Source: Christiangramia sp. OXR-203 | GTDB taxonomy: Bacteria; Bacteroidota; Bacteroidia; Flavobacteriales; Flavobacteriaceae | Assembly (NCBI RefSeq): GCF_034372165.1 | Contig: NZ_CP139698.1 | Span: 2,852,001-2,916,000, forward strand | Length of the DNA: 64,000 bases | Direction of reading: 5' to 3' | Shown: piece by piece, positions 1 through 64,000 of the stretch | How positions within the stretch are numbered: position 1 is the stretch's first letter | Layout: each line of letters opens with the position of its first letter | Position numbers and translations under genes: made by a program | The notes under the pieces: model-generated | Database searches by the model: none | What the model saw: the letters and a program-made list of their open reading frames with translations, nothing else | What the model was told of the DNA's origin: nothing

Positions 1-102
1 GAGCATATCCAGGTCTATTCGCCTGTCTTCAGAACCCGAATAAAGTTTCACGGGAATTGAAACCAGACCAAAACTTATTGAACCATTCCAGATTGAGCGC
101 AT
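1..102 (-). CDS. ku: Ku protein (NHEJ end-binding), N-terminal fragment
   Basis: Reading the minus strand from the ATG at 102 gives 34 codons to the window edge with no stop. They begin MRSIWNGSISFGLVSIPVK and continue LYSGSED, the hallmark N-terminus of bacterial Ku. Ku is a homodimeric ring that binds DNA double-strand ends and recruits ligase LigD for non-homologous end joining. The start lies one base after the TAA of the upstream 82-aa gene (TAA-T-ATG), so the two are almost certainly translationally coupled. The rest of Ku, and any ligD gene, lies outside the window. The family call rests only on these 34 residues, but they are highly characteristic. Confidence 0.9.
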   Translation of the reverse strand, partial: MRSIWNGSISFGLVSIPVKLYSGSEDRRIDLDML

Positions 103-103
103 A

Positions 104-352
104 TTAGTGGTTTCTTAGTGCTTTAATCAATTCATCTTTAGACATATCACTTCGTCCATCGATGCCTACTTTTTTCGCCTGCTCGTAGAGTTCCTCTTTT
201 GTTCTCTCTTCGTAATTTTCGGCTTTACCACCTTTCTCTCCGGAATTGGACGTATTGGCGATCCTCGCCGCTTTTTCCTTGCTCATTCCTTCCTTGCGCA
301 ATTTCTCGTACTGCTCATCATTTTTAATACTGGGTCCGTGATCTTTTGACAT
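104..352 (-). CDS. Small DUF7218/Rho_N (SAP-like) domain protein upstream of Ku
   Basis: A protein of 82 residues, highly charged. Residues 1-35 contain the KDHGPSIKNDEQYEKLR and KEGMSKEKAARIAN segments typical of the DUF7218 family. Residues 47-82 form a short helix-extended loop-helix (RTKEELYEQAKKVGI, then MSKDELIKALRNH) like the Rho-factor N-terminal or SAP-type nucleic-acid-binding fold. The gene directly precedes Ku with one base between stop and start. SAP-like modules are known as DNA-binding parts of eukaryotic Ku70, so a DNA-end accessory role is a reasonable inference but unproven. A TAnnTTTG-like sequence about 25-35 bases upstream could serve as promoter, but it is one base off. 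Confidence 0.75.
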   Translation of the reverse strand: MSKDHGPSIKNDEQYEKLRKEGMSKEKAARIANTSNSGEKGGKAENYEERTKEELYEQAKKVGIDGRSDMSKDELIKALRNH

Positions 353-506
353 CTTCTGAATCTTTTGAATTGAACTTAAATTTAATCAACCTTTCAGCAG
401 TCCTGAAATTTTAAGGGATTGATTAACCATAGTTTAACTGAAATACCAGTTTAAAGATCGTTTTTCCGAAGGAATAGGAGAATGATACTTTTGGCTAGAA
501 ATTGAA

Positions 507-530
507 AAACCTCCACAATTGCGGAGGTTT
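507..530 (-). terminator. Intrinsic terminator after hppA
   Basis: Inverted repeat AAACCTCC (507-514) and GGAGGTTT (523-530) with an 8-base loop. On the minus strand it is followed by a short T run. It lies about 30 bases past the hppA stop and separates it from the DUF7218-Ku pair. Confidence 0.75.
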
Positions 531-558
531 CTTTATTTCTTTTTTATTGAAGGGTTTC

Positions 559-2967
559 CTATAGTGCGTCGATCTTTTTCTGCACTTCCAGGCTTGTGCC
601 TTCAAATTCATAGGTATCACTGGTCTCATTTCCATTTAAGGAACTTGTGACCACTACCCTTGCAGTTACCAGATCTTCCAGATCATTTTTCTCCAAACTA
701 ATTTCTTTTGAAATCACAGAACCTTCCAAAGAGATCACCTCAACAGTTTCCTCCTGGTTTGGAATGTCAGCATCTGTATGCCCACCTAAAATTGGTGCGA
801 TTACCAGGCCGATAAGGCAGGTTAATTTAATTAATATATTCATAGAAGGACCTGAAGTATCCTTGAAAGGATCTCCTACCGTATCACCGGTTACTGCTGC
901 CTTGTGAGCATCAGAGCCTTTATAGGTCATCTCCCCATTGATCATGACTCCGGCTTCAAAAGATTTCTTGGCATTATCCCAGGCACCTCCGGCGTTATTC
1001 TGAAAGATAGCCCAAAGCACACCACTCACAGTAACCCCCGCCATATAGCCCCCAAGCATTTCAGCAATTGCGAGATTATCCATCCCAAAGATCATTGGTA
1101 GAAATGCGATGACCAATGGAAAACCAATAGTTAACATGCCTGGCAGCATCATTTCTCTTAAGGAAGCTTCCGTAGAGATCGCCACGCACTTATCATATTC
1201 CGGTTTCGCCGTTCCCTCCATAATTCCCGGAATATCCTTGAATTGTCTTCGTACTTCCTGCACCATTTCCATCGCGGCTTTACCCACCGCATTCATTGCC
1301 AAAGCAGAGAAAACCACGGGAATCATCCCACCAACAAAAAGCATCGCCAGAACAGGAGCTTTGAAAATATTAATTCCTTCAATCCCTGTAAAGGTTACAT
1401 AGGCGGCAAAGAGAGCTAAAGAAGTTAAAGCAGCAGATGCAATTGCAAAACCTTTTCCTGTGGCTGCGGTCGTATTTCCTACAGAATCCAGAATATCTGT
1501 TCTTTCTCTTACTATTGGCTCCTGCTCACTCATTTCAGCAATACCTCCAGCATTGTCTGCTATAGGTCCAAAGGCATCGATCGCCAGCTGCATAGCTGTA
1601 GTTGCCATCATTGCTGAAGCTGCCAATGCAACTCCGTAAAATCCTGCGAAAGCATAAGACGCCCAGATCGCACCGGCGAATAATAAAATTGAAGGAAAGG
1701 TAGAGATCATACCGGTCGCCAAACCTGCAATTATATTTGTTCCAGCTCCAGTACTTGATTGCTGAACGATCTTGAGAATTGGTTTTTTCCCCAGCCCTGT
1801 ATAATATTCGGTAACTGAAGAAATCGCTCCACCTACAACCAGACCAACCAGCGTTGCGTAAAATACGCGCATGGAACTTATGTTAATCATTTCAAATCCT
1901 TCCTCTCCACCTATAAAGAATCCCATCGTCATGGTATTCGCAGGTAGCATCCAGTTTACCAGAAAATAACAGGAAACCGCGACCAGTAAGATCGAAACCC
2001 AGTTCCCAATATTTAAAGCTTTCTGAACTTCCGATTCTTTAGCCGAATTTGAAGAAATTCTTACTAATAATGTCCCGATTATGGAAATGATTATTCCAAC
2101 ACCGGCGATTGCCATTGGCAACAAAATTGGTCCAATACCACCAAAGCCTTCGCTGGTGATATCACCTCCCATATCCTCGATTATATAATTTCCAAGCACC
2201 ATTGCTGCCAGCACTGTGGCCACGTAACTTCCAAAAAGATCGGCTCCCATTCCGGCAACGTCACCTACATTGTCTCCAACATTATCTGCAATGGTCGCAG
2301 GGTTTCTAGGGTCATCTTCAGGGATACCTGCTTCAACTTTACCAACGAGATCAGCTCCAACATCTGCAGCTTTGGTATAAATCCCTCCTCCTACTCTCGC
2401 GAAGAGTGCTATAGATTCGGCACCGAGAGAAAAACCAGCAAGGGTCTCCAGAACCACGGTCATTTGCTGAGTATTGGTCCACTCTCCTCCCATAAAATAA
2501 TGAAAGAAGAATATAAAGAAGCCGGTAAGACCAAGAACTGCGAGACCAGCAACTCCAAGTCCCATCACTGTTCCACCTCCAAAAGAGATATTTAATGCTT
2601 CCGGCAGGCTGGTTCTTGCCGCCTGCGTAGTTCTTACGTTAGTTTGCGTAGCGATCTTCATCCCGATATTTCCAGCAAATGCTGAGAATATCGCACCGAA
2701 AATAAAGGCAACGATGATGAGATAATGGGTGGTTGGAACGAAGTATGCAATTGCGGCCAGTGCAATGCTGGCTCCAATCACAAAGAGAGTCAATAATTTG
2801 TATTCTGCTTTTAAGAAGGCAAGAGCTCCTTCATAGATATGTGCTGAAATTTCTTTCATTTTTCCGTCTCCGGAGTCCTGTTTCATCACCCAGGATCTTT
2901 TGACCCACATAAAGATGAGTCCGATGATTGCCAGCACCGCTGGCAGGTAGATCATTATTGATTCCAT
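559..2967 (-). CDS. hppA: Membrane-bound ion-pumping pyrophosphatase (K+-dependent type)
   Basis: An 802-residue integral membrane protein with about 16 hydrophobic segments. It hydrolyses pyrophosphate and pumps Na+ and/or H+ across the inner membrane. The substrate signature [11 protein letters not shown] is at 202-212, the Asp-rich DNVGDNVGD loop at 228-236, and [12 protein letters not shown] at about 464-475. [10 protein letters not shown] at 497-506 has Ala where K+-independent enzymes carry Lys, so K+-dependence is predicted from family rules. Pumped-ion specificity cannot be decided by eye. The last ~65 residues form a hydrophilic, acidic tail after the final membrane segment, longer than in many family members. 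The soluble pyrophosphatase gene lies just upstream on the same strand, so the same substrate is served twice. Confidence 0.96.
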
Positions 2968-3009
2968 ATTAGCTAGTTAATTGTTAATTAAATATTAATG
3001 CTAGCTAAT
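2968..3009 (-). promoter_or_regulatory. Inverted repeat abutting the hppA start codon
   Basis: ATTAGCTAG (2968-2976) and CTAGCTAAT (3001-3009) are perfect 9-base inverted repeats around a 24-base AT-rich loop that can add about five more A-T pairs (TTAAT 2977-2981 with ATTAA 2995-2999). In the hppA transcript the 3-prime arm ends at the base just before the ATG at 2967. A hairpin there could control ribosome access. The pairing is seen directly; the function is inference. Confidence 0.45.
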
Positions 3010-3033
3010 GTAGTAAAATTGGCAACAATTAAA

Positions 3034-3063
3034 AAAGCAACAACTTTTTAAGGTTATTGCTTT
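3034..3063 (-). terminator. Probable terminator after ppa
   Basis: AAAGCAACAAC (3034-3044) pairs with GTTATTGCTTT (3053-3063) with one mismatch, followed on the minus strand by TTTTTT. It lies about 35 bases past the ppa stop, so hppA probably has its own promoter or depends on read-through. Confidence 0.6.
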
Positions 3064-3096
3064 CATATTCTTAATAATTTGAGTGATATATTACGA

Positions 3097-3609
3097 TTAT
3101 ATTCCGAATCTGGATTTATCACCGTCATAGTTCTCATAACGTTCGATACACTGTCTAATGATCTCACGAGCTTCGTCTGCATCTCCAAAATCTCCTGTAT
3201 CTACCTTTTTCTTCTCAAGATCTTTATACACCTTGAAGAAATGTTCGATCTCTTTAAGCATATGACCATTCAATTCTTTAAGATCGTTCAATCTATTCCA
3301 GATAGGATCTGATACCGGTACACAGATGATCTTCTCATCCGGTCCTTTTTCATCTGCCATATGGAACACACCAATAGGCTTCACTTCCATCACGATTCCT
3401 GGAAAGGTAGGTTCAGAAACCAATACCAAAACATCAAGAGGATCTTCATCCAATGCAAGGGTGTTAGGAATAAAACCATAATCTGCAGGATACATCATCG
3501 AAGAGAAGATCATCCTGTCGTAACGTACTTTTTTAAGTTTGAAATCGTATTCGTATTTATTTCGGCTTCCCTTTGGGATCTCGATCAATACATCAAAAGT
3601 ATTCGACAT
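3097..3609 (-). CDS. ppa: Soluble inorganic pyrophosphatase (family I)
   Basis: A 170-residue cytosolic enzyme hydrolysing pyrophosphate to two phosphates, which drives biosynthetic reactions forward. It has the family I features: EIPKGSRNKYEYD at about 11-23, YPADYGFIPNT at about 41-51 and the metal-binding DEDPLDVLV at about 55-63. The length is normal for bacterial enzymes. No signal peptide is seen. It lies upstream of the membrane pyrophosphatase gene on the same strand, with a probable terminator between them. Confidence 0.96.
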   Translation of the reverse strand: MSNTFDVLIEIPKGSRNKYEYDFKLKKVRYDRMIFSSMMYPADYGFIPNTLALDEDPLDVLVLVSEPTFPGIVMEVKPIGVFHMADEKGPDEKIICVPVSDPIWNRLNDLKELNGHMLKEIEHFFKVYKDLEKKKVDTGDFGDADEAREIIRQCIERYENYDGDKSRFGI

Positions 3610-3678
3610 TTTTATATTTTTATCTAAATTAAAATTCAGGGCAGCAAATATAGTTATTTCTGATATTTAAACTATTAT

Positions 3679-6171
3679 CTAAAAGTGAAATCCGAAATCT
3701 ATTGTAAACGCAAGACTCCTTGCATCAGGATTATCGAAGTAATTTCCTCGGAAATGCACATCAAATCGCATTACTTTTAAAATATTTCCAATACCCAGAC
3801 TATACTCGTAAAACGGATCATTATTTGGAGCTACCAACGGTAAACCGGAAGCATCTAGATCTTTACTTGCTTGTGAAATATCTCCATAGACCGCTCGAAA
3901 TCCTACCAATTCCCGCAGGTTCAACTCTCTTAGCAACGGAATTCTAGAAAATAGTCTTCCATTGAAGTTGTGATCTATATGAATAGCTGAATAACTATCT
4001 GTCACAAATTCGTAGAAATCCAGTGTTGGAAATGAATTATACATACTAAAATAAGTCTGGTTTCCCGGAACTACACTCAGCAATCCTAATGGTACAGCGT
4101 CAAATGTCTTCCCAGCTTCCAGGCTGATATTAGATCTACCAAAACCACCAATTAACAATGGTTGATTATAAAAGAACTGAAGTTTCTTATAATCAAAATC
4201 ACTATTAAAAACTTCTTTAACTCCTAGACTGTAGTTTAAAAATAAAGTTGGAAAATCCTCTTCATTCACCACATTACGCTCCACTCCGAAGCCCGAAGTT
4301 TTTCTACCCGGTGTCCAGGTAATGATCGTAGAAAGTTCGGTTTGGTTGATCTCACTATCGGTGATCGTACGCGTGTCGTCTACATAATAATCAAGACTAA
4401 AACCTTCAGATGCTGGTTGTAATATTCTGTAATTAGCTCCAAATCTTAAGGTAAGGTTTTTTACCGGTTCGAGTTGTACGGAAAAAACACTCAAATTGAT
4501 CGAACTCAATTTATCTGTATCTCCAACATTGAGAAGCGATGAAGATGCAAGACTCCTTCCCAGAACATCTGTAGAATTCGTAAGACTGGTTCCTAATTGC
4601 TCTACGTCCCTACGGTTTCCACCACTTAGGATAAGTCGCATTTTGTAATCCAGCAGCACTTTTGCTGATACTCCATACTTGAATTTATGGTCTTTAAATC
4701 CATAAGCTCCATAAGCTTCAATTCTCCATGGATCATTCTGTCCAAAATAGGTTCTTCCACCAAAGCGCGTTCGTATTCCTTCCACATCATTAAACCCGAA
4801 AGTAGAATAAACAGGACCATAATCCCATCCATCAAACTCTACGTAACCTGACTGTGCAATCGTGGCTATATCATACAACCGGTTGAAAGCCTTTGTCTTC
4901 GTAAGACTATCCAGCATTACATAGATTCCTTCTTCATCATCGTTTAACTGTTCAAGCCTGTTTTCACTCCAGAACTCGTCACTTCTATTATAAGCCTGAG
5001 ATTGAGGATTATAAACTGGTTGATTATAAAAACTTGATCCCCGTTCTTTATTAAACTCATACTCATCGTAAAGCATGGTTCGTTTCGCATAAACTCCCTG
5101 AGAAGTTTTCTTTTTGTTTATTCCGAAGTCGGCCATAAAGAAATCTTTCTCAATAAGAAAAACAGAGTCATTCAGAACTTCAAAATCCTGTTCGATATAA
5201 ACCTGCTTGATCCAGTTGATATTTACATCCTTGGTAGTTTCGAGATTAATGTTCTTAACTGCCCAGGTCGTATCATTCACCCAGAAATCCCCTTTAAAGG
5301 TTAGTTCATTCTCACGGCGTGGATAATAGACGATATTATAGCACCACTTATTGTCGATATAAGCGCTATCTGACAACACATAATTGTAGGTATCGATCCC
5401 CGTAGTCGAGATGGGACTTACAAATGATTTGTCGAAGAACTTGAGATAGTTTTTATAGATATCGTAATCATCATAAATATCCTTCACAAAATCAATCAGG
5501 TTCCTGTTCTGGTTGAATCCGGAATTCTTGTTTCCAAGTAAAACTTTTTTCTCCTCGTTGATCTTGTTATCTCCATAAACCTGGGTTACCGATTCGTTAA
5601 TGAACATAGGCAGATAAGTTTTCCCGGTCACTGTATTGGTATCTGCATAATCGAAAATAAACTCCATTCCATTAAAGATCCTGCTTTCTACAACAGCACT
5701 ATCTATGGTATTGAGATCAAATTCCAGTTTTTCGTATTCCTTATAACTATACTGGTCGAAAGCATTAACGCCGTTGCTTCGGCGGTTTGCCCAAACTTTC
5801 TTTAAGATATCAATTGCCGGGTTGTTCTTCTTCGAGGTTTTCCCGCGATAGATAACTACTTCATCAAGACTGGAAGCTTCCTGCTCCAGCTTCACATCCA
5901 TGTTTAGATTGACCCTGGATTTTAAAGCGATCTTTTTGGTTTTGTAGCCAATAAAAGAAAACACAAGGGTATCATAATTATCATCTGACTGAAGGTAAAA
6001 CTCACCAACTTCATTGGTAGTCGTTCCTGAAGTAGAATTTGCGAAAACTACATTCGCAAAAGGTACAGTAGCTCCGGTGTCATCGGTAACAATTCCCCCT
6101 GCTTTTGTTTGAGCGATTAGACTGAAAACTGGAAGGAGAAAAAGTATTAAAAGGTAGGTGTATTTGTTCAT
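3679..6171 (-). CDS. DUF5686 outer-membrane protein with carboxypeptidase-like regulatory domain
   Basis: About 830 residues from the ATG at 6171, which starts a clean signal peptide (MNKYTYLLILFLLPVFSLIAQ). Residues ~22-105 are a CarboxypepD_reg-like beta-sandwich (GGIVTDDTGATVPFANV, then FSFIGYKTKKI) as in TonB-dependent receptors. The remainder matches the DUF5686 pattern: a central region with WVNDTTWAVKNI, then alternating amphipathic strands ending in the aromatic AFTIDFGFHF, so an outer-membrane beta-barrel is likely. No plug domain is seen, so it is not a standard SusC-type transporter. Its substrate is unknown. A longer reading frame extends to 6213, but that stretch holds the pdhB terminator, which argues for the internal start. 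Confidence 0.85.
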   Translation of the reverse strand: MNKYTYLLILFLLPVFSLIAQTKAGGIVTDDTGATVPFANVVFANSTSGTTTNEVGEFYLQSDDNYDTLVFSFIGYKTKKIALKSRVNLNMDVKLEQEASSLDEVVIYRGKTSKKNNPAIDILKKVWANRRSNGVNAFDQYSYKEYEKLEFDLNTIDSAVVESRIFNGMEFIFDYADTNTVTGKTYLPMFINESVTQVYGDNKINEEKKVLLGNKNSGFNQNRNLIDFVKDIYDDYDIYKNYLKFFDKSFVSPISTTGIDTYNYVLSDSAYIDNKWCYNIVYYPRRENELTFKGDFWVNDTTWAVKNINLETTKDVNINWIKQVYIEQDFEVLNDSVFLIEKDFFMADFGINKKKTSQGVYAKRTMLYDEYEFNKERGSSFYNQPVYNPQSQAYNRSDEFWSENRLEQLNDDEEGIYVMLDSLTKTKAFNRLYDIATIAQSGYVEFDGWDYGPVYSTFGFNDVEGIRTRFGGRTYFGQNDPWRIEAYGAYGFKDHKFKYGVSAKVLLDYKMRLILSGGNRRDVEQLGTSLTNSTDVLGRSLASSSLLNVGDTDKLSSINLSVFSVQLEPVKNLTLRFGANYRILQPASEGFSLDYYVDDTRTITDSEINQTELSTIITWTPGRKTSGFGVERNVVNEEDFPTLFLNYSLGVKEVFNSDFDYKKLQFFYNQPLLIGGFGRSNISLEAGKTFDAVPLGLLSVVPGNQTYFSMYNSFPTLDFYEFVTDSYSAIHIDHNFNGRLFSRIPLLRELNLRELVGFRAVYGDISQASKDLDASGLPLVAPNNDPFYEYSLGIGNILKVMRFDVHFRGNYFDNPDARSLAFTIDFGFHF

Positions 6172-6180
6172 TATAGGATA

Positions 6181-6210
6181 AAAAAAAACTTCATCGTTTA
6201 GATGAAGTTT
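6181..6210 (-). terminator. Intrinsic terminator after pdhB
   Basis: AAACTTCATC (6186-6195) and GATGAAGTTT (6201-6210) form a perfect 10-base stem with a 5-base loop. On the minus strand it is followed by eight T. It lies 20 bases past the pdhB stop and just upstream of the DUF5686 start. Confidence 0.85.
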
Positions 6211-6230
6211 CAAAGATAGGTTGAAAAGGT

Positions 6231-7208
6231 TTACTTGTACATGACCTTTTTCACAGCTTTAACAACATCCTCACTATTTGGCAACCATTCTTTCAGAAGA
6301 ACAGGTGAATAAGGTGCAGGAGTATCTGCTGTATTGATCTTTATAATTGGAGCATCCAGAAAATCGAATGCTTTAGATTGTACCTGATAAGAAATTTCCG
6401 TAGAAATATTTCCAAAAGGCCATGATTCCTCAAGGATCACTAGACGGTTGGTTTTCTTAACTGATTCAAGGATGATATCTATATCTAAAGGACGAATCGT
6501 TCTAAGATCAATGATCTCACATGAAATATCTTCTTCAGCTAAAGTTTCAGCTGCCTTATAAGCTTCTTTGATTATTTTTCCGAAGGAAACAATAGTTACA
6601 TCAGAACCTTCACGCTTGATATCGGCTTTACCAATTTCAATAACATATTCATCTTCAGGAACTTCACCCTTGTCTCCATACATTTGCTCACTCTCCATAA
6701 AGATCACCGGATCATCATCACGAATCGCAGCTTTCAATAATCCTTTAGCGTCATACGGGTTAGATGGAACGATCACTTTAAGGCCTGGTGTGTTTGCGTA
6801 CCAGCTTTCGAAAGCCTGTGAGTGAGTTGCTCCCAATTGACCTGCAGATCCTGTTGGTCCACGAAATACAATTGGAATATTAAATTGCCCGCCACTCATC
6901 TGGCGCATTTTTGCAGCGTTATTGATAATTTGATCAATCCCTACAAGTGAGAAGTTAAAGGTCATGAATTCAATGATAGGACGGTTACCGTTCATGGCAG
7001 AACCAACTCCTATTCCAGAAAATCCAAGTTCAGCGATTGGTGTATCTATAACTCTATCCGGACCAAATTCGTCAAGCATACCTTTGGAAGCTTTATAGGC
7101 ACCATTGTATTCAGCAACTTCTTCACCCATTAAATAGATACTGTCGTCGCGACGCATTTCTTCGCTCATCGCCTCAGCAATAGCTTCTCTAAATTGAATT
7201 GTCCTCAT
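6231..7208 (-). CDS. pdhB: Pyruvate dehydrogenase E1 component, beta subunit
   Basis: 325 residues, the usual length for an E1 beta chain of a 2-oxoacid dehydrogenase. The alpha2beta2 E1 uses thiamine diphosphate to decarboxylate pyruvate and passes acetyl to lipoyl-E2. Visible marks are REAIAEAM near the start, MGEEVAEYNGAYK, DTPIAELGF with the cofactor-activating Glu, FRGPTGSAGQLGATHSQ and the C-terminal LILEESWPFGNI. No alpha-subunit, E2 or E3 gene is adjacent. The gene stands alone between its terminator and a divergent promoter region. A branched-chain specific beta chain is possible but less likely. Confidence 0.9.
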   Translation of the reverse strand: MRTIQFREAIAEAMSEEMRRDDSIYLMGEEVAEYNGAYKASKGMLDEFGPDRVIDTPIAELGFSGIGVGSAMNGNRPIIEFMTFNFSLVGIDQIINNAAKMRQMSGGQFNIPIVFRGPTGSAGQLGATHSQAFESWYANTPGLKVIVPSNPYDAKGLLKAAIRDDDPVIFMESEQMYGDKGEVPEDEYVIEIGKADIKREGSDVTIVSFGKIIKEAYKAAETLAEEDISCEIIDLRTIRPLDIDIILESVKKTNRLVILEESWPFGNISTEISYQVQSKAFDFLDAPIIKINTADTPAPYSPVLLKEWLPNSEDVVKAVKKVMYK

Positions 7209-7515
7209 TATGTAAAATCTTAATTTTAATTCCTGCAGAGCAAAAATAGTAATTCATTAAGGTAAATACCATAATTGTAAGCAAAAATTTAGAGGTTGCA
7301 GAGTTCTTCGGAAATGCTTAAATCACGAATAACGAGAATCTCATTATTTTGCATAGTTTTATACATATTGCGCATTAAAACACACACAAAACCAAAAATC
7401 AACTAAAATTTGACTGATTCTTTTGGTTAAATTTATTATGCATGCATAGCTTTTTTTGATATAAAATACTTACCTTCGTCTGCGAAAACGTTTTATTAAA
7501 AAAAGAACCTTATAT
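7209..7515. promoter_or_regulatory. Divergent intergenic region between pdhB and etfB
   Basis: 307 bases, AT-rich, no gene seen. For pdhB the minus strand has TATTTTTG at 7241-7248, a full match to the Bacteroidota -7 box TAnnTTTG, about 33 bases from the start codon. For etfB the plus strand has TACCTTCG at 7471-7478, one base off, about 38 bases from the start. No TTG lies at the usual spacing for either. Confidence 0.5.
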
Positions 7516-8262
7516 ATGAAAATCTTAGTTTGTATTAGTCACGTACCTGACACTACATCCAAAATCAATTTCACGGAAGGAGACACGAAGTTTGACACAA
7601 ATGGTGTTCAATTTGTAATAAACCCGAATGACGAATTTGGTCTTACCAGAGCGATGTGGTTCAAAGAAAAACAAGGCGCGAGTGTAGATGTTGTAAATGT
7701 TGGGGGAGCTGAAACCGAGCCTACACTTAGAAAAGCACTTGCAATTGGAGCAGATACAGCAATTCGAGTAAATACTCCTGCAACTGATGGATACCAGGTA
7801 GCAAAGGAATTGGCTAAAGTTGTTAAAGACGGCGGTTATGACCTTGTTATTGCAGGTAGAGAGTCTATTGATTATAATGGTGGAATGGTTCCAGGAATGT
7901 TAGCCGGAATTTTGGATGCTAATTTCATTAATAACTGTATTAGCCTTGAGATCGATGGTGACAAAGCGAAAGCTCTTCGTGAGATCGATGGCGGTAAAGA
8001 AACTTTAACTGCTTCTCTTCCACTAGTTATTGGAGGACAGAAAGGATTGGTTGAAGAATCTGATCTTCGTATCCCGAACATGAGAGGAATTATGCAAGCG
8101 CGTAAAAAACCTTTAAATGTTGTTGAGCCTGCGGAAACTTCAGTAAAAACCGAAGTTGTAAAATTTGAGAAGCCAGCACCAAAAGGAGATGTAAAATTAA
8201 TTGATCCTGACAATCTGGATGAATTGATCAACTTACTTCACAACGAAGCAAAAGCGATCTAA
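7516..8262 (+). CDS. etfB: Electron transfer flavoprotein, beta subunit
   Basis: 248 residues. The ETF heterodimer carries electrons from acyl-CoA and other dehydrogenases to the respiratory chain. It begins MKILVCISHVPDT and has the family core VINPNDEFGLTRA, the AIGADTAIRV segment, AGRESIDYNGGMVPGMLA and KKPLNVVEP near the end. etfA follows after 46 bases. Its upstream region is shared with the divergent pdhB gene, so both serve central oxidative metabolism from one region. Confidence 0.95.
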   Translation: MKILVCISHVPDTTSKINFTEGDTKFDTNGVQFVINPNDEFGLTRAMWFKEKQGASVDVVNVGGAETEPTLRKALAIGADTAIRVNTPATDGYQVAKELAKVVKDGGYDLVIAGRESIDYNGGMVPGMLAGILDANFINNCISLEIDGDKAKALREIDGGKETLTASLPLVIGGQKGLVEESDLRIPNMRGIMQARKKPLNVVEPAETSVKTEVVKFEKPAPKGDVKLIDPDNLDELINLLHNEAKAI

Positions 8263-8308
8263 TCAAAATTCAGAATAAAATAGATTCAGGAATTAAAAAA
8301 TTTAGAAA

Positions 8309-9277
8309 ATGTCAGTTTTAGTATATATAGAATCAGAAGAAGGAAAATTTAAGAAAGCCTCTTTCGAGGTTGCGTCTTATGCAAAGGAAGTTGCAGGCAT
8401 GCTGGGAACCAGTGTTACTGCGGTAACATTCAATGTTGAGGATGTTTCAGAGCTTGGAAACTACGGGGTTGACAAAGTTTTGAAAGTAAACAACGACAAA
8501 TTGAATAATTTCAATGCTGAAGCATATTCTGATGCCATTAAACAAGCGGTAATTCAGGAAAGCAGCAAGGTCGTAGTTCTTAGCCAGAGTGCGAACAGTA
8601 AATATTTAGCACCACTACTTGCAGTGCACCTGGAAGCAGGTTATGCATCTAATGTTGTGGCATTGCCAGAGAGCGCAGATCCTTTTACAGTTAAAAGAAC
8701 TGCTTTCACGAATAAAGCATTTAATTTCACTAAGATCGATACCGATGTGAAAGTGCTTGGTCTATCCAAGAACGCTTTCGGTCTTAAAAAATCTCAAGGA
8801 GCTGCGACTGCTGAAGATTTTAGCCCGGAACTTTCAGATGAAGATTTCACCGTAAACGTAGAATCTGTAGATAAGGCAACGAATAAGGTAACGATCGCCG
8901 ATGCTGAAACTGTGGTTTCAGGAGGTAGAGGACTTAAAGGTCCTGAAAACTGGGGAATAATCGAAGAAATGGCAGAAATTCTTGGAGCTGCAACTGCATG
9001 TTCCAAACCAGTTAGTGATATGGGTTGGAGACCTCACAGTGAACACGTGGGTCAAACAGGAAAGCCTGTAGCCTCTAATTTATACATTGCAATTGGCGTA
9101 TCTGGTGCAATTCAGCATCTTGCCGGTATTAATGCTGCCAAAACCAAAGTTGTAATTAACAATGATCCTGAAGCGCCTTTCTTCAAAGCTGCAGATTATG
9201 GGGTGGTTGGAGACGCTTTTGAGATCGTACCGAAGCTAAATGAAAAATTGAGGGAATTTAAAGAGAAAAACGCATAA
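8309..9277 (+). CDS. etfA: Electron transfer flavoprotein, alpha subunit
   Basis: 322 residues, the usual length. The N-terminal half is the less conserved alpha/beta domain. The C-terminal FAD-binding domain shows the family signature: VSGGRGLKGPENW at about 208-220, CSKPVSDMGWRPH, VGQTGKPV, then LYIAIGVSGAIQHLAG and VINNDPEAPFFKAADYGVVGD. It partners EtfB. A strong terminator follows 26 bases after the stop, closing the etfBA operon. Confidence 0.96.
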   Translation: MSVLVYIESEEGKFKKASFEVASYAKEVAGMLGTSVTAVTFNVEDVSELGNYGVDKVLKVNNDKLNNFNAEAYSDAIKQAVIQESSKVVVLSQSANSKYLAPLLAVHLEAGYASNVVALPESADPFTVKRTAFTNKAFNFTKIDTDVKVLGLSKNAFGLKKSQGAATAEDFSPELSDEDFTVNVESVDKATNKVTIADAETVVSGGRGLKGPENWGIIEEMAEILGAATACSKPVSDMGWRPHSEHVGQTGKPVASNLYIAIGVSGAIQHLAGINAAKTKVVINNDPEAPFFKAADYGVVGDAFEIVPKLNEKLREFKEKNA

Positions 9278-9303
9278 TTTTTCTAAATTGCGACCCATAA
9301 AAG

Positions 9304-9344
9304 GGCTGTCTAGATCTGGTAATTTTGTCCTTATTTAGACAGCC
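9304..9344 (+). terminator. Intrinsic terminator of etfBA
   Basis: GGCTGTCTA (9304-9312) pairs perfectly with TAGACAGCC (9336-9344), followed by TTTTT. The loop is 23 bases. Confidence 0.8.
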
Positions 9345-9363
9345 TTTTTAATTTTTACGAAGC

Positions 9364-9990
9364 ATGAGTTTAGTTCGTCTGAACATTAAAGGAATATCTT
9401 ACAGTCAAACACAAAATGGAGCTTACGCCCTGATCCTTAACGAGGAGGATGGTGAACGTAAGTTACCAATTGTTATTGGAGCATTTGAAGCACAATCCAT
9501 TGCGATAGCGTTGGAAAAAGAGATCAAACCTCCCAGACCACTTACCCACGATCTTTTCAAAAACTTTTCAGATCGGTTCTCGATCACGGTTAAACAGGTT
9601 ATCATTCACAAACTCGTAGACGGCGTATTTTACTCCAGTCTTATTTGTGAACGTGAAGGTGTCGAGGAAGTTGTGGATGCCCGAACCAGTGATGCAATTG
9701 CACTTGCACTAAGGTTCGATGCCCCTATTTTCACCTACAAAAACATTCTTGATAAAGCTGGAATTTTCCTAAAAGCAGACGAGAGTCAGCGTGCTAAGGA
9801 AATGAAAGATGAAGAGGAAATTATTGAAGAAGAACTTTTACGCGAGGACTTTGAAGTGAAAATGGATAGCGATTCAGGTTTCAGCAAGATGTCACTTGAA
9901 GAACTTAATGAGCTACTTGCCCAGGCTGTAAATCAGGAAGATTACGAAAAAGCCGCTCGTCTAAGGGACGAGATCTCCAAAAGAAAATAA
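9364..9990 (+). CDS. Bifunctional nuclease family (DUF151) protein with C-terminal UVR motif
   Basis: 208 residues. Residues 1-135 are the BFN domain: LPIVIGAFEAQSIAIALE at about 36-53, RPLTHDLF at about 59-66 and DARTSDAIALALR at about 105-117. A family member in plants has been reported to have both RNase and DNase activity; the activity of this one is unknown. Residues ~172-206 form a UvrB/UvrC-type helical hairpin (SLEELNELLAQAVNQEDYEK then AARLRDEI), a protein-protein contact module. The BFN plus UVR layout is common in Bacteroidota. The nupC-like gene begins 7 bases downstream, so the two are co-transcribed. Confidence 0.88.
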   Translation: MSLVRLNIKGISYSQTQNGAYALILNEEDGERKLPIVIGAFEAQSIAIALEKEIKPPRPLTHDLFKNFSDRFSITVKQVIIHKLVDGVFYSSLICEREGVEEVVDARTSDAIALALRFDAPIFTYKNILDKAGIFLKADESQRAKEMKDEEEIIEEELLREDFEVKMDSDSGFSKMSLEELNELLAQAVNQEDYEKAARLRDEISKRK

Positions 9991-9996
9991 TCTATA

Positions 9997-11700
9997 ATGA
10001 ATAAACTCTGGTGTTGCCTGTTTCTGGTCTTAATTTCTATTGCATCAGCTTCTTCACAAACCATTTCCAAATCCTGGACTCTGGAAAATTTAGCTGAATT
10101 TCAAGAGAATTCAGTTTTTCAGGATGTTGAAGAAGTTCATTTTAATGAAGGTAGCTTCCTTTTTCTGGCAAATTCTGAACAGGATACTATTGCTTCCGGG
10201 GACTATCTATATCAAAAGAAATTACTGGTCCTGTTCTATAACTCACCAAAGGATACTATTCAAAATCTCAGGGTGACTGGGATTAGCGATCAAAAACTAA
10301 GCATCAAAGGTAGAGATAACACCTTCGAACTTTCAGCAAAGCCAAAGCTTGCTGAAGATGTGATCCCTGTGAAAGCTGCGAAGCAAATGATACCCAGCCA
10401 GGGAATGTCCACTTCAAGTTTGATTCGAGGCATTCTTGGTATGTTCGTGCTTTTACTCATCGCGTTCCTCTTCAGTAGTAACCGAAAAGCGATTAGCTGG
10501 AAAACTGTTGGTATAGGACTAGGAGCTCAATTAATACTGGCTATTGGTGTTTTAAAGATCACAGTGGTTCAGAAAGTATTCGAATTCGTAGGACAAGTAT
10601 TTGTATTGATCCTTGATTTCACCGCGGCAGGAAGTGAATTTTTACTAGGCGGAATGATGGACGTGGATAGTTTTGGATTTATTTTTCTATTCCAGGTATT
10701 ACCTACCATAATTTTCTTCTCCGCATTAACATCAGTTTTATTCTACCTTGGAGTAATCCAGATCGTTGTAAAAGGTATGGCCTGGGTACTTACCAAATTA
10801 ATGGGAATCTCTGGACCTGAGAGCCTTAGTGTTGCCGGGAACATATTTTTAGGACAAACCGAAGCACCTCTAATGATTAAAGCTTATCTGGAACGTATGA
10901 CCAGGTCTGAAATTCTACTGGTTATGATTGGCGGGATGGCTACTGTAGCCGGAGGTGTACTCGCTGCATATATTGGATTTCTTGGTGGTGATGATCCGGA
11001 ATTAAGACTTCAATTTGCTAAACACCTGCTTGCCGCTTCAGTAATGGCTGCACCTGGTGCTATCGTAATTTCAAAAATTTTATATCCACAACAGGAGGCT
11101 GTAAATACAGATGTAGAAGTTTCTTCAGACAAGATTGGAAGTAATATTCTGGATGCTATAGCAAATGGTACTACTGAAGGTTTAAAACTGGCGGCGAATG
11201 TTGCGGCGATGCTACTAGTCTTCATCGCATTTATCGCCATGATCAATTATATCCTTGGTTATCTAGGTGCGCTTACTACTTTAAACAGTGTCATGGCAGA
11301 ATATACTCCATATTCTAAATTCTCTCTGGAATCGATTTTAGGAATCATCTTTTCTCCTTTGATGTGGGTCATAGGTGTGGCGAAAGAAGATATGATGCTT
11401 ATGGGACAGTTGCTTGGAATTAAACTGGCAGCAAGTGAATTCGTAGGATATGTTCAACTGGCAGACCTTAAAAACCCTGCAAACGCATTAAGCCTGAATT
11501 ACGAAAAGTCGGTCATTATGGCTACTTATATGCTCTGCGGTTTTGCTAATTTCGCTTCGATAGGGATTCAAATTGGCGGAATTGGATCATTAGCTCCAGG
11601 ACAACGTAAAGTTCTTTCTGAATTCGGGATGAAAGCATTAATTGGGGGAACTCTTGCCTCCCTTTTATCTGCTACGATCGCCGGAATGATCATTGGCTAA
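9997..11700 (+). CDS. NupC-type concentrative nucleoside transporter with exported N-terminal domain
   Basis: 567 residues against about 400 for ordinary NupC. Residues ~142-567 are the transporter: several membrane segments, the NIFLGQTEAPLMIKAY signature, PGAIVISKI and a C-terminal region with GFANFASIGIQIGG. It imports nucleosides with Na+ or H+. Residues 1-21 look like a cleavable signal peptide (ending ASASSQ). Residues 22-135 form a soluble domain of short beta strands (FQDVEEVHFNEGSFLFLAN, DTIASGDYLYQKK) reminiscent of a lipocalin-like fold. If the signal is cut, this domain sits in the periplasm before the first membrane helix. Co-transcribed with the BFN gene. Confidence 0.88.
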   Translation: MNKLWCCLFLVLISIASASSQTISKSWTLENLAEFQENSVFQDVEEVHFNEGSFLFLANSEQDTIASGDYLYQKKLLVLFYNSPKDTIQNLRVTGISDQKLSIKGRDNTFELSAKPKLAEDVIPVKAAKQMIPSQGMSTSSLIRGILGMFVLLLIAFLFSSNRKAISWKTVGIGLGAQLILAIGVLKITVVQKVFEFVGQVFVLILDFTAAGSEFLLGGMMDVDSFGFIFLFQVLPTIIFFSALTSVLFYLGVIQIVVKGMAWVLTKLMGISGPESLSVAGNIFLGQTEAPLMIKAYLERMTRSEILLVMIGGMATVAGGVLAAYIGFLGGDDPELRLQFAKHLLAASVMAAPGAIVISKILYPQQEAVNTDVEVSSDKIGSNILDAIANGTTEGLKLAANVAAMLLVFIAFIAMINYILGYLGALTTLNSVMAEYTPYSKFSLESILGIIFSPLMWVIGVAKEDMMLMGQLLGIKLAASEFVGYVQLADLKNPANALSLNYEKSVIMATYMLCGFANFASIGIQIGGIGSLAPGQRKVLSEFGMKALIGGTLASLLSATIAGMIIG

Positions 11701-11814
11701 CAGCCTAATTTTTAGAAAACTTTGTAATTTCATTTTTTTTCAGAATCCTTATATATTCTAAATTACACGTTGCCGAAGTATGGCCTTAAGTATATTAGTA
11801 TAAATAAGAATCAA

Positions 11815-12798
11815 ATGAGTGAAGAAAAAGCAAGTAAATCTAATAACCGCGGACGAGAAGCAACAAAACCGCACCAAATTCCAATAGCTGGTTGGAAAGA
11901 TATTGGAAAAAGGGTTTTTGCCCAAATGAAACTAGATCATGTGCAAATTGTTGCTGCCGGTGTAGCATTCTATTTCTTTCTGGCTCTTTTTCCAACGATA
12001 GTTGCAGCTATCTCGATTTACAGTTTAGTGTTAGAACCTTCTCAAATTCAAGAGCAATTTGACAACCTAAGTTTGATGCTTCCACAACAAGCATTCGGTA
12101 TGATATCTGAAATATTGACACCGGTTTTAGAACAATCTACTTCAGAATTAGGATGGGGACTGGTTATCAGCATTCTGATAAGTTTATGGAGTGCGAATAA
12201 GGGAACCAGTGCTCTATTTGAGGGCATTAATATTGCCTACGATGAAAATGATGACCGTGGGATCATCAAAAAAAACCTTCTTACATTACTTTTTACATTA
12301 GCTGCAGTGGTAATTGGATTTCTTAGTTTACTGATTGTAATCTTCTTTCCCTTGTTAATTGGAAAAGTTGGATTACCTATACAAATAGAGAATATCTTGG
12401 ACTGGTCCAGATGGATTGTCCTTGCTATTGTACTTGTATTAAGCTTAAGTATGATTTATAAAATCGCACCAAACAGGAATAATCCACAATTTGGATGGGT
12501 AAGCTGGGGAGCAATTTTTGGCACAGTAGTGTGGATCCTTGGTTCTATTCTATTCTCTTGGTATGTGCAGAATTTTGGAAGTTACGATGATCTCTACGGC
12601 AGTTTTGCAGCCGTAGTAATCTTAATGCTATGGTTATTCCTAACTGCATTTATAGTCCTAATTGGTGCTGAAATAAATTCTGAAATGGAACACCAAACGA
12701 GGTACGATACAACGATTGGAAAGGATATGCCACTAGGCAAGAGGAATGCTTACCATGCAGATCATGTCGCGGGTGAAGATGAAGATGTAAAAACCTAA
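11815..12798 (+). CDS. YihY/BrkB family membrane protein
   Basis: 327 residues from the ATG at 11815; an in-frame TTG at 11770 would add 15 unlikely residues. The N-terminal ~40 residues are polar. Then come about six membrane segments with family marks VAAGVAFYFFLALFPTIVA, LWSANKGTSALFEGIN, PNRNNPQFGWVSWGAIFGT and the C-terminal YGSFAAVVILMLWL, then LIGAEIN. The family was once called ribonuclease BN by mistake; its true role, possibly export of small molecules or envelope function, is unsettled. The tail is hydrophilic. It ends at a bidirectional terminator. Confidence 0.9.
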   Translation: MSEEKASKSNNRGREATKPHQIPIAGWKDIGKRVFAQMKLDHVQIVAAGVAFYFFLALFPTIVAAISIYSLVLEPSQIQEQFDNLSLMLPQQAFGMISEILTPVLEQSTSELGWGLVISILISLWSANKGTSALFEGINIAYDENDDRGIIKKNLLTLLFTLAAVVIGFLSLLIVIFFPLLIGKVGLPIQIENILDWSRWIVLAIVLVLSLSMIYKIAPNRNNPQFGWVSWGAIFGTVVWILGSILFSWYVQNFGSYDDLYGSFAAVVILMLWLFLTAFIVLIGAEINSEMEHQTRYDTTIGKDMPLGKRNAYHADHVAGEDEDVKT

Positions 12799-12842
12799 AA
12801 AATAATCAGTAATTCTACTATATAACATCAGTACCCATATAT

Positions 12843-12879
12843 AAAAAAAGTCGTCCAAATTATCTGAACGACTTTTTTT
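12843..12879. terminator. Bidirectional terminator between convergent genes
   Basis: AAAAAAAGTCGTCCA (12843-12857) pairs with TGAACGACTTTTTTT (12865-12879) with one G-T wobble. It has A and T tracts on both sides and serves both the YihY gene and the coiled-coil gene facing it. Confidence 0.85.
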
Positions 12880-12898
12880 TTGTTCCTTGTATTAAGTA

Positions 12899-14650
12899 CT
12901 AGAACAATGTAAGCAAGCTACCTCCAATTGCTGCACAGGCTGAAAATACGGCACTAACTACTAACCACCAGGCTGCAGATGCTGCAGTCTCGCGAGCATG
13001 TTCTGCCTGAATCACTGCTTTTCTCTCTACCATTTTTAATCGACCTTTAGCCGTGTCTTCAATCTTCTGAATTCTATCTAATACATTATTGCGTGCTTCT
13101 TCAACAGAATTTGCTACCTTATCAATATCCTTACGATCTATTTTAGTATTGTTCGTAATTAAAGCGATTATATCGTCTTTATCAGCATTTTGCAATCTAC
13201 TTTTCACCACATCAAGGCTGTCTTTTTGATTATCCATTTTATTCTGAATAATATGTGTTAGATCTGAAAAGTTGAAATTTGAGCTTCCTCTACCACTTCC
13301 AAGACCTGAAAGTATACTTTGTACCTGCTCTTTTATTTCAGTAACAACACCATCATCATTGGAATTTCCATTAAGTTCCACTTGTACTCTACGGATAGTT
13401 TTCTCAATTTTATCAGCATATTTTTCAGCCTGAATGCGGTCCAGAGAAGTATTTCGAGACACCAGTTCCACAATGGTATCACGATCAAGTTCTTCCATTT
13501 TCTGACCAATTTTATTAGCTTCAACCTTCGGATTTTTCACAATCTCTTTAACTCGCTGATCCAAAGACTGACTATCCATATCTCCAGAACCTTCAGTAGA
13601 AATGAAATCTTTGATCTTATCTATATAAGAACCTACTTGTTCTTCTTCCGCAGGCGTTAATGTTGCAATTACTTTCTGAACTTTTTCTTCTTTATTATCA
13701 CCTTCACCGTATGCTTCTTTTAATTCCTTCTGAAGTTTTTTAAGTTGTTCAGTTTTACTTTTTCCTTCTTCAGAATTATCATTTGAAGCTTCTCCAATCG
13801 CATTGTTCAATACACTCTGCACAGCCATCCATTTACCCGGACTACTACCGCCGCTGCTATCCGAACTACTTTGCTTATTAGACTTCTCTACTGAATCATC
13901 TACGATTTTTTCAATATCATTTTTCACCTTATCGTAGTTAGGTACTTTTTGATCAAATTTTGTGAAAAACTCGTCCACTGCGCTATCGAGCATATTAGAA
14001 TCAAATCCATTCTGGAATTCTTTACGAACTTTTTCGATAGTATGATCTGCTACGTGCTCAACTTTTGAAGCTTCAGATGGAGAAAACATATCCTTCACCG
14101 CGCTTGCAGAAGATCGTAATCCAGAAGTTGCTGCGTTTATTAGTCCACCAACAAAAGTGTTAACTACTTTAGTTTCAAGATAAAAAAGTAGAATAAAAAA
14201 GGTTGCCCAAATTACAAGTGCAAGTGTAACAGCCATTAACGGATTGGCAACAAGACTAAGATTCATGGCAAAAGCAGTAGCTCCAAATAAAGAGCTCGCC
14301 ACGGTTAGTGTACTCCAAATTCCAAATGCGGTAGTAACCATAGTTCCTGTAGAACCTGAGCTATCATCATTATCTTTATCATTTCTGTCTTTAAAATTAT
14401 GCTTTCCAGCTGTATGATTTTTACTTTCTACATAAGATTTTTTTACATCTCCTATCGCAGTTATTCCCGCTGCTACAGAAAGCGCAGTAAGAATAAACTG
14501 AAATCCAAGTGCCAGAATCACACCGGCGATTACCGTGATAAAAAATTGTGGAGTAATAATTGTCTCTGCTAAAACTCCGAGTTCATTTTCCTGTGCATAA
14601 GTTGACATTCCGGAAATCAAAAAAAGGAATGAAATTGCTAGTTTTCTCAT
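12899..14650 (-). CDS. Unrecognised membrane protein with long coiled-coil region
   Basis: 583 residues from the ATG at 14650, which begins a signal peptide (MRKLAISFLFLISGMSTYAQ). Three hydrophobic segments follow (roughly 30-60, 100-125 and 135-160). Then about 380 polar, charged residues (roughly 165-545) contain heptad-like helices, a Ser-rich linker (SSDSSGGSSPG) and two similar stretches with IVELVSRNTSLDRIQAEK and IIALITNNTKIDRKDIDK. The latter look like an internal duplication of a helical unit. A final membrane segment (AAWWLVVSAVFSACAAIGG) closes the protein. I do not recognise the family. The layout suggests a large loop or filament anchored at both ends in the inner membrane. It stands alone, with thyA divergent. 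Confidence 0.75.
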   Translation of the reverse strand: MRKLAISFLFLISGMSTYAQENELGVLAETIITPQFFITVIAGVILALGFQFILTALSVAAGITAIGDVKKSYVESKNHTAGKHNFKDRNDKDNDDSSGSTGTMVTTAFGIWSTLTVASSLFGATAFAMNLSLVANPLMAVTLALVIWATFFILLFYLETKVVNTFVGGLINAATSGLRSSASAVKDMFSPSEASKVEHVADHTIEKVRKEFQNGFDSNMLDSAVDEFFTKFDQKVPNYDKVKNDIEKIVDDSVEKSNKQSSSDSSGGSSPGKWMAVQSVLNNAIGEASNDNSEEGKSKTEQLKKLQKELKEAYGEGDNKEEKVQKVIATLTPAEEEQVGSYIDKIKDFISTEGSGDMDSQSLDQRVKEIVKNPKVEANKIGQKMEELDRDTIVELVSRNTSLDRIQAEKYADKIEKTIRRVQVELNGNSNDDGVVTEIKEQVQSILSGLGSGRGSSNFNFSDLTHIIQNKMDNQKDSLDVVKSRLQNADKDDIIALITNNTKIDRKDIDKVANSVEEARNNVLDRIQKIEDTAKGRLKMVERKAVIQAEHARETAASAAWWLVVSAVFSACAAIGGSLLTLF

Positions 14651-14712
14651 AATTATTTTTTTGTGGTTGATTAACAATGTTACAATCATAGGTATGGAAA
14701 AGATGTTTAAAC

Positions 14713-14728
14713 ATAGTTAATTAACTAT
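14713..14728. promoter_or_regulatory. 16-base perfect palindrome between coiled-coil gene and thyA
   Basis: ATAGTTAATTAACTAT is fully self-complementary and lies 62 bases upstream of the minus-strand ATG. It is AT-only except two G/C pairs. It may be an operator or a promoter-proximal hairpin; it is followed on the plus strand by a T tract. Function unknown. Confidence 0.35.
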
Positions 14729-14780
14729 TTTTTAGAATAATGGCTAGCTTAGACTTTCTCGAGTTGATAAGTCCATAAAA

Positions 14781-14811
14781 TTGGATCATTAATACGCATG
14801 ATATACTTTTG
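14781..14811 (+). promoter_or_regulatory. thyA promoter, Bacteroidota type
   Basis: TTG at 14781-14783, a 20-base spacer, then TACTTTTG at 14804-14811. This fits the Bacteroidota primary-sigma consensus TTG-N17-23-TAnnTTTG exactly. It lies about 38 bases before the thyA ATG. Confidence 0.7.
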
Positions 14812-14848
14812 CTATTTGTTATTTTAGAGCTATCGAAATTCTTCACAA

Positions 14849-15673
14849 ATGAAACAATACCACGATCTTCTTAAACATGTACTTGAAACGGGTGCTCAAA
14901 AAGGTGACAGAACCGGCACTGGAACAAAAAGTGTTTTCGGTTACCAGATGCGCTTCGATCTCAGCAAAGGCTTCCCTATGGTTACTACCAAAAAGCTTCA
15001 TTTAAAATCGATTATTTACGAATTATTGTGGTTTCTAAAAGGAGATACGAATATTAAATACCTTAAAGATAATGGCGTACGAATATGGAACGAATGGGCA
15101 GATGAAAACGGTGATCTTGGCCCTGTATATGGACATCAATGGAGAAACTGGAATAGCGAAGAGATTGACCAGATCAAGGAGATTGTAGAGACATTAAAAA
15201 CAAATCCTAATAGTCGAAGAATGCTGGTTTCTGCCTGGAATCCTTCAGTATTACCAGATACTTCTGTTTCATTTTCAGAAAATGTAGCGAATGGTAAGGC
15301 TGCCTTACCTCCATGTCATGCATTCTTCCAGTTTTATGTGGCAGACGGCAAACTATCCTGCCAGTTATACCAGAGAAGTGCAGATATTTTTCTAGGAGTT
15401 CCTTTTAATATTGCATCTTATGCCTTACTCACCATGATGATGGCACAGGTATGTGGATATGAAGCGGGTGATTTTATTCATACTTTTGGTGATGCTCATA
15501 TCTATAGCAACCATATGGAGCAGGTGGAACTTCAGTTGAGCAGAGAACCCAGAGAACTTCCTCAAATGAAACTAAATCCTGAAATAAAAAACATCTTTGA
15601 TTTTACTTTTGAAGATTTCAGTTTAGAAAACTATGATCCACATCCGGCAATCAAAGGTAAAGTAGCAGTTTAA
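14849..15673 (+). CDS. thyA: Thymidylate synthase
   Basis: 274 residues, the standard ThyA length. It methylates dUMP to dTMP with methylene-tetrahydrofolate, giving dihydrofolate. Visible marks: [20 protein letters not shown] at about 20-39 with phosphate-binding Arg, [15 protein letters not shown], the catalytic cysteine in [30 protein letters not shown] and [10 protein letters not shown]. The dihydrofolate it makes is recycled by FolA, whose gene is at 21528 but in another operon. It has a good promoter of its own. Confidence 0.97.
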
Positions 15674-15743
15674 TAGTCAGAATATTTTTCAGTCCATCGT
15701 GGCGAGATAATTGCAATCTTTAGAATGAACCAAAATTGAGAAT

Positions 15744-16154
15744 ATGAAAAATATATTTCTAGTAGCATTATTATTTATAGGATTTGGAGCCTTCGCTCAA
15801 GACGATGTTTCCGTAGAAGGAAATACAGTTTCTATGAAAGAGACTGCGCCTGTCTGGCCTGGTTGCGAAGCAAGTGAAGACACAAAAACCTGTTTCAATT
15901 CCATGTTAATGAAACATATCAAGGAAAACTACAAGTATCCAAAAAATGAAAAGGGCGAATACATTAGAGGAAAAGCAACAGTTTCATTAGTTGTAAACGA
16001 AGAAGGAAAAGTGGTAGTTAAAGAAGTCACTGGAAAGCATCCAAAGATCAATAAGGAAGCAAAAAGAATGATCGAAGCGATACCAACGATGACACCAGGA
16101 CAGCTAGCTGGCAAGCCTAGAGCGATTAGCTACAAAATCCCCTTAACTTTCTAA
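15744..16154 (+). CDS. Secreted TonB_C-like domain protein (one domain)
   Basis: 136 residues. Residues 1-19 are a signal peptide (MKNIFLVALLFIGFGAFAQ). The mature part holds one domain with the pattern PVWPGCEASEDTKTCFNSML, then KGEYIRGKATVSLVVNEEGK and IEAIPTMTPGQLAGKP. This matches the TonB C-terminal fold seen in many Bacteroidota proteins annotated as energy transducer TonB. There is no N-terminal membrane anchor and no proline-rich stalk, so it cannot be a classical ExbBD-linked TonB. Two cysteines nine residues apart may form a disulphide. The next gene starts immediately after its stop codon. Confidence 0.8.
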   Translation: MKNIFLVALLFIGFGAFAQDDVSVEGNTVSMKETAPVWPGCEASEDTKTCFNSMLMKHIKENYKYPKNEKGEYIRGKATVSLVVNEEGKVVVKEVTGKHPKINKEAKRMIEAIPTMTPGQLAGKPRAISYKIPLTF

Positions 16155-16925
16155 ATGAAACTCATAAGTTTTCTAAGTTTACTCTTTCTATTCACAAACT
16201 CTATTCAGTCTCAAAATCCTGAAATAGTTCCATGGGATGAAGTGGATAAAATTCCAGTTTTTGTGGGTTGCTCAGAATCTGGAAATAGCGGTATGTGTTC
16301 TAAGAAAGCATTTATTGATTTTGTGATCAATCAATTTAATCAAGAATTGATTTCAGAATCTGAGTCTGCTTATACCTTAAACTTTAGGATCATCATTGGT
16401 ACAGATGGCAAACTGCGATGGTCATCTGTAAAAGGTAATAATGACGAGATAGAATTGGAAGGACGTAGGATCTTATCCAGTTTACCCACCTATAGTCCAG
16501 GATTAGTAAAGGATCAGCCGGTAAATGTTATGGTTTCGTATAGGATTGAATTAGAGAAACAAAATGATATCTCAAATATTAAATCTGTAGATATCCCGCC
16601 TATCCCTCGTGATTGTGAGAATAATGAAGATAAAAGAATTTGTTTGGCTGAAAACATTTCGCGTTATGTCAATAGATCTTTCAATACTGATATTCTGAGA
16701 TCAAAGAAAAAAGGCAACTCAATATTCAGAACTACAGTGCATTTTGTCATTAACGATCAAGGTAAAATTGTTGATGTGACAGCAGATGGAGAAAATGAAG
16801 TATTCAACCAGGAAGCTATTCGAGTATTAAGTACTATTCCTTCCATGCAACCGGCAATACTCAATGACAAACCTGTAGCGGTGACTTATAGCCTGCCAGT
16901 TGCAGTCGGAATCTCAAGTAACTAA
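16155..16925 (+). CDS. Secreted protein with two TonB_C-like domains
   Basis: 256 residues, with a signal peptide at about 1-19. Two tandem domains resemble the single one in the preceding gene. The first (~25-135) has VFVGCSESGNSGMCSKKAF and LSSLPTYSPGLVKDQPVN. The second (~148-252) has IPRDCENNEDKRICLAENI and LSTIPSMQPAILNDKPVAV. Each keeps the paired cysteines and the IP[ST]MxP-type core. The start ATG follows the upstream stop with no gap, so the pair is co-translated. The pair looks like a local duplication series of three domains. No membrane anchor is seen; a periplasmic location is inferred. Function unknown. Confidence 0.78.
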   Translation: MKLISFLSLLFLFTNSIQSQNPEIVPWDEVDKIPVFVGCSESGNSGMCSKKAFIDFVINQFNQELISESESAYTLNFRIIIGTDGKLRWSSVKGNNDEIELEGRRILSSLPTYSPGLVKDQPVNVMVSYRIELEKQNDISNIKSVDIPPIPRDCENNEDKRICLAENISRYVNRSFNTDILRSKKKGNSIFRTTVHFVINDQGKIVDVTADGENEVFNQEAIRVLSTIPSMQPAILNDKPVAVTYSLPVAVGISSN

Positions 16926-16984
16926 CACTTTAACTCGACCTTAACGAGCTACTTGCAAGCTCATTTTGAAAAATTTGTAAATTT

Positions 16985-17010
16985 GAGTGATACCAAAAAG
17001 TATCGCTCAT
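16985..17010 (+). promoter_or_regulatory. Hairpin with T-run just before egtB start
   Basis: GAGTGATAC (16985-16993) pairs with GTATCGCTC (17000-17008) with one G-T wobble and a 6-base loop. It is followed by ATTTTTTATG, in which the ATG is the egtB start at 17016. It has terminator form, so it may end the TonB_C operon or attenuate egtB. A shorter hairpin (GAGCT/AGCTC, 16947-16963) lies just upstream. Confidence 0.5.
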
Positions 17011-17015
17011 TTTTT

Positions 17016-18179
17016 ATGTTGTCACAATCCGAATTACTACATCTTTTCAAAGAGACCCGAAAAGATTCAGAAAATATTTGCTCCTTCCTGGAAACTGAAG
17101 ATTACGTGGTACAACCAATCGTAGATGTTTCACCTCCTAAATGGCATTTAGGCCATACCACCTGGTTCTTTGAAGAATTTGTTTTAAAAAAATATGCTAA
17201 AAACCATTCGCTATTCGATGAGAACACAGCATTTGTTTTTAATAGCTATTACGAAAGTGTTGGTGAAAAAGTAGTACGAACAGACAGGGGAAATCTTTCA
17301 AGACCGACTGTTGCCTGGATCTATAAATTCAGAGAATATGTCACGACCGAAATTATGAGATTGCTGGAGAATAATACGCTTTCGGAAGAAGCTCTGAGTG
17401 TTCTGGAAATAGGCTGTCATCATGAAAAACAACATCAGGAACTGTTGTATGCAGATATTAAGTATATTTTAGGAAATAATCCACTAATGCCTGAATACAA
17501 TCAGCAGTTTCGAGAAAACCCTGTTCAGGATTTTGAGCGAGAATGGCTTGATATTCCTGAAGGTATTTATGAAATTGGCCATACTTCAGAAGATTTCTGC
17601 TACGACAACGAATTAGGTACACATAAAACCTATCTACACGACTTCAGTATATCTAACAAACTAGTAACTAATTCAGAATACTTAGAGTTTATTGATGCTG
17701 GTGGATATGAGGATGTTCTATTATGGCACGCTGAAGCCTGGGATTGGGTGAATACCAATGAAATTAAAACGCCATTTTACTGGCATAAGATCGAGAACAA
17801 GTGGCATCAATATACTTTAGGAGGACTAAAGCCTTTGAATCCTGATGCTCCAGTTACTCATATTAGTTACTACGAAGCTTTCGCTTATGCACAATGGAAA
17901 GGTATGAGATTACCAACCGAGCAGGAGTGGGAAATTGCTCAAAAGGATTTTGATTGGGGAAGCAGATGGGAATGGACAGAAAGCGCCTATTCACCTTATC
18001 CAAATTATCAGAAAGCAGACGGCGCCCTTGGTGAGTACAATGGGAAGTTTATGGTAAACCAGAAGGTTCTTCGTGGAGCTTCAGTTGCTACTTCCAGCAA
18101 GCATAGCCGTTATACTTATAGAAATTTCTTCCATCCACATTTGAGATGGCAGTTTACGGGATTCAGACTCGTTAAATAA
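17016..18179 (+). CDS. egtB: Ergothioneine biosynthesis sulfoxide synthase EgtB
   Basis: 387 residues from the ATG at 17016; an in-frame TTG at 16953 would place a hairpin inside the gene. EgtB is a non-haem iron enzyme joining a cysteine-type thiol to hercynine. Residues ~5-150 are a DinB_2 domain with probable iron ligands H47 (in HLGHTTWFFEEF), H136 and H140 (HEKQHQE). Residues ~180-387 are the formylglycine-enzyme/C-type lectin-like domain: MRLPTEQEWE, WEWTESAYSPYP, GEYNGKFM, VLRGASVATS and YRNFFHPHLRW. Whether it uses gamma-glutamylcysteine or cysteine cannot be decided here. egtD follows after 6 bases. Confidence 0.93.
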   Translation: MLSQSELLHLFKETRKDSENICSFLETEDYVVQPIVDVSPPKWHLGHTTWFFEEFVLKKYAKNHSLFDENTAFVFNSYYESVGEKVVRTDRGNLSRPTVAWIYKFREYVTTEIMRLLENNTLSEEALSVLEIGCHHEKQHQELLYADIKYILGNNPLMPEYNQQFRENPVQDFEREWLDIPEGIYEIGHTSEDFCYDNELGTHKTYLHDFSISNKLVTNSEYLEFIDAGGYEDVLLWHAEAWDWVNTNEIKTPFYWHKIENKWHQYTLGGLKPLNPDAPVTHISYYEAFAYAQWKGMRLPTEQEWEIAQKDFDWGSRWEWTESAYSPYPNYQKADGALGEYNGKFMVNQKVLRGASVATSSKHSRYTYRNFFHPHLRWQFTGFRLVK

Positions 18180-18185
18180 TATCAT

Positions 18186-19154
18186 ATGAAAAATCAATCT
18201 GCAACCATGTTCGAATCTGTCTTTGCTGAAGACACGCATAAAGGACTTACCAGCTATCCAAAATATTTGCATTCCAAGTATATTTATGATAAAAAAGGAG
18301 ACAAATTGTTTCAGGAAATCATGGCAATGCCTGAATATTACCTTACCAGCTGTGAATTTGATATTTTAAAACAGAACAAGACTGATATCGCTAAAATATT
18401 CAGTAGTGAGAACGATTTTGATCTTATTGAACTTGGCGCCGGAGACGGTAAAAAAACCAAACTGCTTTTAAAGGAACTGGTGGACAAAGATTACAAGTTC
18501 AACTATCTACCTGTAGATATTAGTCAGAATGTGCTTGATGAACTTGAAAATGCCTTGAAGGATGAAATTCCGCAAGTATCTGTCAAAACTCAACAAGGGA
18601 CCTATTTTGAGACACTGGAGAAACTTGCAGAGTATAATTCCAGGAAAAAAGTCATCTTGGTTCTGGGTAGTAATATTGGTAATCTTTCTCATAGTGAGGC
18701 CGTAGATTTTCTTCGGAATATTGCTGTTGCGATGAGCGATGACGATATGTTATTTATGGGTTTTGATCAAAAGAAGGACCCACAGATCATCATGAATGCT
18801 TATAATGATCCCGCTGGCATTACGGAAAGATTTAATAAGAACTTACTGGTAAGAATAAACCACGAACTGGATGGTGAATTTGAAGTAGAAAAATTCAAGC
18901 ATTGGGAAACCTACGATCCAGAAACCGGTACCGCCCGCAGTTTCTTAGTGAGCAAGGAAGAGCAAATGGTTAGGATCAATAAACTCGAACTGGAGGTGAA
19001 ATTCGACGCATGGGAGAGCATACATACCGAGATTTCCCAAAAATATGATGATGCAATCGTAAGCTGGTTAGCAGATGAAGCTGGATTGGTTGTGGAGCGT
19101 AGTTTTGCAGATTCAGAGAACTGCTTTAAAAATTATATATTTAGAAGGAAATAA
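18186..19154 (+). CDS. egtD: L-histidine N-alpha-methyltransferase EgtD
   Basis: 322 residues, the usual length. It makes hercynine by trimethylating histidine with S-adenosylmethionine, the step before EgtB. SAM-binding marks: ELGAGDGKKT at 82-91, YLPVDIS at about 106-112 and VLGSNIGNLS at about 155-164, all characteristic of the EgtD family. It begins 6 bases after egtB, and the DUF427 gene begins 12 bases after it, so the three form one operon. The egtB-egtD order makes this a compact ergothioneine operon. Confidence 0.93.
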   Translation: MKNQSATMFESVFAEDTHKGLTSYPKYLHSKYIYDKKGDKLFQEIMAMPEYYLTSCEFDILKQNKTDIAKIFSSENDFDLIELGAGDGKKTKLLLKELVDKDYKFNYLPVDISQNVLDELENALKDEIPQVSVKTQQGTYFETLEKLAEYNSRKKVILVLGSNIGNLSHSEAVDFLRNIAVAMSDDDMLFMGFDQKKDPQIIMNAYNDPAGITERFNKNLLVRINHELDGEFEVEKFKHWETYDPETGTARSFLVSKEEQMVRINKLELEVKFDAWESIHTEISQKYDDAIVSWLADEAGLVVERSFADSENCFKNYIFRRK

Positions 19155-19166
19155 ATTTACTGAACT

Positions 19167-19448
19167 ATGAAAGCTATCTGGAAAGGCACCGTAATTGCAG
19201 AAAGTTCTGAAACGAGGATCGTTGAGAACAATCATTACTTTCCTCCTGAAGTTATTAAAGATAAATTCTTTAAACCAAGTGAATTCACCACCCGTTGCCC
19301 ATGGAAAGGCAAAGCTTCCTACTATGATATAGAGGTAGACGGTGAAAAAAATGAAGATGCAGCATGGTTCTACCCGGAGGCAAGTCACGCGGCTAAACCA
19401 ATTGAGAATTATGTAGCCTTCTGGAAGGGTGTTCAGGTAACTGAATAG
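19167..19448 (+). CDS. DUF427 domain protein
   Basis: 93 residues, one whole DUF427 (NTP_transf_9 named) domain: MKAIWKGTVIAES, ENNHYFPPE, TTRCPWKGKASYYDI and HAAKPIENYVAFWKGVQV. Members are small beta-rich proteins with no settled function; they often keep the Cys-Pro-Trp-Lys-Gly segment seen here. The gene is the third of the egtB-egtD operon, so a link with ergothioneine or thiol chemistry is possible by context only. The stop is 3 bases from the stop of the convergent CBM48 gene. Confidence 0.88.
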   Translation: MKAIWKGTVIAESSETRIVENNHYFPPEVIKDKFFKPSEFTTRCPWKGKASYYDIEVDGEKNEDAAWFYPEASHAAKPIENYVAFWKGVQVTE

Positions 19449-19451
19449 GAT

Positions 19452-19742
19452 CTAAACACTTACCACACTATTATCATCTCCCGCGAAATCATTCCACTTG
19501 TAGGCATCTGCAGCTGGATCGTTTTGCCACTGTCCGTCTACAAGATATCTGAATTCGTATGCTTTATCTACTGGTAAATTAAGCTGAGTCTTGAAATTAC
19601 CATTTTTATACTTCTTCAATTTTGCTGGTTTCCAGTCATTGAACTCACCCACTAATTCTACCTGATCTGCTTCTTTCGCAGGAAGGTTAAAAGTGATCTT
19701 ACATTCCGGTTTGGACTTCAGGTACTGCTTGCTAATTGGCAT
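19452..19742 (-). CDS. CBM48/AMPK glycogen-binding-like (isoamylase early set) protein
   Basis: 96 residues, a single immunoglobulin-like carbohydrate-binding domain. Marks: CKITFNLPAKEADQVELVGE, FNDWKPAKLKKYKNG, AYEFRYLVDGQWQNDP and NDFAGDDNSVVSV, all typical of the CBM48 / AMPK-beta glycogen-binding family. No signal peptide, so it is probably cytosolic. Stand-alone domains of this size are common in Bacteroidota, and their partner is unknown. It lies between the egt operon (convergent) and the class V enzyme gene. Confidence 0.85.
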   Translation of the reverse strand: MPISKQYLKSKPECKITFNLPAKEADQVELVGEFNDWKPAKLKKYKNGNFKTQLNLPVDKAYEFRYLVDGQWQNDPAADAYKWNDFAGDDNSVVSV

Positions 19743-19810
19743 AGTTTTAATTTAATGATTGACTCTTCGAATTAAATTAAAATATACTTGTAAACCAATA
19801 CATATCAGCG

Positions 19811-19831
19811 TTCTACATCATTTTTGTAGAA
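19811..19831. repeat. Short perfect hairpin in the gap between two minus-strand genes
   Basis: TTCTACA (19811-19817) and TGTAGAA (19825-19831), 7-base arms and a 7-base loop. It lies about 90 bases past the class V enzyme stop and 69 bases upstream of the CBM48 gene. No T tract follows on either strand, so it may be an operator or mRNA leader structure for the CBM48 gene. Confidence 0.3.
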
Positions 19832-19920
19832 TTACTAGTTTTAGTCATTTATAGAGATAATTCTTTACTCCGAAAACGGTTTTGGATATGAAAACATTAA
19901 ATATCTGCAGAATTTTAAGA

Positions 19921-20997
19921 CTAAATTCTGAGTACATTAAACAGTTTATTCAGGTCTTTCTCAGAATTAAAGTAGTGTAAACTAATTCGGATTCCGTTTC
20001 CTCTCATGGAAGTGATAATATCTTCTGATCTCAATTTCTGAAATAGTTGTTCATCGCCCGTAATATTAAATAGTGATGAATAGATCTCTCTTTCTGCAAC
20101 CCATTCTTCCAGCAAACCAGCCGATTTAAACCGTTCCCGAGCTATATGCTTCAGCTTGGTAATCTGACCTTCAATAGGATCCCAACCAATCTTCTGAATA
20201 ATTTCAACCGCAGTTTTTAAGCTTCCGAAGTTAAGCGTATCATAATGACCCGGTTCGAACTTCCCAAGAAAATTACCCTCATGTTCTTTGTACTTTCCTT
20301 GCAGCGAACCGAAACCAAGATGTTTAGGATCCAGTCTTCCTTCTACACGATCGCTAAATAACATAAAACCGTTACCGTAACCGGCATTCATCCATTTGTA
20401 GCAACTGGAGATCGCGATATCTAATCCGCTACGTTCAAAATCAAATGCTTCGGTTCCAAAGTATTGAGTCCCATCGCCAATAAGTAGAAGATCCGGGAAT
20501 TGCTCTTTAAGATTCTTTATGAAATCTGAACTCAATTGTACCCCATTTATGTACTGGACAATACTAAAGGCGAATACGTCGGGTTTTTCCTTTCTAATGG
20601 CCTCGAGAATATTATTTTCCAGATCCTTATCCAGGTTTGCATAACAGACTTGAAAATCTCGGGATTCCACCGGCCAGTTGATCGAAGGATAATCATCCTT
20701 AAGCAGTAGAATTTTGGAGCTCAAATCAATCCCCCCCAGAATACTATTGAAGCCATAGGAGAAATTTGGGATCAAAGCTACCCGATTTGGTGCACAATGA
20801 TATAAAGAACCTATACTTTCCCTTACACTTGTAAGCATCTCTCCCATTTTCTCTTTTAAAACACTTGCTTTTAAGAAAAAATCCATGTCATGATCCTGCC
20901 TGAATTCCCATACTTTTTCGGGAAGTAAGCCGCAGGCAGCCGTGTTGAAGTATGTATATTGCTGAAGTACAGGAAAGCCTTTTCTTAAATTATCCAT
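19921..20997 (-). CDS. Class V aminotransferase-fold PLP enzyme (EgtE candidate by context)
   Basis: 358 residues. Fold-type I marks: YTYFNTAACGLLP at about 14-26 and LIGDGTQYFG at about 172-181 with the PLP-pairing Asp175. ISSCYKWMNAGYGNG at about 196-210 holds the Schiff-base Lys201. The family includes cysteine desulfurases, kynureninases, isopenicillin N epimerases and the C-S lyase EgtE. The gene is within 500 bases of an egtB-egtD operon that lacks an adjacent lyase, so EgtE is a fair guess, but strand and spacing give no operon link. I cannot assign the substrate from sequence. The start codon is 63 bases from the divergent 2TM gene. Confidence 0.8.
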   Translation of the reverse strand: MDNLRKGFPVLQQYTYFNTAACGLLPEKVWEFRQDHDMDFFLKASVLKEKMGEMLTSVRESIGSLYHCAPNRVALIPNFSYGFNSILGGIDLSSKILLLKDDYPSINWPVESRDFQVCYANLDKDLENNILEAIRKEKPDVFAFSIVQYINGVQLSSDFIKNLKEQFPDLLLIGDGTQYFGTEAFDFERSGLDIAISSCYKWMNAGYGNGFMLFSDRVEGRLDPKHLGFGSLQGKYKEHEGNFLGKFEPGHYDTLNFGSLKTAVEIIQKIGWDPIEGQITKLKHIARERFKSAGLLEEWVAEREIYSSLFNITGDEQLFQKLRSEDIITSMRGNGIRISLHYFNSEKDLNKLFNVLRI

Positions 20998-21003
20998 AAG
21001 CTA

Positions 21004-21035
21004 TTGGAAGTTCTTTTGATAAAAATGTAAATTTG
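21004..21035 (+). promoter_or_regulatory. Promoter of the 2TM-folA operon
   Basis: TTG at 21004-21006, a 21-base spacer and TAAATTTG at 21028-21035, a full match to the Bacteroidota consensus. It lies 25 bases before the ATG at 21061. Confidence 0.65.
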
Positions 21036-21060
21036 AAACTACACTAAGGTACTTTTTATT

Positions 21061-21525
21061 ATGTTTTCCAAAAAGAAAAACGAATCCAAAATAGATTATG
21101 AACAAAGGGAGCTCTATGAGAATGCCAGGCAGAGAGCAAGACAGAAAAAAAGACTGTTCCGGCATTTTGTAATATTTTTAATTGGTGCCGCTTTTCTTAT
21201 TGTATTGAATGTCGTGGTGGGTTACCAGGAAGATTTCAAACCCCTTGGATATAACTGGTTTGTTTGGGCCGTTCTACTATGGACGCTGTTATTCCTGATC
21301 CATTTCTTCAATGTCTTTATCATTAATAGTTTTATGGGAAAAGACTGGGAAGCAAAACAGGTGGACAGACTGGTTAAAAAACAGAAAGAGAAAATCGCTC
21401 AACTTCAAACCAAAGTAGAGAATGACCATCCACTACCCGATCATTCCGCTCACGCCAAAAATACAGATACAGATTTCCAGAACAGAATTACCCCTGGAAA
21501 TCCAGACAGACCAATAAACAGTTAA
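21061..21525 (+). CDS. 2TM domain protein
   Basis: 154 residues. The N-terminal ~35 are strongly basic. Two membrane segments (about 37-55 and 68-90: VIFLIGAAFLIVLNVVVGY, then WFVWAVLLWTLLFLIHFF) are separated by a short loop, the 2TM (PF13239-like) arrangement. The family pattern FxxH[FL]xxF[LI] near the first segment is present (FRHFVIFL), and MGKDWEAKQVDRLVKK follows the second. In other proteins this domain is often joined to histidine-kinase LytS parts; here it stands alone with a polar tail. folA begins 2 bases after the stop, so it leads the operon. Function unknown. Confidence 0.82.
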   Translation: MFSKKKNESKIDYEQRELYENARQRARQKKRLFRHFVIFLIGAAFLIVLNVVVGYQEDFKPLGYNWFVWAVLLWTLLFLIHFFNVFIINSFMGKDWEAKQVDRLVKKQKEKIAQLQTKVENDHPLPDHSAHAKNTDTDFQNRITPGNPDRPINS

Positions 21526-21527
21526 AT

Positions 21528-22025
21528 ATGATCACAATGATTGCTGCGGCAGCAGAAAACAATGCACTAGGCAAGGATAACGATCTTGTATGGCATCTTC
21601 CAGACGATTTCAAAAGATTTAAACGACTTACCTCCGGGCATCATATTATTATGGGTCGTAAAACTTTCGAGTCTTTTCCAAAATTACTTCCCGACAGAAC
21701 GCACGTGATCATTACTCGAAAGGAAGATTACTCTCCGGAAAATACTATTGTAGTGCATTCTATGGAAGAGGCTTTAAAAGTTTCAAAACTGGATGATCAG
21801 GCTTTTATAATTGGAGGTGGTGAAATTTACAAAATGGGAATGGAATATGCTGATAGAATTGAACTGACCCGTGTTCATGGTGAGTTTGAAGCCGACACAC
21901 ATTTTCCGGAAATTGATAAAAGTGAATGGGGAATAGTCAAAGATCAGTTTCATGATAAAGATGAAAAACACGACTACTCGTTTACCTATCTAACCTATGA
22001 AAGAAAGCAGGAAAAATCTCATTGA
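21528..22025 (+). CDS. folA: Dihydrofolate reductase
   Basis: 165 residues, normal for bacterial DHFR. It reduces dihydrofolate to tetrahydrofolate with NADPH. Marks: MIAAAAENNALGKDNDLVWH with the substrate-contact loop, LPDDFKRFKRLT with the catalytic Asp, HIIMGRKTFESFP for cofactor binding, and AFIIGGGEIYKMGM. The C-terminus matches the family closely. Its last 29 bases overlap the next gene, so translation of the two is coupled. thyA lies 6 kb away. Confidence 0.96.
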   Translation: MITMIAAAAENNALGKDNDLVWHLPDDFKRFKRLTSGHHIIMGRKTFESFPKLLPDRTHVIITRKEDYSPENTIVVHSMEEALKVSKLDDQAFIIGGGEIYKMGMEYADRIELTRVHGEFEADTHFPEIDKSEWGIVKDQFHDKDEKHDYSFTYLTYERKQEKSH

Positions 22026-22854
22026 GAGGATTGCTGAAAAACACAGCTTCAATCTCCATAGTTTTAAGCCACTTACTGGTGGAGATATCAATGAGGTCTA
22101 TAAATTAGAATGTAAGGATCAATCCCTGGTTCTTAAACTTAATTCTGCTTTAAAATTTCCCGGGATGTTCGAGGCAGAGAAAAAGGGCCTGGAATTACTT
22201 GCTACTCCTGGAGCTTTTCTAATTCCAAAAGTCTTTGAAGCTGCTATTCTTGATGATCATTCATACCTGCTATTAGAATATATCCCGACAGGCACTAAAA
22301 ATCGTGATTTCTGGCAAGTCTTCGGAAACCAATTAGCCCAATTACATTCTGTGCAAAATGATCAATATGGTCTGGATCATGATAATTACCTGGGCAGTCT
22401 TCCGCAGCAAAACTCCTATCGTACTGACCCGATTAGTTTTTATACTGAAATGCGTCTGGAACCTCAACTGAAGTTGGCAAGAGAGAAACGTTACGACCTG
22501 CCTGATACTTCCAGTCTTTTCAAAAATTGTGAATCCATTATTCCGAAGGAAAAAGCCTCGTTGATTCATGGGGATCTCTGGGGTGGTAATTACCTGGTTG
22601 ATGCCAATGGCCATCCCTGCATTATTGACCCTGCGGTAGCTTATGCACCCAGAGAGATGGATATTGCCATGACCAGGCTATTTGGTGGTTTTGACGATCA
22701 AATGATTTCATCATACCAAGATTATTTTCCTCTGGAAAACGATTGGGAACAAAGAATAGAGCTCTGGCAATTATATTATTTGCTTATGCATTTGAATGTT
22801 TTTGGAACTAGCTATAGGTCGCAGGTTACAGAAATCATCCATAAATACTCTTGA
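21997..22854 (+). CDS. Fructosamine kinase family protein
   Basis: 285 residues. A protein-kinase-like fold: LTGGDINEVYKLE at about 24-36, LVLKLN with the ATP-site Lys, LLLEYIPTG hinge, then the catalytic loop LIHGDLWGGNYLVD and metal-binding IIDPAVAY. The HGDLWxGN motif is diagnostic of fructosamine/ketosamine 3-kinases, which repair glycated proteins by phosphorylating the sugar adduct. The physiological substrate of bacterial members varies. The start at 21997 lies within folA; no later ATG would keep the N-terminal lobe intact. Confidence 0.92.
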   Translation: MKESRKNLIERIAEKHSFNLHSFKPLTGGDINEVYKLECKDQSLVLKLNSALKFPGMFEAEKKGLELLATPGAFLIPKVFEAAILDDHSYLLLEYIPTGTKNRDFWQVFGNQLAQLHSVQNDQYGLDHDNYLGSLPQQNSYRTDPISFYTEMRLEPQLKLAREKRYDLPDTSSLFKNCESIIPKEKASLIHGDLWGGNYLVDANGHPCIIDPAVAYAPREMDIAMTRLFGGFDDQMISSYQDYFPLENDWEQRIELWQLYYLLMHLNVFGTSYRSQVTEIIHKYS

Positions 22855-22950
22855 TTTTACATTTCTTAACAAGACTATCCTCTTTTTTAGCAGTTCCTTA
22901 GCTCAGCTTCATTAGTATCTAAAGTATCTTCAACTCAAAATAAAATTACT

Positions 22951-23451
22951 ATGAGTACTAAGAATTTATACGACGATAAGGCAAGAGAAAAAATAAAGGA
23001 ACTGGCAGAAAATGTAGATTTCTGCATGCTGGTTACGAACATGGATGAAAAACCATTAAGTGCAATTCCTATGTCTACTAAAGAAGTAGATGATCACGGA
23101 GCGGTATGGTTTTTAAGCAAAAATGATAGCGATCATAATCGTGATATTGAAAAAGATAAAGATGTTCAATTACTATATAGCGGAACTTCAGATATGGAGT
23201 TTCTAAGTGTATACGGTGAAGCATTTATCGAGACCAATAGAGATGTGATTAAGGAATTATATTCAAAAGCAGATAACGCATGGTTTGATGGCGAAGATGA
23301 TCCAAGTATTACTGCGATTAAAGTAAACCCAAAGGAAGCTTATTATTGGGATAACAAGGATAGCAAAATGGTGACCTTGTTCAAGCTAGGAATGGCTGCA
23401 GTGACTGGTGACAAGCAAGATATTGGCGAAAAAGGAAAGCTAAATGTATAG
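22951..23451 (+). CDS. Pyridoxamine 5-phosphate oxidase-fold (general stress) protein
   Basis: 166 residues. A split-barrel flavin-binding fold of the general-stress type: LAENVDFCMLVTNMD at about 17-31, PLSAIPMSTKEVDDHGAVWF, FLSKNDSDHNRDIEKD, VQLLYSG, VYGEAFIE and ALF/AWFDGEDDPSITAIKV. It lacks the full substrate residues of true PdxH, so an FMN or F420-like reductase or a flavin reservoir are possibilities. Isolated gene, closed by a terminator. Confidence 0.88.
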   Translation: MSTKNLYDDKAREKIKELAENVDFCMLVTNMDEKPLSAIPMSTKEVDDHGAVWFLSKNDSDHNRDIEKDKDVQLLYSGTSDMEFLSVYGEAFIETNRDVIKELYSKADNAWFDGEDDPSITAIKVNPKEAYYWDNKDSKMVTLFKLGMAAVTGDKQDIGEKGKLNV

Positions 23452-23475
23452 TTGATTAGCATAAGATTTTCAGAT

Positions 23476-23509
23476 AAGACCTCATAGCGAAACTTCGTTA
23501 TGAGGTCTT
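23476..23509 (+). terminator. Intrinsic terminator before fabD
   Basis: AAGACCTCATAGCGA and its partner TCGTTATGAGGTCTT form a stem of about 14 base pairs with a tight loop, followed by TCTATTT. It ends the PPOX-fold gene. Confidence 0.75.
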
Positions 23510-23521
23510 TCTATTTATCCC

Positions 23522-23529
23522 TATTTTTG
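23522..23529 (+). promoter_or_regulatory. Probable -7 box for fabD
   Basis: TATTTTTG, a full match to TAnnTTTG, lies 18 bases before the fabD ATG and directly after the terminator. No TTG at the usual spacing. Confidence 0.45.
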
Positions 23530-23547
23530 TTTCCCTAAACAATCTTT

Positions 23548-24432
23548 ATGAAAGCATACGTATTTCCAGGTCAGGGAGCACAATTCTCCGGAATGGGTCT
23601 TGATCTTTACGAAAAATCTCCAGAAGCACAGGCTTTATTTGAAAAAGCAAATGATATCCTTGGCTTCTCTATTACAGATATCATGTTTGAGGGTTCTGCG
23701 GAAGATTTAAAACAGACAAAAGTTACACAACCTGCCGTTTTTATACATTCGGTAATATTAAGTCAAATCTTAGGTGATAATTTTAAGCCAGATATGGTAG
23801 CAGGACATTCACTCGGGGAATTTTCAGCCTTGGTGGCGAATAAAACCTTGAGTTTTGAAGATGGTCTTGAGCTGGTTGCTAAAAGAGCGAAAGCCATGCA
23901 AAAGGCTTGTGAACTGGAACCATCCACTATGGCTGCTGTATTGGGAATGGAAGATGAGATGGTAGAATCCATTTGTGCTGAAACTGAAGGCGTGGTAGTT
24001 GCTGCAAATTATAATTGTCCGGGTCAGTTAGTAATTTCAGGAGCTTATCCTGCAGTTGAAAAAGCCTGTGAAAATTTAAAAGAGAGAGGTGCTAAACGCG
24101 CATTAATACTTCCTGTTGGCGGAGCGTTTCATTCCCCACTCATGGAACCTGCGCGCAAGGATCTTGCCGAGGCTATTGAAAATACGGAGTTCTCCAAGCC
24201 TATTTGCCCTATCTACCAGAATGTAAGCACATTTTCAGTGAACGATCCTTCAGAGATCAAGAAAAACCTCGTTTTTCAATTAACTGCTCCAGTTAAATGG
24301 ACTCAATCTGTTCAGAATATGATCAGCGACGGAGCTAATGAATTTGTTGAAGTTGGCCCTGGAAAAGTACTTCAGGGTTTAGTAAAGAAGATCAATAGAA
24401 GCATGACGACATCTTCTGCCACATTAGAGTAG
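23548..24432 (+). CDS. fabD: Malonyl-CoA:ACP transacylase
   Basis: 294 residues. Moves malonyl from CoA to acyl carrier protein for fatty acid synthesis. Marks: FPGQGAQFSGMG at about 5-16, the nucleophile serine in MVAGHSLGEFSALVA, the catalytic His in VGGAFHSPLM and the C-terminal EVGPGKVLQGLVKKI. Length is normal. It stands as a single gene between terminators with no other fab gene nearby. Confidence 0.96.
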   Translation: MKAYVFPGQGAQFSGMGLDLYEKSPEAQALFEKANDILGFSITDIMFEGSAEDLKQTKVTQPAVFIHSVILSQILGDNFKPDMVAGHSLGEFSALVANKTLSFEDGLELVAKRAKAMQKACELEPSTMAAVLGMEDEMVESICAETEGVVVAANYNCPGQLVISGAYPAVEKACENLKERGAKRALILPVGGAFHSPLMEPARKDLAEAIENTEFSKPICPIYQNVSTFSVNDPSEIKKNLVFQLTAPVKWTQSVQNMISDGANEFVEVGPGKVLQGLVKKINRSMTTSSATLE

Positions 24433-24450
24433 AACACATCTGATTAATAC

Positions 24451-24486
24451 AAAAAAAGCCCGATCTCAAATGATCGGGCTTTTTTT
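24451..24486. terminator. Strong terminator after fabD
   Basis: AAAAAAAGCCCGATC (24451-24465), a 6-base loop, GATCGGGCTTTTTT (24472 onwards). A and T tracts flank both sides, so it can also stop the convergent amidohydrolase transcript. Confidence 0.88.
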
Positions 24487-24559
24487 GTTATCTAACTAAG
24501 CTAGTTAAGATTTAAAACCGCATAGTATCTAAATTAAATTATTAGTTCTAATATTATCT

Positions 24560-25843
24560 TTATTCTTGCTTGTACACCTTTCCTTCTTTCATGACAAATA
24601 CCACTTCTTTTAGGGTAGAAACATTTTGAGTGGGATCCTCGTTTACCGCAATGATATCTGCATAAAAACCACTTGCGATCTTTCCGCTTTCGTTTTCCAT
24701 ATTCAAAACTTTCGCGGGAGTGATTGTTGCTGAAATGATTGCTTCCATAACTGGCATTCCGGCTTCGGTCATATATTCAAATTCGCGAGCATTTTCTCCA
24801 TGCTTGAAAACACCTGCATCTGTACCAAATAAAATAGGCACTCCCCTCTTGTATGCTATAGCAAATGTATTTTGAATCTTGGGCCCTATCTCCTGAGCTT
24901 TAGGGACTACCAGTTCCGGGTAGTATCCTTCGATCTCTGCATTTTCTGTAACTTCCTTTCCAGCGGTGATGGTAGGTACGAGGTATGCATTCATCTGCTT
25001 CATAAGATCCATGGTTTCTTCACTCATTAAAGTTCCATGTTCTATGGTTTTCACTCCCGCTCTTACTGCCCGCTGCATTCCCTCATCACCATGTGCGTGA
25101 GCGGCCACATGAAAACCGTAATCTTTAGCTGTCTTAACTATTTCTTCAATTTCTTCAGTAAAAAACTGCGGATTTGAACTACTCTTCGCAACACTAAGCA
25201 CTCCACCGGTAGCAGTGATCTTGATAAGATCAGCTCCATTCTTATAGCGTTGGCGAACCGCCTTTCTTGCATCCTCCAGACTATTCACTACACCATCCTT
25301 CGGTCCAGGATTTCCCATCAATTCAGCATTAACTCCGTTAGTAGGATCGGCATGGCCACCAGTTGTTGCGAGACTTTTTCCAGCAGTAAAAATTCTTGGA
25401 CCGGCTATCTTTCCCTTATTTATAGCATTCCGAAGAGAAATATTAATACCAGAACCTCCAAGATCCCGAACAGAAGTAAAACCAGCTATTAGCGTTTTTT
25501 CAGCAAAACCTACAGCGTTGAAGGCATTATCCGCCGGGTTATTAGTAAAGCTTTCTAAATACTCACCTGGATTGGATTCGCCCTCCATATGTACATGCAT
25601 ATCGGTAAGCCCGGGAAGAACCGTTTTACTCTTGAGATCAATAACCTCAATGCTGTCACTGGAAGGTTTTTTAAAACCTTTCTCTACGGAAGAGATCCTA
25701 TTACCTTTAATAATGATGGTTTGCTCTTCCAGTACTTTAGAATTTTTAGTATCGATCAATTTTCCAGCGTGGATATAGGTTTGTTGGGCCATTAAGTTCA
25801 AACTGAACAAAACAGCGAATGCTATTAGAAGAAAGTTTTTCAT
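24560..25843 (-). CDS. Exported amidohydrolase (metal-dependent)
   Basis: 427 residues. Residues 1-20 are a signal peptide (MKNFLLIAFAVLFSLNLMAQ). The rest is a TIM-barrel amidohydrolase of the imidazolonepropionase / Xaa-Pro-dipeptidase-like branch: GLTDMHVHMEG with metal ligands H83 and H85, RDLGGSG, LIKITATGG (a possible carbamylated or metal-bridging Lys), FHVAAHAHGDEGM, TIEHGTLM and the metal Asp in LFGTDAGVFKHG. Export suggests periplasmic hydrolysis of peptides or other amides; the substrate is not decidable. The DegT gene ends 4 bases upstream of it, so they share a transcript. Confidence 0.9.
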   Translation of the reverse strand: MKNFLLIAFAVLFSLNLMAQQTYIHAGKLIDTKNSKVLEEQTIIIKGNRISSVEKGFKKPSSDSIEVIDLKSKTVLPGLTDMHVHMEGESNPGEYLESFTNNPADNAFNAVGFAEKTLIAGFTSVRDLGGSGINISLRNAINKGKIAGPRIFTAGKSLATTGGHADPTNGVNAELMGNPGPKDGVVNSLEDARKAVRQRYKNGADLIKITATGGVLSVAKSSSNPQFFTEEIEEIVKTAKDYGFHVAAHAHGDEGMQRAVRAGVKTIEHGTLMSEETMDLMKQMNAYLVPTITAGKEVTENAEIEGYYPELVVPKAQEIGPKIQNTFAIAYKRGVPILFGTDAGVFKHGENAREFEYMTEAGMPVMEAIISATITPAKVLNMENESGKIASGFYADIIAVNEDPTQNVSTLKEVVFVMKEGKVYKQE

Positions 25844-25847
25844 GAGA

Positions 25848-26984
25848 TTATTTTAGAAAATCGATTATTGTTCCTGTAAGATAATCAATTTGCTCATCAT
25901 CAAGCTCCGTGTGCATAGGTAGTGAGATCACTTCCTGCACAAGTCTGTTGGTCACAGGGAAATCTGCTTCATTATAACGCTCATCGGCATAAGCTTTTTG
26001 CTTATGTAATGGAATTGGATAGTAAATTCCGAAGGGAAGGCCTTTCTCCTGTAGGTGTTTTGCCAGTGCATCCCTCTTGCCATTAAGAATCCTTAGAGTA
26101 TACTGGTGAAAAACATGAGTGTCACAGTCACCTTCGCGGTAAGGCGTGACAATTTGCTCATGACCTCTAAATGCCTCTGAGTATTTGAAAGCAGCTGCCT
26201 TCCTCGCTTCGTTGTAAATATCCAGCTTTGGTAATTTAGCTTTTAATACTGCGGCCTGTAAACTATCTAATCTCGAGTTCACCCCAACCACATCGTGATG
26301 GTAGCGCTCATACATACCATGATTTACAATACCTCTAATTGTATGTGCCAGTTCATCATTATTCGTAAAAATAGCGCCACCATCACCATAACATCCTAAA
26401 TTCTTGCTTGGAAAAAATGAAGTAGCTCCCACATCACCCATGGTTCCAGCTTTGAACGTCTGGGCTTCCCTGGTATGGTAATTAGCTCCTATAGCCTGTG
26501 CGTTGTCTTCAATAACAAAAAGATCATGCTCTTTAGCGATCTCCATCACCACATCCATATTTGCCACCTGTCCGAATAAATGCACAGGTACGATAGCACG
26601 GGTTTTTGGTGTAATCGCCTTTCGAATTTTGTCAGGATCAATATTATAAGTTTCGGGATCTACGTCCACTAGCACTGGAGTTAGCTGAAGTAAGGCAATA
26701 ACTTCCACAGTAGCGGCAAATGTAAAGTCAGCAGTTATGACCTCATCGCCTGGTTTTAGTCCCAGTCCCATCATAGCTATTTGTAAAGCATCGGTTCCGT
26801 TTGCACAAGGAATGACGTGCTTTACACGCAGATATTCTTCAAGATCCTTCTGAAATGCATGCACATGAGGGCCATTGATAAAAGATGTTTCTTCCATGAT
26901 TTCCTGGAAAGAAGCATTTACTTCGTTTTTTATACCTTCGAACTGACCTTTAAGATCAACCATTTGAATCTTTTTCATCTGCAT
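25848..26984 (-). CDS. DegT/DnrJ/EryC1/StrS sugar aminotransferase family
   Basis: 378 residues. PLP-dependent enzyme making amino-sugars on nucleotide carriers. Marks: ANGTDALQIAMMGLGLKPGD, TFAATVEVI, VPVHLFGQVANMD, VIEDNAQAIGA, the PLP lysine in SFFPSKNLGCYGDGG and VNSRLDSLQAAVL. The start may be the ATG at 26984 or 26978. Such genes usually sit in O-antigen or capsule clusters; here the only envelope neighbour is waaA, transcribed divergently. The amidohydrolase follows after 4 bases, an odd pairing. Substrate unknown. Confidence 0.92.
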   Translation of the reverse strand: MQMKKIQMVDLKGQFEGIKNEVNASFQEIMEETSFINGPHVHAFQKDLEEYLRVKHVIPCANGTDALQIAMMGLGLKPGDEVITADFTFAATVEVIALLQLTPVLVDVDPETYNIDPDKIRKAITPKTRAIVPVHLFGQVANMDVVMEIAKEHDLFVIEDNAQAIGANYHTREAQTFKAGTMGDVGATSFFPSKNLGCYGDGGAIFTNNDELAHTIRGIVNHGMYERYHHDVVGVNSRLDSLQAAVLKAKLPKLDIYNEARKAAAFKYSEAFRGHEQIVTPYREGDCDTHVFHQYTLRILNGKRDALAKHLQEKGLPFGIYYPIPLHKQKAYADERYNEADFPVTNRLVQEVISLPMHTELDDEQIDYLTGTIIDFLK

Positions 26985-27050
26985 TTTTTTTCAGGTTCAC
27001 GAAAATACAAAATATAGCATCTACTGGCAATCACTTTAATCACAAACGGC

Positions 27051-27058
27051 TATTTTTG
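27051..27058 (+). promoter_or_regulatory. Probable -7 box for waaA
   Basis: TATTTTTG, a full TAnnTTTG match, 17 bases before the waaA ATG. No TTG at the usual distance. Confidence 0.45.
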
Positions 27059-27075
27059 AAATCAGATTTACATTC

Positions 27076-28344
27076 ATGCAATCTCTCTATAACTCACTTA
27101 TAAATTTCAGCCAGCCGGTAATTTCAATAGCTGGAAAATTCAGTCCAAAACTGAAGGAATTTTCAGATGGAAGAAAAGATCTGTTTCCACGTCTTGAAAA
27201 ATTGCTACAGCCAGAATCCCAGTATATATGGATACATGCAGCTTCACTTGGAGAGTTTGAAATGGGAGTACCGGTCCTTAAAATGCTGAAAGATGAATAT
27301 CCTTCAGAAAAGATAATCGTTAGCTTCTTCTCTCCTTCGGGTTTTAACAATAAGAAAAAGCATGAGTTGGTGGATATCTTCACCTACCTCCCACTGGATA
27401 CTAAGTATTATGCACAAAAGTTTCTTGAACTTATAAATCCGAAAATGGCGTTCTTCATCAAATATGATTTCTGGCCAAATCTTTTAATGGGTCTTAAAGA
27501 TCGTAATATTCCCACATACCTGGTTTCTGGTGTGTTTCGTCAAAATCAAAGTTTTTTTAAATTCTACGGAAAATGGATGATCAATTCTTTGCAGGCTTTC
27601 GATCACTTCTTTGTTCAAAACGAGGAATCTGCAGAATTATTGAGCAAAATAGGTTTTGAGAATACAACTGTTGCAGGAGACACAAGGTTCGACAGGGTTG
27701 CAGCTCAGATCACTCAAGACAACCGTATAGAATTTATTGAAGATTTTAAGGCTAACCAGCTTTTGACAGTATTTGGTAGTAGCTGGCCAGAAGATGAAAA
27801 CCTTTTTATTGACTATATAAATAAACATCCTGAACAAAAGTTCCTGATTGCACCGCATGAGATTAAAGCTGAAAAAATTCAAACTTTAAGCGATAAAATA
27901 AAACAACCGGTGCTGCAGTTTTCAGAAATGAAGAGGGCTAATATTGAAGATTTCAATGTTTTTATTCTGGATACGATTGGCTACCTTGGAAGAGTGTACA
28001 GTTATGCAGACATTGCCTATATTGGTGGTGGTGCAGGTTCGACGGGCTTACATAATATTCTGGAACCAGCTACCTTCGGAATTCCAATAATCATTGGATC
28101 GAATTACGATAAATTTCCGGAAGCGGCACGATTAAGACAATTAGCAGGATTGTTTTCTGTTAAAAATTCCGAAGAATTTGAAGAGATTATGGACAAACTC
28201 ATAAGCAATCCTGACTTTAGAAAAAAGAGCGGAATGATCGCAGGGCACTTTATTAACAGTAATACAGGGGCTACCAGAATTTTAGAATCCCATTTAAGAG
28301 TAGCAGAGAACGGAGGATTAACAAACATTGCTAAAAAAAAGTAA
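27076..28344 (+). CDS. waaA: 3-deoxy-D-manno-octulosonate (Kdo) transferase
   Basis: 422 residues. It adds Kdo from CMP-Kdo to lipid A, the first core step of lipopolysaccharide, at the inner face of the cytoplasmic membrane. Marks: IWIHAASLGEFE at about 51-62 with the presumed catalytic Glu60, FFIKYDFWPNLLMGL, VAGDTRFDRV, FGSSWPEDE, IAPHEI, YIGGGAGSTGLHNILEPATFG and IIGSNYDKFPEA. The N-terminus lacks a strong membrane anchor but has a hydrophobic patch. Slightly shorter than the E. coli protein. Two small lipoprotein genes follow in the same direction. Confidence 0.94.
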   Translation: MQSLYNSLINFSQPVISIAGKFSPKLKEFSDGRKDLFPRLEKLLQPESQYIWIHAASLGEFEMGVPVLKMLKDEYPSEKIIVSFFSPSGFNNKKKHELVDIFTYLPLDTKYYAQKFLELINPKMAFFIKYDFWPNLLMGLKDRNIPTYLVSGVFRQNQSFFKFYGKWMINSLQAFDHFFVQNEESAELLSKIGFENTTVAGDTRFDRVAAQITQDNRIEFIEDFKANQLLTVFGSSWPEDENLFIDYINKHPEQKFLIAPHEIKAEKIQTLSDKIKQPVLQFSEMKRANIEDFNVFILDTIGYLGRVYSYADIAYIGGGAGSTGLHNILEPATFGIPIIIGSNYDKFPEAARLRQLAGLFSVKNSEEFEEIMDKLISNPDFRKKSGMIAGHFINSNTGATRILESHLRVAENGGLTNIAKKK

Positions 28345-28408
28345 AAATAATTCGCACAATTGTTTATAGTTGTAATTTCGACCAGTATTAACAACTAAAT
28401 AAATACAA

Positions 28409-28648
28409 ATGAGACGTTTATCAATCCTTGCGGTTGCATTAATGACTAGTTCTGTTTTATTCACATCATGTAGACAAGAAGCAGAAAAGGAAACCATCGT
28501 CAAGGAAGTAGAAGTTGAAAAGCAGGTTAAATCACCTGAAGAAGCTGATGAACGAGAAGGGATTCTTGAGCGAACAGCTAAAAAAGTTGATAATGAAGTA
28601 AATAAGGAAATCGACGAAGAAATAGAAAAAATTGGAGACGACAATTAG
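28409..28648 (+). CDS. Small charged lipoprotein
   Basis: 79 residues. MRRLSILAVALMTSSVLFTSC is a lipoprotein signal with the lipid-modified Cys at 21. The mature part (~58 residues) is almost entirely charged, with a predicted helix rich in Glu and Lys (ETIVKEVEVEKQV, DEREGILERTAKKVDNEVNK). The next gene has a very similar signal sequence and is 63 bases away, so they are probably paralogues. No known domain. Likely periplasm-facing outer or inner membrane lipoprotein. Confidence 0.72.
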   Translation: MRRLSILAVALMTSSVLFTSCRQEAEKETIVKEVEVEKQVKSPEEADEREGILERTAKKVDNEVNKEIDEEIEKIGDDN

Positions 28649-28711
28649 TAATAAATCTCGAATTTTAATACATTGAATTACTAAAACTACTAATAACTAA
28701 ATAATCAAATT

Positions 28712-28999
28712 ATGAAAAAACCGATTTTAATGCTTGCTTTAGCACTGTCAACAAGTTTATTCTTTACTTCTTGTAGAGAAACTAACGAGAATGAGACTGA
28801 TGATATGGAGCAAATGGAGTCTGATGATATGGACGACATGGATGATATGGATGACATGGACGATGCAGGAAATGACATCGAAAATGCAGCTAATGATGCT
28901 GGTGATGCAGTAGAAAATGCAGCTAACGACGCTGGAGATGCGGTAGAGAATGCAGCTCAGGATGTCGAAGACGAGGTTGAAGGAAACGACGACTACTAG
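28712..28999 (+). CDS. Small acidic repeat lipoprotein
   Basis: 95 residues. MKKPILMLALALSTSLFFTSC is a lipoprotein signal (Cys21). The mature part is extremely acidic and built from two repeat types: MDD repeated four times (~residues 38-52) and an 11-residue unit ENAANDAGDAV repeated twice plus a partial third (~57-90). The 11-residue period suggests an amphipathic helix of the coiled-coil kind. Function unknown; calcium binding or surface charge are guesses only. Ends in a terminator. Confidence 0.75.
   Translation: MKKPILMLALALSTSLFFTSCRETNENETDDMEQMESDDMDDMDDMDDMDDAGNDIENAANDAGDAVENAANDAGDAVENAAQDVEDEVEGNDDY
28823..28864 (+). repeat. 9-base tandem repeat coding (MDD)n
   Basis: Units GATGATATG, GACGACATG, GATGATATG, GATGACATG and a partial GACGAT run head to tail. 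Synonymous changes between units show it is not a recent perfect expansion, but slippage is possible. Confidence 0.7.
28880..28975 (+). repeat. 33-base tandem repeat coding ENAANDAGDAV
   Basis: Two full units (28880-28912, 28913-28945) and a diverged third (28946-28975). Units differ at third codon positions, which indicates selection on the peptide. Confidence 0.7.
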
Positions 29000-29019
29000 T
29001 CCTTAATAAAATAAGTTTT

Positions 29020-29051
29020 AAAAGCCCTCTCTAAATTAGATGGGGCTTTTT
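29020..29051. terminator. Terminator between convergent lipoprotein and repressor genes
   Basis: AAAAGCCC (29020-29027) pairs with GGGCTTTT (29043-29050) around a 15-base partly paired loop, followed by T. The stop codon of the minus-strand repressor gene abuts it, so on that strand it follows at once. Confidence 0.7.
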
Positions 29052-29818
29052 TAATGTTTAAAAGATTTTAATTCTCTTTTTAACTCGTTCATTGATTGTT
29101 GAAGTTCCTGAAAAAGCCCATTATTTGTTGGATTGTCCAGGTTGAAAGTAAGTTTAGAATTTACCTGCCAGATCTCCTGAATATCGTGCACATTGATCTC
29201 TAAAGGTAAATATTCTTCATTGAGTGATATCAACAAAACTTTCGAAGGATCAGGCATTTTCTGTATCTTCTTTACCAATACCGAGTCATACATTACGATC
29301 ACGTATACTTTATTGTTACTGGCTTCTTCTATGCTAGCAACAGCTTTTCCCATCACCCATTCTCCCGGACGATAATCTGGCAACATACTATCTCCCTCGA
29401 TCTGGAAACCACGGTAGGTCGCATTTCTAAATTCTGGTAAAGGAATATCAAAAGCTGGAAGTTGATTATACCATTCCACATCCTGTACGTTGTGAGGATA
29501 CCCTGCAGCCGCCTTCTGGTTTACAAGAACTATATTTTCGTTATCGGCATTATCTACGGTAACAACTTTTGGACTTACATCTCCTTTACTGATCTTAAGA
29601 TACTTCTGCCCGCTGTCTCCAAACAGCCATAATGGATTGATCGCGAATTGCCTAAGCAATTCAGCCACTACTTTACCTGAAAGCTTCGTACGGCCACGTT
29701 CTATATCTGCAGTTGAATTTTTTATACCCAATAGCGTAGCAAATTCTGTTTGAGTATAATTATGCTCTTCACGAACTTCTTTAAAATGCTTAATTTCAAT
29801 CGATCCCGGTGTACCCAT
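29051..29818 (-). CDS. XRE-family repressor with S24 (LexA/CI-like) autocleavage domain
   Basis: 255 residues. Residues ~10-60 are a helix-turn-helix (YTQTEFATLLGIKNSTADIE). Residues ~135-225 are a LexA/CI-type S24 domain with the nucleophile Ser144 in GDSM and the general-base Lys183 or 184 in VLVKKI. A linker Ala-Gly (A105-G106 in KAAAGYPH) is where LexA-like proteins cut themselves. The last ~25 residues form a helix (FQELQQSMNELKRELKS). It is not in a prophage here, so a stress or development repressor cleaved on a DNA-damage or other signal is likely. A palindromic operator sits over its own promoter. Confidence 0.88.
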   Translation of the reverse strand: MGTPGSIEIKHFKEVREEHNYTQTEFATLLGIKNSTADIERGRTKLSGKVVAELLRQFAINPLWLFGDSGQKYLKISKGDVSPKVVTVDNADNENIVLVNQKAAAGYPHNVQDVEWYNQLPAFDIPLPEFRNATYRGFQIEGDSMLPDYRPGEWVMGKAVASIEEASNNKVYVIVMYDSVLVKKIQKMPDPSKVLLISLNEEYLPLEINVHDIQEIWQVNSKLTFNLDNPTNNGLFQELQQSMNELKRELKSFKH

Positions 29819-29830
29819 AAACTATTAATA

Positions 29831-29872
29831 TTGGAATTATTCCAAATTTATAATAATAAATGGAATCTTTCC
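29831..29872 (-). promoter_or_regulatory. Operator and -7 box of the XRE-S24 gene
   Basis: TTGGAATTATTCCAA (29831-29845) is a perfect 7-base-arm palindrome. A weaker copy GGAATCTTTCC lies at 29862-29872. On the minus strand TAAATTTG (29843-29850), a full match to the Bacteroidota -7 box, overlaps the palindrome. The arrangement fits autorepression: dimer binding would cover the -7 element. The site is 13-27 bases upstream of the ATG. Confidence 0.6.
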
Positions 29873-29990
29873 TCGGAATTGAGAAAATTATTGAATTAAA
29901 TTTACGTAGGTACTGTTGGTCATGTCCGAACATGCCTTATCCCATTGCGTAAGGAAATCATAGTCTATAAAACTGAAGAACTTAAAAATT

Positions 29991-31967
29991 CTATTCAGAT
30001 TTGTAACCCAGAAGTCTAAGTGCATTTAATACCACAACAAGGGTTGAGCCTTCATGGAAAACCACCGCCACCCCAATATTGGCCCAACCAAAGATCGTCG
30101 CCGGAAGTAGCAAAGCCACTACACCCAGACTGATCCATAAATTCTGTTTTACGATGTTATGCGCTTTACGGCTCAAACCTATTGCGAATGGAAGCAATTC
30201 AAGTCTATCTGCCATAAGAGCGACATCTGCAGTCTCAAGCGCAACATCACTCCCTGCTGCACCCATCGCAATTCCTACCGTGCTATTTGCCATCGCCGGA
30301 GCATCATTAACGCCATCCCCTATCATGGCAACTTTGGCCTTCCCGCTGCTAAGTTTTCGAATCTTATCGACTTTTTCTTCAGGCAATAAACTACCATAAG
30401 CTTTAGTGAGACCAATTTCTTTAGCGACCGCATTTGCTACAAATTGATTATCACCGGTAAGCATCACCATTTCCTTTATACCCAATTCTCTTAAACGTGA
30501 TAAGGTAGGCCTGGCAGATTCCCTGGGCTCATCCATCAATCCCAGAATCCCACTAAAATGATCTCCAGATTTCACTAACATGGTAGTTTTCCCATCTCTT
30601 TCCAGGTCTTTGATCCTTTTAACCAGATTTGAATCAAGGTGCTTCTCACCTTCAAATAGTTCCAGGTTCCCAATAGATATTTGATTCCCATTAATGTGAC
30701 CACTTATACCTTTTCCCTGAATTGCTTCAGAAGCAGATAATTGAGGTATTTGATATTCTACTGGCAGTTTTGCGCGTCCATCACGAACTATGGCTTTGGC
30801 AAGCGGATGATTACTTGTATTTTCCAAAGCAATCACTTCTGAAAGTAATTCAGCTTCCGAAGAATTATTCAGCAAAATAACATCTGTTAGTTTTGGTTTC
30901 CCCTCAGTAAGCGTACCGGTTTTATCAAAAGCCAAAGTTTTCAAGGTCCCAAGATCTTCCAAAGGTTTACCACCTTTGAATAAGACACCACCTTTCGCGG
31001 CACGAGCAATTCCACTTAATACTGCGGAAGGTGTGGATATCGCGAGGGCACAGGGACTTGCAGCCACCAAAGCAGCCATAGACCTGTAAAAACTAGCGGA
31101 CCATGGTTCATCAATGACCAGAAACGCCAGGTTCAGAATTAGAATAAGAATAAGTACCGCCGGTACGTAAAACTTTTCAAATTTATCTGTTAGCAATTGG
31201 GTTGGAGACTTTTTATCCTGCGCCTGCTGCACCATTTCAATAAGCCTGCTCAGCGTGGAATCTTCCGCCTTCCTTATCACCTTCACCTCTATCGTGGCAT
31301 CTCCATTGATCGTTCCAGCAAAAGCACGGTGTTTATCGGGAATGGAAGTGGTATTATTATAATCTATACCTTCCTCCTGTATAGGTTCTTTGTCTACAGG
31401 AATACTTTCTCCTGTAATTGGAGCTTGATTAATGTTCGTTCTTCCATGGATTAAAATGCTATCTGCCGGCACGGTTGAATTAGGTCTTATCCGTAGAATA
31501 TCGCCCACCTCTAGATTTTCCAGGCTCACTTCCCTGAACTCACCATCAATTTTCTTCAAGGCTACCTTGGGAGCTAGTTTTGTAAGAGCTTCAATAGATT
31601 TCTGAGCTTTATCCATAGCGAGATGCTCAAGTGCATGACCTAGACTGAACAGGAATAAAAGCAATCCACCTTCAGCCCACTTGTCTAGAAATGCTGCGCC
31701 AATAGCGGCTACCAACATTAAAAAATCAATTTCAAATCTAGCTTTCGATATTTCTTCGAAAGCCTCTTTAGCGGTAAATAATCCACCAAAAAAATATGAA
31801 AGCAAGAATGGAACTAATGCATAAACAAAATCAAAATCTGAAAACTGTAGAAGTAAATATCCAACTATGAGAAATACGCCGCTTAAAATAGCAAATATTA
31901 ATTCCGTTCTTTCTCCAAAAATACCGTCGTTATGTGGCTTGCAACAACCATGATTATGTCCTGACAT
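29991..31967 (-). CDS. Heavy-metal P-type ATPase, P1B-4-like
   Basis: 658 residues. ATP-driven export of a transition metal across the inner membrane. It has the TGES actuator motif, SPC in the membrane metal site (SPCALAISTPSAVLSG), DKTGTLTEGKP phosphorylation site, TGDNQ and GDGVNDAPAMA, and the C-terminal HEGSTLVVVLNALRLLG. SPC together with HEGST is the mark of the P1B-4 subgroup, whose members export Co2+, Fe2+, Zn2+ or Cd2+. No N-terminal HMA domain is present; instead there is a short MSGHNHGCCKPHND stretch that could bind metal. No metal regulator lies adjacent, except that the XRE-S24 gene is downstream. Confidence 0.93.
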   Translation of the reverse strand: MSGHNHGCCKPHNDGIFGERTELIFAILSGVFLIVGYLLLQFSDFDFVYALVPFLLSYFFGGLFTAKEAFEEISKARFEIDFLMLVAAIGAAFLDKWAEGGLLLFLFSLGHALEHLAMDKAQKSIEALTKLAPKVALKKIDGEFREVSLENLEVGDILRIRPNSTVPADSILIHGRTNINQAPITGESIPVDKEPIQEEGIDYNNTTSIPDKHRAFAGTINGDATIEVKVIRKAEDSTLSRLIEMVQQAQDKKSPTQLLTDKFEKFYVPAVLILILILNLAFLVIDEPWSASFYRSMAALVAASPCALAISTPSAVLSGIARAAKGGVLFKGGKPLEDLGTLKTLAFDKTGTLTEGKPKLTDVILLNNSSEAELLSEVIALENTSNHPLAKAIVRDGRAKLPVEYQIPQLSASEAIQGKGISGHINGNQISIGNLELFEGEKHLDSNLVKRIKDLERDGKTTMLVKSGDHFSGILGLMDEPRESARPTLSRLRELGIKEMVMLTGDNQFVANAVAKEIGLTKAYGSLLPEEKVDKIRKLSSGKAKVAMIGDGVNDAPAMANSTVGIAMGAAGSDVALETADVALMADRLELLPFAIGLSRKAHNIVKQNLWISLGVVALLLPATIFGWANIGVAVVFHEGSTLVVVLNALRLLGYKSE

Positions 31968-32249
31968 TTATTTTAGCAAATTTTAATCTAAAGGTACAAT
32001 TAAATGTGCTGAAGTATAAATTAGAGAAAAGCCCGGAAGTACAAATAGATAGAAGATTTAAAAAATATCTTAGAAATGCACTCCTGATACAGATGTGTAT
32101 TTCTTTCTGAAAGGAATTAAGGTTTGAATTGTTCCGAAGAGGATCTAAATCAGGAAGATTGTAACTCTGAAACCTTCACTACGATCTCATCTAGTATCCA
32201 TCTATGAAAATGTCTGTAACATAGATTAAATTGAAATGCAAAAATTAGA
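31968..32249. other. Intergenic region without gene
   Basis: 282 bases upstream of the metal ATPase gene. On the minus strand there is a near-match -7 box (TACCTTTA) about 27 bases before the ATPase ATG. The rest shows no recognisable gene, RNA or repeat; short reading fragments found there have no start or family likeness. Confidence 0.4.
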
Positions 32250-32444
32250 TTATATACAGCATTTACAGGTATCAAGGTTCAAAACCTGAAATTTCAACAA
32301 AGCTGCTTCAGAAGCAAGCCTGCTATTATCATATATTCCCAGATACACTCGTTCAAAAACTGAAGGCAATTGCGAACAACTATCTGCATGGATCGACATA
32401 ACGCCATTGCTATTAGTTTGTTTACTGAGATAGTAAAATTTCAT
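32250..32444 (-). CDS. Small His/Cys-rich conserved hypothetical protein
   Basis: 64 residues. It fits a widespread flavobacterial small-protein pattern: MKFYYLSKQTNSNG, then IHADSCSQLPS, LGIYDNSRLASEAAL and a C-terminal Cys cluster LDTCKCCI. The three Cys plus His suggest metal binding or a thiol role, but no function is known to me. The typical pattern in relatives is HxxxC...LGxFxNCxxA...CxxC; here the middle Cys is Ser and the C-terminal motif is CKCC. It is an isolated gene, and expression is unproven. Confidence 0.55.
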   Translation of the reverse strand: MKFYYLSKQTNSNGVMSIHADSCSQLPSVFERVYLGIYDNSRLASEAALLKFQVLNLDTCKCCI

Positions 32445-32523
32445 CCGGCAATTTATCTTACTAGGTGAAAATCACTTGATATAATTCGGTAAAATATTAC
32501 TGTTTTTAAACTACGGATTAAAT

Positions 32524-32865
32524 TTATAAACTTTGAAGTTCCAGCACCCAAAACGCGATGATGAGGAGGAGACTAATAATCATTCCTGAGAAAATCATAA
32601 GAAGACCTCTATTCTCAACCTGAATGGTTTCCAGCTCCTGCTCAAACAATTCCTGCTGCTCCTTTTCCAGTTTGAAATACCGCTGAAATCCCAACCTGTT
32701 GGCAAGTTTACCCTTATTGGTAAGATAAACCTGTCCGCGGTCGTTAATATATATAAGTCGCTTTTCTCTCAACGTATTAATAAAATCTATGGATGTGCTT
32801 TGTCTCAGGTCTGTCGCCATGATACCATCCTGTAGATTATTTAGGGTATATGTGTTTTGCTTCAT
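32524..32865 (-). CDS. Winged-helix-like protein with C-terminal membrane anchor
   Basis: 113 residues. Residues ~20-60 look like a small winged helix: helical segment ATDLRQSTSIDFINTLREK followed by a beta hairpin LIYINDRGQVYLTNKGKL. A basic-acidic helix (~62-85) leads to a hydrophobic anchor LLMIFSGMIISLLLIIAFWV near the end. This layout is that of a tail-anchored DNA-binding or protein-interaction protein. Single gene with no clear partner; family not recognised. Confidence 0.6.
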   Translation of the reverse strand: MKQNTYTLNNLQDGIMATDLRQSTSIDFINTLREKRLIYINDRGQVYLTNKGKLANRLGFQRYFKLEKEQQELFEQELETIQVENRGLLMIFSGMIISLLLIIAFWVLELQSL

Positions 32866-33247
32866 GTTAACAAGTCTTTAACTTTCGAGTAATACTAATT
32901 AAAAGAAGTTAAACATCATTTCCTAAAGAAATCTTAATTTTAACTTCTGTGAAACGCTAATTAAAAAGGATAAAGGGTTGTGTATGCAATTAATTGCCAT
33001 TGGATAATAACCACGAAAACCTGATCAGACTCTGATAAAGATGCTGAAATAGTATTGATTTAGAGTTGCACAGATCTTGAATTAAAAGAACTGGAATCAA
33101 GTTATTTTAGATATATATATATTTACAATTTATAGGTATTAAAATCACAAATGTAAAAGCAGTAAAATAAAGGATTAGATTCCAAGTTTTACTGCAAGCC
33201 TTCTCTTTACAAGCACACATTATCTGAACATCCAACTAAAAACAAAT
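32866..33247. other. AT-rich intergenic region
   Basis: About 380 bases with no gene seen. It contains an (AT)n run near 33111-33121 and several A/T tracts. No tRNA or riboswitch was recognised. Confidence 0.4.
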
Positions 33248-33274
33248 AAACCTGCCAGATTAGGCAGGTTTTTC
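33248..33274 (-). terminator. Intrinsic terminator of the M16 peptidase gene
   Basis: AACCTGCC at about 33249-33256, loop AGATTA, GGCAGGTT at about 33263-33270, followed by T on both strands. It is about 25 bases past the M16 stop. Confidence 0.75.
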
Positions 33275-33296
33275 TATTCAGAAATAAAAGCTGAGA

Positions 33297-36215
33297 TTAT
33301 TTTACGTCTTCCATTTTAATTTCTTCACCTTCTTTATTCAAAAGTTTTACTTCATCAAAGCCCATATCTTTGAATTGTTCAAACTGAGTCTTTGCATCTC
33401 CAACAACCAGATAGGCCATTTTTGACTCATCCAGATACTTTTTCGCCAATTCCTGATGTTGCTCCAATGTCATGTTATTAACAATATTTTCTTCTTTCTC
33501 AATATAATTTGAATCAAGATCATAGGCACTCATTTCTTGTAACATTCCTAAAAGCGATCCTTGAGTTTCAAATCGGCGAGCATTTGACTTAATCAGTGCA
33601 TTTTTCGTGAATTGCAGGTCTTCCTGAGAAATCCCATCTTTATACTTAGAAATTTCATCTCTGAAGATCTTTACCGATTCTCCTGTAGTATTTGTTCTAA
33701 CCGAAGACGATGCCGTAAAGGTTCCTGGAATTTTTGATCCACTAAATCCTGATCGTGCTCCATAAGTGTAGCCTTTTTCTTCTCTAAGAATAAGGTTTAC
33801 ATTTCCGGAAAAGGATCCTCCTAATTTGTAGTTCATTACTTCTAAAGGATAGTAATCCTCGTTAGTTCTTGGAATCGCAATGTAACCAATATTAATAATG
33901 GATTGCTTCGCGTCTCGAACATCTACAAAATAGAGAGATGCCTTTTCACGATTATTCTGAATTTGAAAATCAGGAATATTGACTTCTTTCGCTTCCCAGT
34001 TATTCTTAAGACCTTCAGCAGCCGCCAAAGCTTCAGCTTTATTTACATCACCAACTACATGTAATCTTGCCACAGAAGGTGAGAAGTTTTTAGCATAGAA
34101 TTCTTTCAGATCTTCCATACTAACCGCTTCCACATCTACTTTTGTACCTGAAGTAGTATAAGCGAATGGATGATCTTCACCATAAAGAATTTTATTGTAA
34201 ACCCTGTTTGCAATGGCATTAGGGTTTGCATCATTTCTTTCTATCCCATTGATAGTACTGGTTTTAATCCTTGCTAATTCTTCTTCATCCCATCTTGGTT
34301 CCAATAGAATTTCTTCCACCAGATCCATGGTTTTTGAAAAATTTCTTTTCAGAGAGTTTCCGCGAATTACGATAGATTCATTGGTAGTATACATATAAAT
34401 GCTCGCACCAAGTAGCGCGATGGCGTCCTCAATTTCCTGCGGAGTTTTGTTAGCTGTTCCTTCCATCATGATATCGCTCATTAAATTAGCAACACCATTG
34501 TTTTCAAGATCATCCAGTAAATGTCCGCCTTCTATAACCAAACTAAAAGTTACCAGTGGTAATTCATTCTGTTCGATTCCGTAAACTTCTAAACCATTTG
34601 CCAGCTCCGTATTCCACGCTTCAGGTACACTGAGACTAGGAGATTCACCCATTTCCGGTTGCACAGATCTGTCAAAATTTGAAGGAGTTTTTTCGACTTC
34701 TTCAGTAGAAGTTTCTGCTACTTCAGTTTCTTTATTCTCAGTAATCTTCTCTTCTACAACCTGGGCTTTTTCAGAATTTTCAGCAATTAATTCGGTTTTA
34801 CCCTTCGGCACAAAACTGGTCATTACATAAGGCTTGTCCTTGATATATTCAGTATAGACTCGCATTACGTCCTCTTTGGTCACATTTTTAATGTTTTCCA
34901 GATCCTGCTTATAGAAATTAGGATCACCAGCAAGAACATCATAGCGAGCTAACTGGAAAGATTTTCCAAGAACACTGCTAATACCGTTATAGAAATCTGT
35001 TTCTAATCCTGCTTTGATCTTTTCAATATCAAAATCTGTAACTCCCTCTTGTTCGAAAAGTTCAAGAGCCTCTTCAATACCCATTTCAATATTATCAAGA
35101 TCTACTCCTGAATTTGCCGTCACGTTAATAGTAAACTGACCCGCTAATTGACTCGGACTATTATACGCATTGGCGCGAGAAGTAAGTTCTCTCTCCTTTA
35201 CAAGCACTTCGTATAATGGTGCATCTTTCCCATTATATAGAATTTGCCCAAGATAATTTAGCGCATAAGAATCTTCATTGTACTGTTCAACAACAGGCCA
35301 TACCATATTTAATTGCGGTGCGGTAGCAAAATTATCTTCGTGATATAAACGCTTGGTTTCATCAAGCGTCACCAATTGAGTTTCTAATGGTTCGACTTCC
35401 TGACCTTTTTTGATCTCCCCAAAATATTTTTCAATAAGTTCTCTGGCCTCATCCTCTTCAAAATCTCCGGCTAATACTAGCGTAGCATTATTAGGACCAT
35501 AAAATTTGTCATAAAACTCCTTGACATCCTCAACTGTAGCATTCTGAAGATCTTCAAGTTCTCCAATCACCTGCCAGCTATAAGGGTGACCATCAGGGTA
35601 CATATTTTTATCTATTACCCATCCGGTATGCCCATAAGGATTATTATCTACACGTTGTCTTTTTTCATTCTGAACCACTTCCTGCTGATTGGCAAAAGCT
35701 GCTTCGGTTACTGTATTGATTAAAAAGCCCATTCTATCAGACTCCAACCAAAGCACTGTTTCCAGAGCATTTTTAGGAACTACTTCATAATAAATCGTCC
35801 CATCCTGCCAGGTTCCCCCGTTTAAAGTACCGCCAACATCCTGTATTGTTTTGAAAAACTGATCCTGCGGAACATTTTCAGATTCCTGAAACAGCATATG
35901 CTCAAACAAATGGGCAAACCCTGTTCTACCCTTCTTCTCACGGTTAGAGCCAACACCATATTGAATCGCTACGGAAACAATAGGATCTGATTTATCCTCG
36001 TGTAGAATAACATTCAAGCCGTTTTCCAGCTCATACTTTTTGAATTCAAGACTCAGGTCTGCACTTGCCTCGGCTTTCACCGTGTCCTGTTCCACCTTGG
36101 TCTGATCTGGTCCTGCGGAAGTATTCTGCGGAGTATCCTTAACCTTACAGGATACTGCAGCCAAAAATGTAAATGAAAGCGCTAAAGCCTTCATATTAAA
36201 TCTGACGTTTGTCAT
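33297..36215 (-). CDS. Insulinase-like (M16) zinc peptidase, lipoprotein, two-unit
   Basis: About 972 residues from the ATG at 36215; ATG at 36194 is the other choice, and the longest frame (36260) is unlikely. Lipoprotein signal ends FLAAVSC. The first M16 unit carries the inverted zinc motif HLFEH, with the third ligand Glu in QEVVQNEKRQR about 75 residues later. A long acidic linker (Glu/Thr/Ser-rich) joins the second unit, which keeps the fold (LPLVTFSLVIEGG, then GSFSGNVNLILREEKGYTYG) but lacks HxxEH, as usual. It probably degrades peptides in the periplasm. Stand-alone gene. Confidence 0.92.
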   Translation of the reverse strand: MTNVRFNMKALALSFTFLAAVSCKVKDTPQNTSAGPDQTKVEQDTVKAEASADLSLEFKKYELENGLNVILHEDKSDPIVSVAIQYGVGSNREKKGRTGFAHLFEHMLFQESENVPQDQFFKTIQDVGGTLNGGTWQDGTIYYEVVPKNALETVLWLESDRMGFLINTVTEAAFANQQEVVQNEKRQRVDNNPYGHTGWVIDKNMYPDGHPYSWQVIGELEDLQNATVEDVKEFYDKFYGPNNATLVLAGDFEEDEARELIEKYFGEIKKGQEVEPLETQLVTLDETKRLYHEDNFATAPQLNMVWPVVEQYNEDSYALNYLGQILYNGKDAPLYEVLVKERELTSRANAYNSPSQLAGQFTINVTANSGVDLDNIEMGIEEALELFEQEGVTDFDIEKIKAGLETDFYNGISSVLGKSFQLARYDVLAGDPNFYKQDLENIKNVTKEDVMRVYTEYIKDKPYVMTSFVPKGKTELIAENSEKAQVVEEKITENKETEVAETSTEEVEKTPSNFDRSVQPEMGESPSLSVPEAWNTELANGLEVYGIEQNELPLVTFSLVIEGGHLLDDLENNGVANLMSDIMMEGTANKTPQEIEDAIALLGASIYMYTTNESIVIRGNSLKRNFSKTMDLVEEILLEPRWDEEELARIKTSTINGIERNDANPNAIANRVYNKILYGEDHPFAYTTSGTKVDVEAVSMEDLKEFYAKNFSPSVARLHVVGDVNKAEALAAAEGLKNNWEAKEVNIPDFQIQNNREKASLYFVDVRDAKQSIINIGYIAIPRTNEDYYPLEVMNYKLGGSFSGNVNLILREEKGYTYGARSGFSGSKIPGTFTASSSVRTNTTGESVKIFRDEISKYKDGISQEDLQFTKNALIKSNARRFETQGSLLGMLQEMSAYDLDSNYIEKEENIVNNMTLEQHQELAKKYLDESKMAYLVVGDAKTQFEQFKDMGFDEVKLLNKEGEEIKMEDVK

Positions 36216-36650
36216 ATAATTAATGTTTTTGTTAAGATTTCTGAATTTAATAAAAATCACGCTTGTACTTTGCTAGTTTTCAGATAAATTGAAATAATCC
36301 TTGAAAATTATATAATAAGCCAATAAAAATTCGAGATTTCAACTCAGGAATCTAATATATAATATGATCTCAATTACTATAACCGATTCTGAAAACTACC
36401 TCTGCTAGAGGTCTTCTAATAATACTAAGTCGACTCATAAGACATTCTGTAGCTTAAATAGAAAATAGTCTAAGTCCCGACAAGAGTTGCAAATTTCAGA
36501 ATGTAATAATTTCATTTCAGCAGAAAGTAATGCTACTCAAATTACTAACATTCAATCTTGTTCTTTTAAGCTATTGTGAATTTTAACGAAAAATTCCGAG
36601 AATCTAGAGGCTTATGCGATATCTTAAATATGAAATTTATAATAATTTAA
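36216..36650. other. Divergent intergenic region, AT-rich
   Basis: About 435 bases between the M16 gene and the channel gene. It is AT-rich, with a small hairpin ACCTCT-GCT-AGAGGT at 36398-36412 that lacks a T tract. No gene or known RNA is seen; a long leader or regulatory region for the channel gene is possible. Confidence 0.4.
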
Positions 36651-37751
36651 ATGACACGCTTTAATATTTCATCACATATAGGGGGCGTACTCCTAATGCT
36701 TCCAGGTTTTATGATAGCCAGTAATATTCCGCAGGATTCCACCGATAAGAAAATAGAGCAACTTCAGGTAGGCGTTTTTGAACAAACACCTTATATGTTC
36801 AAGGATAATAATGGAAATTGGGATGGCATTAGCATCCGACTTTGGAGAAATGTTGCCAATGATTTAAATTATAGTTTCGATTTCCAGGAAATAGATCCGG
36901 AATTAGCAAATAGTAGTCTAAAAGATAAACAGGTCGATATTTTACTTTTAAGTGAACTAACTACAAAGGAGGACAGCCTGGTAGACTTTAGTCATATCTA
37001 TTATACTGCGAATATGGGAGCAGCGACCTCCCCGGCAATGGATCTTGGAGCCATTATTAAAAGTTTTTTCAGTAAAAGATTCTGGATCATAGTTTTAATA
37101 CTTTCTGTATTGTTGCTAATCGTAGGAACCATCATGTATTTTGTAGAGCGCAGAAGCAACGATGAAAATTTTGGAGGCGAACGTTCAATCATAAAAGGTA
37201 TAGGTTCAGGTTTTTGGTGGGCAGGTGTAACTATGACTACAATTGGATATGGTGATAAGGCTCCGGTAACTTTTTGGGGCAGAGTCATCGCACTTTTCTG
37301 GATGCTTATCGCCATGGCTGTCACGGCGGTTCTAACTGCATCTTTAGTAAGCGCGGTGATGGGCAGTTCTTCCAGTAAAAAACTGGCAATCCCTACCGAC
37401 CTTAAAGACATGAAAGTACTTGCGTTGCAGGAATCAAAAGCATCCACATATTTAGAAGAAGAAAGAGTAAGTTTTCAAAAGGTTTCTGATCTTAAAGATG
37501 GTCTACAGCTTGTAAACTCCAGAAAGGCCGATGTCATCCTGCATAATATTCCGCAGCTTAATTATTATATAAACAGCGATGCAGCTCTCAGTCTTCGTGT
37601 TCAACCTATCTTACTAAATCCTCGTTTATATGCCATGGGTATTCGTAATAAAATTAATTTACGCGAAGATCTAAATTGTTCTATTTTGAAAGTAATACAG
37701 ACTTCTCAATGGCAACGTGAGCTGGACAGATTTATTCCGGATAAGAGATAG
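36651..37751 (+). CDS. GluR0-like ligand-gated potassium channel
   Basis: 366 residues in the order signal-like segment (~1-27), substrate-binding lobe S1 (~36-125), membrane helix (~144-166), pore loop with potassium filter TTIGYGD (196-202), second membrane helix (~208-236) and lobe S2 (~245-366). This is the plan of prokaryotic ionotropic glutamate receptors: a periplasmic binding protein split by an inverted-topology K+ pore. The usual ligand Arg in the T-x-x-R-E-x-x-x-D-F-S pattern is replaced: LTTKEDSLVDFS has Glu107 at that place, so the ligand may not be a normal alpha-amino acid. Isolated gene. Gating is inference. Confidence 0.9.
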   Translation: MTRFNISSHIGGVLLMLPGFMIASNIPQDSTDKKIEQLQVGVFEQTPYMFKDNNGNWDGISIRLWRNVANDLNYSFDFQEIDPELANSSLKDKQVDILLLSELTTKEDSLVDFSHIYYTANMGAATSPAMDLGAIIKSFFSKRFWIIVLILSVLLLIVGTIMYFVERRSNDENFGGERSIIKGIGSGFWWAGVTMTTIGYGDKAPVTFWGRVIALFWMLIAMAVTAVLTASLVSAVMGSSSSKKLAIPTDLKDMKVLALQESKASTYLEEERVSFQKVSDLKDGLQLVNSRKADVILHNIPQLNYYINSDAALSLRVQPILLNPRLYAMGIRNKINLREDLNCSILKVIQTSQWQRELDRFIPDKR

Positions 37752-37952
37752 CAATTACGTGAAAGACATTGATTTTAAATTGAATTATTTATAATATTGA
37801 AACTCGAGCTCCTTTTTTAAATCAAGGTTGAAATCACTTCTAGTTTATTATTAGTATAATTCACTTTTTTGATAAATAACTGAAATTTCAATTAATTCGG
37901 TTTCAGATTCAACAAACCATGGAATTCTGTATGGAAAAAATGGATTAAAAAA

Positions 37953-37978
37953 CCCTCAAAATCAACAGACTAAGAGGG
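37953..37978 (-). terminator. Terminator of the tRNA operon
   Basis: CCCTC (37953-37957) and GAGGG (37974-37978); on the minus strand the hairpin is followed by TTTTTTAA. It lies just past the 3-prime end of tRNA-Leu. The stem is short, so strength is moderate. Confidence 0.55.
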
Positions 37979-37984
37979 CTTTAG

Positions 37985-38068
37985 TACTCGGGACGGGACT
38001 TGAACCCGTACGACCTAATGGTCATTGGATTTTAAGTCCAACGTGTCTACCAATTCCACCACCCGAGC
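37985..38068 (-). tRNA. tRNA-Leu (anticodon TAA)
   Basis: On the minus strand 84 bases fold as a class II tRNA. The acceptor stem GCTCGGG pairs with CCCGAGT (one G-T pair). The anticodon arm is TTGGA-CTTAAAA-TCCAA giving TAA, the variable arm is long and the T arm has GGTTCAAGTCC. The CCA end is not encoded. It reads UUA, and UUG by wobble, codons. Confidence 0.95.
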
Positions 38069-38083
38069 TTAAAATTATAATTG

Positions 38084-38156
38084 AGCGAAAAACGGGATTC
38101 GAACCCGCGACCTCCACCTTGGCAAGGTGGCGCTCTACCAACTGAGCTATTTTCGC
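38084..38156 (-). tRNA. tRNA-Gly (anticodon GCC)
   Basis: 73 bases on the minus strand. Acceptor GCGAAAA pairs with TTTTCGC, the anticodon arm CCACC-TTGCCAA-GGTGG gives GCC, and the T arm has GGTTCGAATCC. It is 15 bases upstream of tRNA-Leu and shares its promoter. CCA is not encoded. Confidence 0.95.
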
Positions 38157-38203
38157 GATTTTAAAGAACACAACGCCTTTTATCATAGCGTTAATTGCGG
38201 AGG

Positions 38204-38233
38204 CAAATTTAAAACAAATCTTATAACAGCAAA
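38204..38233 (-). promoter_or_regulatory. Promoter of the tRNA-Gly-Leu operon
   Basis: On the minus strand TTTG (38230-38233), an 18-base spacer and TAAATTTG (38204-38211) match the Bacteroidota consensus fully. The start of tRNA-Gly is about 48 bases on, which fits a short leader removed by RNase P. Confidence 0.65.
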
Positions 38234-38388
38234 GAATTATTTAAGAAAAAAGATTCCTCAAAAACCAATTCTTTCCAGCATGGATGCTTATCTCTTCATT
38301 ATCAGTAATTAGGAGTTGAGCAACTTTCATTTAATATGTACTTCAGCAATAATTAACTGCAATACTTAAAGTGCAACCCATAATATAC

Positions 38389-40995
38389 TTACTGCTTACT
38401 GAGCATTCTCTTGATCTCATTCAGTTTCATTAGTGCTTCTACCGGCGTTAGTGTATCAATATCAATTCCCAGTAGCTCTTGCTTCAAATCTTCCAGTAAA
38501 GGATCATCCAGATTGAAAAAACTAAGTTGCATTTCCTCTTCCGCAGAACTTTTCATAACCACCCCAGAATCTTCCATCGAGTGGGAAGCCTCCAGTTTTG
38601 CAAGAATTTTGTTCGCTCGATGTAATACCATTTGTGGCATCCCCGCCATCTTTGCGACATGTATCCCGAAACTATGTTCACTACCTCCAGGCACCAGCTT
38701 TCGAAGAAACAATACATTATCCTTTAATTCCTTGACCGAAACATTATAATTCTTAATCCTGCTAAAGGTTTCACACATCTCATTCAACTCATGATAATGT
38801 GTAGCGAAGAGTGTTTTTGGCCGGGCCGGATGTTCGTGCAAATACTCACTAATCGCCCAGGCGATACTAATCCCATCATAGGTACTGGTTCCCCTACCAA
38901 TTTCATCAAGCAGCACGAGACTTCTTTCAGAAATATTATTCAGAATACTCGCAGTTTCATTCATTTCTACCATAAAAGTAGATTCTCCCATCGAAATATT
39001 ATCGCTTGCTCCTACTCGTGTAAAGATTTTATCCACCAGGCCAATTTCCGCAGCTTTCGCTGGCACAAAACTTCCCATTTGAGCCATAAGTACGATTAAC
39101 GCAGTTTGTCGCAATATGGCCGATTTACCACTCATATTTGGCCCCGTAATCATAATGATCTGCTGGTCCTCTCGATCAAGATTAACATTGTTGGTCACGT
39201 AAACTTCTCCAGATGGTAATTGTTTCTCGATCACCGGGTGCCTTCCTTCTTCGATCGCTAGTGCATAACTATCGGTGATAGACGGACGCGAATAATTCTC
39301 CAGTTTCGCCAATTGAGCAAACGAAGCAAGACAATCCAGTCTTGCGATCAACTTTGCATTTCGCTGTACAGGATCAATATATTCAGCCATCCAGGAGATC
39401 AGTTTTGAGAATAATTCCTGTTCAAGTTGCTGGATCTTCTCCTCTGCTCCCAGAATCTTAGACTCGTATTCCTTGAGCTCTTCTGTAATATAACGTTCAG
39501 CGTTTACAAGAGTTTGCTTTCTGTTCCAGGTTTCCGGCACCTTGTCTTTATGTGTATTTCTAACTTCGATATAATAACCGTACACATTGTTCTTCCCGAT
39601 CTTTAAGGATGTGATGCCTGTTTCCTGGGTCTCACGTTTGATCATATTATCCAGATAATCCTTTCCAGAAAAAGCTATGGCCCGCAGGTCATCTAATTCT
39701 GAAGAAAAACCTTTCGCGATCACATTTCCTTTCTGAACATTGACTGGAGCTTCTTCAGTAATACTTTCAGAAATCTTACTACGCAACAAATCGCAGCTGT
39801 TCAAAGTATCTCCAATAACCCTGATCGCTTCATTATCGCATTCCAGAGCGAGTTCTTTAATTGGCATAATGGCATTCAGCGAATGTCTTAGCTGGTTTAC
39901 TTCACGCGGACTTATCTTCTGAGTAGCAACCTTGGAGATTAGACGTTCCAGATCGCTCATTTCTCTTAATTGCTCCTGAATTCTTTCCAATCTATCCGGA
40001 TTCTTCAGTAGAAAATCTACTACTTCCAGACGTTGTTCTATAAGATTCGCATCTTTGAGCGGTAGTGCCAGCCAGCGTTTTAAAAGTCGGCCACCCATTG
40101 GTGAGATCGTTTTATCGATCACATCCAGCAAGGTCACAGCGTTTGCCGCATTAGAATGATACAACTCTAGGTTCCTGATGGTAAACCTGTCCATCCATAC
40201 GTATTGCTCTTCTGCGATTCGGTTTAAAGAAACTATATGCTGAAGGCGATGATGCCTGGTTTCTCCAAGGTAATAGAGCACCGCCCCAGAAGCTACAATA
40301 CCCTCTTCAAGATGGTCTACACCAAAACCTTTTAGCGATTTTGTTCCGAAGTGATCGTTGAGAGTTTCATGAGCATAGTCACTTTTAAAGATCCAGTCAT
40401 CCAGAAAGAAACAATGATGATCCTTGCCAAATTCTGATGTAAAATCCTTCTTATACTTCTTTTGAACCAGAATTTCACTAGGTGAAAAGTTCTGAAGTAG
40501 TTTATCAATATATTCCTGATTTCCCTGTGCGCATAAAAATTCACCCGTAGAGATATCCAGAAAGGAAATTCCCAGGTTTTTCTTTCCGAAGTGAACGGCA
40601 CAAAGAAAATTATTTGATTTACTACTTAATATATCGTCGTTGAAAGCAACTCCTGGAGTAACCAGTTCGGTCACGCCTCTTTTAACGATCGTTTTAGTCA
40701 TTTTCGGGTCCTCTAACTGATCGCAAATAGCAACACGCTGACCTGCTCTTACTAATTTTGGCAGATAGGTATTAAGTGAATGATGAGGAAATCCAGCCAG
40801 CTCCGTGCGCTCACCGCCGTTATTACGATTGGTAAGTACAATATTGAGAATTCGTGCAGCCTTCACCGCATCTTCTCCAAAAGTTTCATAAAAATCTCCG
40901 ACCCTGAAAAGAAGCATGGCGTCAGGGTATTTCAGCTTAATGCTATTGTACTGTTTCATTAAAGGGGTCACCTTCTGCGGTTTTTTCTCTGCCAA
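38389..40995 (-). CDS. mutS: DNA mismatch repair protein MutS
   Basis: 868 residues, normal for MutS. It binds mispaired bases and uses ATP to start repair with MutL. The N-terminal mismatch-reading Phe and Glu are in [14 protein letters not shown] (~28-41). The core/clamp region follows. The ATPase has Walker [18 protein letters not shown], Walker [17 protein letters not shown] and ATHYHELN. C-terminal residues 800-868 have the usual tail. It lies alone on this strand, 50 bases from a small membrane protein gene read before it. Confidence 0.97.
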
Positions 40996-41050
40996 TTTTC
41001 CGGGATTTTATGGAATGCTAATGTAAAGATTCAGGACTTTGCCCGAAAAT

Positions 41051-41476
41051 TTAATCTAAAATTTCGACAAGAAGCGTCATGATAAATAGTGCAGACCATA
41101 AAATAGTTCTGGACCAGTTTTTGGAGACCAGGTTCCCGGTGATCTGCTCGCAACTTTCAGATGGTTTGATCGCATTGTGTAAAGGCACAAAAATAAGAAA
41201 GGTAAGCAGCCATAAAGCTACTATAAGAAGTAGACTGGTGATTTCATAAACACCCCGGTGCAGGAATAATTGCCAACTCGCAAAGATCAATTGCAAGATC
41301 ATTAAAGGCCCCACGATCACCCCTATTCTTACGGTATATTTTTTATGCCAGTCACCAAGTTCATTCTGCCCATAATGACAAAGCCCGGGATAAATGACCA
41401 GTTGCACGACCCAGATTAGAACCATAAGTCCGAAATCAAGCAAAAGTCTGATCGTATGTAGTTCCATCGAATCCAA
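41051..41476 (-). CDS. Small four-helix membrane protein, unknown
   Basis: 141 residues with four predicted membrane segments: DFGLMVLIWVVQLVIYPGL, GVIVGPLMILQLIFASW, ITSLLLIVALWLLTFLIFVP and TILWSALFIMTLLVEIL. Short polar loops contain HYGQNELGDWHKKYTVRIG and PLHNAI. I do not recognise a family with confidence; the YP-x-L and W-H-K-x-Y pattern recurs in small unknown membrane proteins of Bacteroidota. It is 9 bases downstream of the ABC exporter gene on the same strand, so it may be co-transcribed with it. Confidence 0.7.
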   Translation of the reverse strand: MDSMELHTIRLLLDFGLMVLIWVVQLVIYPGLCHYGQNELGDWHKKYTVRIGVIVGPLMILQLIFASWQLFLHRGVYEITSLLLIVALWLLTFLIFVPLHNAIKPSESCEQITGNLVSKNWSRTILWSALFIMTLLVEILD

Positions 41477-41485
41477 ATTTATAGA

Positions 41486-43318
41486 TTATTGATATCCCGC
41501 AGCCTGCAAATTAAACAACTCGGCATATAATTTATCATTCGCCATCAACTCCAGGTGAGTTCCAATTTCTTCCACCTGACCGTTTTTTAAAACCATAATT
41601 CTGTCTGCAATACGCACGGTACTAAATCTATGCGAAATGATCACCGCCGTTTTACCTTGAGTTAATTGAATAAAGCGCTGGAATGCTTCGGTTTCTGCGC
41701 GGGCATCAAGAGCCGAAGTTGGTTCGTCAAGAATCAGCACCTCTGCATCTTTCATATAAGCCCGGGCGATCGCAATTTTTTGCCATTGACCTCCGGAAAG
41801 ATCCTTCCCGTTCTTAAACCTTTTCCCTAACTGCTGTGCATAGCCAAGCGGTAATTCTGAAACTACTTCCTGCGCCAGACTTTTCTGTGCAGCACTGTCT
41901 ATTCGGGATTGATTGCCTATTTCTCCAATTTCACCCATGGCAATATTTTCACGCAGGGTCAATTCAAATTTCACAAAATCCTGAAAGATCACACCAAAAT
42001 ATTGCTGATACGCCGCCTGGTTATACTTTTGAATTGGAACATGATCAAGTAAGATCTCCCCTTCCGTTGGTTCATAAAACTGTAAAAGCAATTTGATCAA
42101 TGTTGTTTTTCCAGCTCCGTTCTCACCAACAAAAGCCAGTTTTTCTCCAGCTCTAAGGTGAAAATTGATATTTCTAACCACCCATTTTTTAGATTTTGGA
42201 TATTTAAAACCAACATTTTTAAACTCGAAACCATGTTTGATCTCTTTTGGTAACTCAAGCTTTTCTTCTGAATTTTCATTGCTGAAGGACAGATCCAGGA
42301 ATTCGAAATAATCCTGAAGATAGAGAGCACTCTCGGTAATCTGAGTAAAACGGGTGAAAAAACCTTGTAATTTTGATCGTAATCTATTGAAGGATCCAGA
42401 TAAGAAAGTCAGGTCACCAATACTGAAGATCCCGGCAACAGTTCTAAAGATGATAAATACGTAAGCACCATAATAGGCTCCTGTTCCAATAATATTAAAA
42501 ACTGAACCCCAACCAGCTCTTTGTTTCGCCAGGCTCTTACTTTGCTTATAATATTTTGCTGATAGATTCTGAAATCTTCCCGCAAGATAATTTGAGAGTC
42601 CGAACAACTTCACCTCTTTTGCAGTGACATCACTGGCACCCGCGTAACGTAAATAATCAAGTTCCCGTCTTTCCTGGGTCCAGCTTCGGGCCAGAGAATA
42701 GCTTGTTCCACTAAACTTGATCTCGTTAATAATGGTTGGAATAATTGAAACGATTAAAAGAATGATTAACCATGGCTCGAAAGCAACGACCCCGGCAAGT
42801 AAAGAGATTATCACAATGACATCCTCTCCCTGGGTCAAAATATTAGACATTAACCCTACTCTTCCCGTAGTTTGCTGCCGCGCTCTTTCCAATTTATCGT
42901 AAAATTCAGAATCTTCAAGTTGATCGAGATTAAGTTCGGATGTCTTTTTTATTATTCTGACAGATGTATCTATGGAGTATTGGTCACCCAAAAGCGCATC
43001 ACTTAAACTAATCCCACGACTTAGCAGATCTGATAGTATAGCCAGTCCAAATTCTGCCGCCACCAGTATCCACAATCTATCCAGGTCTTTTACTTCATTC
43101 CCAATCTGCAGAATTACTTCATCAATGATCAATTTTCCCAGCAAAAGCATGATCACTGGTAACACCGCATTTAAAACACGACCAGAAATATTGGCATAAA
43201 AAAGTGACGGATTCACTTTCCTTATTTCTTTAAAAAATCTCGGAACGAATTTTAGGGAAGCAAAACTTTCTCTAAAATTGATTTTATTAGCTTCTAATGT
43301 CTTTTTTCTTCTTGGCAA
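41486..43318 (-). CDS. ABC exporter, fused membrane and ATPase half-transporter
   Basis: 610 residues. The membrane domain (~40-330) has about six helices. The ATPase domain (~355-605) has Walker A GENGAGKTTLIKLL, signature LSGGQWQKIAIARAYM, Walker B VLILDEPTSALDA and the switch His in ISHRFSTVRIAD. Type I exporters of this shape work as dimers and move lipids, peptides or drugs outward. No peptidase or biosynthetic partner is nearby to give the substrate. The small membrane protein gene follows after 9 bases. Confidence 0.92.
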   Translation of the reverse strand: MPRRKKTLEANKINFRESFASLKFVPRFFKEIRKVNPSLFYANISGRVLNAVLPVIMLLLGKLIIDEVILQIGNEVKDLDRLWILVAAEFGLAILSDLLSRGISLSDALLGDQYSIDTSVRIIKKTSELNLDQLEDSEFYDKLERARQQTTGRVGLMSNILTQGEDVIVIISLLAGVVAFEPWLIILLIVSIIPTIINEIKFSGTSYSLARSWTQERRELDYLRYAGASDVTAKEVKLFGLSNYLAGRFQNLSAKYYKQSKSLAKQRAGWGSVFNIIGTGAYYGAYVFIIFRTVAGIFSIGDLTFLSGSFNRLRSKLQGFFTRFTQITESALYLQDYFEFLDLSFSNENSEEKLELPKEIKHGFEFKNVGFKYPKSKKWVVRNINFHLRAGEKLAFVGENGAGKTTLIKLLLQFYEPTEGEILLDHVPIQKYNQAAYQQYFGVIFQDFVKFELTLRENIAMGEIGEIGNQSRIDSAAQKSLAQEVVSELPLGYAQQLGKRFKNGKDLSGGQWQKIAIARAYMKDAEVLILDEPTSALDARAETEAFQRFIQLTQGKTAVIISHRFSTVRIADRIMVLKNGQVEEIGTHLELMANDKLYAELFNLQAAGYQ

Positions 43319-43453
43319 ATTCTAATTTTTGGATGCCTTGCAATTTAAGCGAAAGCGATAAAAAATGAGCTGCTTAGGTCGTAATTACAACTTAATCCTA
43401 ACATTTGTACAAGCTGCGAAACTGGATACCCCTATTTGCTTCTGAAGATTTGC

Positions 43454-43461
43454 TATTTTTG
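43454..43461 (+). promoter_or_regulatory. -7 box close to the methyltransferase start
   Basis: TATTTTTG at 43454-43461 is a full TAnnTTTG match; TTTG lies at 43435-43438 with a slightly short 15-base spacer. The ATG is only 5 bases further on, so transcription from this box would give a leaderless or nearly leaderless mRNA. Confidence 0.45.
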
Positions 43462-43466
43462 CCGGC

Positions 43467-44003
43467 ATGGCAAACAGGAAACTTAAAAATGCGGAACTGG
43501 ACCGGAAAACGGTTTCAGAATTTAAAGAAGCAACCAAGACTCCAATTATAATCATTCTGGACAATATTAGAAGTCTGAATAATATTGGATCGGTTTTTAG
43601 AACTGCCGATGCGTTTTTGATCGAAAAGATCTATTTATGCGGAATTACCGCCAGACCACCCCACAAGGATATTCAAAAAACCGCTCTGGGCGCCACGGAG
43701 ACTGTCGCATGGGAATATGTGGAAGATACTCTTGAGCTTGTCACAAAACTTCAGCAGGAAGGAAAAAAAGTCTACGCCATAGAACAAGCCGAAAATGCTG
43801 TGATGCTGGATAAATTTGAACTTTTAAAGGATCAGACTTCCGCAGTAATATTCGGGAATGAAGTAAAAGGTGTGCAACAGGAAGTAGTAACTGCCAGTGA
43901 TGCGGTTATCGAAATACCTCAGCTGGGAAGCAAACATTCTCTGAACATTTCAGTAAGCACAGGGGTTGTAGTATGGGATCTTTTTTCGAAATTACAGCGA
44001 TAA
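43467..44003 (+). CDS. SpoU-family RNA 2-O-ribose methyltransferase
   Basis: 178 residues. A SPOUT knot methyltransferase: IIILDNIRSLNNIGSVFRTADA at about 28-49 is motif 1 with the catalytic Arg, AVIFGNEVKGV motif 2 and EIPQLGSKHSLNISVSTGVVVWD motif 3. The N-terminal extension seen in TrmH is missing, so it is the short type seen with tRNA or rRNA targets. Target nucleotide not decidable. The folK-dNK gene faces it with 1 base between stops. Confidence 0.92.
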   Translation: MANRKLKNAELDRKTVSEFKEATKTPIIIILDNIRSLNNIGSVFRTADAFLIEKIYLCGITARPPHKDIQKTALGATETVAWEYVEDTLELVTKLQQEGKKVYAIEQAENAVMLDKFELLKDQTSAVIFGNEVKGVQQEVVTASDAVIEIPQLGSKHSLNISVSTGVVVWDLFSKLQR

Positions 44004-44004
44004 A

Positions 44005-45141
44005 CTAGTTTACAGCTTTATCGATTTCGGCCAGAAGCTTTAAATAATCCTGCCGGTTCGCCACGAAATCCAAGTCTGAAATATCGATGATCTGCACCTT
44101 CATATTACTTTGAGACTTGATAAAATTCAGGTAACTCTTATTGATCTCGATCAAATACTCCGGTTGAATATTCTGCTCATAATCCCTGCCTCTTTTCTTG
44201 ATATTTTGAAGCAACCTGTCGGTATTTTGATACAAATAGATATAAAGTTCCGGTTTTACCAGCTCCTTATACATTAGATGGAATAACTTGTGATACAGTG
44301 AATATTCATCTTCATGCAGCGTAATTCTTGCAAAAATAAGTGACTTGAAAACGTCATAATCTGAAATGATAAAGTCCTTAAATAGATCGTACTGCGCGAG
44401 GTCATCTGAGAGTTGCTGATACCTGTCTGCCAGGAAAGACATTTCCAATGAAAATGCATAGCGATCCTTATCCTCGTAAAACTTTGGTAGAAATGGGTTA
44501 TCCTTAAAGCGTTCGAGAATCAATTTTGCATTAAAATCTTCGGAAACCATCGTGGAAAAACTGGTTTTACCGGCACCAATATTTCCTTCTACAGCGATAT
44601 AATTACAAGCAGGAAAATTATACTTAATACCCGGAATATTTAATTTCTCTGACACCTTATTAATTTCTGAAATATCACTGGTCTCTGCAAGTAGATCGCG
44701 ATACGACCTTTTAAGAACCGGGTGTATTTCCTTTGCTGCAATATCCTGAAGCGGCAATAAAACGAATTTTCTATCTGGAATTCCGGGATGTGGGATCTGC
44801 AAGTTCTCTACCTGAATGATCTCATCTTCAAAAATTAGAAGATCCAGATCGATCACCCTGTTTTGATAAGCACCGGAATTATTTCTCTCTCGTCCCTGTT
44901 TATTTTCTATTGCCTGTAAACTTTTTAGAATTCGCTGTGGATCCAGTCTTGTTTCGATCTTCGTACAGGCATTGTAAAATGAATTTCCTTCAAATCCCCA
45001 GGCCGGAGTTTCGTAAATACCAGAAACCTCCCGAACCCATCCAATATTTTCATGAATTTGATCAAGCGCAGTTTGCATATAACCTAGACGGTCGCCAAGG
45101 TTACTACCTAAGGCCAATAGTACTGTTTTAGGGGAATTCAA
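44005..45141 (-). CDS. folK: HPPK-deoxynucleoside kinase fusion
   Basis: 378 residues, two enzymes in one. Residues ~6-150 are 6-hydroxymethyl-7,8-dihydropterin pyrophosphokinase, a folate-synthesis step: VLLALGSNLGDRLGYM, YETPAWGF and RVIDLDLLIFEDEII, then HPGIPDRKFVLLPL. Residues ~178-378 are a deoxynucleoside kinase of the dNK/dGK type: P-loop AVEGNIGAGKTS (~183-194), ERFKDNPFLPKFYED, DYDVFKSLIFA and the lid motif KRGRDYEQNI. It joins folate supply with dNTP salvage; both support dTMP synthesis. Similar fusions are known in Bacteroidota. The substrate base of the kinase half is not predictable here. Confidence 0.93.
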   Translation of the reverse strand: MNSPKTVLLALGSNLGDRLGYMQTALDQIHENIGWVREVSGIYETPAWGFEGNSFYNACTKIETRLDPQRILKSLQAIENKQGRERNNSGAYQNRVIDLDLLIFEDEIIQVENLQIPHPGIPDRKFVLLPLQDIAAKEIHPVLKRSYRDLLAETSDISEINKVSEKLNIPGIKYNFPACNYIAVEGNIGAGKTSFSTMVSEDFNAKLILERFKDNPFLPKFYEDKDRYAFSLEMSFLADRYQQLSDDLAQYDLFKDFIISDYDVFKSLIFARITLHEDEYSLYHKLFHLMYKELVKPELYIYLYQNTDRLLQNIKKRGRDYEQNIQPEYLIEINKSYLNFIKSQSNMKVQIIDISDLDFVANRQDYLKLLAEIDKAVN

Positions 45142-45217
45142 AACGGATTAAGAAAATTTTAATAGGTAGCTTCAAATAATTTCACAGCAAATTAAGCAAA
45201 ACAAAAGCACATACTCT

Positions 45218-45225
45218 TAATTTTG
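45218..45225 (+). promoter_or_regulatory. Probable -7 box of the queuosine precursor transporter gene
   Basis: TAATTTTG fits TAnnTTTG exactly and lies 22 bases before the TTG start at 45248. It supports expression from this point. Confidence 0.45.
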
Positions 45226-45247
45226 TAGCAAGACTTAATAAAAAAAT

Positions 45248-45946
45248 TTGAGTAAACTTTCCCGGAAAAATAAGCACAGGGCTTTACAAATTTATATGAT
45301 CCTGAGCGCGTTATTCATTGCCTCTCTGGTGGTCTCCAACCTGATCTTTCAAAAGTTTTTTTACTGGGATTTCTTCGGAATTTACACTTTTGAGATTTCC
45401 GTAGGAATTTTACCATATCCAATCACATTTTTGATCACCGATATTATTAGCGAGATCTATGGAAAAAAGAAGGCTAATCAGGTAGTAACCACGGGAATAT
45501 TTGCCTCGGTTTTTTCCTTATTAATTATTTATATCGCAGATTATGTTCCTGCAACCAGCTGGTCACCCATCAATAACGAAATCTTTGGAAGGGTCTTTGG
45601 TGCTACTACTATTGCGGTTTTTGCCAGCATGGTCGCCTATTTGCTGGCTCAGTATGTGGACATTCAGCTATTTCATTTCTGGAAGAAACTTACCCGCGGG
45701 AAACATCTCTGGCTAAGAAACAATTTCTCTACTTTCCTGTCCCAGTTCGTAGATACATTCTCGGTCCTATTCTTGCTCTGTACATTTAATAAAATTTCAT
45801 GGGAACTCTTTGGCGGACTCTTACTTAGCGGATTTCTTTTTAAAGTTTTGGTTGCTGCGATAGACACGCCATTTTTGTATGCTGCGGTTTTCGCCTTCAG
45901 AAAATATTTTAAGCTGAAGCCTGCGGAAGAATTACAATTTGATTAA
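45248..45946 (+). CDS. Queuosine precursor transporter (YhhQ family)
   Basis: 232 residues, six or seven membrane segments. Imports queuine-type bases (preQ0/preQ1) for the tRNA queuosine modification. Family marks: LFIASLVVSNLIFQKFF, LPYPITFLITDIISEIYGKK, LAQYVDIQLFHFWKKLT, WLRNNFSTFLSQFVDTF and LVAAIDTPFLYA. The chosen start is TTG, giving a basic N-terminus before the first helix; ATG at 45296 is the other choice. The AsmA-like gene follows 41 bases later. Confidence 0.88.
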   Translation: MSKLSRKNKHRALQIYMILSALFIASLVVSNLIFQKFFYWDFFGIYTFEISVGILPYPITFLITDIISEIYGKKKANQVVTTGIFASVFSLLIIYIADYVPATSWSPINNEIFGRVFGATTIAVFASMVAYLLAQYVDIQLFHFWKKLTRGKHLWLRNNFSTFLSQFVDTFSVLFLLCTFNKISWELFGGLLLSGFLFKVLVAAIDTPFLYAAVFAFRKYFKLKPAEELQFD

Positions 45947-45986
45947 CCTACTCTCGAATAGCATAGCTGTTCTAAAATATAGAATT

Positions 45987-48689
45987 ATGAAAAAAGCATT
46001 TAAAATAATTGGATTTACACTACTAACCATCATCATCCTATTAGTGATCGCACCTTTTGTATTTGAATCTCAGCTGAAGGATCTCGTGAGAAAAACATTG
46101 AACGAGAACATGGATGCTCAGGTAGATTTTGAAGATATTAACCTTAGTATGTTTCGAAATTTTCCTGATGCTACTTTGGTGATCGAGGATCTTAGCATTA
46201 TAAATAACGAACCTTTTAAAGGAGATACTCTTGCACTTAGTGAAGAGATCATCCTGGAAATGACTGTCAAGGAACTTTTTAAGAGTAGCTCTGAACCTAA
46301 AAGAGTAGATCAGGTAAAGATCAATAACGCCTATCTAAATATCAAGGTGGACTCATTGGGACAAGCCAATTATGATATTGCTATTGAAGATACCACGGCA
46401 ACCGCCGCAGATTCGACCGCTACAGGATTCAGCCTGGACCTAAAGCACTATGAGATCAACAATACCAGGATTAAATATGTGGATGAGTCGGCGAAGATCT
46501 CACTGGATGTTGAAAACCTGAATCATGAAGGAAATGGTGATTTCTCTCTTGCTACTTCTGAATTGGAAACCTATTCCGAAGCACTGGTAAGTCTAGATTA
46601 CGATGGAGTAAATTATCTGAATCAGAATTCCGTTAGCCTTGATGCTGTACTGGAAATGGACCTGGAAAATATGCGCTATACTTTTCTTGAAAACGAAGCC
46701 ATGGTGAACCAGTTACCCTTAACCTTCGACGGTTATGTGCAGGTAAATGAAAGTGATACTGAAATGGATCTAAGCTTTAAAACCCCTTCTTCAGATTTCA
46801 AAAACTTCCTTGCAGTGATTCCTCAAACTTACGCGCAGAATATTGAAAATGTAGAGACCAACGGAGACTTTATCGTTGACGGTAGAATCTTCGGAAAAGC
46901 TGACGATACCTATATTCCGAAGATGAACGTGAAAATATCTTCCAGCAACGCATCCTTCAAATATCCGGAGCTGCCTAAAAGTGTACAGGATATTAACCTG
47001 GATATGGTGATCCTCAACGATTCCGGAATTGCAGAAGACACTTATATCGATATCAATACAGCTACTTTCAGAATAGATGAAGATCAATTTTCTGCCAATG
47101 GAAAAGTGAGTAATCTTACTGAAAATATGCTGGTAAGTCTAGCCTTAAAGGGAAGTATAAATCTGGCTAACCTCAACAAAGCCTATCCACTGGAGCTCGA
47201 ACAGGATTTAAACGGAAGGCTTACTGCAGATGTGCAGACCAGTTTCGATATGAATTCTATTGAAAAAGAACAATATCAAAATGTAAAAAGTAAGGGAACG
47301 GCTTCTATTTCAAACTTTAGCTATGCTTCTCCTGAAATTCCAAACAAGATCAGTATTTCCAATGCCAATATGAGTTTTAATCAGGGGAATGTTAGTGTTC
47401 CTGAATTGAAGCTAAGCACCGGAAAAACAGATCTTACTGCAAATGGAACAATTCAAAACCTGATTGGATTTTTATTTACAGATCAGCAGCTAAAAGGTGA
47501 TTTTAAAGCTAGATCGAATGTGTTTTCTGTGAATGATTTTATGTTGGCTGAAACTGAAGAGGTCACAACGACGACTGAAGATGGCGAACAAAAAACAGAA
47601 AGTAAGACCACCGGAAAGGAAGCCGTAAAAATTCCTTCTTTTCTGGATATTCAGTTACAATTTGATGCTAATACAGTTTATTATGATAATCTGGAATTAA
47701 AGAATGTAACTGGATTATTGATTATTAAAGATGAATCTGCCAGATTGCAGAACGTATCTACCAATATTTTCAATGGTAGTATTGGTGCCAATGGCTTTGT
47801 TTCCACAAAAAATCCTACTCCTACTTTCGAGATGAATCTGGATCTAAATTCATTGGATATCGCATCATCTTTTAACGGACTTGAACTTATGCAGAATCTT
47901 GCTCCACTGGCAAAAGCCATGAAAGGAAAAGTACAGTCCAAAGTAAATTTAAAGGGTAACCTGAACGAGGATCTTACCCCGCAACTTACCAGCCTTGTGG
48001 GTGATGCTCTTGCAGAGTTACTTACTGCAGAACTCGACCCGCAACAAGCAGCATTATTGTCAAAACTTGATAGTCAGCTTGGTTTCATCAATTTCGATAA
48101 GATCGATCTTTCTAATCTTAAAACGAAACTTTCATTTAATGATGGACAGGTAGCTATTGCACCATTTGATTTTGACATTAAAGGTGTTAAGTTCCAGGTT
48201 AGCGGTACTCATGGATTTGATATGAATATGAACTATGACCTTAAACTGGACATTCCGGCAAAATATCTCGGAAATGAAGTAGGCGGAACACTTGGAAAAC
48301 TAAGTGGTGAAGACTTCTCCAATATGATGGTAGCACTACCCGTTGGGATCACCGGAAGTTTTCAAAATCCAAAAATCAGTTTGAACATGCAGCAGGCAGT
48401 GAACAGTCTTACGCAAAAGGTGGTTGAAAAGCAAAAAGGCAAGCTGGAAGATAAAGCTGTAGATGCGATCAATGATATCCTTCAGGGGAAACGTGATCCC
48501 AAAAAACCTTTCAGTAAAAACGATACAACTGCTGTAAAGCAGGACAGCATCGCTCAAAGCAAAACAACTAAATCTGATACTATTCAGAAGTCACAGAAGG
48601 AGCAGGTTCAGAATGCTGCAAAGAATATTCTTGGTGGCATCTTGAAGAATAATAAAAAGAAAACTGATACCACTACCAATAATAATTAG
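45987..48689 (+). CDS. AsmA-like outer-membrane assembly protein
   Basis: About 900 residues from ATG at 45987; an earlier TTG at 45939 adds residues overlapping the upstream gene. One N-terminal helix (FKIIGFTLLTIIILLVIAPFVF) anchors it. The rest is periplasmic repetitive beta structure, with the AsmA start NMDAQVDFEDINLSMFRNFP and later FDIKGVKFQVSGTHGFDM. The tail is low-complexity, rich in Lys, Asp, Thr and Ser and basic at its very end. AsmA-like proteins form long grooves that carry lipids between membranes. A strong terminator follows. Confidence 0.88.
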   Translation: MKKAFKIIGFTLLTIIILLVIAPFVFESQLKDLVRKTLNENMDAQVDFEDINLSMFRNFPDATLVIEDLSIINNEPFKGDTLALSEEIILEMTVKELFKSSSEPKRVDQVKINNAYLNIKVDSLGQANYDIAIEDTTATAADSTATGFSLDLKHYEINNTRIKYVDESAKISLDVENLNHEGNGDFSLATSELETYSEALVSLDYDGVNYLNQNSVSLDAVLEMDLENMRYTFLENEAMVNQLPLTFDGYVQVNESDTEMDLSFKTPSSDFKNFLAVIPQTYAQNIENVETNGDFIVDGRIFGKADDTYIPKMNVKISSSNASFKYPELPKSVQDINLDMVILNDSGIAEDTYIDINTATFRIDEDQFSANGKVSNLTENMLVSLALKGSINLANLNKAYPLELEQDLNGRLTADVQTSFDMNSIEKEQYQNVKSKGTASISNFSYASPEIPNKISISNANMSFNQGNVSVPELKLSTGKTDLTANGTIQNLIGFLFTDQQLKGDFKARSNVFSVNDFMLAETEEVTTTTEDGEQKTESKTTGKEAVKIPSFLDIQLQFDANTVYYDNLELKNVTGLLIIKDESARLQNVSTNIFNGSIGANGFVSTKNPTPTFEMNLDLNSLDIASSFNGLELMQNLAPLAKAMKGKVQSKVNLKGNLNEDLTPQLTSLVGDALAELLTAELDPQQAALLSKLDSQLGFINFDKIDLSNLKTKLSFNDGQVAIAPFDFDIKGVKFQVSGTHGFDMNMNYDLKLDIPAKYLGNEVGGTLGKLSGEDFSNMMVALPVGITGSFQNPKISLNMQQAVNSLTQKVVEKQKGKLEDKAVDAINDILQGKRDPKKPFSKNDTTAVKQDSIAQSKTTKSDTIQKSQKEQVQNAAKNILGGILKNNKKKTDTTTNNN

Positions 48690-48694
48690 GAGCG

Positions 48695-48728
48695 AAAAAG
48701 CAGAACCTTCCGGTTCTGCTTTTTTTTT
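48695..48728 (+). terminator. Intrinsic terminator of the AsmA-like gene
   Basis: AAAAAGCAGAACC (48695-48707), loop, GGTTCTGCTTTTT (48712-48724) then more T. Confidence 0.9.
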
Positions 48729-48738
48729 GTATCTAAAA

Positions 48739-49536
48739 TTACAGCACTACTTTGATCTCGACTACGTGACCCTCATGACCTCTTACATTGAATGCAGTGC
48801 CATCATCAAAAATGAGATACTGACCTTTGATGCCGCGTAATAAGCCTTCATAATACGGACTCTTACTTAAATTCAAAGTCTTTACTTTTTCAGGGTATTT
48901 CTCTACCGGAAATTTGATTTCGGTCTCCTTGTTACTGGCCAGGTAATATTCACGTGCTTCATCTGGAATGAATGGCTTCAGTTTATCTCTTTCAGCGTGA
49001 AGATCCAGATCAAGCACATCGTTAGTAAGCATTTTCCTCCAGTTCGTCTTATCGGCTACATGATTCTTTAGGGCAACTTCAGTAATTCCGGCAAGATAAC
49101 GATTGGGAACCTCCACAATTTCGATCGCTTCATGTGCACCCTGATCAATCCATCTTGTAGGCACCTGAGTTTTACGCGTAACCCCAACTTTCACATCACT
49201 TGAATTTGCCAGGTAGACAATATGCGGTTGCAGCTGTGATCTCTTTTCATACTCCAGATCACGATCTACCTCATCTAAATGCGCTTTACTCTTCTCCGGA
49301 CTAATCACCCATTCCCCAGCCTGGGGTATAGAGCTGAAACAATCATAACATAAACCCTGTCTGAAAATCTTCTTCTGAAGCCCACAATTCAAACACTCAT
49401 ATTTGAGAAAGTTGATGCTTATTTTCTTGCCTATCAATTGATTCATATGAATGAAATCATCCTTCCAGACTAAATAATACTGGACTGTATCGCTAAGTTC
49501 GGTTCTCATTTTGGTAAGGACACCGCTATAGATCAT
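48739..49536 (-). CDS. DUF2797 protein with zinc ribbon
   Basis: 265 residues. Residues ~46-68 form a zinc ribbon with C48, C51, C63 and C66 (ECLNCGLQKKIF, then QGLCYDCF). Residues ~105-165 have a pattern like the GIY-YIG nuclease core: YLA at 108-110, KVGVT at 116-120, R128 and a possible catalytic Glu153 in AGITEVALKNHV. That likeness is my inference from motif spacing. DUF2797 proteins are otherwise uncharacterised. Single gene between two terminated plus-strand units. Confidence 0.85.
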   Translation of the reverse strand: MIYSGVLTKMRTELSDTVQYYLVWKDDFIHMNQLIGKKISINFLKYECLNCGLQKKIFRQGLCYDCFSSIPQAGEWVISPEKSKAHLDEVDRDLEYEKRSQLQPHIVYLANSSDVKVGVTRKTQVPTRWIDQGAHEAIEIVEVPNRYLAGITEVALKNHVADKTNWRKMLTNDVLDLDLHAERDKLKPFIPDEAREYYLASNKETEIKFPVEKYPEKVKTLNLSKSPYYEGLLRGIKGQYLIFDDGTAFNVRGHEGHVVEIKVVL

Positions 49537-49647
49537 TGAATTTTCTTTTTAAGACTAAACTATTTTTTTGCAGGCTTCAAAGAATCCGTTATTTTTAACC
49601 AGATAACGTCACGCCTGCAAAACAAGGCTTAAAGATAGAAATAAATA

Positions 49648-51162
49648 ATGCCAATTCCATTAGTCAACTCCATTGCTTCTTGGTTCTTAAAGAAGAGAAT
49701 TCATCAAATGGAATTGTTCATTAAGTATCCTCATGAGGTACAGCAAGAGCTGCTTCGAAACCTAATTACCAAAGCAAAGAATACTGAAGTTGGGAAGCGC
49801 TACCATTTTTCTGAGATCAATAATTACCAGAAATTCAGGGAACGTGTTCCTATTCAGAAATATGAAGATATCGAAAGTGATATTGAGCGTAGCCGTAAAG
49901 GTGAACATAATATTTTCTGGCCGGGAGCTATTCGTTGGTTTGCAAAATCCAGCGGTACCACCAATGCAAAAAGCAAATTTATTCCCGTTAGTCAGGATTC
50001 ACTGGAAGCCTGCCATTACGCTGCCGGGAAAGACCTCATCTGCATATACCTGAATAACAATCCTGGATCGCAGATGTTTACCGGTAAAAGTCTGCGTCTG
50101 GGAGGAAGCAAGGAACTTTACCAGGAAAACGGAACAAGCTACGGAGATCTTTCAGCTATTCTTATAGATAATATGCCTTTCTGGGCAGAGTTTAGTAGCA
50201 CTCCGAGTAACGAAGTTTCATTGATGCATGACTGGGAAACCAAGATGCAGGCAATTGTAAACGAAACCATTAAGGAACGGGTGACCAGTCTTGCCGGTGT
50301 TCCTAGCTGGATGCTGGTTTTACTGAATAATGTGCTGCAAAGTACTGGAAAAGAAAACGTATTTGAGGTCTGGCCTCACCTGGAAGCATATTTTCATGGC
50401 GGAGTAAGTTTCGAGCCTTATGCTTCCCAATACCAGAAAATTTTACCCAAGGAAGATTTTAGGTTCTATGAGATCTACAATGCTTCTGAAGGCTTTTTCG
50501 CCTGTCAGGATCTTAACGATTCCAAAGAAATGCTACTCATGCTGGATTACGGAATTTTTTATGAGTTTATTCCCATGGACAGCTATGGCTCTGCACTGGA
50601 ACACGCTATCCCACTTGATGAAGTGCAAATTGGCGTGAACTACGCTGTAGTGATCACAACAAATGCCGGCTTATGGAGATATAAGATTGGTGATACCATT
50701 AAGTTTACTAATACTAATCCTTACCGCATTAAAGTTACCGGGAGAACCAAGCATCATATCAATGTTTTTGGTGAAGAACTTATCATTGAAAATGCTGAAT
50801 CTGCTCTCAAAAAAGTATGTCTTTTAACTAATTGTGAGATTAAGGATTATACGGTTGCCCCAATATTTATGGAAGGTCGTGAGAAAGGTGCCCATGAATG
50901 GATGATCGAATTCAAGAACGAACCGAGAGATTTCGATAATTTCAAAGTTCAGCTTGATCTTGCCTTGCAAGAGGTAAATAGTGATTATGAGGCAAAAAGG
51001 TACAATAACATGACCCTAAATGCGCCGCTTGTACACCAGGCGCGTCCTGATCTTTTTTATGATTGGTTGAAAATGCATAACAAAGTTGGCGGTCAGCACA
51101 AAGTACCAAGACTTTCGAATTCCAGAACTTATCTCGAGGAATTGTTGAAATTAAGCAATTAG
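49648..51162 (+). CDS. GH3-family acyl-acid-amido synthetase-like enzyme
   Basis: 504 residues. Adenylate-forming fold as in plant GH3 proteins, which join carboxylic acids to amino acids with ATP. Marks: FAKSSGTTNAKSKFIPVS phosphate loop, HGGVSFEPY, EIYNASEGFF, YAVVITTNAGLWRYKIGDTI and VTGRTKHHINVFGEELI. Bacterial members have unknown natural substrates. The acetyltransferase gene starts 3 bases after its stop, so they are one operon. Confidence 0.93.
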   Translation: MPIPLVNSIASWFLKKRIHQMELFIKYPHEVQQELLRNLITKAKNTEVGKRYHFSEINNYQKFRERVPIQKYEDIESDIERSRKGEHNIFWPGAIRWFAKSSGTTNAKSKFIPVSQDSLEACHYAAGKDLICIYLNNNPGSQMFTGKSLRLGGSKELYQENGTSYGDLSAILIDNMPFWAEFSSTPSNEVSLMHDWETKMQAIVNETIKERVTSLAGVPSWMLVLLNNVLQSTGKENVFEVWPHLEAYFHGGVSFEPYASQYQKILPKEDFRFYEIYNASEGFFACQDLNDSKEMLLMLDYGIFYEFIPMDSYGSALEHAIPLDEVQIGVNYAVVITTNAGLWRYKIGDTIKFTNTNPYRIKVTGRTKHHINVFGEELIIENAESALKKVCLLTNCEIKDYTVAPIFMEGREKGAHEWMIEFKNEPRDFDNFKVQLDLALQEVNSDYEAKRYNNMTLNAPLVHQARPDLFYDWLKMHNKVGGQHKVPRLSNSRTYLEELLKLSN

Positions 51163-51165
51163 CCC

Positions 51166-51762
51166 ATGGCGAGCGAGAAAGAAAAGATGCTCAGTGAGCA
51201 GGCCTATAAAGCTTCAGACAAGGAATTATTCAAAGAGCGACTGCATGCTCAAAAAACTTGTTTTGGTTTTAATAATATATCGCCTGAACTAATTAATGAA
51301 AGACACGATCTCATTCGCAGAATACTTGGTTCAGTTTCTTCGGAATTTTATATACAGCCGCCATTTCAATGTGATTATGGCTACAATATTCACCTTGGAA
51401 ATCACTTTTACTCGAATTATAATCTAACCATACTGGACTGCGCTGAAGTTAGGATAGGTGACCATGTAATGATCGCTCCAAACGTGAGTATTTTTACGGC
51501 CGGACATCCTATAGATGCAAATAAGCGAAACGAAGAATGGGAATATGCAATTCCTGTGACAATTGGTAATAATGTTTGGATAGGCGGAAATTCAGTAATA
51601 AATCCTGGAGTGAGTATTGGCGATAATTCTGTAATTGGATCTGGAAGTGTTGTAACCCGTGATATCCCTTCCAATGTGATCGCTGCAGGAAATCCATGCA
51701 AAGTCATTAGGGAGATCACCAAAGCTGATGAAAACTTCTATTTTAAGGATAGAAGATTTTAA
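51166..51762 (+). CDS. Hexapeptide-repeat sugar O-acetyltransferase
   Basis: 198 residues. N-terminal MAC-type region (SEQAYKASDKELFKERL), then a left-handed beta helix with many (LIV)-G-x-x-x-x repeats and the catalytic His in FTAGHPIDANKR. C-terminal AAGNPCKVIREI is standard for maltose/galactoside acetyltransferases of the Maa/LacA family. It transfers acetyl from acetyl-CoA to a sugar or other alcohol. Its close coupling to the GH3 gene suggests a shared pathway, not identified. Confidence 0.92.
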   Translation: MASEKEKMLSEQAYKASDKELFKERLHAQKTCFGFNNISPELINERHDLIRRILGSVSSEFYIQPPFQCDYGYNIHLGNHFYSNYNLTILDCAEVRIGDHVMIAPNVSIFTAGHPIDANKRNEEWEYAIPVTIGNNVWIGGNSVINPGVSIGDNSVIGSGSVVTRDIPSNVIAAGNPCKVIREITKADENFYFKDRRF

Positions 51763-51793
51763 AAAAGATCCGACAGTAATTACCGCCGGATCT
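51760..51793. terminator. Terminator between acetyltransferase and hemL
   Basis: AGATCCG (51766-51772) and CGGATCT (51787-51793) with a 14-base loop. On the minus strand it is followed by TTTTTT, serving hemL; on the plus strand the tract is weak. Confidence 0.7.
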
Positions 51794-51800
51794 AATATTT

Positions 51801-53090
51801 CTAAAGTGTTTTGGCTACTTTATCTACTACCTCGATCGTACGATCAAGATCTTCGTAGCTAAGTGCATCACTTATAAACCATGTTTCATAGGCACTTGGT
51901 GCGATATAAATTCCATTTTCCAACATCCCATGGAAGAATTTATTAAAAGTCCCTAAGTTCGCCGACTTTGCTGCGGAAGCAAAATCTGTTACAGCATCCA
52001 ATCCAAAATGTACCGAGATCATAGAACCGTATCTATTGATCGTGAAATCGATCTCATTTTGTTTTAATACTTTTTCCATACCCTCGTGCAGGTAGGCTGT
52101 TTTCTTATCAATGCTTTCAAAGATCTGTGGATTTGAGCCCAATTCTGTTAGCATAGCTAAACCGGCAGCCATAGCTAAAGGATTTCCACTTAATGTTCCG
52201 GCCTGGTAAACTGGTCCTATAGGAGCAAGATGATCCATGATCTCATTTCTTGCCGCGAAGGCCCCAACAGGCAATCCACCTCCAATTACTTTTCCGAAGC
52301 AAACGATATCAGCAACCACATTTTCTCTCTGCTGCACACCTCCGGCTGCAAGTCTGAAACCAGTCATTACCTCATCAAAAACAAGTAAAATTCCGGTTGC
52401 ATCACATATTTCTCGCAAACCTTGTAAAAAACCTTCAGCCGGCGGAATACATCCCATATTTCCAGCCACCGGCTCCAGAATGATACAGGCGATCTCCCCC
52501 TTATTAGCTTCTACGAGCTCTTTTACATTTGCTAGGTCATTGAAATTAGCAAGAAAGGTGTCTTTAGCCGTTCCCTGGGTTACTCCCGGGCTGTTTGGTG
52601 ACCCAAATGTTACTGCCCCACTCCCTGCCTGTATCAGGAAGGAATCACTATGACCATGGTAACAACCAGCAAATTTGATAATTTTATCTTTTCCGGTAAA
52701 ACCTCGGGCCAGGCGCACAGCACTCATACAGGCTTCAGTCCCGGAATTTACCATTCTTATCTTATCAATATTGGGTACCATTTTAACCGCCAGTTCTGCG
52801 ATCTTGGTTTCAATTTCTGTAGGCGTTCCAAAAGATGTTCCCATCCTTGCTTTTTCAACTACAGCATCTACTACCGGTTTGTGGGCGTGGCCCAGAATTA
52901 GCGGACCCCACGAATTTATATAATCTATTAGTTGATTATCATCCTCGTCATATAAATAGGCTCCTGCAGCTCGCTTAACGAAAACAGGATCTCCTCCAAC
53001 AGCTTTAAAAGCTCTAACCGGTGAATTCACTCCGCCCGGAATTACTTTTTTAGCATCTGCGAACAAGGCACTACTTCTCTTATAAATCAT
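51801..53090 (-). CDS. hemL: Glutamate-1-semialdehyde 2,1-aminomutase
   Basis: 429 residues. A PLP enzyme that moves the amino group to give 5-aminolevulinate for haem. Marks: [63 protein letters not shown], the PLP lysine in [15 protein letters not shown] and [13 protein letters not shown]. The length is standard. The lipoprotein gene upstream ends 12 bases before it, so they may share a transcript although unrelated. Confidence 0.96.
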
Positions 53091-53102
53091 AACTCTATTC
53101 CT

Positions 53103-53912
53103 CTATTTTACATTCAGGATCTGGCCAATGGAGATGTTATTTCCGTTCAGGCCGTTCCTTCTTTTAATATCTTCTACAGTAGTATCGTATTTTTTGGAGA
53201 TCGAATACAAGGTATCTCCTTTTTGTACCACATGACTTTCGTTCGTGGTTTTAGGTTGTGCAGCATAGCTACGAGTAGATTTTCCGTTGACGTTTTCATC
53301 AAATTTATACAACTCGTAACGTTCAATAAGATCGATCAATTTGTCTGGATAACGCCTGTCTGTTGCATAACCGGCCTTTCTTAAACCTTTGGCCCAGCCT
53401 TCATAATCATTAGCATCCAGTTCAAAAAGTTCTGAATATCTACCTCGCCCTGAAAGGAACAGGCTATGATCTCTGTAAGAATATTTCGCGTGCTTATACT
53501 TTCTAAAACATTCTCCCTTTCTATCATCATCATGGTATACTTTTTCACCATTCCAATCGTGACATTTAATACCAAAATGATTATTGGCCTGTCTGGTCAA
53601 TTGCCCATTACCGGCACCAGATTCTAAAATTCCCTGGGCAAGCGTTATACTTGCAGGGATCTTATATAATTTCATTTCTTCCTGGGCAATATCAGAGTAA
53701 TCCCGAATGTAATCCTCTATCCGATAATGGTACGAATTGCGCGGCATTTCTTCCCGTACATCATCAACGATCTCTGCTGGGGAATTTTTATTCTCTTCCC
53801 GTCGATCACTTTTTACAACATCATCTTTCCTGGTATCCACCTTTTTACGACTTCCGCAGGAAGCAGCAAAAACGGCAACAATAAACAGCAGTAAAACTCT
53901 ATTCAATTTCAT
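53103..53912 (-). CDS. Glucosaminidase-LysM lipoprotein (peptidoglycan hydrolase)
   Basis: 269 residues. Lipoprotein signal ends FAASC. Residues ~70-195 are a glucosaminidase domain of the FlgJ/Lyz_2 kind: PASITLAQGILESGAGNGQL with the catalytic Glu, NNHFGIKC, CFRKYKHAKYSYRDHSLFL, then GYATDRRYPDKLIDLIE. Residues ~225-269 are one LysM cell-wall-binding module (HVVQKGDTLYSISKKYDTT). It likely cuts peptidoglycan during growth. It overlaps the upstream enzyme gene by 4 bases (ATGA), so the two are translated together. Confidence 0.93.
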   Translation of the reverse strand: MKLNRVLLLFIVAVFAASCGSRKKVDTRKDDVVKSDRREENKNSPAEIVDDVREEMPRNSYHYRIEDYIRDYSDIAQEEMKLYKIPASITLAQGILESGAGNGQLTRQANNHFGIKCHDWNGEKVYHDDDRKGECFRKYKHAKYSYRDHSLFLSGRGRYSELFELDANDYEGWAKGLRKAGYATDRRYPDKLIDLIERYELYKFDENVNGKSTRSYAAQPKTTNESHVVQKGDTLYSISKKYDTTVEDIKRRNGLNGNNISIGQILNVK

Positions 53913-54844
53913 AGTTCGGTTATAATTTGTGGCTGCGCTTTTTTTCTCAATCTCTCGTTCATTCCGGCTATTCCCTGCAGGCCTCCGGTATGAATTGCCA
54001 AGATCTTTGAACCCTTCGGAAAGTAATTTTTCTGCGCGAGTTCAAAAATACCAAAAAGTAATTTCCCTGTATAAACCGGATCGAGTTTGATTTGGCTTTT
54101 TCTGAAAAAATCATTCATAAACTGAATTAATTCTGCAGAAGTCTTTGCATATCCACCAAAATGATAATTAGTATTGATGGACCAGTTCGTATTGGTAGTC
54201 ATTCTCTCAATTTCTTCGGAAAGATGTTCAGATTTGAGAGCTGAAAAACCCAGTATATTTTGGTGAGTGAAAGAAGCATTAATAATCCCTGCCATAGTTC
54301 CTCCAGTTCCTACTGAAGTACATATATAATCATATTCACTATCGGCTTCAGAAAGAATTTCTTCACAACCTTTGATCGCCAGTTCACTTGTTCCACCTTC
54401 AGGAATGATCATCGCATCGGGAAATTGAGATTGCAATTGCTTCAGAAATGCTTCAGATTCTTTGTCCCGATATTCTTCCCTGCTTATAAATTTCAGCTTC
54501 ATTCCGCAGGAATCTGCATACTTCAATGTTGGACTCCATTTTTCTTTCTGAAATTCCAGTTCATCTCCTCTTATAAAACCAATAGTTGAGATACCTTCCA
54601 GTTTTCCGGCTGCTGCCGTGGCTGCGATATGATTACTATGAGCACCGCCAAAAGTTAGCAAGCAATTCTTTTTCAATTCTGAAGCTTTCAATACGGAATA
54701 CTTCAGTTTTCTAAATTTGTTCCCGGAAACTTCAGGATGCAAAAGATCTTCACGCTTAATATGTAGGGTCACTGAATTTGAAAATTCAGCAATAAATTGA
54801 TTTTCAGAAACAAAAACTTCCGAAGTCTGAAAAATGGAACTCAT
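53909..54844 (-). CDS. ACC deaminase / D-cysteine desulfhydrase-like PLP enzyme
   Basis: 311 residues. Fold-type II PLP family: LHPEVSGNKFRKLKYSVL with the PLP lysine, LLTFGGAHSNHIAATAAAGK for substrate and phosphate contact, SVGTGGTMAG glycine loop and ILAIHTGGLQGI. True ACC deaminases and D-cysteine desulfhydrases are not separable by eye, and many bacterial members act on D-cysteine or other D-amino acids. It is 4-base overlapped with the glucosaminidase gene. Confidence 0.9.
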   Translation of the reverse strand: MSSIFQTSEVFVSENQFIAEFSNSVTLHIKREDLLHPEVSGNKFRKLKYSVLKASELKKNCLLTFGGAHSNHIAATAAAGKLEGISTIGFIRGDELEFQKEKWSPTLKYADSCGMKLKFISREEYRDKESEAFLKQLQSQFPDAMIIPEGGTSELAIKGCEEILSEADSEYDYICTSVGTGGTMAGIINASFTHQNILGFSALKSEHLSEEIERMTTNTNWSINTNYHFGGYAKTSAELIQFMNDFFRKSQIKLDPVYTGKLLFGIFELAQKNYFPKGSKILAIHTGGLQGIAGMNERLRKKAQPQIITEL

Positions 54845-54906
54845 AATTGCAAAAATAATGCATCTACTTTAGAAGAAAGAATAAGCAATGAAATTCTATA
54901 AGCTTA

Positions 54907-55233
54907 CTACATATAGTTCATAAACGCCCAGAACGAACGTTTTTTAAGGTAATTGAGATCGGTTTCACGCCTGTAGGCCTCTTTTTCGAAACTAATATTT
55001 CTATAAGCCTGCATCCCATCCTTAAGTGAAGCATATCGTATAAAAAATTCCAGCGCATACCATACATAGAAGAAGATGACGAGCAATTCAATTTGCTGCC
55101 GGAGGTGAATACGCTCATGATTGATAAAATATTTATCTTTTTTGAGATGAATATTCTCGAGTATTACAAAAGGCCAGAGGCTAATACCTTTGAATCTCCC
55201 TGATAACAGCCTTCTGTTCACGATCAAAATCAT
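54907..55233 (-). CDS. Small membrane protein with HExxH zinc motif
   Basis: 108 residues. INHERIHLRQQIE (about 38-50) holds HExxH, the zinc-peptidase motif, followed at once by a membrane segment LLVIFFYVWYALEFFI and by AYRNISFEKEAYRRETDLNYL. The last part carries a Glu that could be a third ligand. This resembles a minimal M48/M56-like peptidase, but at this length it could be inactive or a chaperone. It lies divergent to the DUF5522 gene with 32 bases between starts. Confidence 0.75.
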   Translation of the reverse strand: MILIVNRRLLSGRFKGISLWPFVILENIHLKKDKYFINHERIHLRQQIELLVIFFYVWYALEFFIRYASLKDGMQAYRNISFEKEAYRRETDLNYLKKRSFWAFMNYM

Positions 55234-55265
55234 GGAATGAATATAAGAAATTGTATTTTAGCGCT

Positions 55266-55436
55266 ATGAATTTTCAGAGAAAAAGAATCCCACTCGAGGA
55301 CGGAGACTATTACCTGACCCCGGAAGGATACCGCTGTTTTACTGAAAAATATCACTTAAAACGTGGTTATTGTTGCGAAAGTGGTTGTCGTCATTGTCCC
55401 TATGGATATAATAGCAAAACAAATAAGCAGGAGTAA
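55266..55436 (+). CDS. DUF5522 small Cys-rich protein
   Basis: 56 residues from the ATG at 55266; a TTG at 55251 is less likely. DUF5522 pattern: GDYYLTPEGYRCFTEKYHLK and RGYCCESGCRHCPYG. Five cysteines, of which four cluster as CC-x3-C-x2-C; this looks like a metal or cofactor site. No function known. Divergent from the HExxH gene, so they share a control region. Confidence 0.82.
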   Translation: MNFQRKRIPLEDGDYYLTPEGYRCFTEKYHLKRGYCCESGCRHCPYGYNSKTNKQE

Positions 55437-55437
55437 T

Positions 55438-55549
55438 TTATCTGGTATTCTCAATTGGCTCTTAAGCTTCAATCGCCTTCTAATCAATCCTTCGGCACGA
55501 TATTTGAGACTTTTAGAAGACTGAAGAATCTGAAATTATCTGGTATTCT
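55438..55549. repeat. 14-base direct repeat pair
   Basis: TTATCTGGTATTCT occurs at 55438-55451 and 55536-55549, 98 bases apart, in the gap before the DUF4136 gene. Could be chance or a remnant of duplication. Confidence 0.3.
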
Positions 55550-55605
55550 TACTGGAAATCTCATGTACTTCTTCAGTTAACAACGAACAACTTAAATTCT
55601 AACCT

Positions 55606-56148
55606 ATGAGATTTTTAAAAATTACTCCTCTAGTGCTGCTACTGGCACTAATCTTTAGCTCGTGTAGTAGTGTGCGTGTGGCATCAGATTACGATCGGGA
55701 AGCCGATTTTAATCAGTACAAATCCTTCGCATTTTTCAAACCAGGAATAGATAAAGCCGATATATCTGATCTTGACAAGAAAAGAATTCTAAGAGCCATC
55801 GAGAATGAGATGCAAAAGAATGGTTTCACAAAATCTGAAAACCCGGATCTTCTAGTGAGCATCTTTACAAAAACTAACGAGAACATCAATATTTACCAGA
55901 ATAACTTTGCTGGTTGGGGCTATGGATGGGGATGGAACCCGTGGTACTGGGGAAGCGGATTCAATACCGTTAACAGAACCAGTGAAGGAACGCTTTATAT
56001 AGACCTTATCGATTCTGAAAATAAAGAATTAGTGTGGCAGGGAATGGGAACTGCAGCATTGGCCCGGGAAGTAAATAAAAAGCAGGAACGTATCAATGAG
56101 ATCGTTGCCAAGATCATGGAAAAATATCCTCCCGGAATGGAGAAATAG
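55606..56148 (+). CDS. DUF4136 lipoprotein
   Basis: 180 residues. Lipoprotein signal ends LIFSSC. Then SVRVASDYDREADFNQYKS, the DUF4136 opening, DLLVSIFTKTNENI, a glycine/tryptophan-rich turn (GWGYGWGWNPWYWGSG) and DLIDSENKELVWQGMG. The family is a common bacterial lipoprotein of unknown function; the fold is probably a mixed alpha/beta sandwich. Terminator directly after it. Confidence 0.9.
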   Translation: MRFLKITPLVLLLALIFSSCSSVRVASDYDREADFNQYKSFAFFKPGIDKADISDLDKKRILRAIENEMQKNGFTKSENPDLLVSIFTKTNENINIYQNNFAGWGYGWGWNPWYWGSGFNTVNRTSEGTLYIDLIDSENKELVWQGMGTAALAREVNKKQERINEIVAKIMEKYPPGMEK

Positions 56149-56157
56149 AAAATAGTA

Positions 56158-56178
56158 AAGCCCCGATTCGGGGCTTTT
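56158..56178 (+). terminator. Intrinsic terminator of the DUF4136 gene
   Basis: AAAGCCCCG (56158-56166), loop ATT, CGGGGCTTT (56170-56178) then T tract. It lies 10 bases past the stop. Confidence 0.85.
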
Positions 56179-56262
56179 TTTACGGCTAATGCCTACGTGG
56201 ATTACACAAATTTTATATCAAATTTCGTACTTTTAACGCAAACGTTTTAGTAAAGGAAGATC

Positions 56263-58020
56263 ATGCTCGATAATATTCAATCTAACGAAATTCTGGACAG
56301 GTTACCTGCCCATCTTCAGCAATATATAAAGCCACAAAATTATGAGGATTATACCCCTATTAATCAGGCGGTTTGGCGATATGTGATGCGTAAGAATGTG
56401 GATTACCTGAGTAAGGTTGCCCATAGATCCTATCTTGACGGACTCAAGAAAACAGGGATTTCCATAGACAGTATTCCGAATATGTATGGAATGAACAGAA
56501 TCCTTGAGGAAATAGGCTGGGCGGCAGTTGCTGTAGATGGTTTTATTCCTCCAGCAGCTTTTATGGAATTTCAGGCCTACAATGTTCTAGTGATTGCCAG
56601 TGATATTCGCCAGCTCGAACATCTTGAGTATACCCCAGCGCCAGATATTATTCATGAAGGTGCAGGACATGCGCCCATCATTGCCAATCCCGAATATGCT
56701 GAATACCTGAGAAGGTTTGGTGAAATTGGATGTAAAGCAATCTCCAGCTCTCATGATTTTGAAGTTTACGAAGCTATTCGTGAATTATCGATCTTAAAGG
56801 AAGCTGAAAACACTTCCGAAGAAGAGATCATCGCTGTTGAAAAACGAGTGGAGGATCTTCAGAATAAAAAGGTGAATCCCAGCGAAATGTCGCAGATTAG
56901 AAATTTACACTGGTGGACGGTGGAATACGGTTTGATTGGCACTCCTGAAGATCCTAAGATCTATGGGGCAGGCTTGCTTTCCTCTATTGGAGAAAGTAAA
57001 TCCTGTATGACCAGTAAAGTAAAGAAGATTCCTTACACTATCGATGCTGCAAAACAGGAGTTTGATATCACTAAACCTCAACCACAACTCTATGTGACTC
57101 CGGACTTTGCGCATCTTAGCCTGGTATTAGAAGAGTTTGCGAATAAGATGGCGCTTAGACGTGGTGGACTTGAAGGAATAAAAAAATTAATTGATTCTAA
57201 AAATCTTGGAACTATAGAGTTTACGACCGGCATCCAGGTATCTGGGAATTTTAGCAGAGTTCTGGAACATGAAGATCGACCAATCTATATTCAAACCACC
57301 GGGAAAACAGCACTTTCTTACCGCGAAAAAGAGCTTGTTGGACATGGTACATCTTCTCACCCAGAAGGATTTGGATCTCCTATTGGAAAACTTAAAGGTA
57401 TCAATCTCGCTATTGAGGATATGAGTCCGCGTGATCTTAGGGCTTATGCGATCTACGAAGGCGAAAGAGTAAGTCTTGAATTTGAAGGCGGCATCAAGGT
57501 GGAAGGTTCGATCATTACAGGAACCAGGAATCTACAGGGCAAAATCATCATTATTAGTTTCGAGGATTGTACAGTTACTCATGGAGATGAAATTTTATTT
57601 CAACCAGATTGGGGACGATATGATATGGCGGTTGGAAAAGAGGTTATTTCTGCCTTCGCAGGACCTGCAGATCATTATTCTTTTGATCTTATAACACATA
57701 AACCAACCAGCACAACGATTAAAAGTCAACGAACACCTGAGCGTGAAGAACTGGAGTCCTTATATAAGTCGGTTTCGAACATTCGCCACGGGGAGAATAC
57801 AAAGTTCTCATTAAACGCTGCTTTTGATATTCTGAAAAAGCATCATAAAAATGATTGGTTACTGCCAATAGAGATATATGAACTTGCTGTTGATGTTGAT
57901 CAAAGTCTGGCAGATGATGTCAAAGCTTATCTTCTGGAACTTAAGAAGCGAAGACCTGAGATTTCTCATTTGATCGAGGATGGCATGGCAATGACCGAAA
58001 CAAAACTGGTTAGTCCTTAA
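56263..58020 (+). CDS. Aromatic amino acid hydroxylase with C-terminal extension
   Basis: 585 residues. Residues ~20-330 are a pterin-dependent phenylalanine-hydroxylase type domain. Iron ligands are H131 and H136 in HEGAGHAP and E221 in HWWTVEYGL, followed by YGAGLLSSIGES. Other family parts are also present. Bacterial phenylalanine hydroxylases are usually 260-300 residues; here about 250 more follow (~335-585), with beta-rich EGERVSLEFEGGIKVEGSI and a C-terminal helical part. I do not recognise that half. Substrate choice between Phe, Tyr and Trp is not decided. The stop overlaps that of the DUF4230 gene by 3 bases. Confidence 0.9.
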   Translation: MLDNIQSNEILDRLPAHLQQYIKPQNYEDYTPINQAVWRYVMRKNVDYLSKVAHRSYLDGLKKTGISIDSIPNMYGMNRILEEIGWAAVAVDGFIPPAAFMEFQAYNVLVIASDIRQLEHLEYTPAPDIIHEGAGHAPIIANPEYAEYLRRFGEIGCKAISSSHDFEVYEAIRELSILKEAENTSEEEIIAVEKRVEDLQNKKVNPSEMSQIRNLHWWTVEYGLIGTPEDPKIYGAGLLSSIGESKSCMTSKVKKIPYTIDAAKQEFDITKPQPQLYVTPDFAHLSLVLEEFANKMALRRGGLEGIKKLIDSKNLGTIEFTTGIQVSGNFSRVLEHEDRPIYIQTTGKTALSYREKELVGHGTSSHPEGFGSPIGKLKGINLAIEDMSPRDLRAYAIYEGERVSLEFEGGIKVEGSIITGTRNLQGKIIIISFEDCTVTHGDEILFQPDWGRYDMAVGKEVISAFAGPADHYSFDLITHKPTSTTIKSQRTPEREELESLYKSVSNIRHGENTKFSLNAAFDILKKHHKNDWLLPIEIYELAVDVDQSLADDVKAYLLELKKRRPEISHLIEDGMAMTETKLVSP

Positions 58021-58631
58021 AGTTTTATTCTTTCGAGCTTCTTATTATCTTCAATAACCTGGTCCTGGTATTCCAGTGACCATCCCATTGAGTTCGTTAG
58101 AATATAGATCTTTTGGAGCTCACTTATGAGTCGGTTTTTTGCATTGGTTTTAAGTCGGGATTTTTCGATCTTCTCTCGCAAACCCTTCTCTACCCTGGTT
58201 TTTATCTTATTGTAATCTTCAGCTTCGAATTGATTAAGATAATCCTGAGTGACATCATAGTATTTGATATTAGGGTTTATCTTGATTTCCTCCTGGGGGA
58301 TACTATGTATGATGACTCGTTTATTCTCTTCATCGATCTCGACATCAAGTTTACTTAAATCATAAGCTACGCTAACATCAGCATTTACGATAATCAAGGC
58401 TTTTTTCCTTGCTGAAAGTACATCGAAATAGAAGCTTTTCGAGTTCTTATAGGTGAACACTTGCGAGAAGGTTCCTTCAGTGACCACGAGCTTACCAACA
58501 TTCCTGATCTGTTCCTGGATAAGCGCAGTATGTTGCTGAAGACTTTCTTTCTCATCATTGCGTTCTTCCCAGTATAGATAACCAAATATACACAGGACAG
58601 CAAAAAGGATTACTATTAGAAAGTTCTTCAT
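58017..58631 (-). CDS. DUF4230 protein
   Basis: 204 residues with one N-terminal membrane anchor (MKNFLIVILFAVLCIFGYLYW). The outer part has the DUF4230 pattern: VGKLVVTEGTFSQVFTYK, ALIIVNADVSVAYDLSKL, VIIHSIPQEEIKINP and YYDVTQDYLNQFEAED, then a basic helix. The function is unknown; members are periplasm-facing. Convergent with the hydroxylase, sharing the last bases. Confidence 0.9.
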   Translation of the reverse strand: MKNFLIVILFAVLCIFGYLYWEERNDEKESLQQHTALIQEQIRNVGKLVVTEGTFSQVFTYKNSKSFYFDVLSARKKALIIVNADVSVAYDLSKLDVEIDEENKRVIIHSIPQEEIKINPNIKYYDVTQDYLNQFEAEDYNKIKTRVEKGLREKIEKSRLKTNAKNRLISELQKIYILTNSMGWSLEYQDQVIEDNKKLERIKL

Positions 58632-58949
58632 AAGCTAAGATCTATAAAAGAGCAAAGTATAAAAAATAGACTGGTGAAATTACGTGAAGAATACTAAAGA
58701 AAGTTAAAGTTGAGAAGTAAAAAAACAAAAGGACGGCCCCACCCGTCCTTTTGTAAACTCTAAAATCTACCCCAACAAATTTTAGAAAACAAGTTCTTAT
58801 AATTATCTGATTACTTGAGCAATGCTTAAATAATTTCCAGACGTGAACTATAACGAACCTGCCTTGTAAATTTACAAATAAATTAGAATTAAACGTTAAA
58901 ATTGGATTATCATAACTTGAAAAAGCGATAAACTCAATGACAGCGCAGC
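58632..58949. other. Intergenic region with one terminator
   Basis: 318 bases between two minus-strand genes. It holds the hairpin at 58725-58754 and the pairable CTAAAAT/ATTTTAG at about 58759-58785. No gene was seen. About 195 bases lie between the GSCFA gene stop and the terminator, so a 3-prime UTR or small RNA there is possible. Confidence 0.4.
58725..58754 (-). terminator. Strong hairpin terminator downstream of the GSCFA gene
   Basis: ACAAAAGGACGG (58725-58736) and CCGTCCTTTTGT (58743-58754), 12 base pairs with a 6-base loop. On the minus strand it is followed by TTTTTTTA. It lies about 195 bases past the GSCFA stop. Confidence 0.85.
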
Positions 58950-59900
58950 CTAAGAAAACGTTATTTGAGGGTGTTTTTGTTGAATTTCCCCGATTTTAGC
59001 TTGTAGTTTCGTAAGAAATTTCTTATGATGAAGTGAGTTTTCTGCTAGAGGTCGATGAGCAAGCGATTTCTGCACTTTGTCGATTTCAGTGTTTAATTGC
59101 TTCGTACTTTCATTAAAATAGGCTTCAGAAAACCTGTTCCAGATATAGCTAATTGCGACCTCACTGGGATGCAACATGTCATTAGCGTAGAATCGATAAT
59201 CTCGTAGTTCGTCCAGTAAAATTTCATAGGATGGGAAATAATAAGATTCCGAATCGACGTCAACCACTTCCTGTATAGAAGTATGCAAATGAGCTTTACT
59301 CTGCTGATTTTGCACTACTCCATCCTTCCAGTGTCTTACCGGTGAAAGCGTGTAAAGAATCTTTATATCATTATTGATCTCCCGCAGAGATTTACCAATT
59401 GTTTTTAAGGAATCTGTGATCTCATCGATGGAGGACAACTTTTTCTCAAATTCTTTCTGCGGAATCTTATGACAATTTGCAGCAACGTTGTCCAGGCTTT
59501 CGTGTTCATAACCCCAGGCTGTTCCCAGGCTCAACACTAAAACATCTGCCTCACGTATAAAATCATAGGATGCTTCCAGCGACTCGTTCAGATTTAGAAC
59601 ACATTCTTCGGCATTACTCCTATTCATCATAGAATGCGTTTCCAGACTTAAGTACTGGTCATTCTTCAGTAGTAGATCACTTTCTGCAAATAAGTTTCTG
59701 GAAGCTATACGCTTAAAGAGTCTTTCCATCGCAATAGGATGAAAGATAATTCCGAAGGGATTCTGTAAGACCGGGAACTTTGAATATTCAAGCTTACTAC
59801 CAATATTCTCCACGAAACAGGAACCCATTAACATGATCCTGGTTTTATGATCGATTTTCCAGGGAGACGGATCAACGGGCACAATAGTTCTAAACTGCAT
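58950..59900 (-). CDS. GSCFA domain protein
   Basis: 316 residues. The name-giving motif is MLMGSCFVENIGSKL at about 28-42, then NPFGIIFHP. Other marks: LVLSLGTAWGYE, TLSPVRHWKDG, YFPSYEILLDELRDYRFYANDMLHPS. The fold is that of SGNH/GDSL-type hydrolases: GSC is the nucleophile loop and DMLHP the Asp-His block. An esterase or acetyl-hydrolase acting on a polymer is likely but not shown. alaS is upstream on the same strand with its terminator between. Confidence 0.9.
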   Translation of the reverse strand: MQFRTIVPVDPSPWKIDHKTRIMLMGSCFVENIGSKLEYSKFPVLQNPFGIIFHPIAMERLFKRIASRNLFAESDLLLKNDQYLSLETHSMMNRSNAEECVLNLNESLEASYDFIREADVLVLSLGTAWGYEHESLDNVAANCHKIPQKEFEKKLSSIDEITDSLKTIGKSLREINNDIKILYTLSPVRHWKDGVVQNQQSKAHLHTSIQEVVDVDSESYYFPSYEILLDELRDYRFYANDMLHPSEVAISYIWNRFSEAYFNESTKQLNTEIDKVQKSLAHRPLAENSLHHKKFLTKLQAKIGEIQQKHPQITFS

Positions 59901-59915
59901 CTTATAAAAATAAAA

Positions 59916-59938
59916 AATCCCGACGAGAGGTCGGGATT
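59916..59938 (-). terminator. Intrinsic terminator of alaS
   Basis: AATCCCGAC (59916-59924) and GTCGGGATT (59930-59938) with a 5-base loop, followed on the minus strand by a run of T. It is 5 bases past the alaS stop. Confidence 0.88.
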
Positions 59939-59942
59939 CTTA

Positions 59943-62579
59943 CTATGTATTTAAGTAGTCTTTAGCATGCTGAAGGGCTTCGTCTATTCCTTCAGGTTTT
60001 TTACCTCCAGCAGTAGCAAAGAAAGCCTGGCCTCCTCCGCCTCCTTGAATATACTTGCCTAATTCGCGAACGATCTGCCCGGCATTTAGATCAGATTTTT
60101 CTACAAGCCCTTTAGAAATATAACAGGACAGAAGCGCTTTACCATTTTGCTCTGTTGCAAATAGTATATAAAGGTCATCGAACTCCTCGTCTAGCTGGTA
60201 TGCCAGATCTTTAATTCCATTTGCGTCCAGGTCTACCTTTTTTGCTAAAAAGTTGACCCCTTTAATATTTTCAACCTCAGATCTTAATTCAGTTTTAAGA
60301 GCTTTCGCTTTATCCCTTAAAAGACTCTCCACCTGTTTCTTAAGATCATTATTTTCCTCTTGAAGATTCTGGATCGCTTTCACAGGATCATTGGAATTTT
60401 TCAAACCATTTTTGATCTCGCTCAGCGTTGATGCCTGTTCCTGAAAATACTGCATGGCAGCCTCCCCGGTAATTGCCTCGATTCTACGAATTCCTGAAGC
60501 TACAGCGGCTTCCCCGGTAATTTTGAAATACCATATATCTGAAGTATGCGAAACATGCGTTCCTCCACAAAGTTCCATAGAATCACCAAATTTGATGGCT
60601 CTTACGGAATCACCGTATTTTTCTCCAAATAATGCAATAGCTCCCTGTTCAAGGGCAGACTCATAACTGGTATTACGCTGCTCTTCCAATTTTAAGTTCT
60701 CACGAATACGTGCATTTACAAAATTTTCAACCTTTTCGATCTCCTCTGGAGTAAGCTTACTAAAATGTGAAAAATCGAATCTTAAGTATCCTCCATTCAC
60801 CATAGAACCTTTCTGTTCTACATGAGTACCCAGTATACTTCTAAGAGCCTGATGCAACAAGTGAGTTGCCGTATGGTTCCCTGCAGTATTTGCACGCTCT
60901 CTATTATTTACAATTGCTTTGATCTCTGCCTCAGGATTGGCAGGTAATTTCTTAGTAAAGTGGATGATCAAATTATTTTCCTTTTTAGTGTCCACGACCT
61001 TGATCGCTTCACCATCTGCAGTCATCAACACTCCCTTGTCTCCAACCTGTCCTCCACCTTCCGGATAGAAAGGAGTTTGATCCAGTACAAGCTGGTACAT
61101 TTCTCCCTTTTTCTTAGAGTCTACTTTTCGATATCTCGAAATATATGCACTTGACTCAAGCTGATCATAACCTATGAAGGCTTGCTCATTTATCGCTTTG
61201 ATCTCGGTCCAGTCTCCTGCACTAACCTGTGTAGCCGCTCTTGATCTATCTTTCTGTTTTTTTAGTTCTGCTTCAAAACCCTTTTCATCCAGCTCATACC
61301 CATTCTCACGTAAAATGAGTCCGGTGAGATCGATTGGGAATCCAAAGGTATCATATAACTCAAATGCCTTCTCTCCGGAAATTGTTTTGGACTCCGAATT
61401 CTGCATTAGATTCTCCAGAAGTACTAATCCCTGATCTAGAGTTCTTAGAAACGACTGCTCTTCTTCCCTAATCACATTTTCGATAAGTGTTTGTTGAGAC
61501 GTCATTTCAGGAAAAGTAGCGCCCATCTGCTTGCTCAATACCGGCACCAGTTTATAGATAAAAGCCTCTTTGGTATCAAGAAAAGTAAAGCCGTAACGAA
61601 TTGCTCTTCTCAAGATTCTTCTTATCACGTAACCAGCTCCAGTGTTGCTAGGTAATTGCCCGTCTGCAATTGAAAATGATACCGCTCTAACGTGATCTGC
61701 AATCACACGCATAGCAATATTTTTGTGTTCTGAAGGGCCGTAAGTAGATTTAGTAATCTTCTCAATCTCATTAATTAGCGGAGTGAAAACATCTGTATCA
61801 TAGTTGGATTTCTTATCCTGTAATACCATACACAAACGTTCGAAGCCCATCCCGGTATCGATATGCCTGGCAGGAAGATCTTCCAAAGAGCCATTGGCTT
61901 TCCGATTATATTGCATAAAAACCAGGTTCCAGATCTCTACTACCTGAGGATGATCCATGTTTACAAGATCTCTTCCAGCAGTTTTAGCTTTCTCTTCTTC
62001 AGATCTTATATCGATATGAATTTCAGAACAAGGACCACACGGCCCCTGGTCTCCCATTTCCCAGAAATTATCTTTTTTATTTCCGAAGATGATACGCTCC
62101 TCTGGAACTATCTTTTTCCAAAGTTCCAGTGCTTCAGTATCCAGACCCAGTTGATCTGCATCTTCACTACCTTCAAAAACTGAAACATATAGCATTTCAG
62201 GATCTATCTTATAAACCTCTGTAAGCAGTTCCCATGCCCAGTTGATCGCCTCCTTTTTAAAGTAGTCACCAAAACTCCAGTTACCCAGCATCTCGAACAT
62301 AGTGTGATGATAAGTATCATGCCCTACTTCCTCCAGATCATTGTGCTTTCCACTTACCCGAAGACATTTTTGAGTATCGGTAAGCCTGCTGTTCTTAGGT
62401 TCTGAATTACCCAGGAAAAATTCTTTGAACTGGTTCATTCCCGCATTGGTGAACATAAGTGTTGGATCGTCCTTGATCACCATTGGCGCGGAGGGAACTA
62501 TACTATGAGCTTTTGATTTGAAAAATTCCAGAAATTGCTGGCGTATCTCCTGTGACTTCATTTGGCTAATTTGTTGCAA
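59943..62579 (-). CDS. alaS: Alanyl-tRNA synthetase
   Basis: 878 residues, the normal length. Charges tRNA-Ala with alanine and edits wrongly added serine. Marks: [14 protein letters not shown] (class II motif 1 area), [29 protein letters not shown] (motif 3), the editing-domain [12 protein letters not shown] with zinc-binding His, [13 protein letters not shown], and the C-terminal [15 protein letters not shown]. The leader region shows two hairpins. Confidence 0.97.
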
Positions 62580-62614
62580 ATTTCATTAAATTATGAAGAC
62601 GGCAAAACAATTCA

Positions 62615-62678
62615 TATATTTGTTCGTTTACCGTACGATATAACACGGTATTCGAGCCGTTTTCGAATGGCAAAAATA
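62615..62678. promoter_or_regulatory. Divergent promoters between alaS and M23 gene
   Basis: Plus-strand TATATTTG (62615-62622) for the M23 gene and minus-strand TATTTTTG (62671-62678) for alaS, both full TAnnTTTG matches. Between them lie two hairpins: ACCGT/ACGGT at about 62630-62649 and ATTCGA/TCGAAT at about 62650-62668. These would fall in the leader of either transcript and could regulate one or both genes. Confidence 0.5.
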
Positions 62679-62693
62679 GCATAATTTTAACTC

Positions 62694-63671
62694 ATGTCGA
62701 AGGTTAAATATTATTACGATAGCGAGACCCTTTCTTATCAGAAAATTGAAAAGAAAAAAGGGAAAAGACTAGGTATCGCACTTCTAAGTATTACCGGATC
62801 TTTTCTGGCCGGCTTTATTTTACTCGTCATTTATCTCAATATTCCTCAAATTGAAACTCCGAAGGAAAAAGCATTAAAGCGTGAATTACACAACATGCAG
62901 TTGCAATATGGTCTACTGAATAAAAAGATGGACCAGATCCAGGACGTCATGGCTAATATTGAAGATCGCGACAACAATATCTACAGACTCTACTTTGAAG
63001 CCAATCCAATTCCCGAAGAACAGCGTAAAGCAGGTTTTGGTGGGATTAACAGATATAAAGATCTGGAAGGATTTGACAACAGTAAGCTTATTACCGAAAC
63101 CACAAAAAGGATGGATATCCTTACCAAAAGACTTGTGGTTCAATCAAAATCTCTGGATGAGATCGCTGAACTTGCCAGAGAAAAAGGTGAATTACTGGAA
63201 GCTATCCCGGCTATTCAACCGGTCAAGAACCAGGATCTAAGCAGGATCGCTTCAGGTTACGGCTGGAGAAATGACCCCTTCACCAAGGTTAGAAAATTTC
63301 ATTATGGCATGGACTTTACCGCTCCAAGAGGAACTCCCGTATATGCTACTGGCGACGGCAAGGTTGTAAGGGCAGATAGCAGGTCTACAGGGTATGGAAA
63401 CCATATAAGAATAGATCACGGCTATGGCTATACCAGTCTTTACGCGCATTTATATAAATACAACGTTCGCCGGGGACAAACTGTAAAAAGAGGTGATGTG
63501 ATTGGTTTTGTAGGCAGCACCGGAAGATCTGAAGCGCCACATTTACATTACGAGATCTTCAAAGATGAAGACAGGATCAATCCTATTAATTTTTACTACG
63601 GAAATTTATCTCCTGAAGAATTTGGCGAAGTACTGGAAAGAGCTCAACGTGAAAATCAATCCCTGGATTAA
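62694..63671 (+). CDS. M23 family endopeptidase (LytM-type)
   Basis: 325 residues. One membrane anchor (LGIALLSITGSFLAGFILLVIYL at about 27-49), a coiled-coil region (~55-95), then the zinc peptidase with HYGMDFTAPRGTPVYATGDG (first His and Asp), HIRIDHGYGYTSLYAHLY and APHLHYEI (the last His pair). It would cut peptidoglycan cross-bridges, or act as an activator if inactive. All four metal ligands look present. The MerR gene overlaps its stop by 1 base, so they are co-transcribed. Confidence 0.93.
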   Translation: MSKVKYYYDSETLSYQKIEKKKGKRLGIALLSITGSFLAGFILLVIYLNIPQIETPKEKALKRELHNMQLQYGLLNKKMDQIQDVMANIEDRDNNIYRLYFEANPIPEEQRKAGFGGINRYKDLEGFDNSKLITETTKRMDILTKRLVVQSKSLDEIAELAREKGELLEAIPAIQPVKNQDLSRIASGYGWRNDPFTKVRKFHYGMDFTAPRGTPVYATGDGKVVRADSRSTGYGNHIRIDHGYGYTSLYAHLYKYNVRRGQTVKRGDVIGFVGSTGRSEAPHLHYEIFKDEDRINPINFYYGNLSPEEFGEVLERAQRENQSLD

Positions 63672-64000
63672 TGCATATCGAACTTCCTGAAAAACGTTAT
63701 TATGGTATTGGTGAAGTTGCCAAGGCATTCAACGTCAACACGTCCCTGATTAGATTCTGGGAAAAAGAATTTGATGCCATTAAACCGAAGAAAAATGCCA
63801 AGGGAAATCGTAAATTTACCCCTGAAGACATTAAAAATCTTGAACTTATTTATCACCTGGTAAAAGAACGAGGTTTCACGCTGGAAGGTGCTAAAATCCA
63901 CCTTAAGGAAGAAAAAAATAAAACACTAAGCAACTTCGATATTATTCGAAAATTAGAAACAATAAAAGCTGAACTAGTTAACCTAAAAAACCAATTATAA
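63671..64000 (+). CDS. MerR-family regulator
   Basis: 109 residues, ending exactly at the window edge with a stop. Winged helix-turn-helix: YGIGEVAKAFNVNTSLIRFW at about 11-30, then the wing KKNAKGNRKFTPEDIKNLEL. A coiled-coil dimer helix follows (LEGAKIHLKEEKNK, IIRKLETIKAELVNLKNQL). No metal or drug ligand domain is present, so it works as a DNA-binding dimer of the short MerR type. It is coupled to the M23 gene. Confidence 0.9.
   Translation: MHIELPEKRYYGIGEVAKAFNVNTSLIRFWEKEFDAIKPKKNAKGNRKFTPEDIKNLELIYHLVKERGFTLEGAKIHLKEEKNKTLSNFDIIRKLETIKAELVNLKNQL

Follow-up and report, generated by a model that had tools for sequence, protein, structure and literature searches.

The DUF7218-ku-ligD Locus

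The window, that is, the whole analysed stretch of 64,000 nucleotides from Christiangramia sp. OXR-203, begins within a set of three genes, DUF7218-ku-ligD, on the minus strand (G000:C1 2852352-2848938). The first gene of the set (104..352, minus strand) starts with ATG and encodes a protein of 82 amino acids with a DUF7218 part and a Rho_N (helix-extension-helix, HEH) part, in which 18 K and R residues stand beside 17 D and E residues. It is followed by ku, whose initial 34 codons (1..102, minus strand) lie in the window and which runs on to G000:C1 2851329, and by ligD (G000:C1 2851325-2848938, minus strand), which begins 3 bases past ku. At the junction (103..106, minus strand), the TAA of DUF7218 at 106-104 is separated by the single base 103 from the ATG of Ku at 102-100. 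An earlier note on this DNA had described a charged 82-residue protein ending one base before the Ku ATG, with which the sequence agrees, and the leftward extension proposed there yielded the complete Ku (257 aa) and LigD (795 aa) in the genome. The Pfam search recovered the Ku core over the entire profile (PF02735, 164.4 bits, positions 1-190 of 190), and LigD carries all three of its domains (LigD_N, 143 bits; ligase, 128 and 106 bits; Prim-Pol, 292 bits).

Upstream of the set, a direct repeat GTTAAA-N5-GTTAATC (421..438, minus strand) is located 69-86 bases before the start of DUF7218. The upstream neighbour, a gene for an 802-aa protein that we take to be hppA, of the membrane pyrophosphatase type (559..2967, minus strand), ends 206 bases before DUF7218 and forms a conserved left flank.

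The ku and ligD genes were adjacent in the family loci examined. The Christiangramia set shares with the two-gene ku-ligD operon of Bacteroidota the ku gene and the three-domain LigD, here 3 bases apart, and differs from it in the additional first gene of the Christiangramia lineage. DUF7218-ku-ligD is a variant, not previously known, of the known ku-ligD operon type.

Family and Fold of the DUF7218 Protein

Residues 4-45 of the protein matched the DUF7218 family (PF23855) at 69.1 bits against a cut-off of 27, and residues 51-79 matched Rho_N / HEH (PF07498) at 25.6 bits, a small margin over the cut-off of 24.9. The structure was modelled with AlphaFold2 from 80 sequences (alignment A2, consisting of the window protein and 79 of the 80 loci; L131, which has a GTG start, was omitted), with a mean pLDDT of 80 and a pTM of 0.45. 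The model places helices at residues 12-21, 25-32, 52-62, and 72-81. Residues 44-82 align over 39 residues with the Rho N-terminal subdomain (2a8v_A; Z 6.2, rmsd 1.6) and also with residues 464-503 of FAN1 (4reb_A; Z 5.5), presumably its SAP domain; values of Z below 8 are modest, all Foldseek E-values were above 1, and fold similarity shows no function. The C-terminal half is therefore predicted, at modest Z, to have the helix-extension-helix fold of Rho_N / HEH, and the Rho_N-like character proposed for it in the earlier note agrees with both the Pfam match and the model. A sequence search of solved structures returned two Rho chains and no others, both weakly (E 0.058 and 0.17). No SAP family was among the Pfam matches of the protein at E up to 1, and no Ku70 chain was among the fold matches of the model, an absence that does not exclude likeness.

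The possibility that the protein is a transcription termination factor was considered and rejected, as it has just the 40-residue HEH in common with Rho. The N-terminal HEH subdomain of Rho (2a8v, 1a8v) resembles residues 44-82, but the RNA-binding and ATPase parts of Rho would not fit in 82 amino acids. The automatic label 'Rho termination factor' has only the HEH as its basis, which suggests that it is misleading for the DUF7218 family. The HEH of DUF7218 most likely binds nucleic acid. The literature search found no text naming DUF7218, and in it 'Rho termination factor' was not found alongside end joining and LigD, nor alongside CsbD and stress.

The window protein also matched two phage families with both of its halves covered, namely phrog_3281 (endonuclease VII family, 36 bits) and phrog_390 (Arc-like repressor family, 25 bits). 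Matches to phages came from 47 records, 45 of which bear the names of mycobacterial phages (for example, NC_022061.1 60622-60723); among the 20 listed of these 47, one match covers 80% of the query and the other 19 fall within residues 5-59. In Portibacter (L007:542-958), three more matches to the HEH half are found upstream of DUF7218, which looks like a repetition of the module.

Conservation of the DUF7218-ku Junction

Ku was found in 20 and DUF7218 in 23 of the 24 Christiangramia genomes, and the genome with neither is 73% complete. DUF7218 lies directly upstream of ku in all 20 Ku-positive genomes, with spacings of -4, -1, 0, +1, +2, or +3 bases and with TAA, TAG, and TGA all occurring as the stop codon. 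As this tight spacing recurs in 20/20 genomes, the junction is not due to chance. Elsewhere, the spacing is +1 in four Salegentibacter loci, +9 in a Flavobacteriaceae MAG, and about +148 in a Gillisia MAG. The MAG G493 (L047, L063) has two ku genes, of which the copy adjacent to DUF7218 encodes a Ku 74% identical to that of the window and the divergent copy one that is 31% identical.

Outside Bacteroidota, Pelagicoccus has a separate cluster in which DUF7218 is followed after 7 bases by ku and then by ligD. Its Ku is 40% and its DUF7218 protein 66% identical to those of the window, which argues that the whole set was not recently transferred. All three genes occur together in 10 of the best 80 of 480 confirmed DUF7218 loci, a sample skewed towards close relatives. 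About 21 of these 80 loci lie outside Bacteroidota by their titles (two are unassigned), and among them ku is nearby in Pelagicoccus only. The coupling of DUF7218 to ku is real and conserved, and it is chiefly the trait of one clade.

It could be argued that ku-ligD landed once behind DUF7218 and has since been carried along without functional meaning, since most cases come from one clade and the two units are separable at the Christiangramia locus. We consider such a coincidence quite unlikely in view of the spacing kept in 20/20 Christiangramia genomes and, at +1, in four Salegentibacter loci, of the separate Pelagicoccus cluster, and of the strong phyletic association of Ku with DUF7218 described below.

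The junction stays within a few bases though the stop codon and spacing vary, as would be expected if DUF7218 were a short upstream frame that merely secures the translation of ku, its protein having another role and being irrelevant to repair. The protein, however, is 63-84% identical to that of the window across the best 80 of the 480 confirmed loci, which belong to several phyla by their titles and of which 70 have no Ku in the locus DNA. Its dN/dS is low (0.06), a value from just 9 usable pairs (6 for Ku), as most comparisons were saturated. The co-occurrence of Ku and DUF7218 at non-adjacent sites is also left unexplained, and this role of a mere leader frame appears improbable to us.

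Distribution of DUF7218 and Ku across Genomes

Profile searches in a sample of 299 genomes of the family detected DUF7218 in 68, Ku in 24, and both in 20. DUF7218 was thus present in 20/24 Ku-positive versus 48/275 Ku-negative genomes (p 6e-11), where this and the other co-occurrence tests use raw genome counts and ignore the species tree and genome size; counted by genus, the link was 18/19 versus 35/217. NHEJ is linked to genome size according to the sections of PMC7719229 consulted. Ku was absent from 48 of the 68 DUF7218-positive genomes. Meanwhile, DUF7218 adjoins ku in three of the 20 genomes having both, and in a fourth (G374) the two genes are 6.4 kb apart within an island of repair and stress genes. 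When 50 of the best 80 of 480 loci were submitted, 48 genomes resulted, and Ku was found in 14 of these. DUF7218 is therefore neither restricted to Ku-positive genomes nor usually adjacent to ku in the family, as a dedicated NHEJ accessory would be.

In three Christiangramia genomes (G965, G966, and G967), DUF7218 is flanked at the same locus by the upstream neighbour and by APP1, and Ku is absent. Loci L070 and L076 show the same arrangement and probably represent two of these genomes, since they encode DUF7218 proteins identical to the ones in G967 and G966. In G548, which belongs to another genus, DUF7218 likewise stands beside APP1 with no Ku (L018), and in G325 ku follows the upstream neighbour gene while DUF7218 lies on a different contig. 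DUF7218 and ku-ligD are separable units, and DUF7218 is the more persistent of them.

In the class sample of 295 genomes, 6 have DUF7218 above the cut-off. In the class of the Oricola genome it was found in one of 190, namely the Oricola genome used as the centre, and in the Pelagicoccus order in two of 132, the Pelagicoccus centre included. The second positive genome of that order has no Ku within 1.5 kb of DUF7218.

Ku Proteins with a Fused HEH Module

Ku70 carries SAP in its own chain. Among bacterial Ku proteins, a Ku borne on a Streptomyces plasmid (L145:3155-4171) has a C-terminal stretch that is identical to residues 28-79 of the DUF7218 protein at 26 of 52 positions, with a Rho_N match of 15.8 bits, which is below the cut-off. 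A search with the last 138 residues of this Ku gave matches in 52 plasmid records; among the 30 listed of these, all are from Streptomyces and the matches reach the HEH part. The annotation of several matching genes reads 'hypothetical protein'. An HEH/SAP domain in KuB of Streptomyces coelicolor (SCO0601) was predicted by Aravind and Koonin in 2001, as cited in the consulted parts of PMC5124664 and PMC11936186. In these Streptomyces proteins, a Rho-type HEH is tied to Ku, as it is with DUF7218. The module is fused there, whereas in Christiangramia it is encoded by a separate gene coupled to ku, is joined to the additional DUF7218 half, and occurs mostly without Ku.

As a similar HEH module is joined to Ku in Streptomyces, DUF7218 may have a direct role with Ku. 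In such a role, DUF7218 would give Ku an HEH DNA-binding module in trans and aid its loading, bridging, or threading at DNA ends. The idea of a Ku accessory, put forward in the earlier note, is borne out in part. The strict coupling kept throughout the genus Christiangramia, the Pelagicoccus cluster with its 40% identical Ku and 66% identical DUF7218 protein, the HEH fused to some bacterial Ku proteins, the presence of DUF7218 in 20/24 Ku-positive genomes of the family, and the association that remains within CsbD-positive genomes (see below) all speak for it. It loses ground on the survey that the note had called for, which showed DUF7218 rarely next to ku outside Christiangramia (3 of the 68 DUF7218-positive family genomes, 48 of which have no Ku). 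Moreover, 17 of the 20 genomes with both genes have them apart, DUF7218 is kept where ku-ligD is missing from the same locus, G325 has ku without an adjacent DUF7218, the Ku of Pelagicoccus already has a long lysine-rich tail of its own, and the closest tested partner of DUF7218 is csbD. On balance, we regard an accessory of this kind as unlikely.

A broader form of the same idea would make DUF7218 a split-off HEH module that acts with Ku in trans and, in cells that lack Ku, protects or organises DNA alone under stress. The DUF7218 proteins of Bacteroidota and Pelagicoccus would then parallel the fused HEH of Streptomyces KuB and the SAP of Ku70. We hold this version to be unlikely too.

CsbD as a Control and the Neighbourhoods of DUF7218

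CsbD, a small stress protein, served as a control across the same 299 genomes; 100 were counted as positive at E up to 0.001, 98 of them above the family cut-off. CsbD was present in 63/68 DUF7218-positive versus 37/231 other genomes (p 4e-32) and in 22/24 Ku-positive versus 78/275 other genomes (p 9e-10). Because CsbD links equally strongly to Ku and more strongly to DUF7218, we rejected the raw co-occurrence of Ku and DUF7218 as sole evidence. When the CsbD-positive genomes were considered separately, DUF7218 was found in 19 of 22 with Ku versus 44 of 78 without it (odds ratio 4.9, p 0.012). Most, though not all, of the Ku-DUF7218 link may therefore reflect shared membership of a stress gene set. 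The closest tested co-occurrence partner of DUF7218 is csbD, closer than Ku, and DUF7218 thus co-occurs with a known stress gene, as is expected of a general stress gene.

In 13 of the 68 DUF7218-positive genomes, csbD and DUF7218 are divergent neighbours with 221-322 bases between the profile matches (G343, G363, G332, G401, G415, G536, G422, G378, G521, G426, G582, G308, and G447). The gap between them is a possible shared promoter region.

Within 8 kb of DUF7218 in the best 80 of 480 loci, a csbD-like gene was found in 4, DUF892 in 3, SDR in 6, and Ku in 10, and none of these four in 61. The commonest recurring neighbours are other genes, for example one for a membrane protein, presumably of a transporter type, in 19 of the same best 80 of 480 loci. 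DUF892 and this type of SDR are assumed here to be stress genes. DUF892 is divergent from DUF7218-ku-ligD in three Salegentibacter loci. The SDR adjoins DUF7218 at an identity of at least 45% in six loci, four from Algoriphagus, one from Brumimicrobium, and one from a Gemmatimonadetes MAG; the query was the SDR of G374, which passes the PRK06701 model, and matches below 45% were omitted. In G374 itself, an island (L197, G374:C1 648000-662000) holds a lone ATP-dependent ligase, an SDR with a SpoIIAA-like domain, ku, ligD, two DUF892 genes, a fasciclin gene, DUF7218, DUF3891, and an SDR.

The Region Upstream of DUF7218

The GTTAA..GTTAAT pair was found upstream of DUF7218 in 22 of 23 Christiangramia genomes, including all three that lack Ku; the Salegentibacter loci showed no such pair before DUF7218. 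Its retention in the three Ku-less genomes indicates that the control region stays with DUF7218 rather than with ku. Throughout the genome, the repeat pattern has 8 sites (1 exact and 7 with one mismatch) versus 14 for the reversed control pattern, so the repeat defines no regulon.

For the motif test of DUF7218, 110 unique upstream stretches were reduced to 80 by a G+C limit and by the removal of near duplicates and of L184-L187. For that of csbD, 29 of 39 regions had a recognisable start, and 28 of these were left after the removal of duplicates. GTTAAT was mildly enriched upstream of DUF7218 (21/80 versus 7 expected) and also upstream of csbD (9/28 versus 2.6 expected); in both sets the enrichment is too weak to build on. 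No promoter element common to DUF7218 and the csbD of the same genome was found in the upstream motif tests. As these tests gave just a repeat conserved in Christiangramia, they do not allow a regulon to be proposed.

In Salegentibacter and Gillisia loci, a GTTAA..GTTAAT repeat is located between the ppa-type and hppA-type genes (L065:5163-5179, L066:4703-4719, L067:4693-4709, L068:4672-4688, and L075:3997-4013).

Discussion

The interpretation starts from features observed directly, namely the gene order, the conserved junction, the retention of DUF7218 without ku, and its co-occurrence with a stress gene. In the explanation that we favour, with confidence slightly better than even, DUF7218 would be a small HEH protein of stress type that shares its message with ku-ligD in one lineage and so ties NHEJ to stress. 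A tie to stress is likelier than service to Ku only, since DUF7218 is much commoner than Ku, is kept without it, and tracks csbD.

The proposed arrangement may be outlined as follows. DUF7218 would be a widespread stress-type protein with a helical N-terminal half and a Rho-type HEH. In the lineage of Christiangramia, Salegentibacter, and Gillisia, ku and ligD lie directly behind its gene, and from this position we propose that all three proteins are translated from a single transcript governed by the DUF7218 control region. Ribosomes finishing DUF7218 could then restart on ku. The benefit for NHEJ would be mainly regulatory, with the end-joining proteins produced alongside stress proteins once growth stops. 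The DUF892 and SDR neighbours and the G374 island also speak for this arrangement. Against it count the varied neighbourhoods, with none of the four tested genes near DUF7218 in 61 of the best 80 of 480 loci, the negative search for a promoter element shared with csbD, the restriction of the upstream repeat to Christiangramia as compared with Salegentibacter, the use of raw genome counts for co-occurrence, and the residual link between Ku and DUF7218 in the CsbD-positive genomes, which need not be due to regulation alone.

A comparable tie is known from Sphingopyxis granuli, where the general stress regulon directly includes both ku-ligD and 'stress inducible csbD' according to the consulted portion of PMC7083833. 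As far as that portion goes, csbD and the NHEJ genes go together there as they do in the Bacteroidota sample. The control by EcfG in Sphingopyxis granuli is experimental, whereas for Bacteroidota the tie is drawn here from co-occurrence and neighbourhood.

These results connect a small, unnamed, and very conserved protein family with DNA repair as well as with a stress gene. They bear on whether NHEJ serves as a stress function in Bacteroidota, as it does in some alphaproteobacteria, and on whether the HEH/SAP module of Ku can work as a separate subunit.
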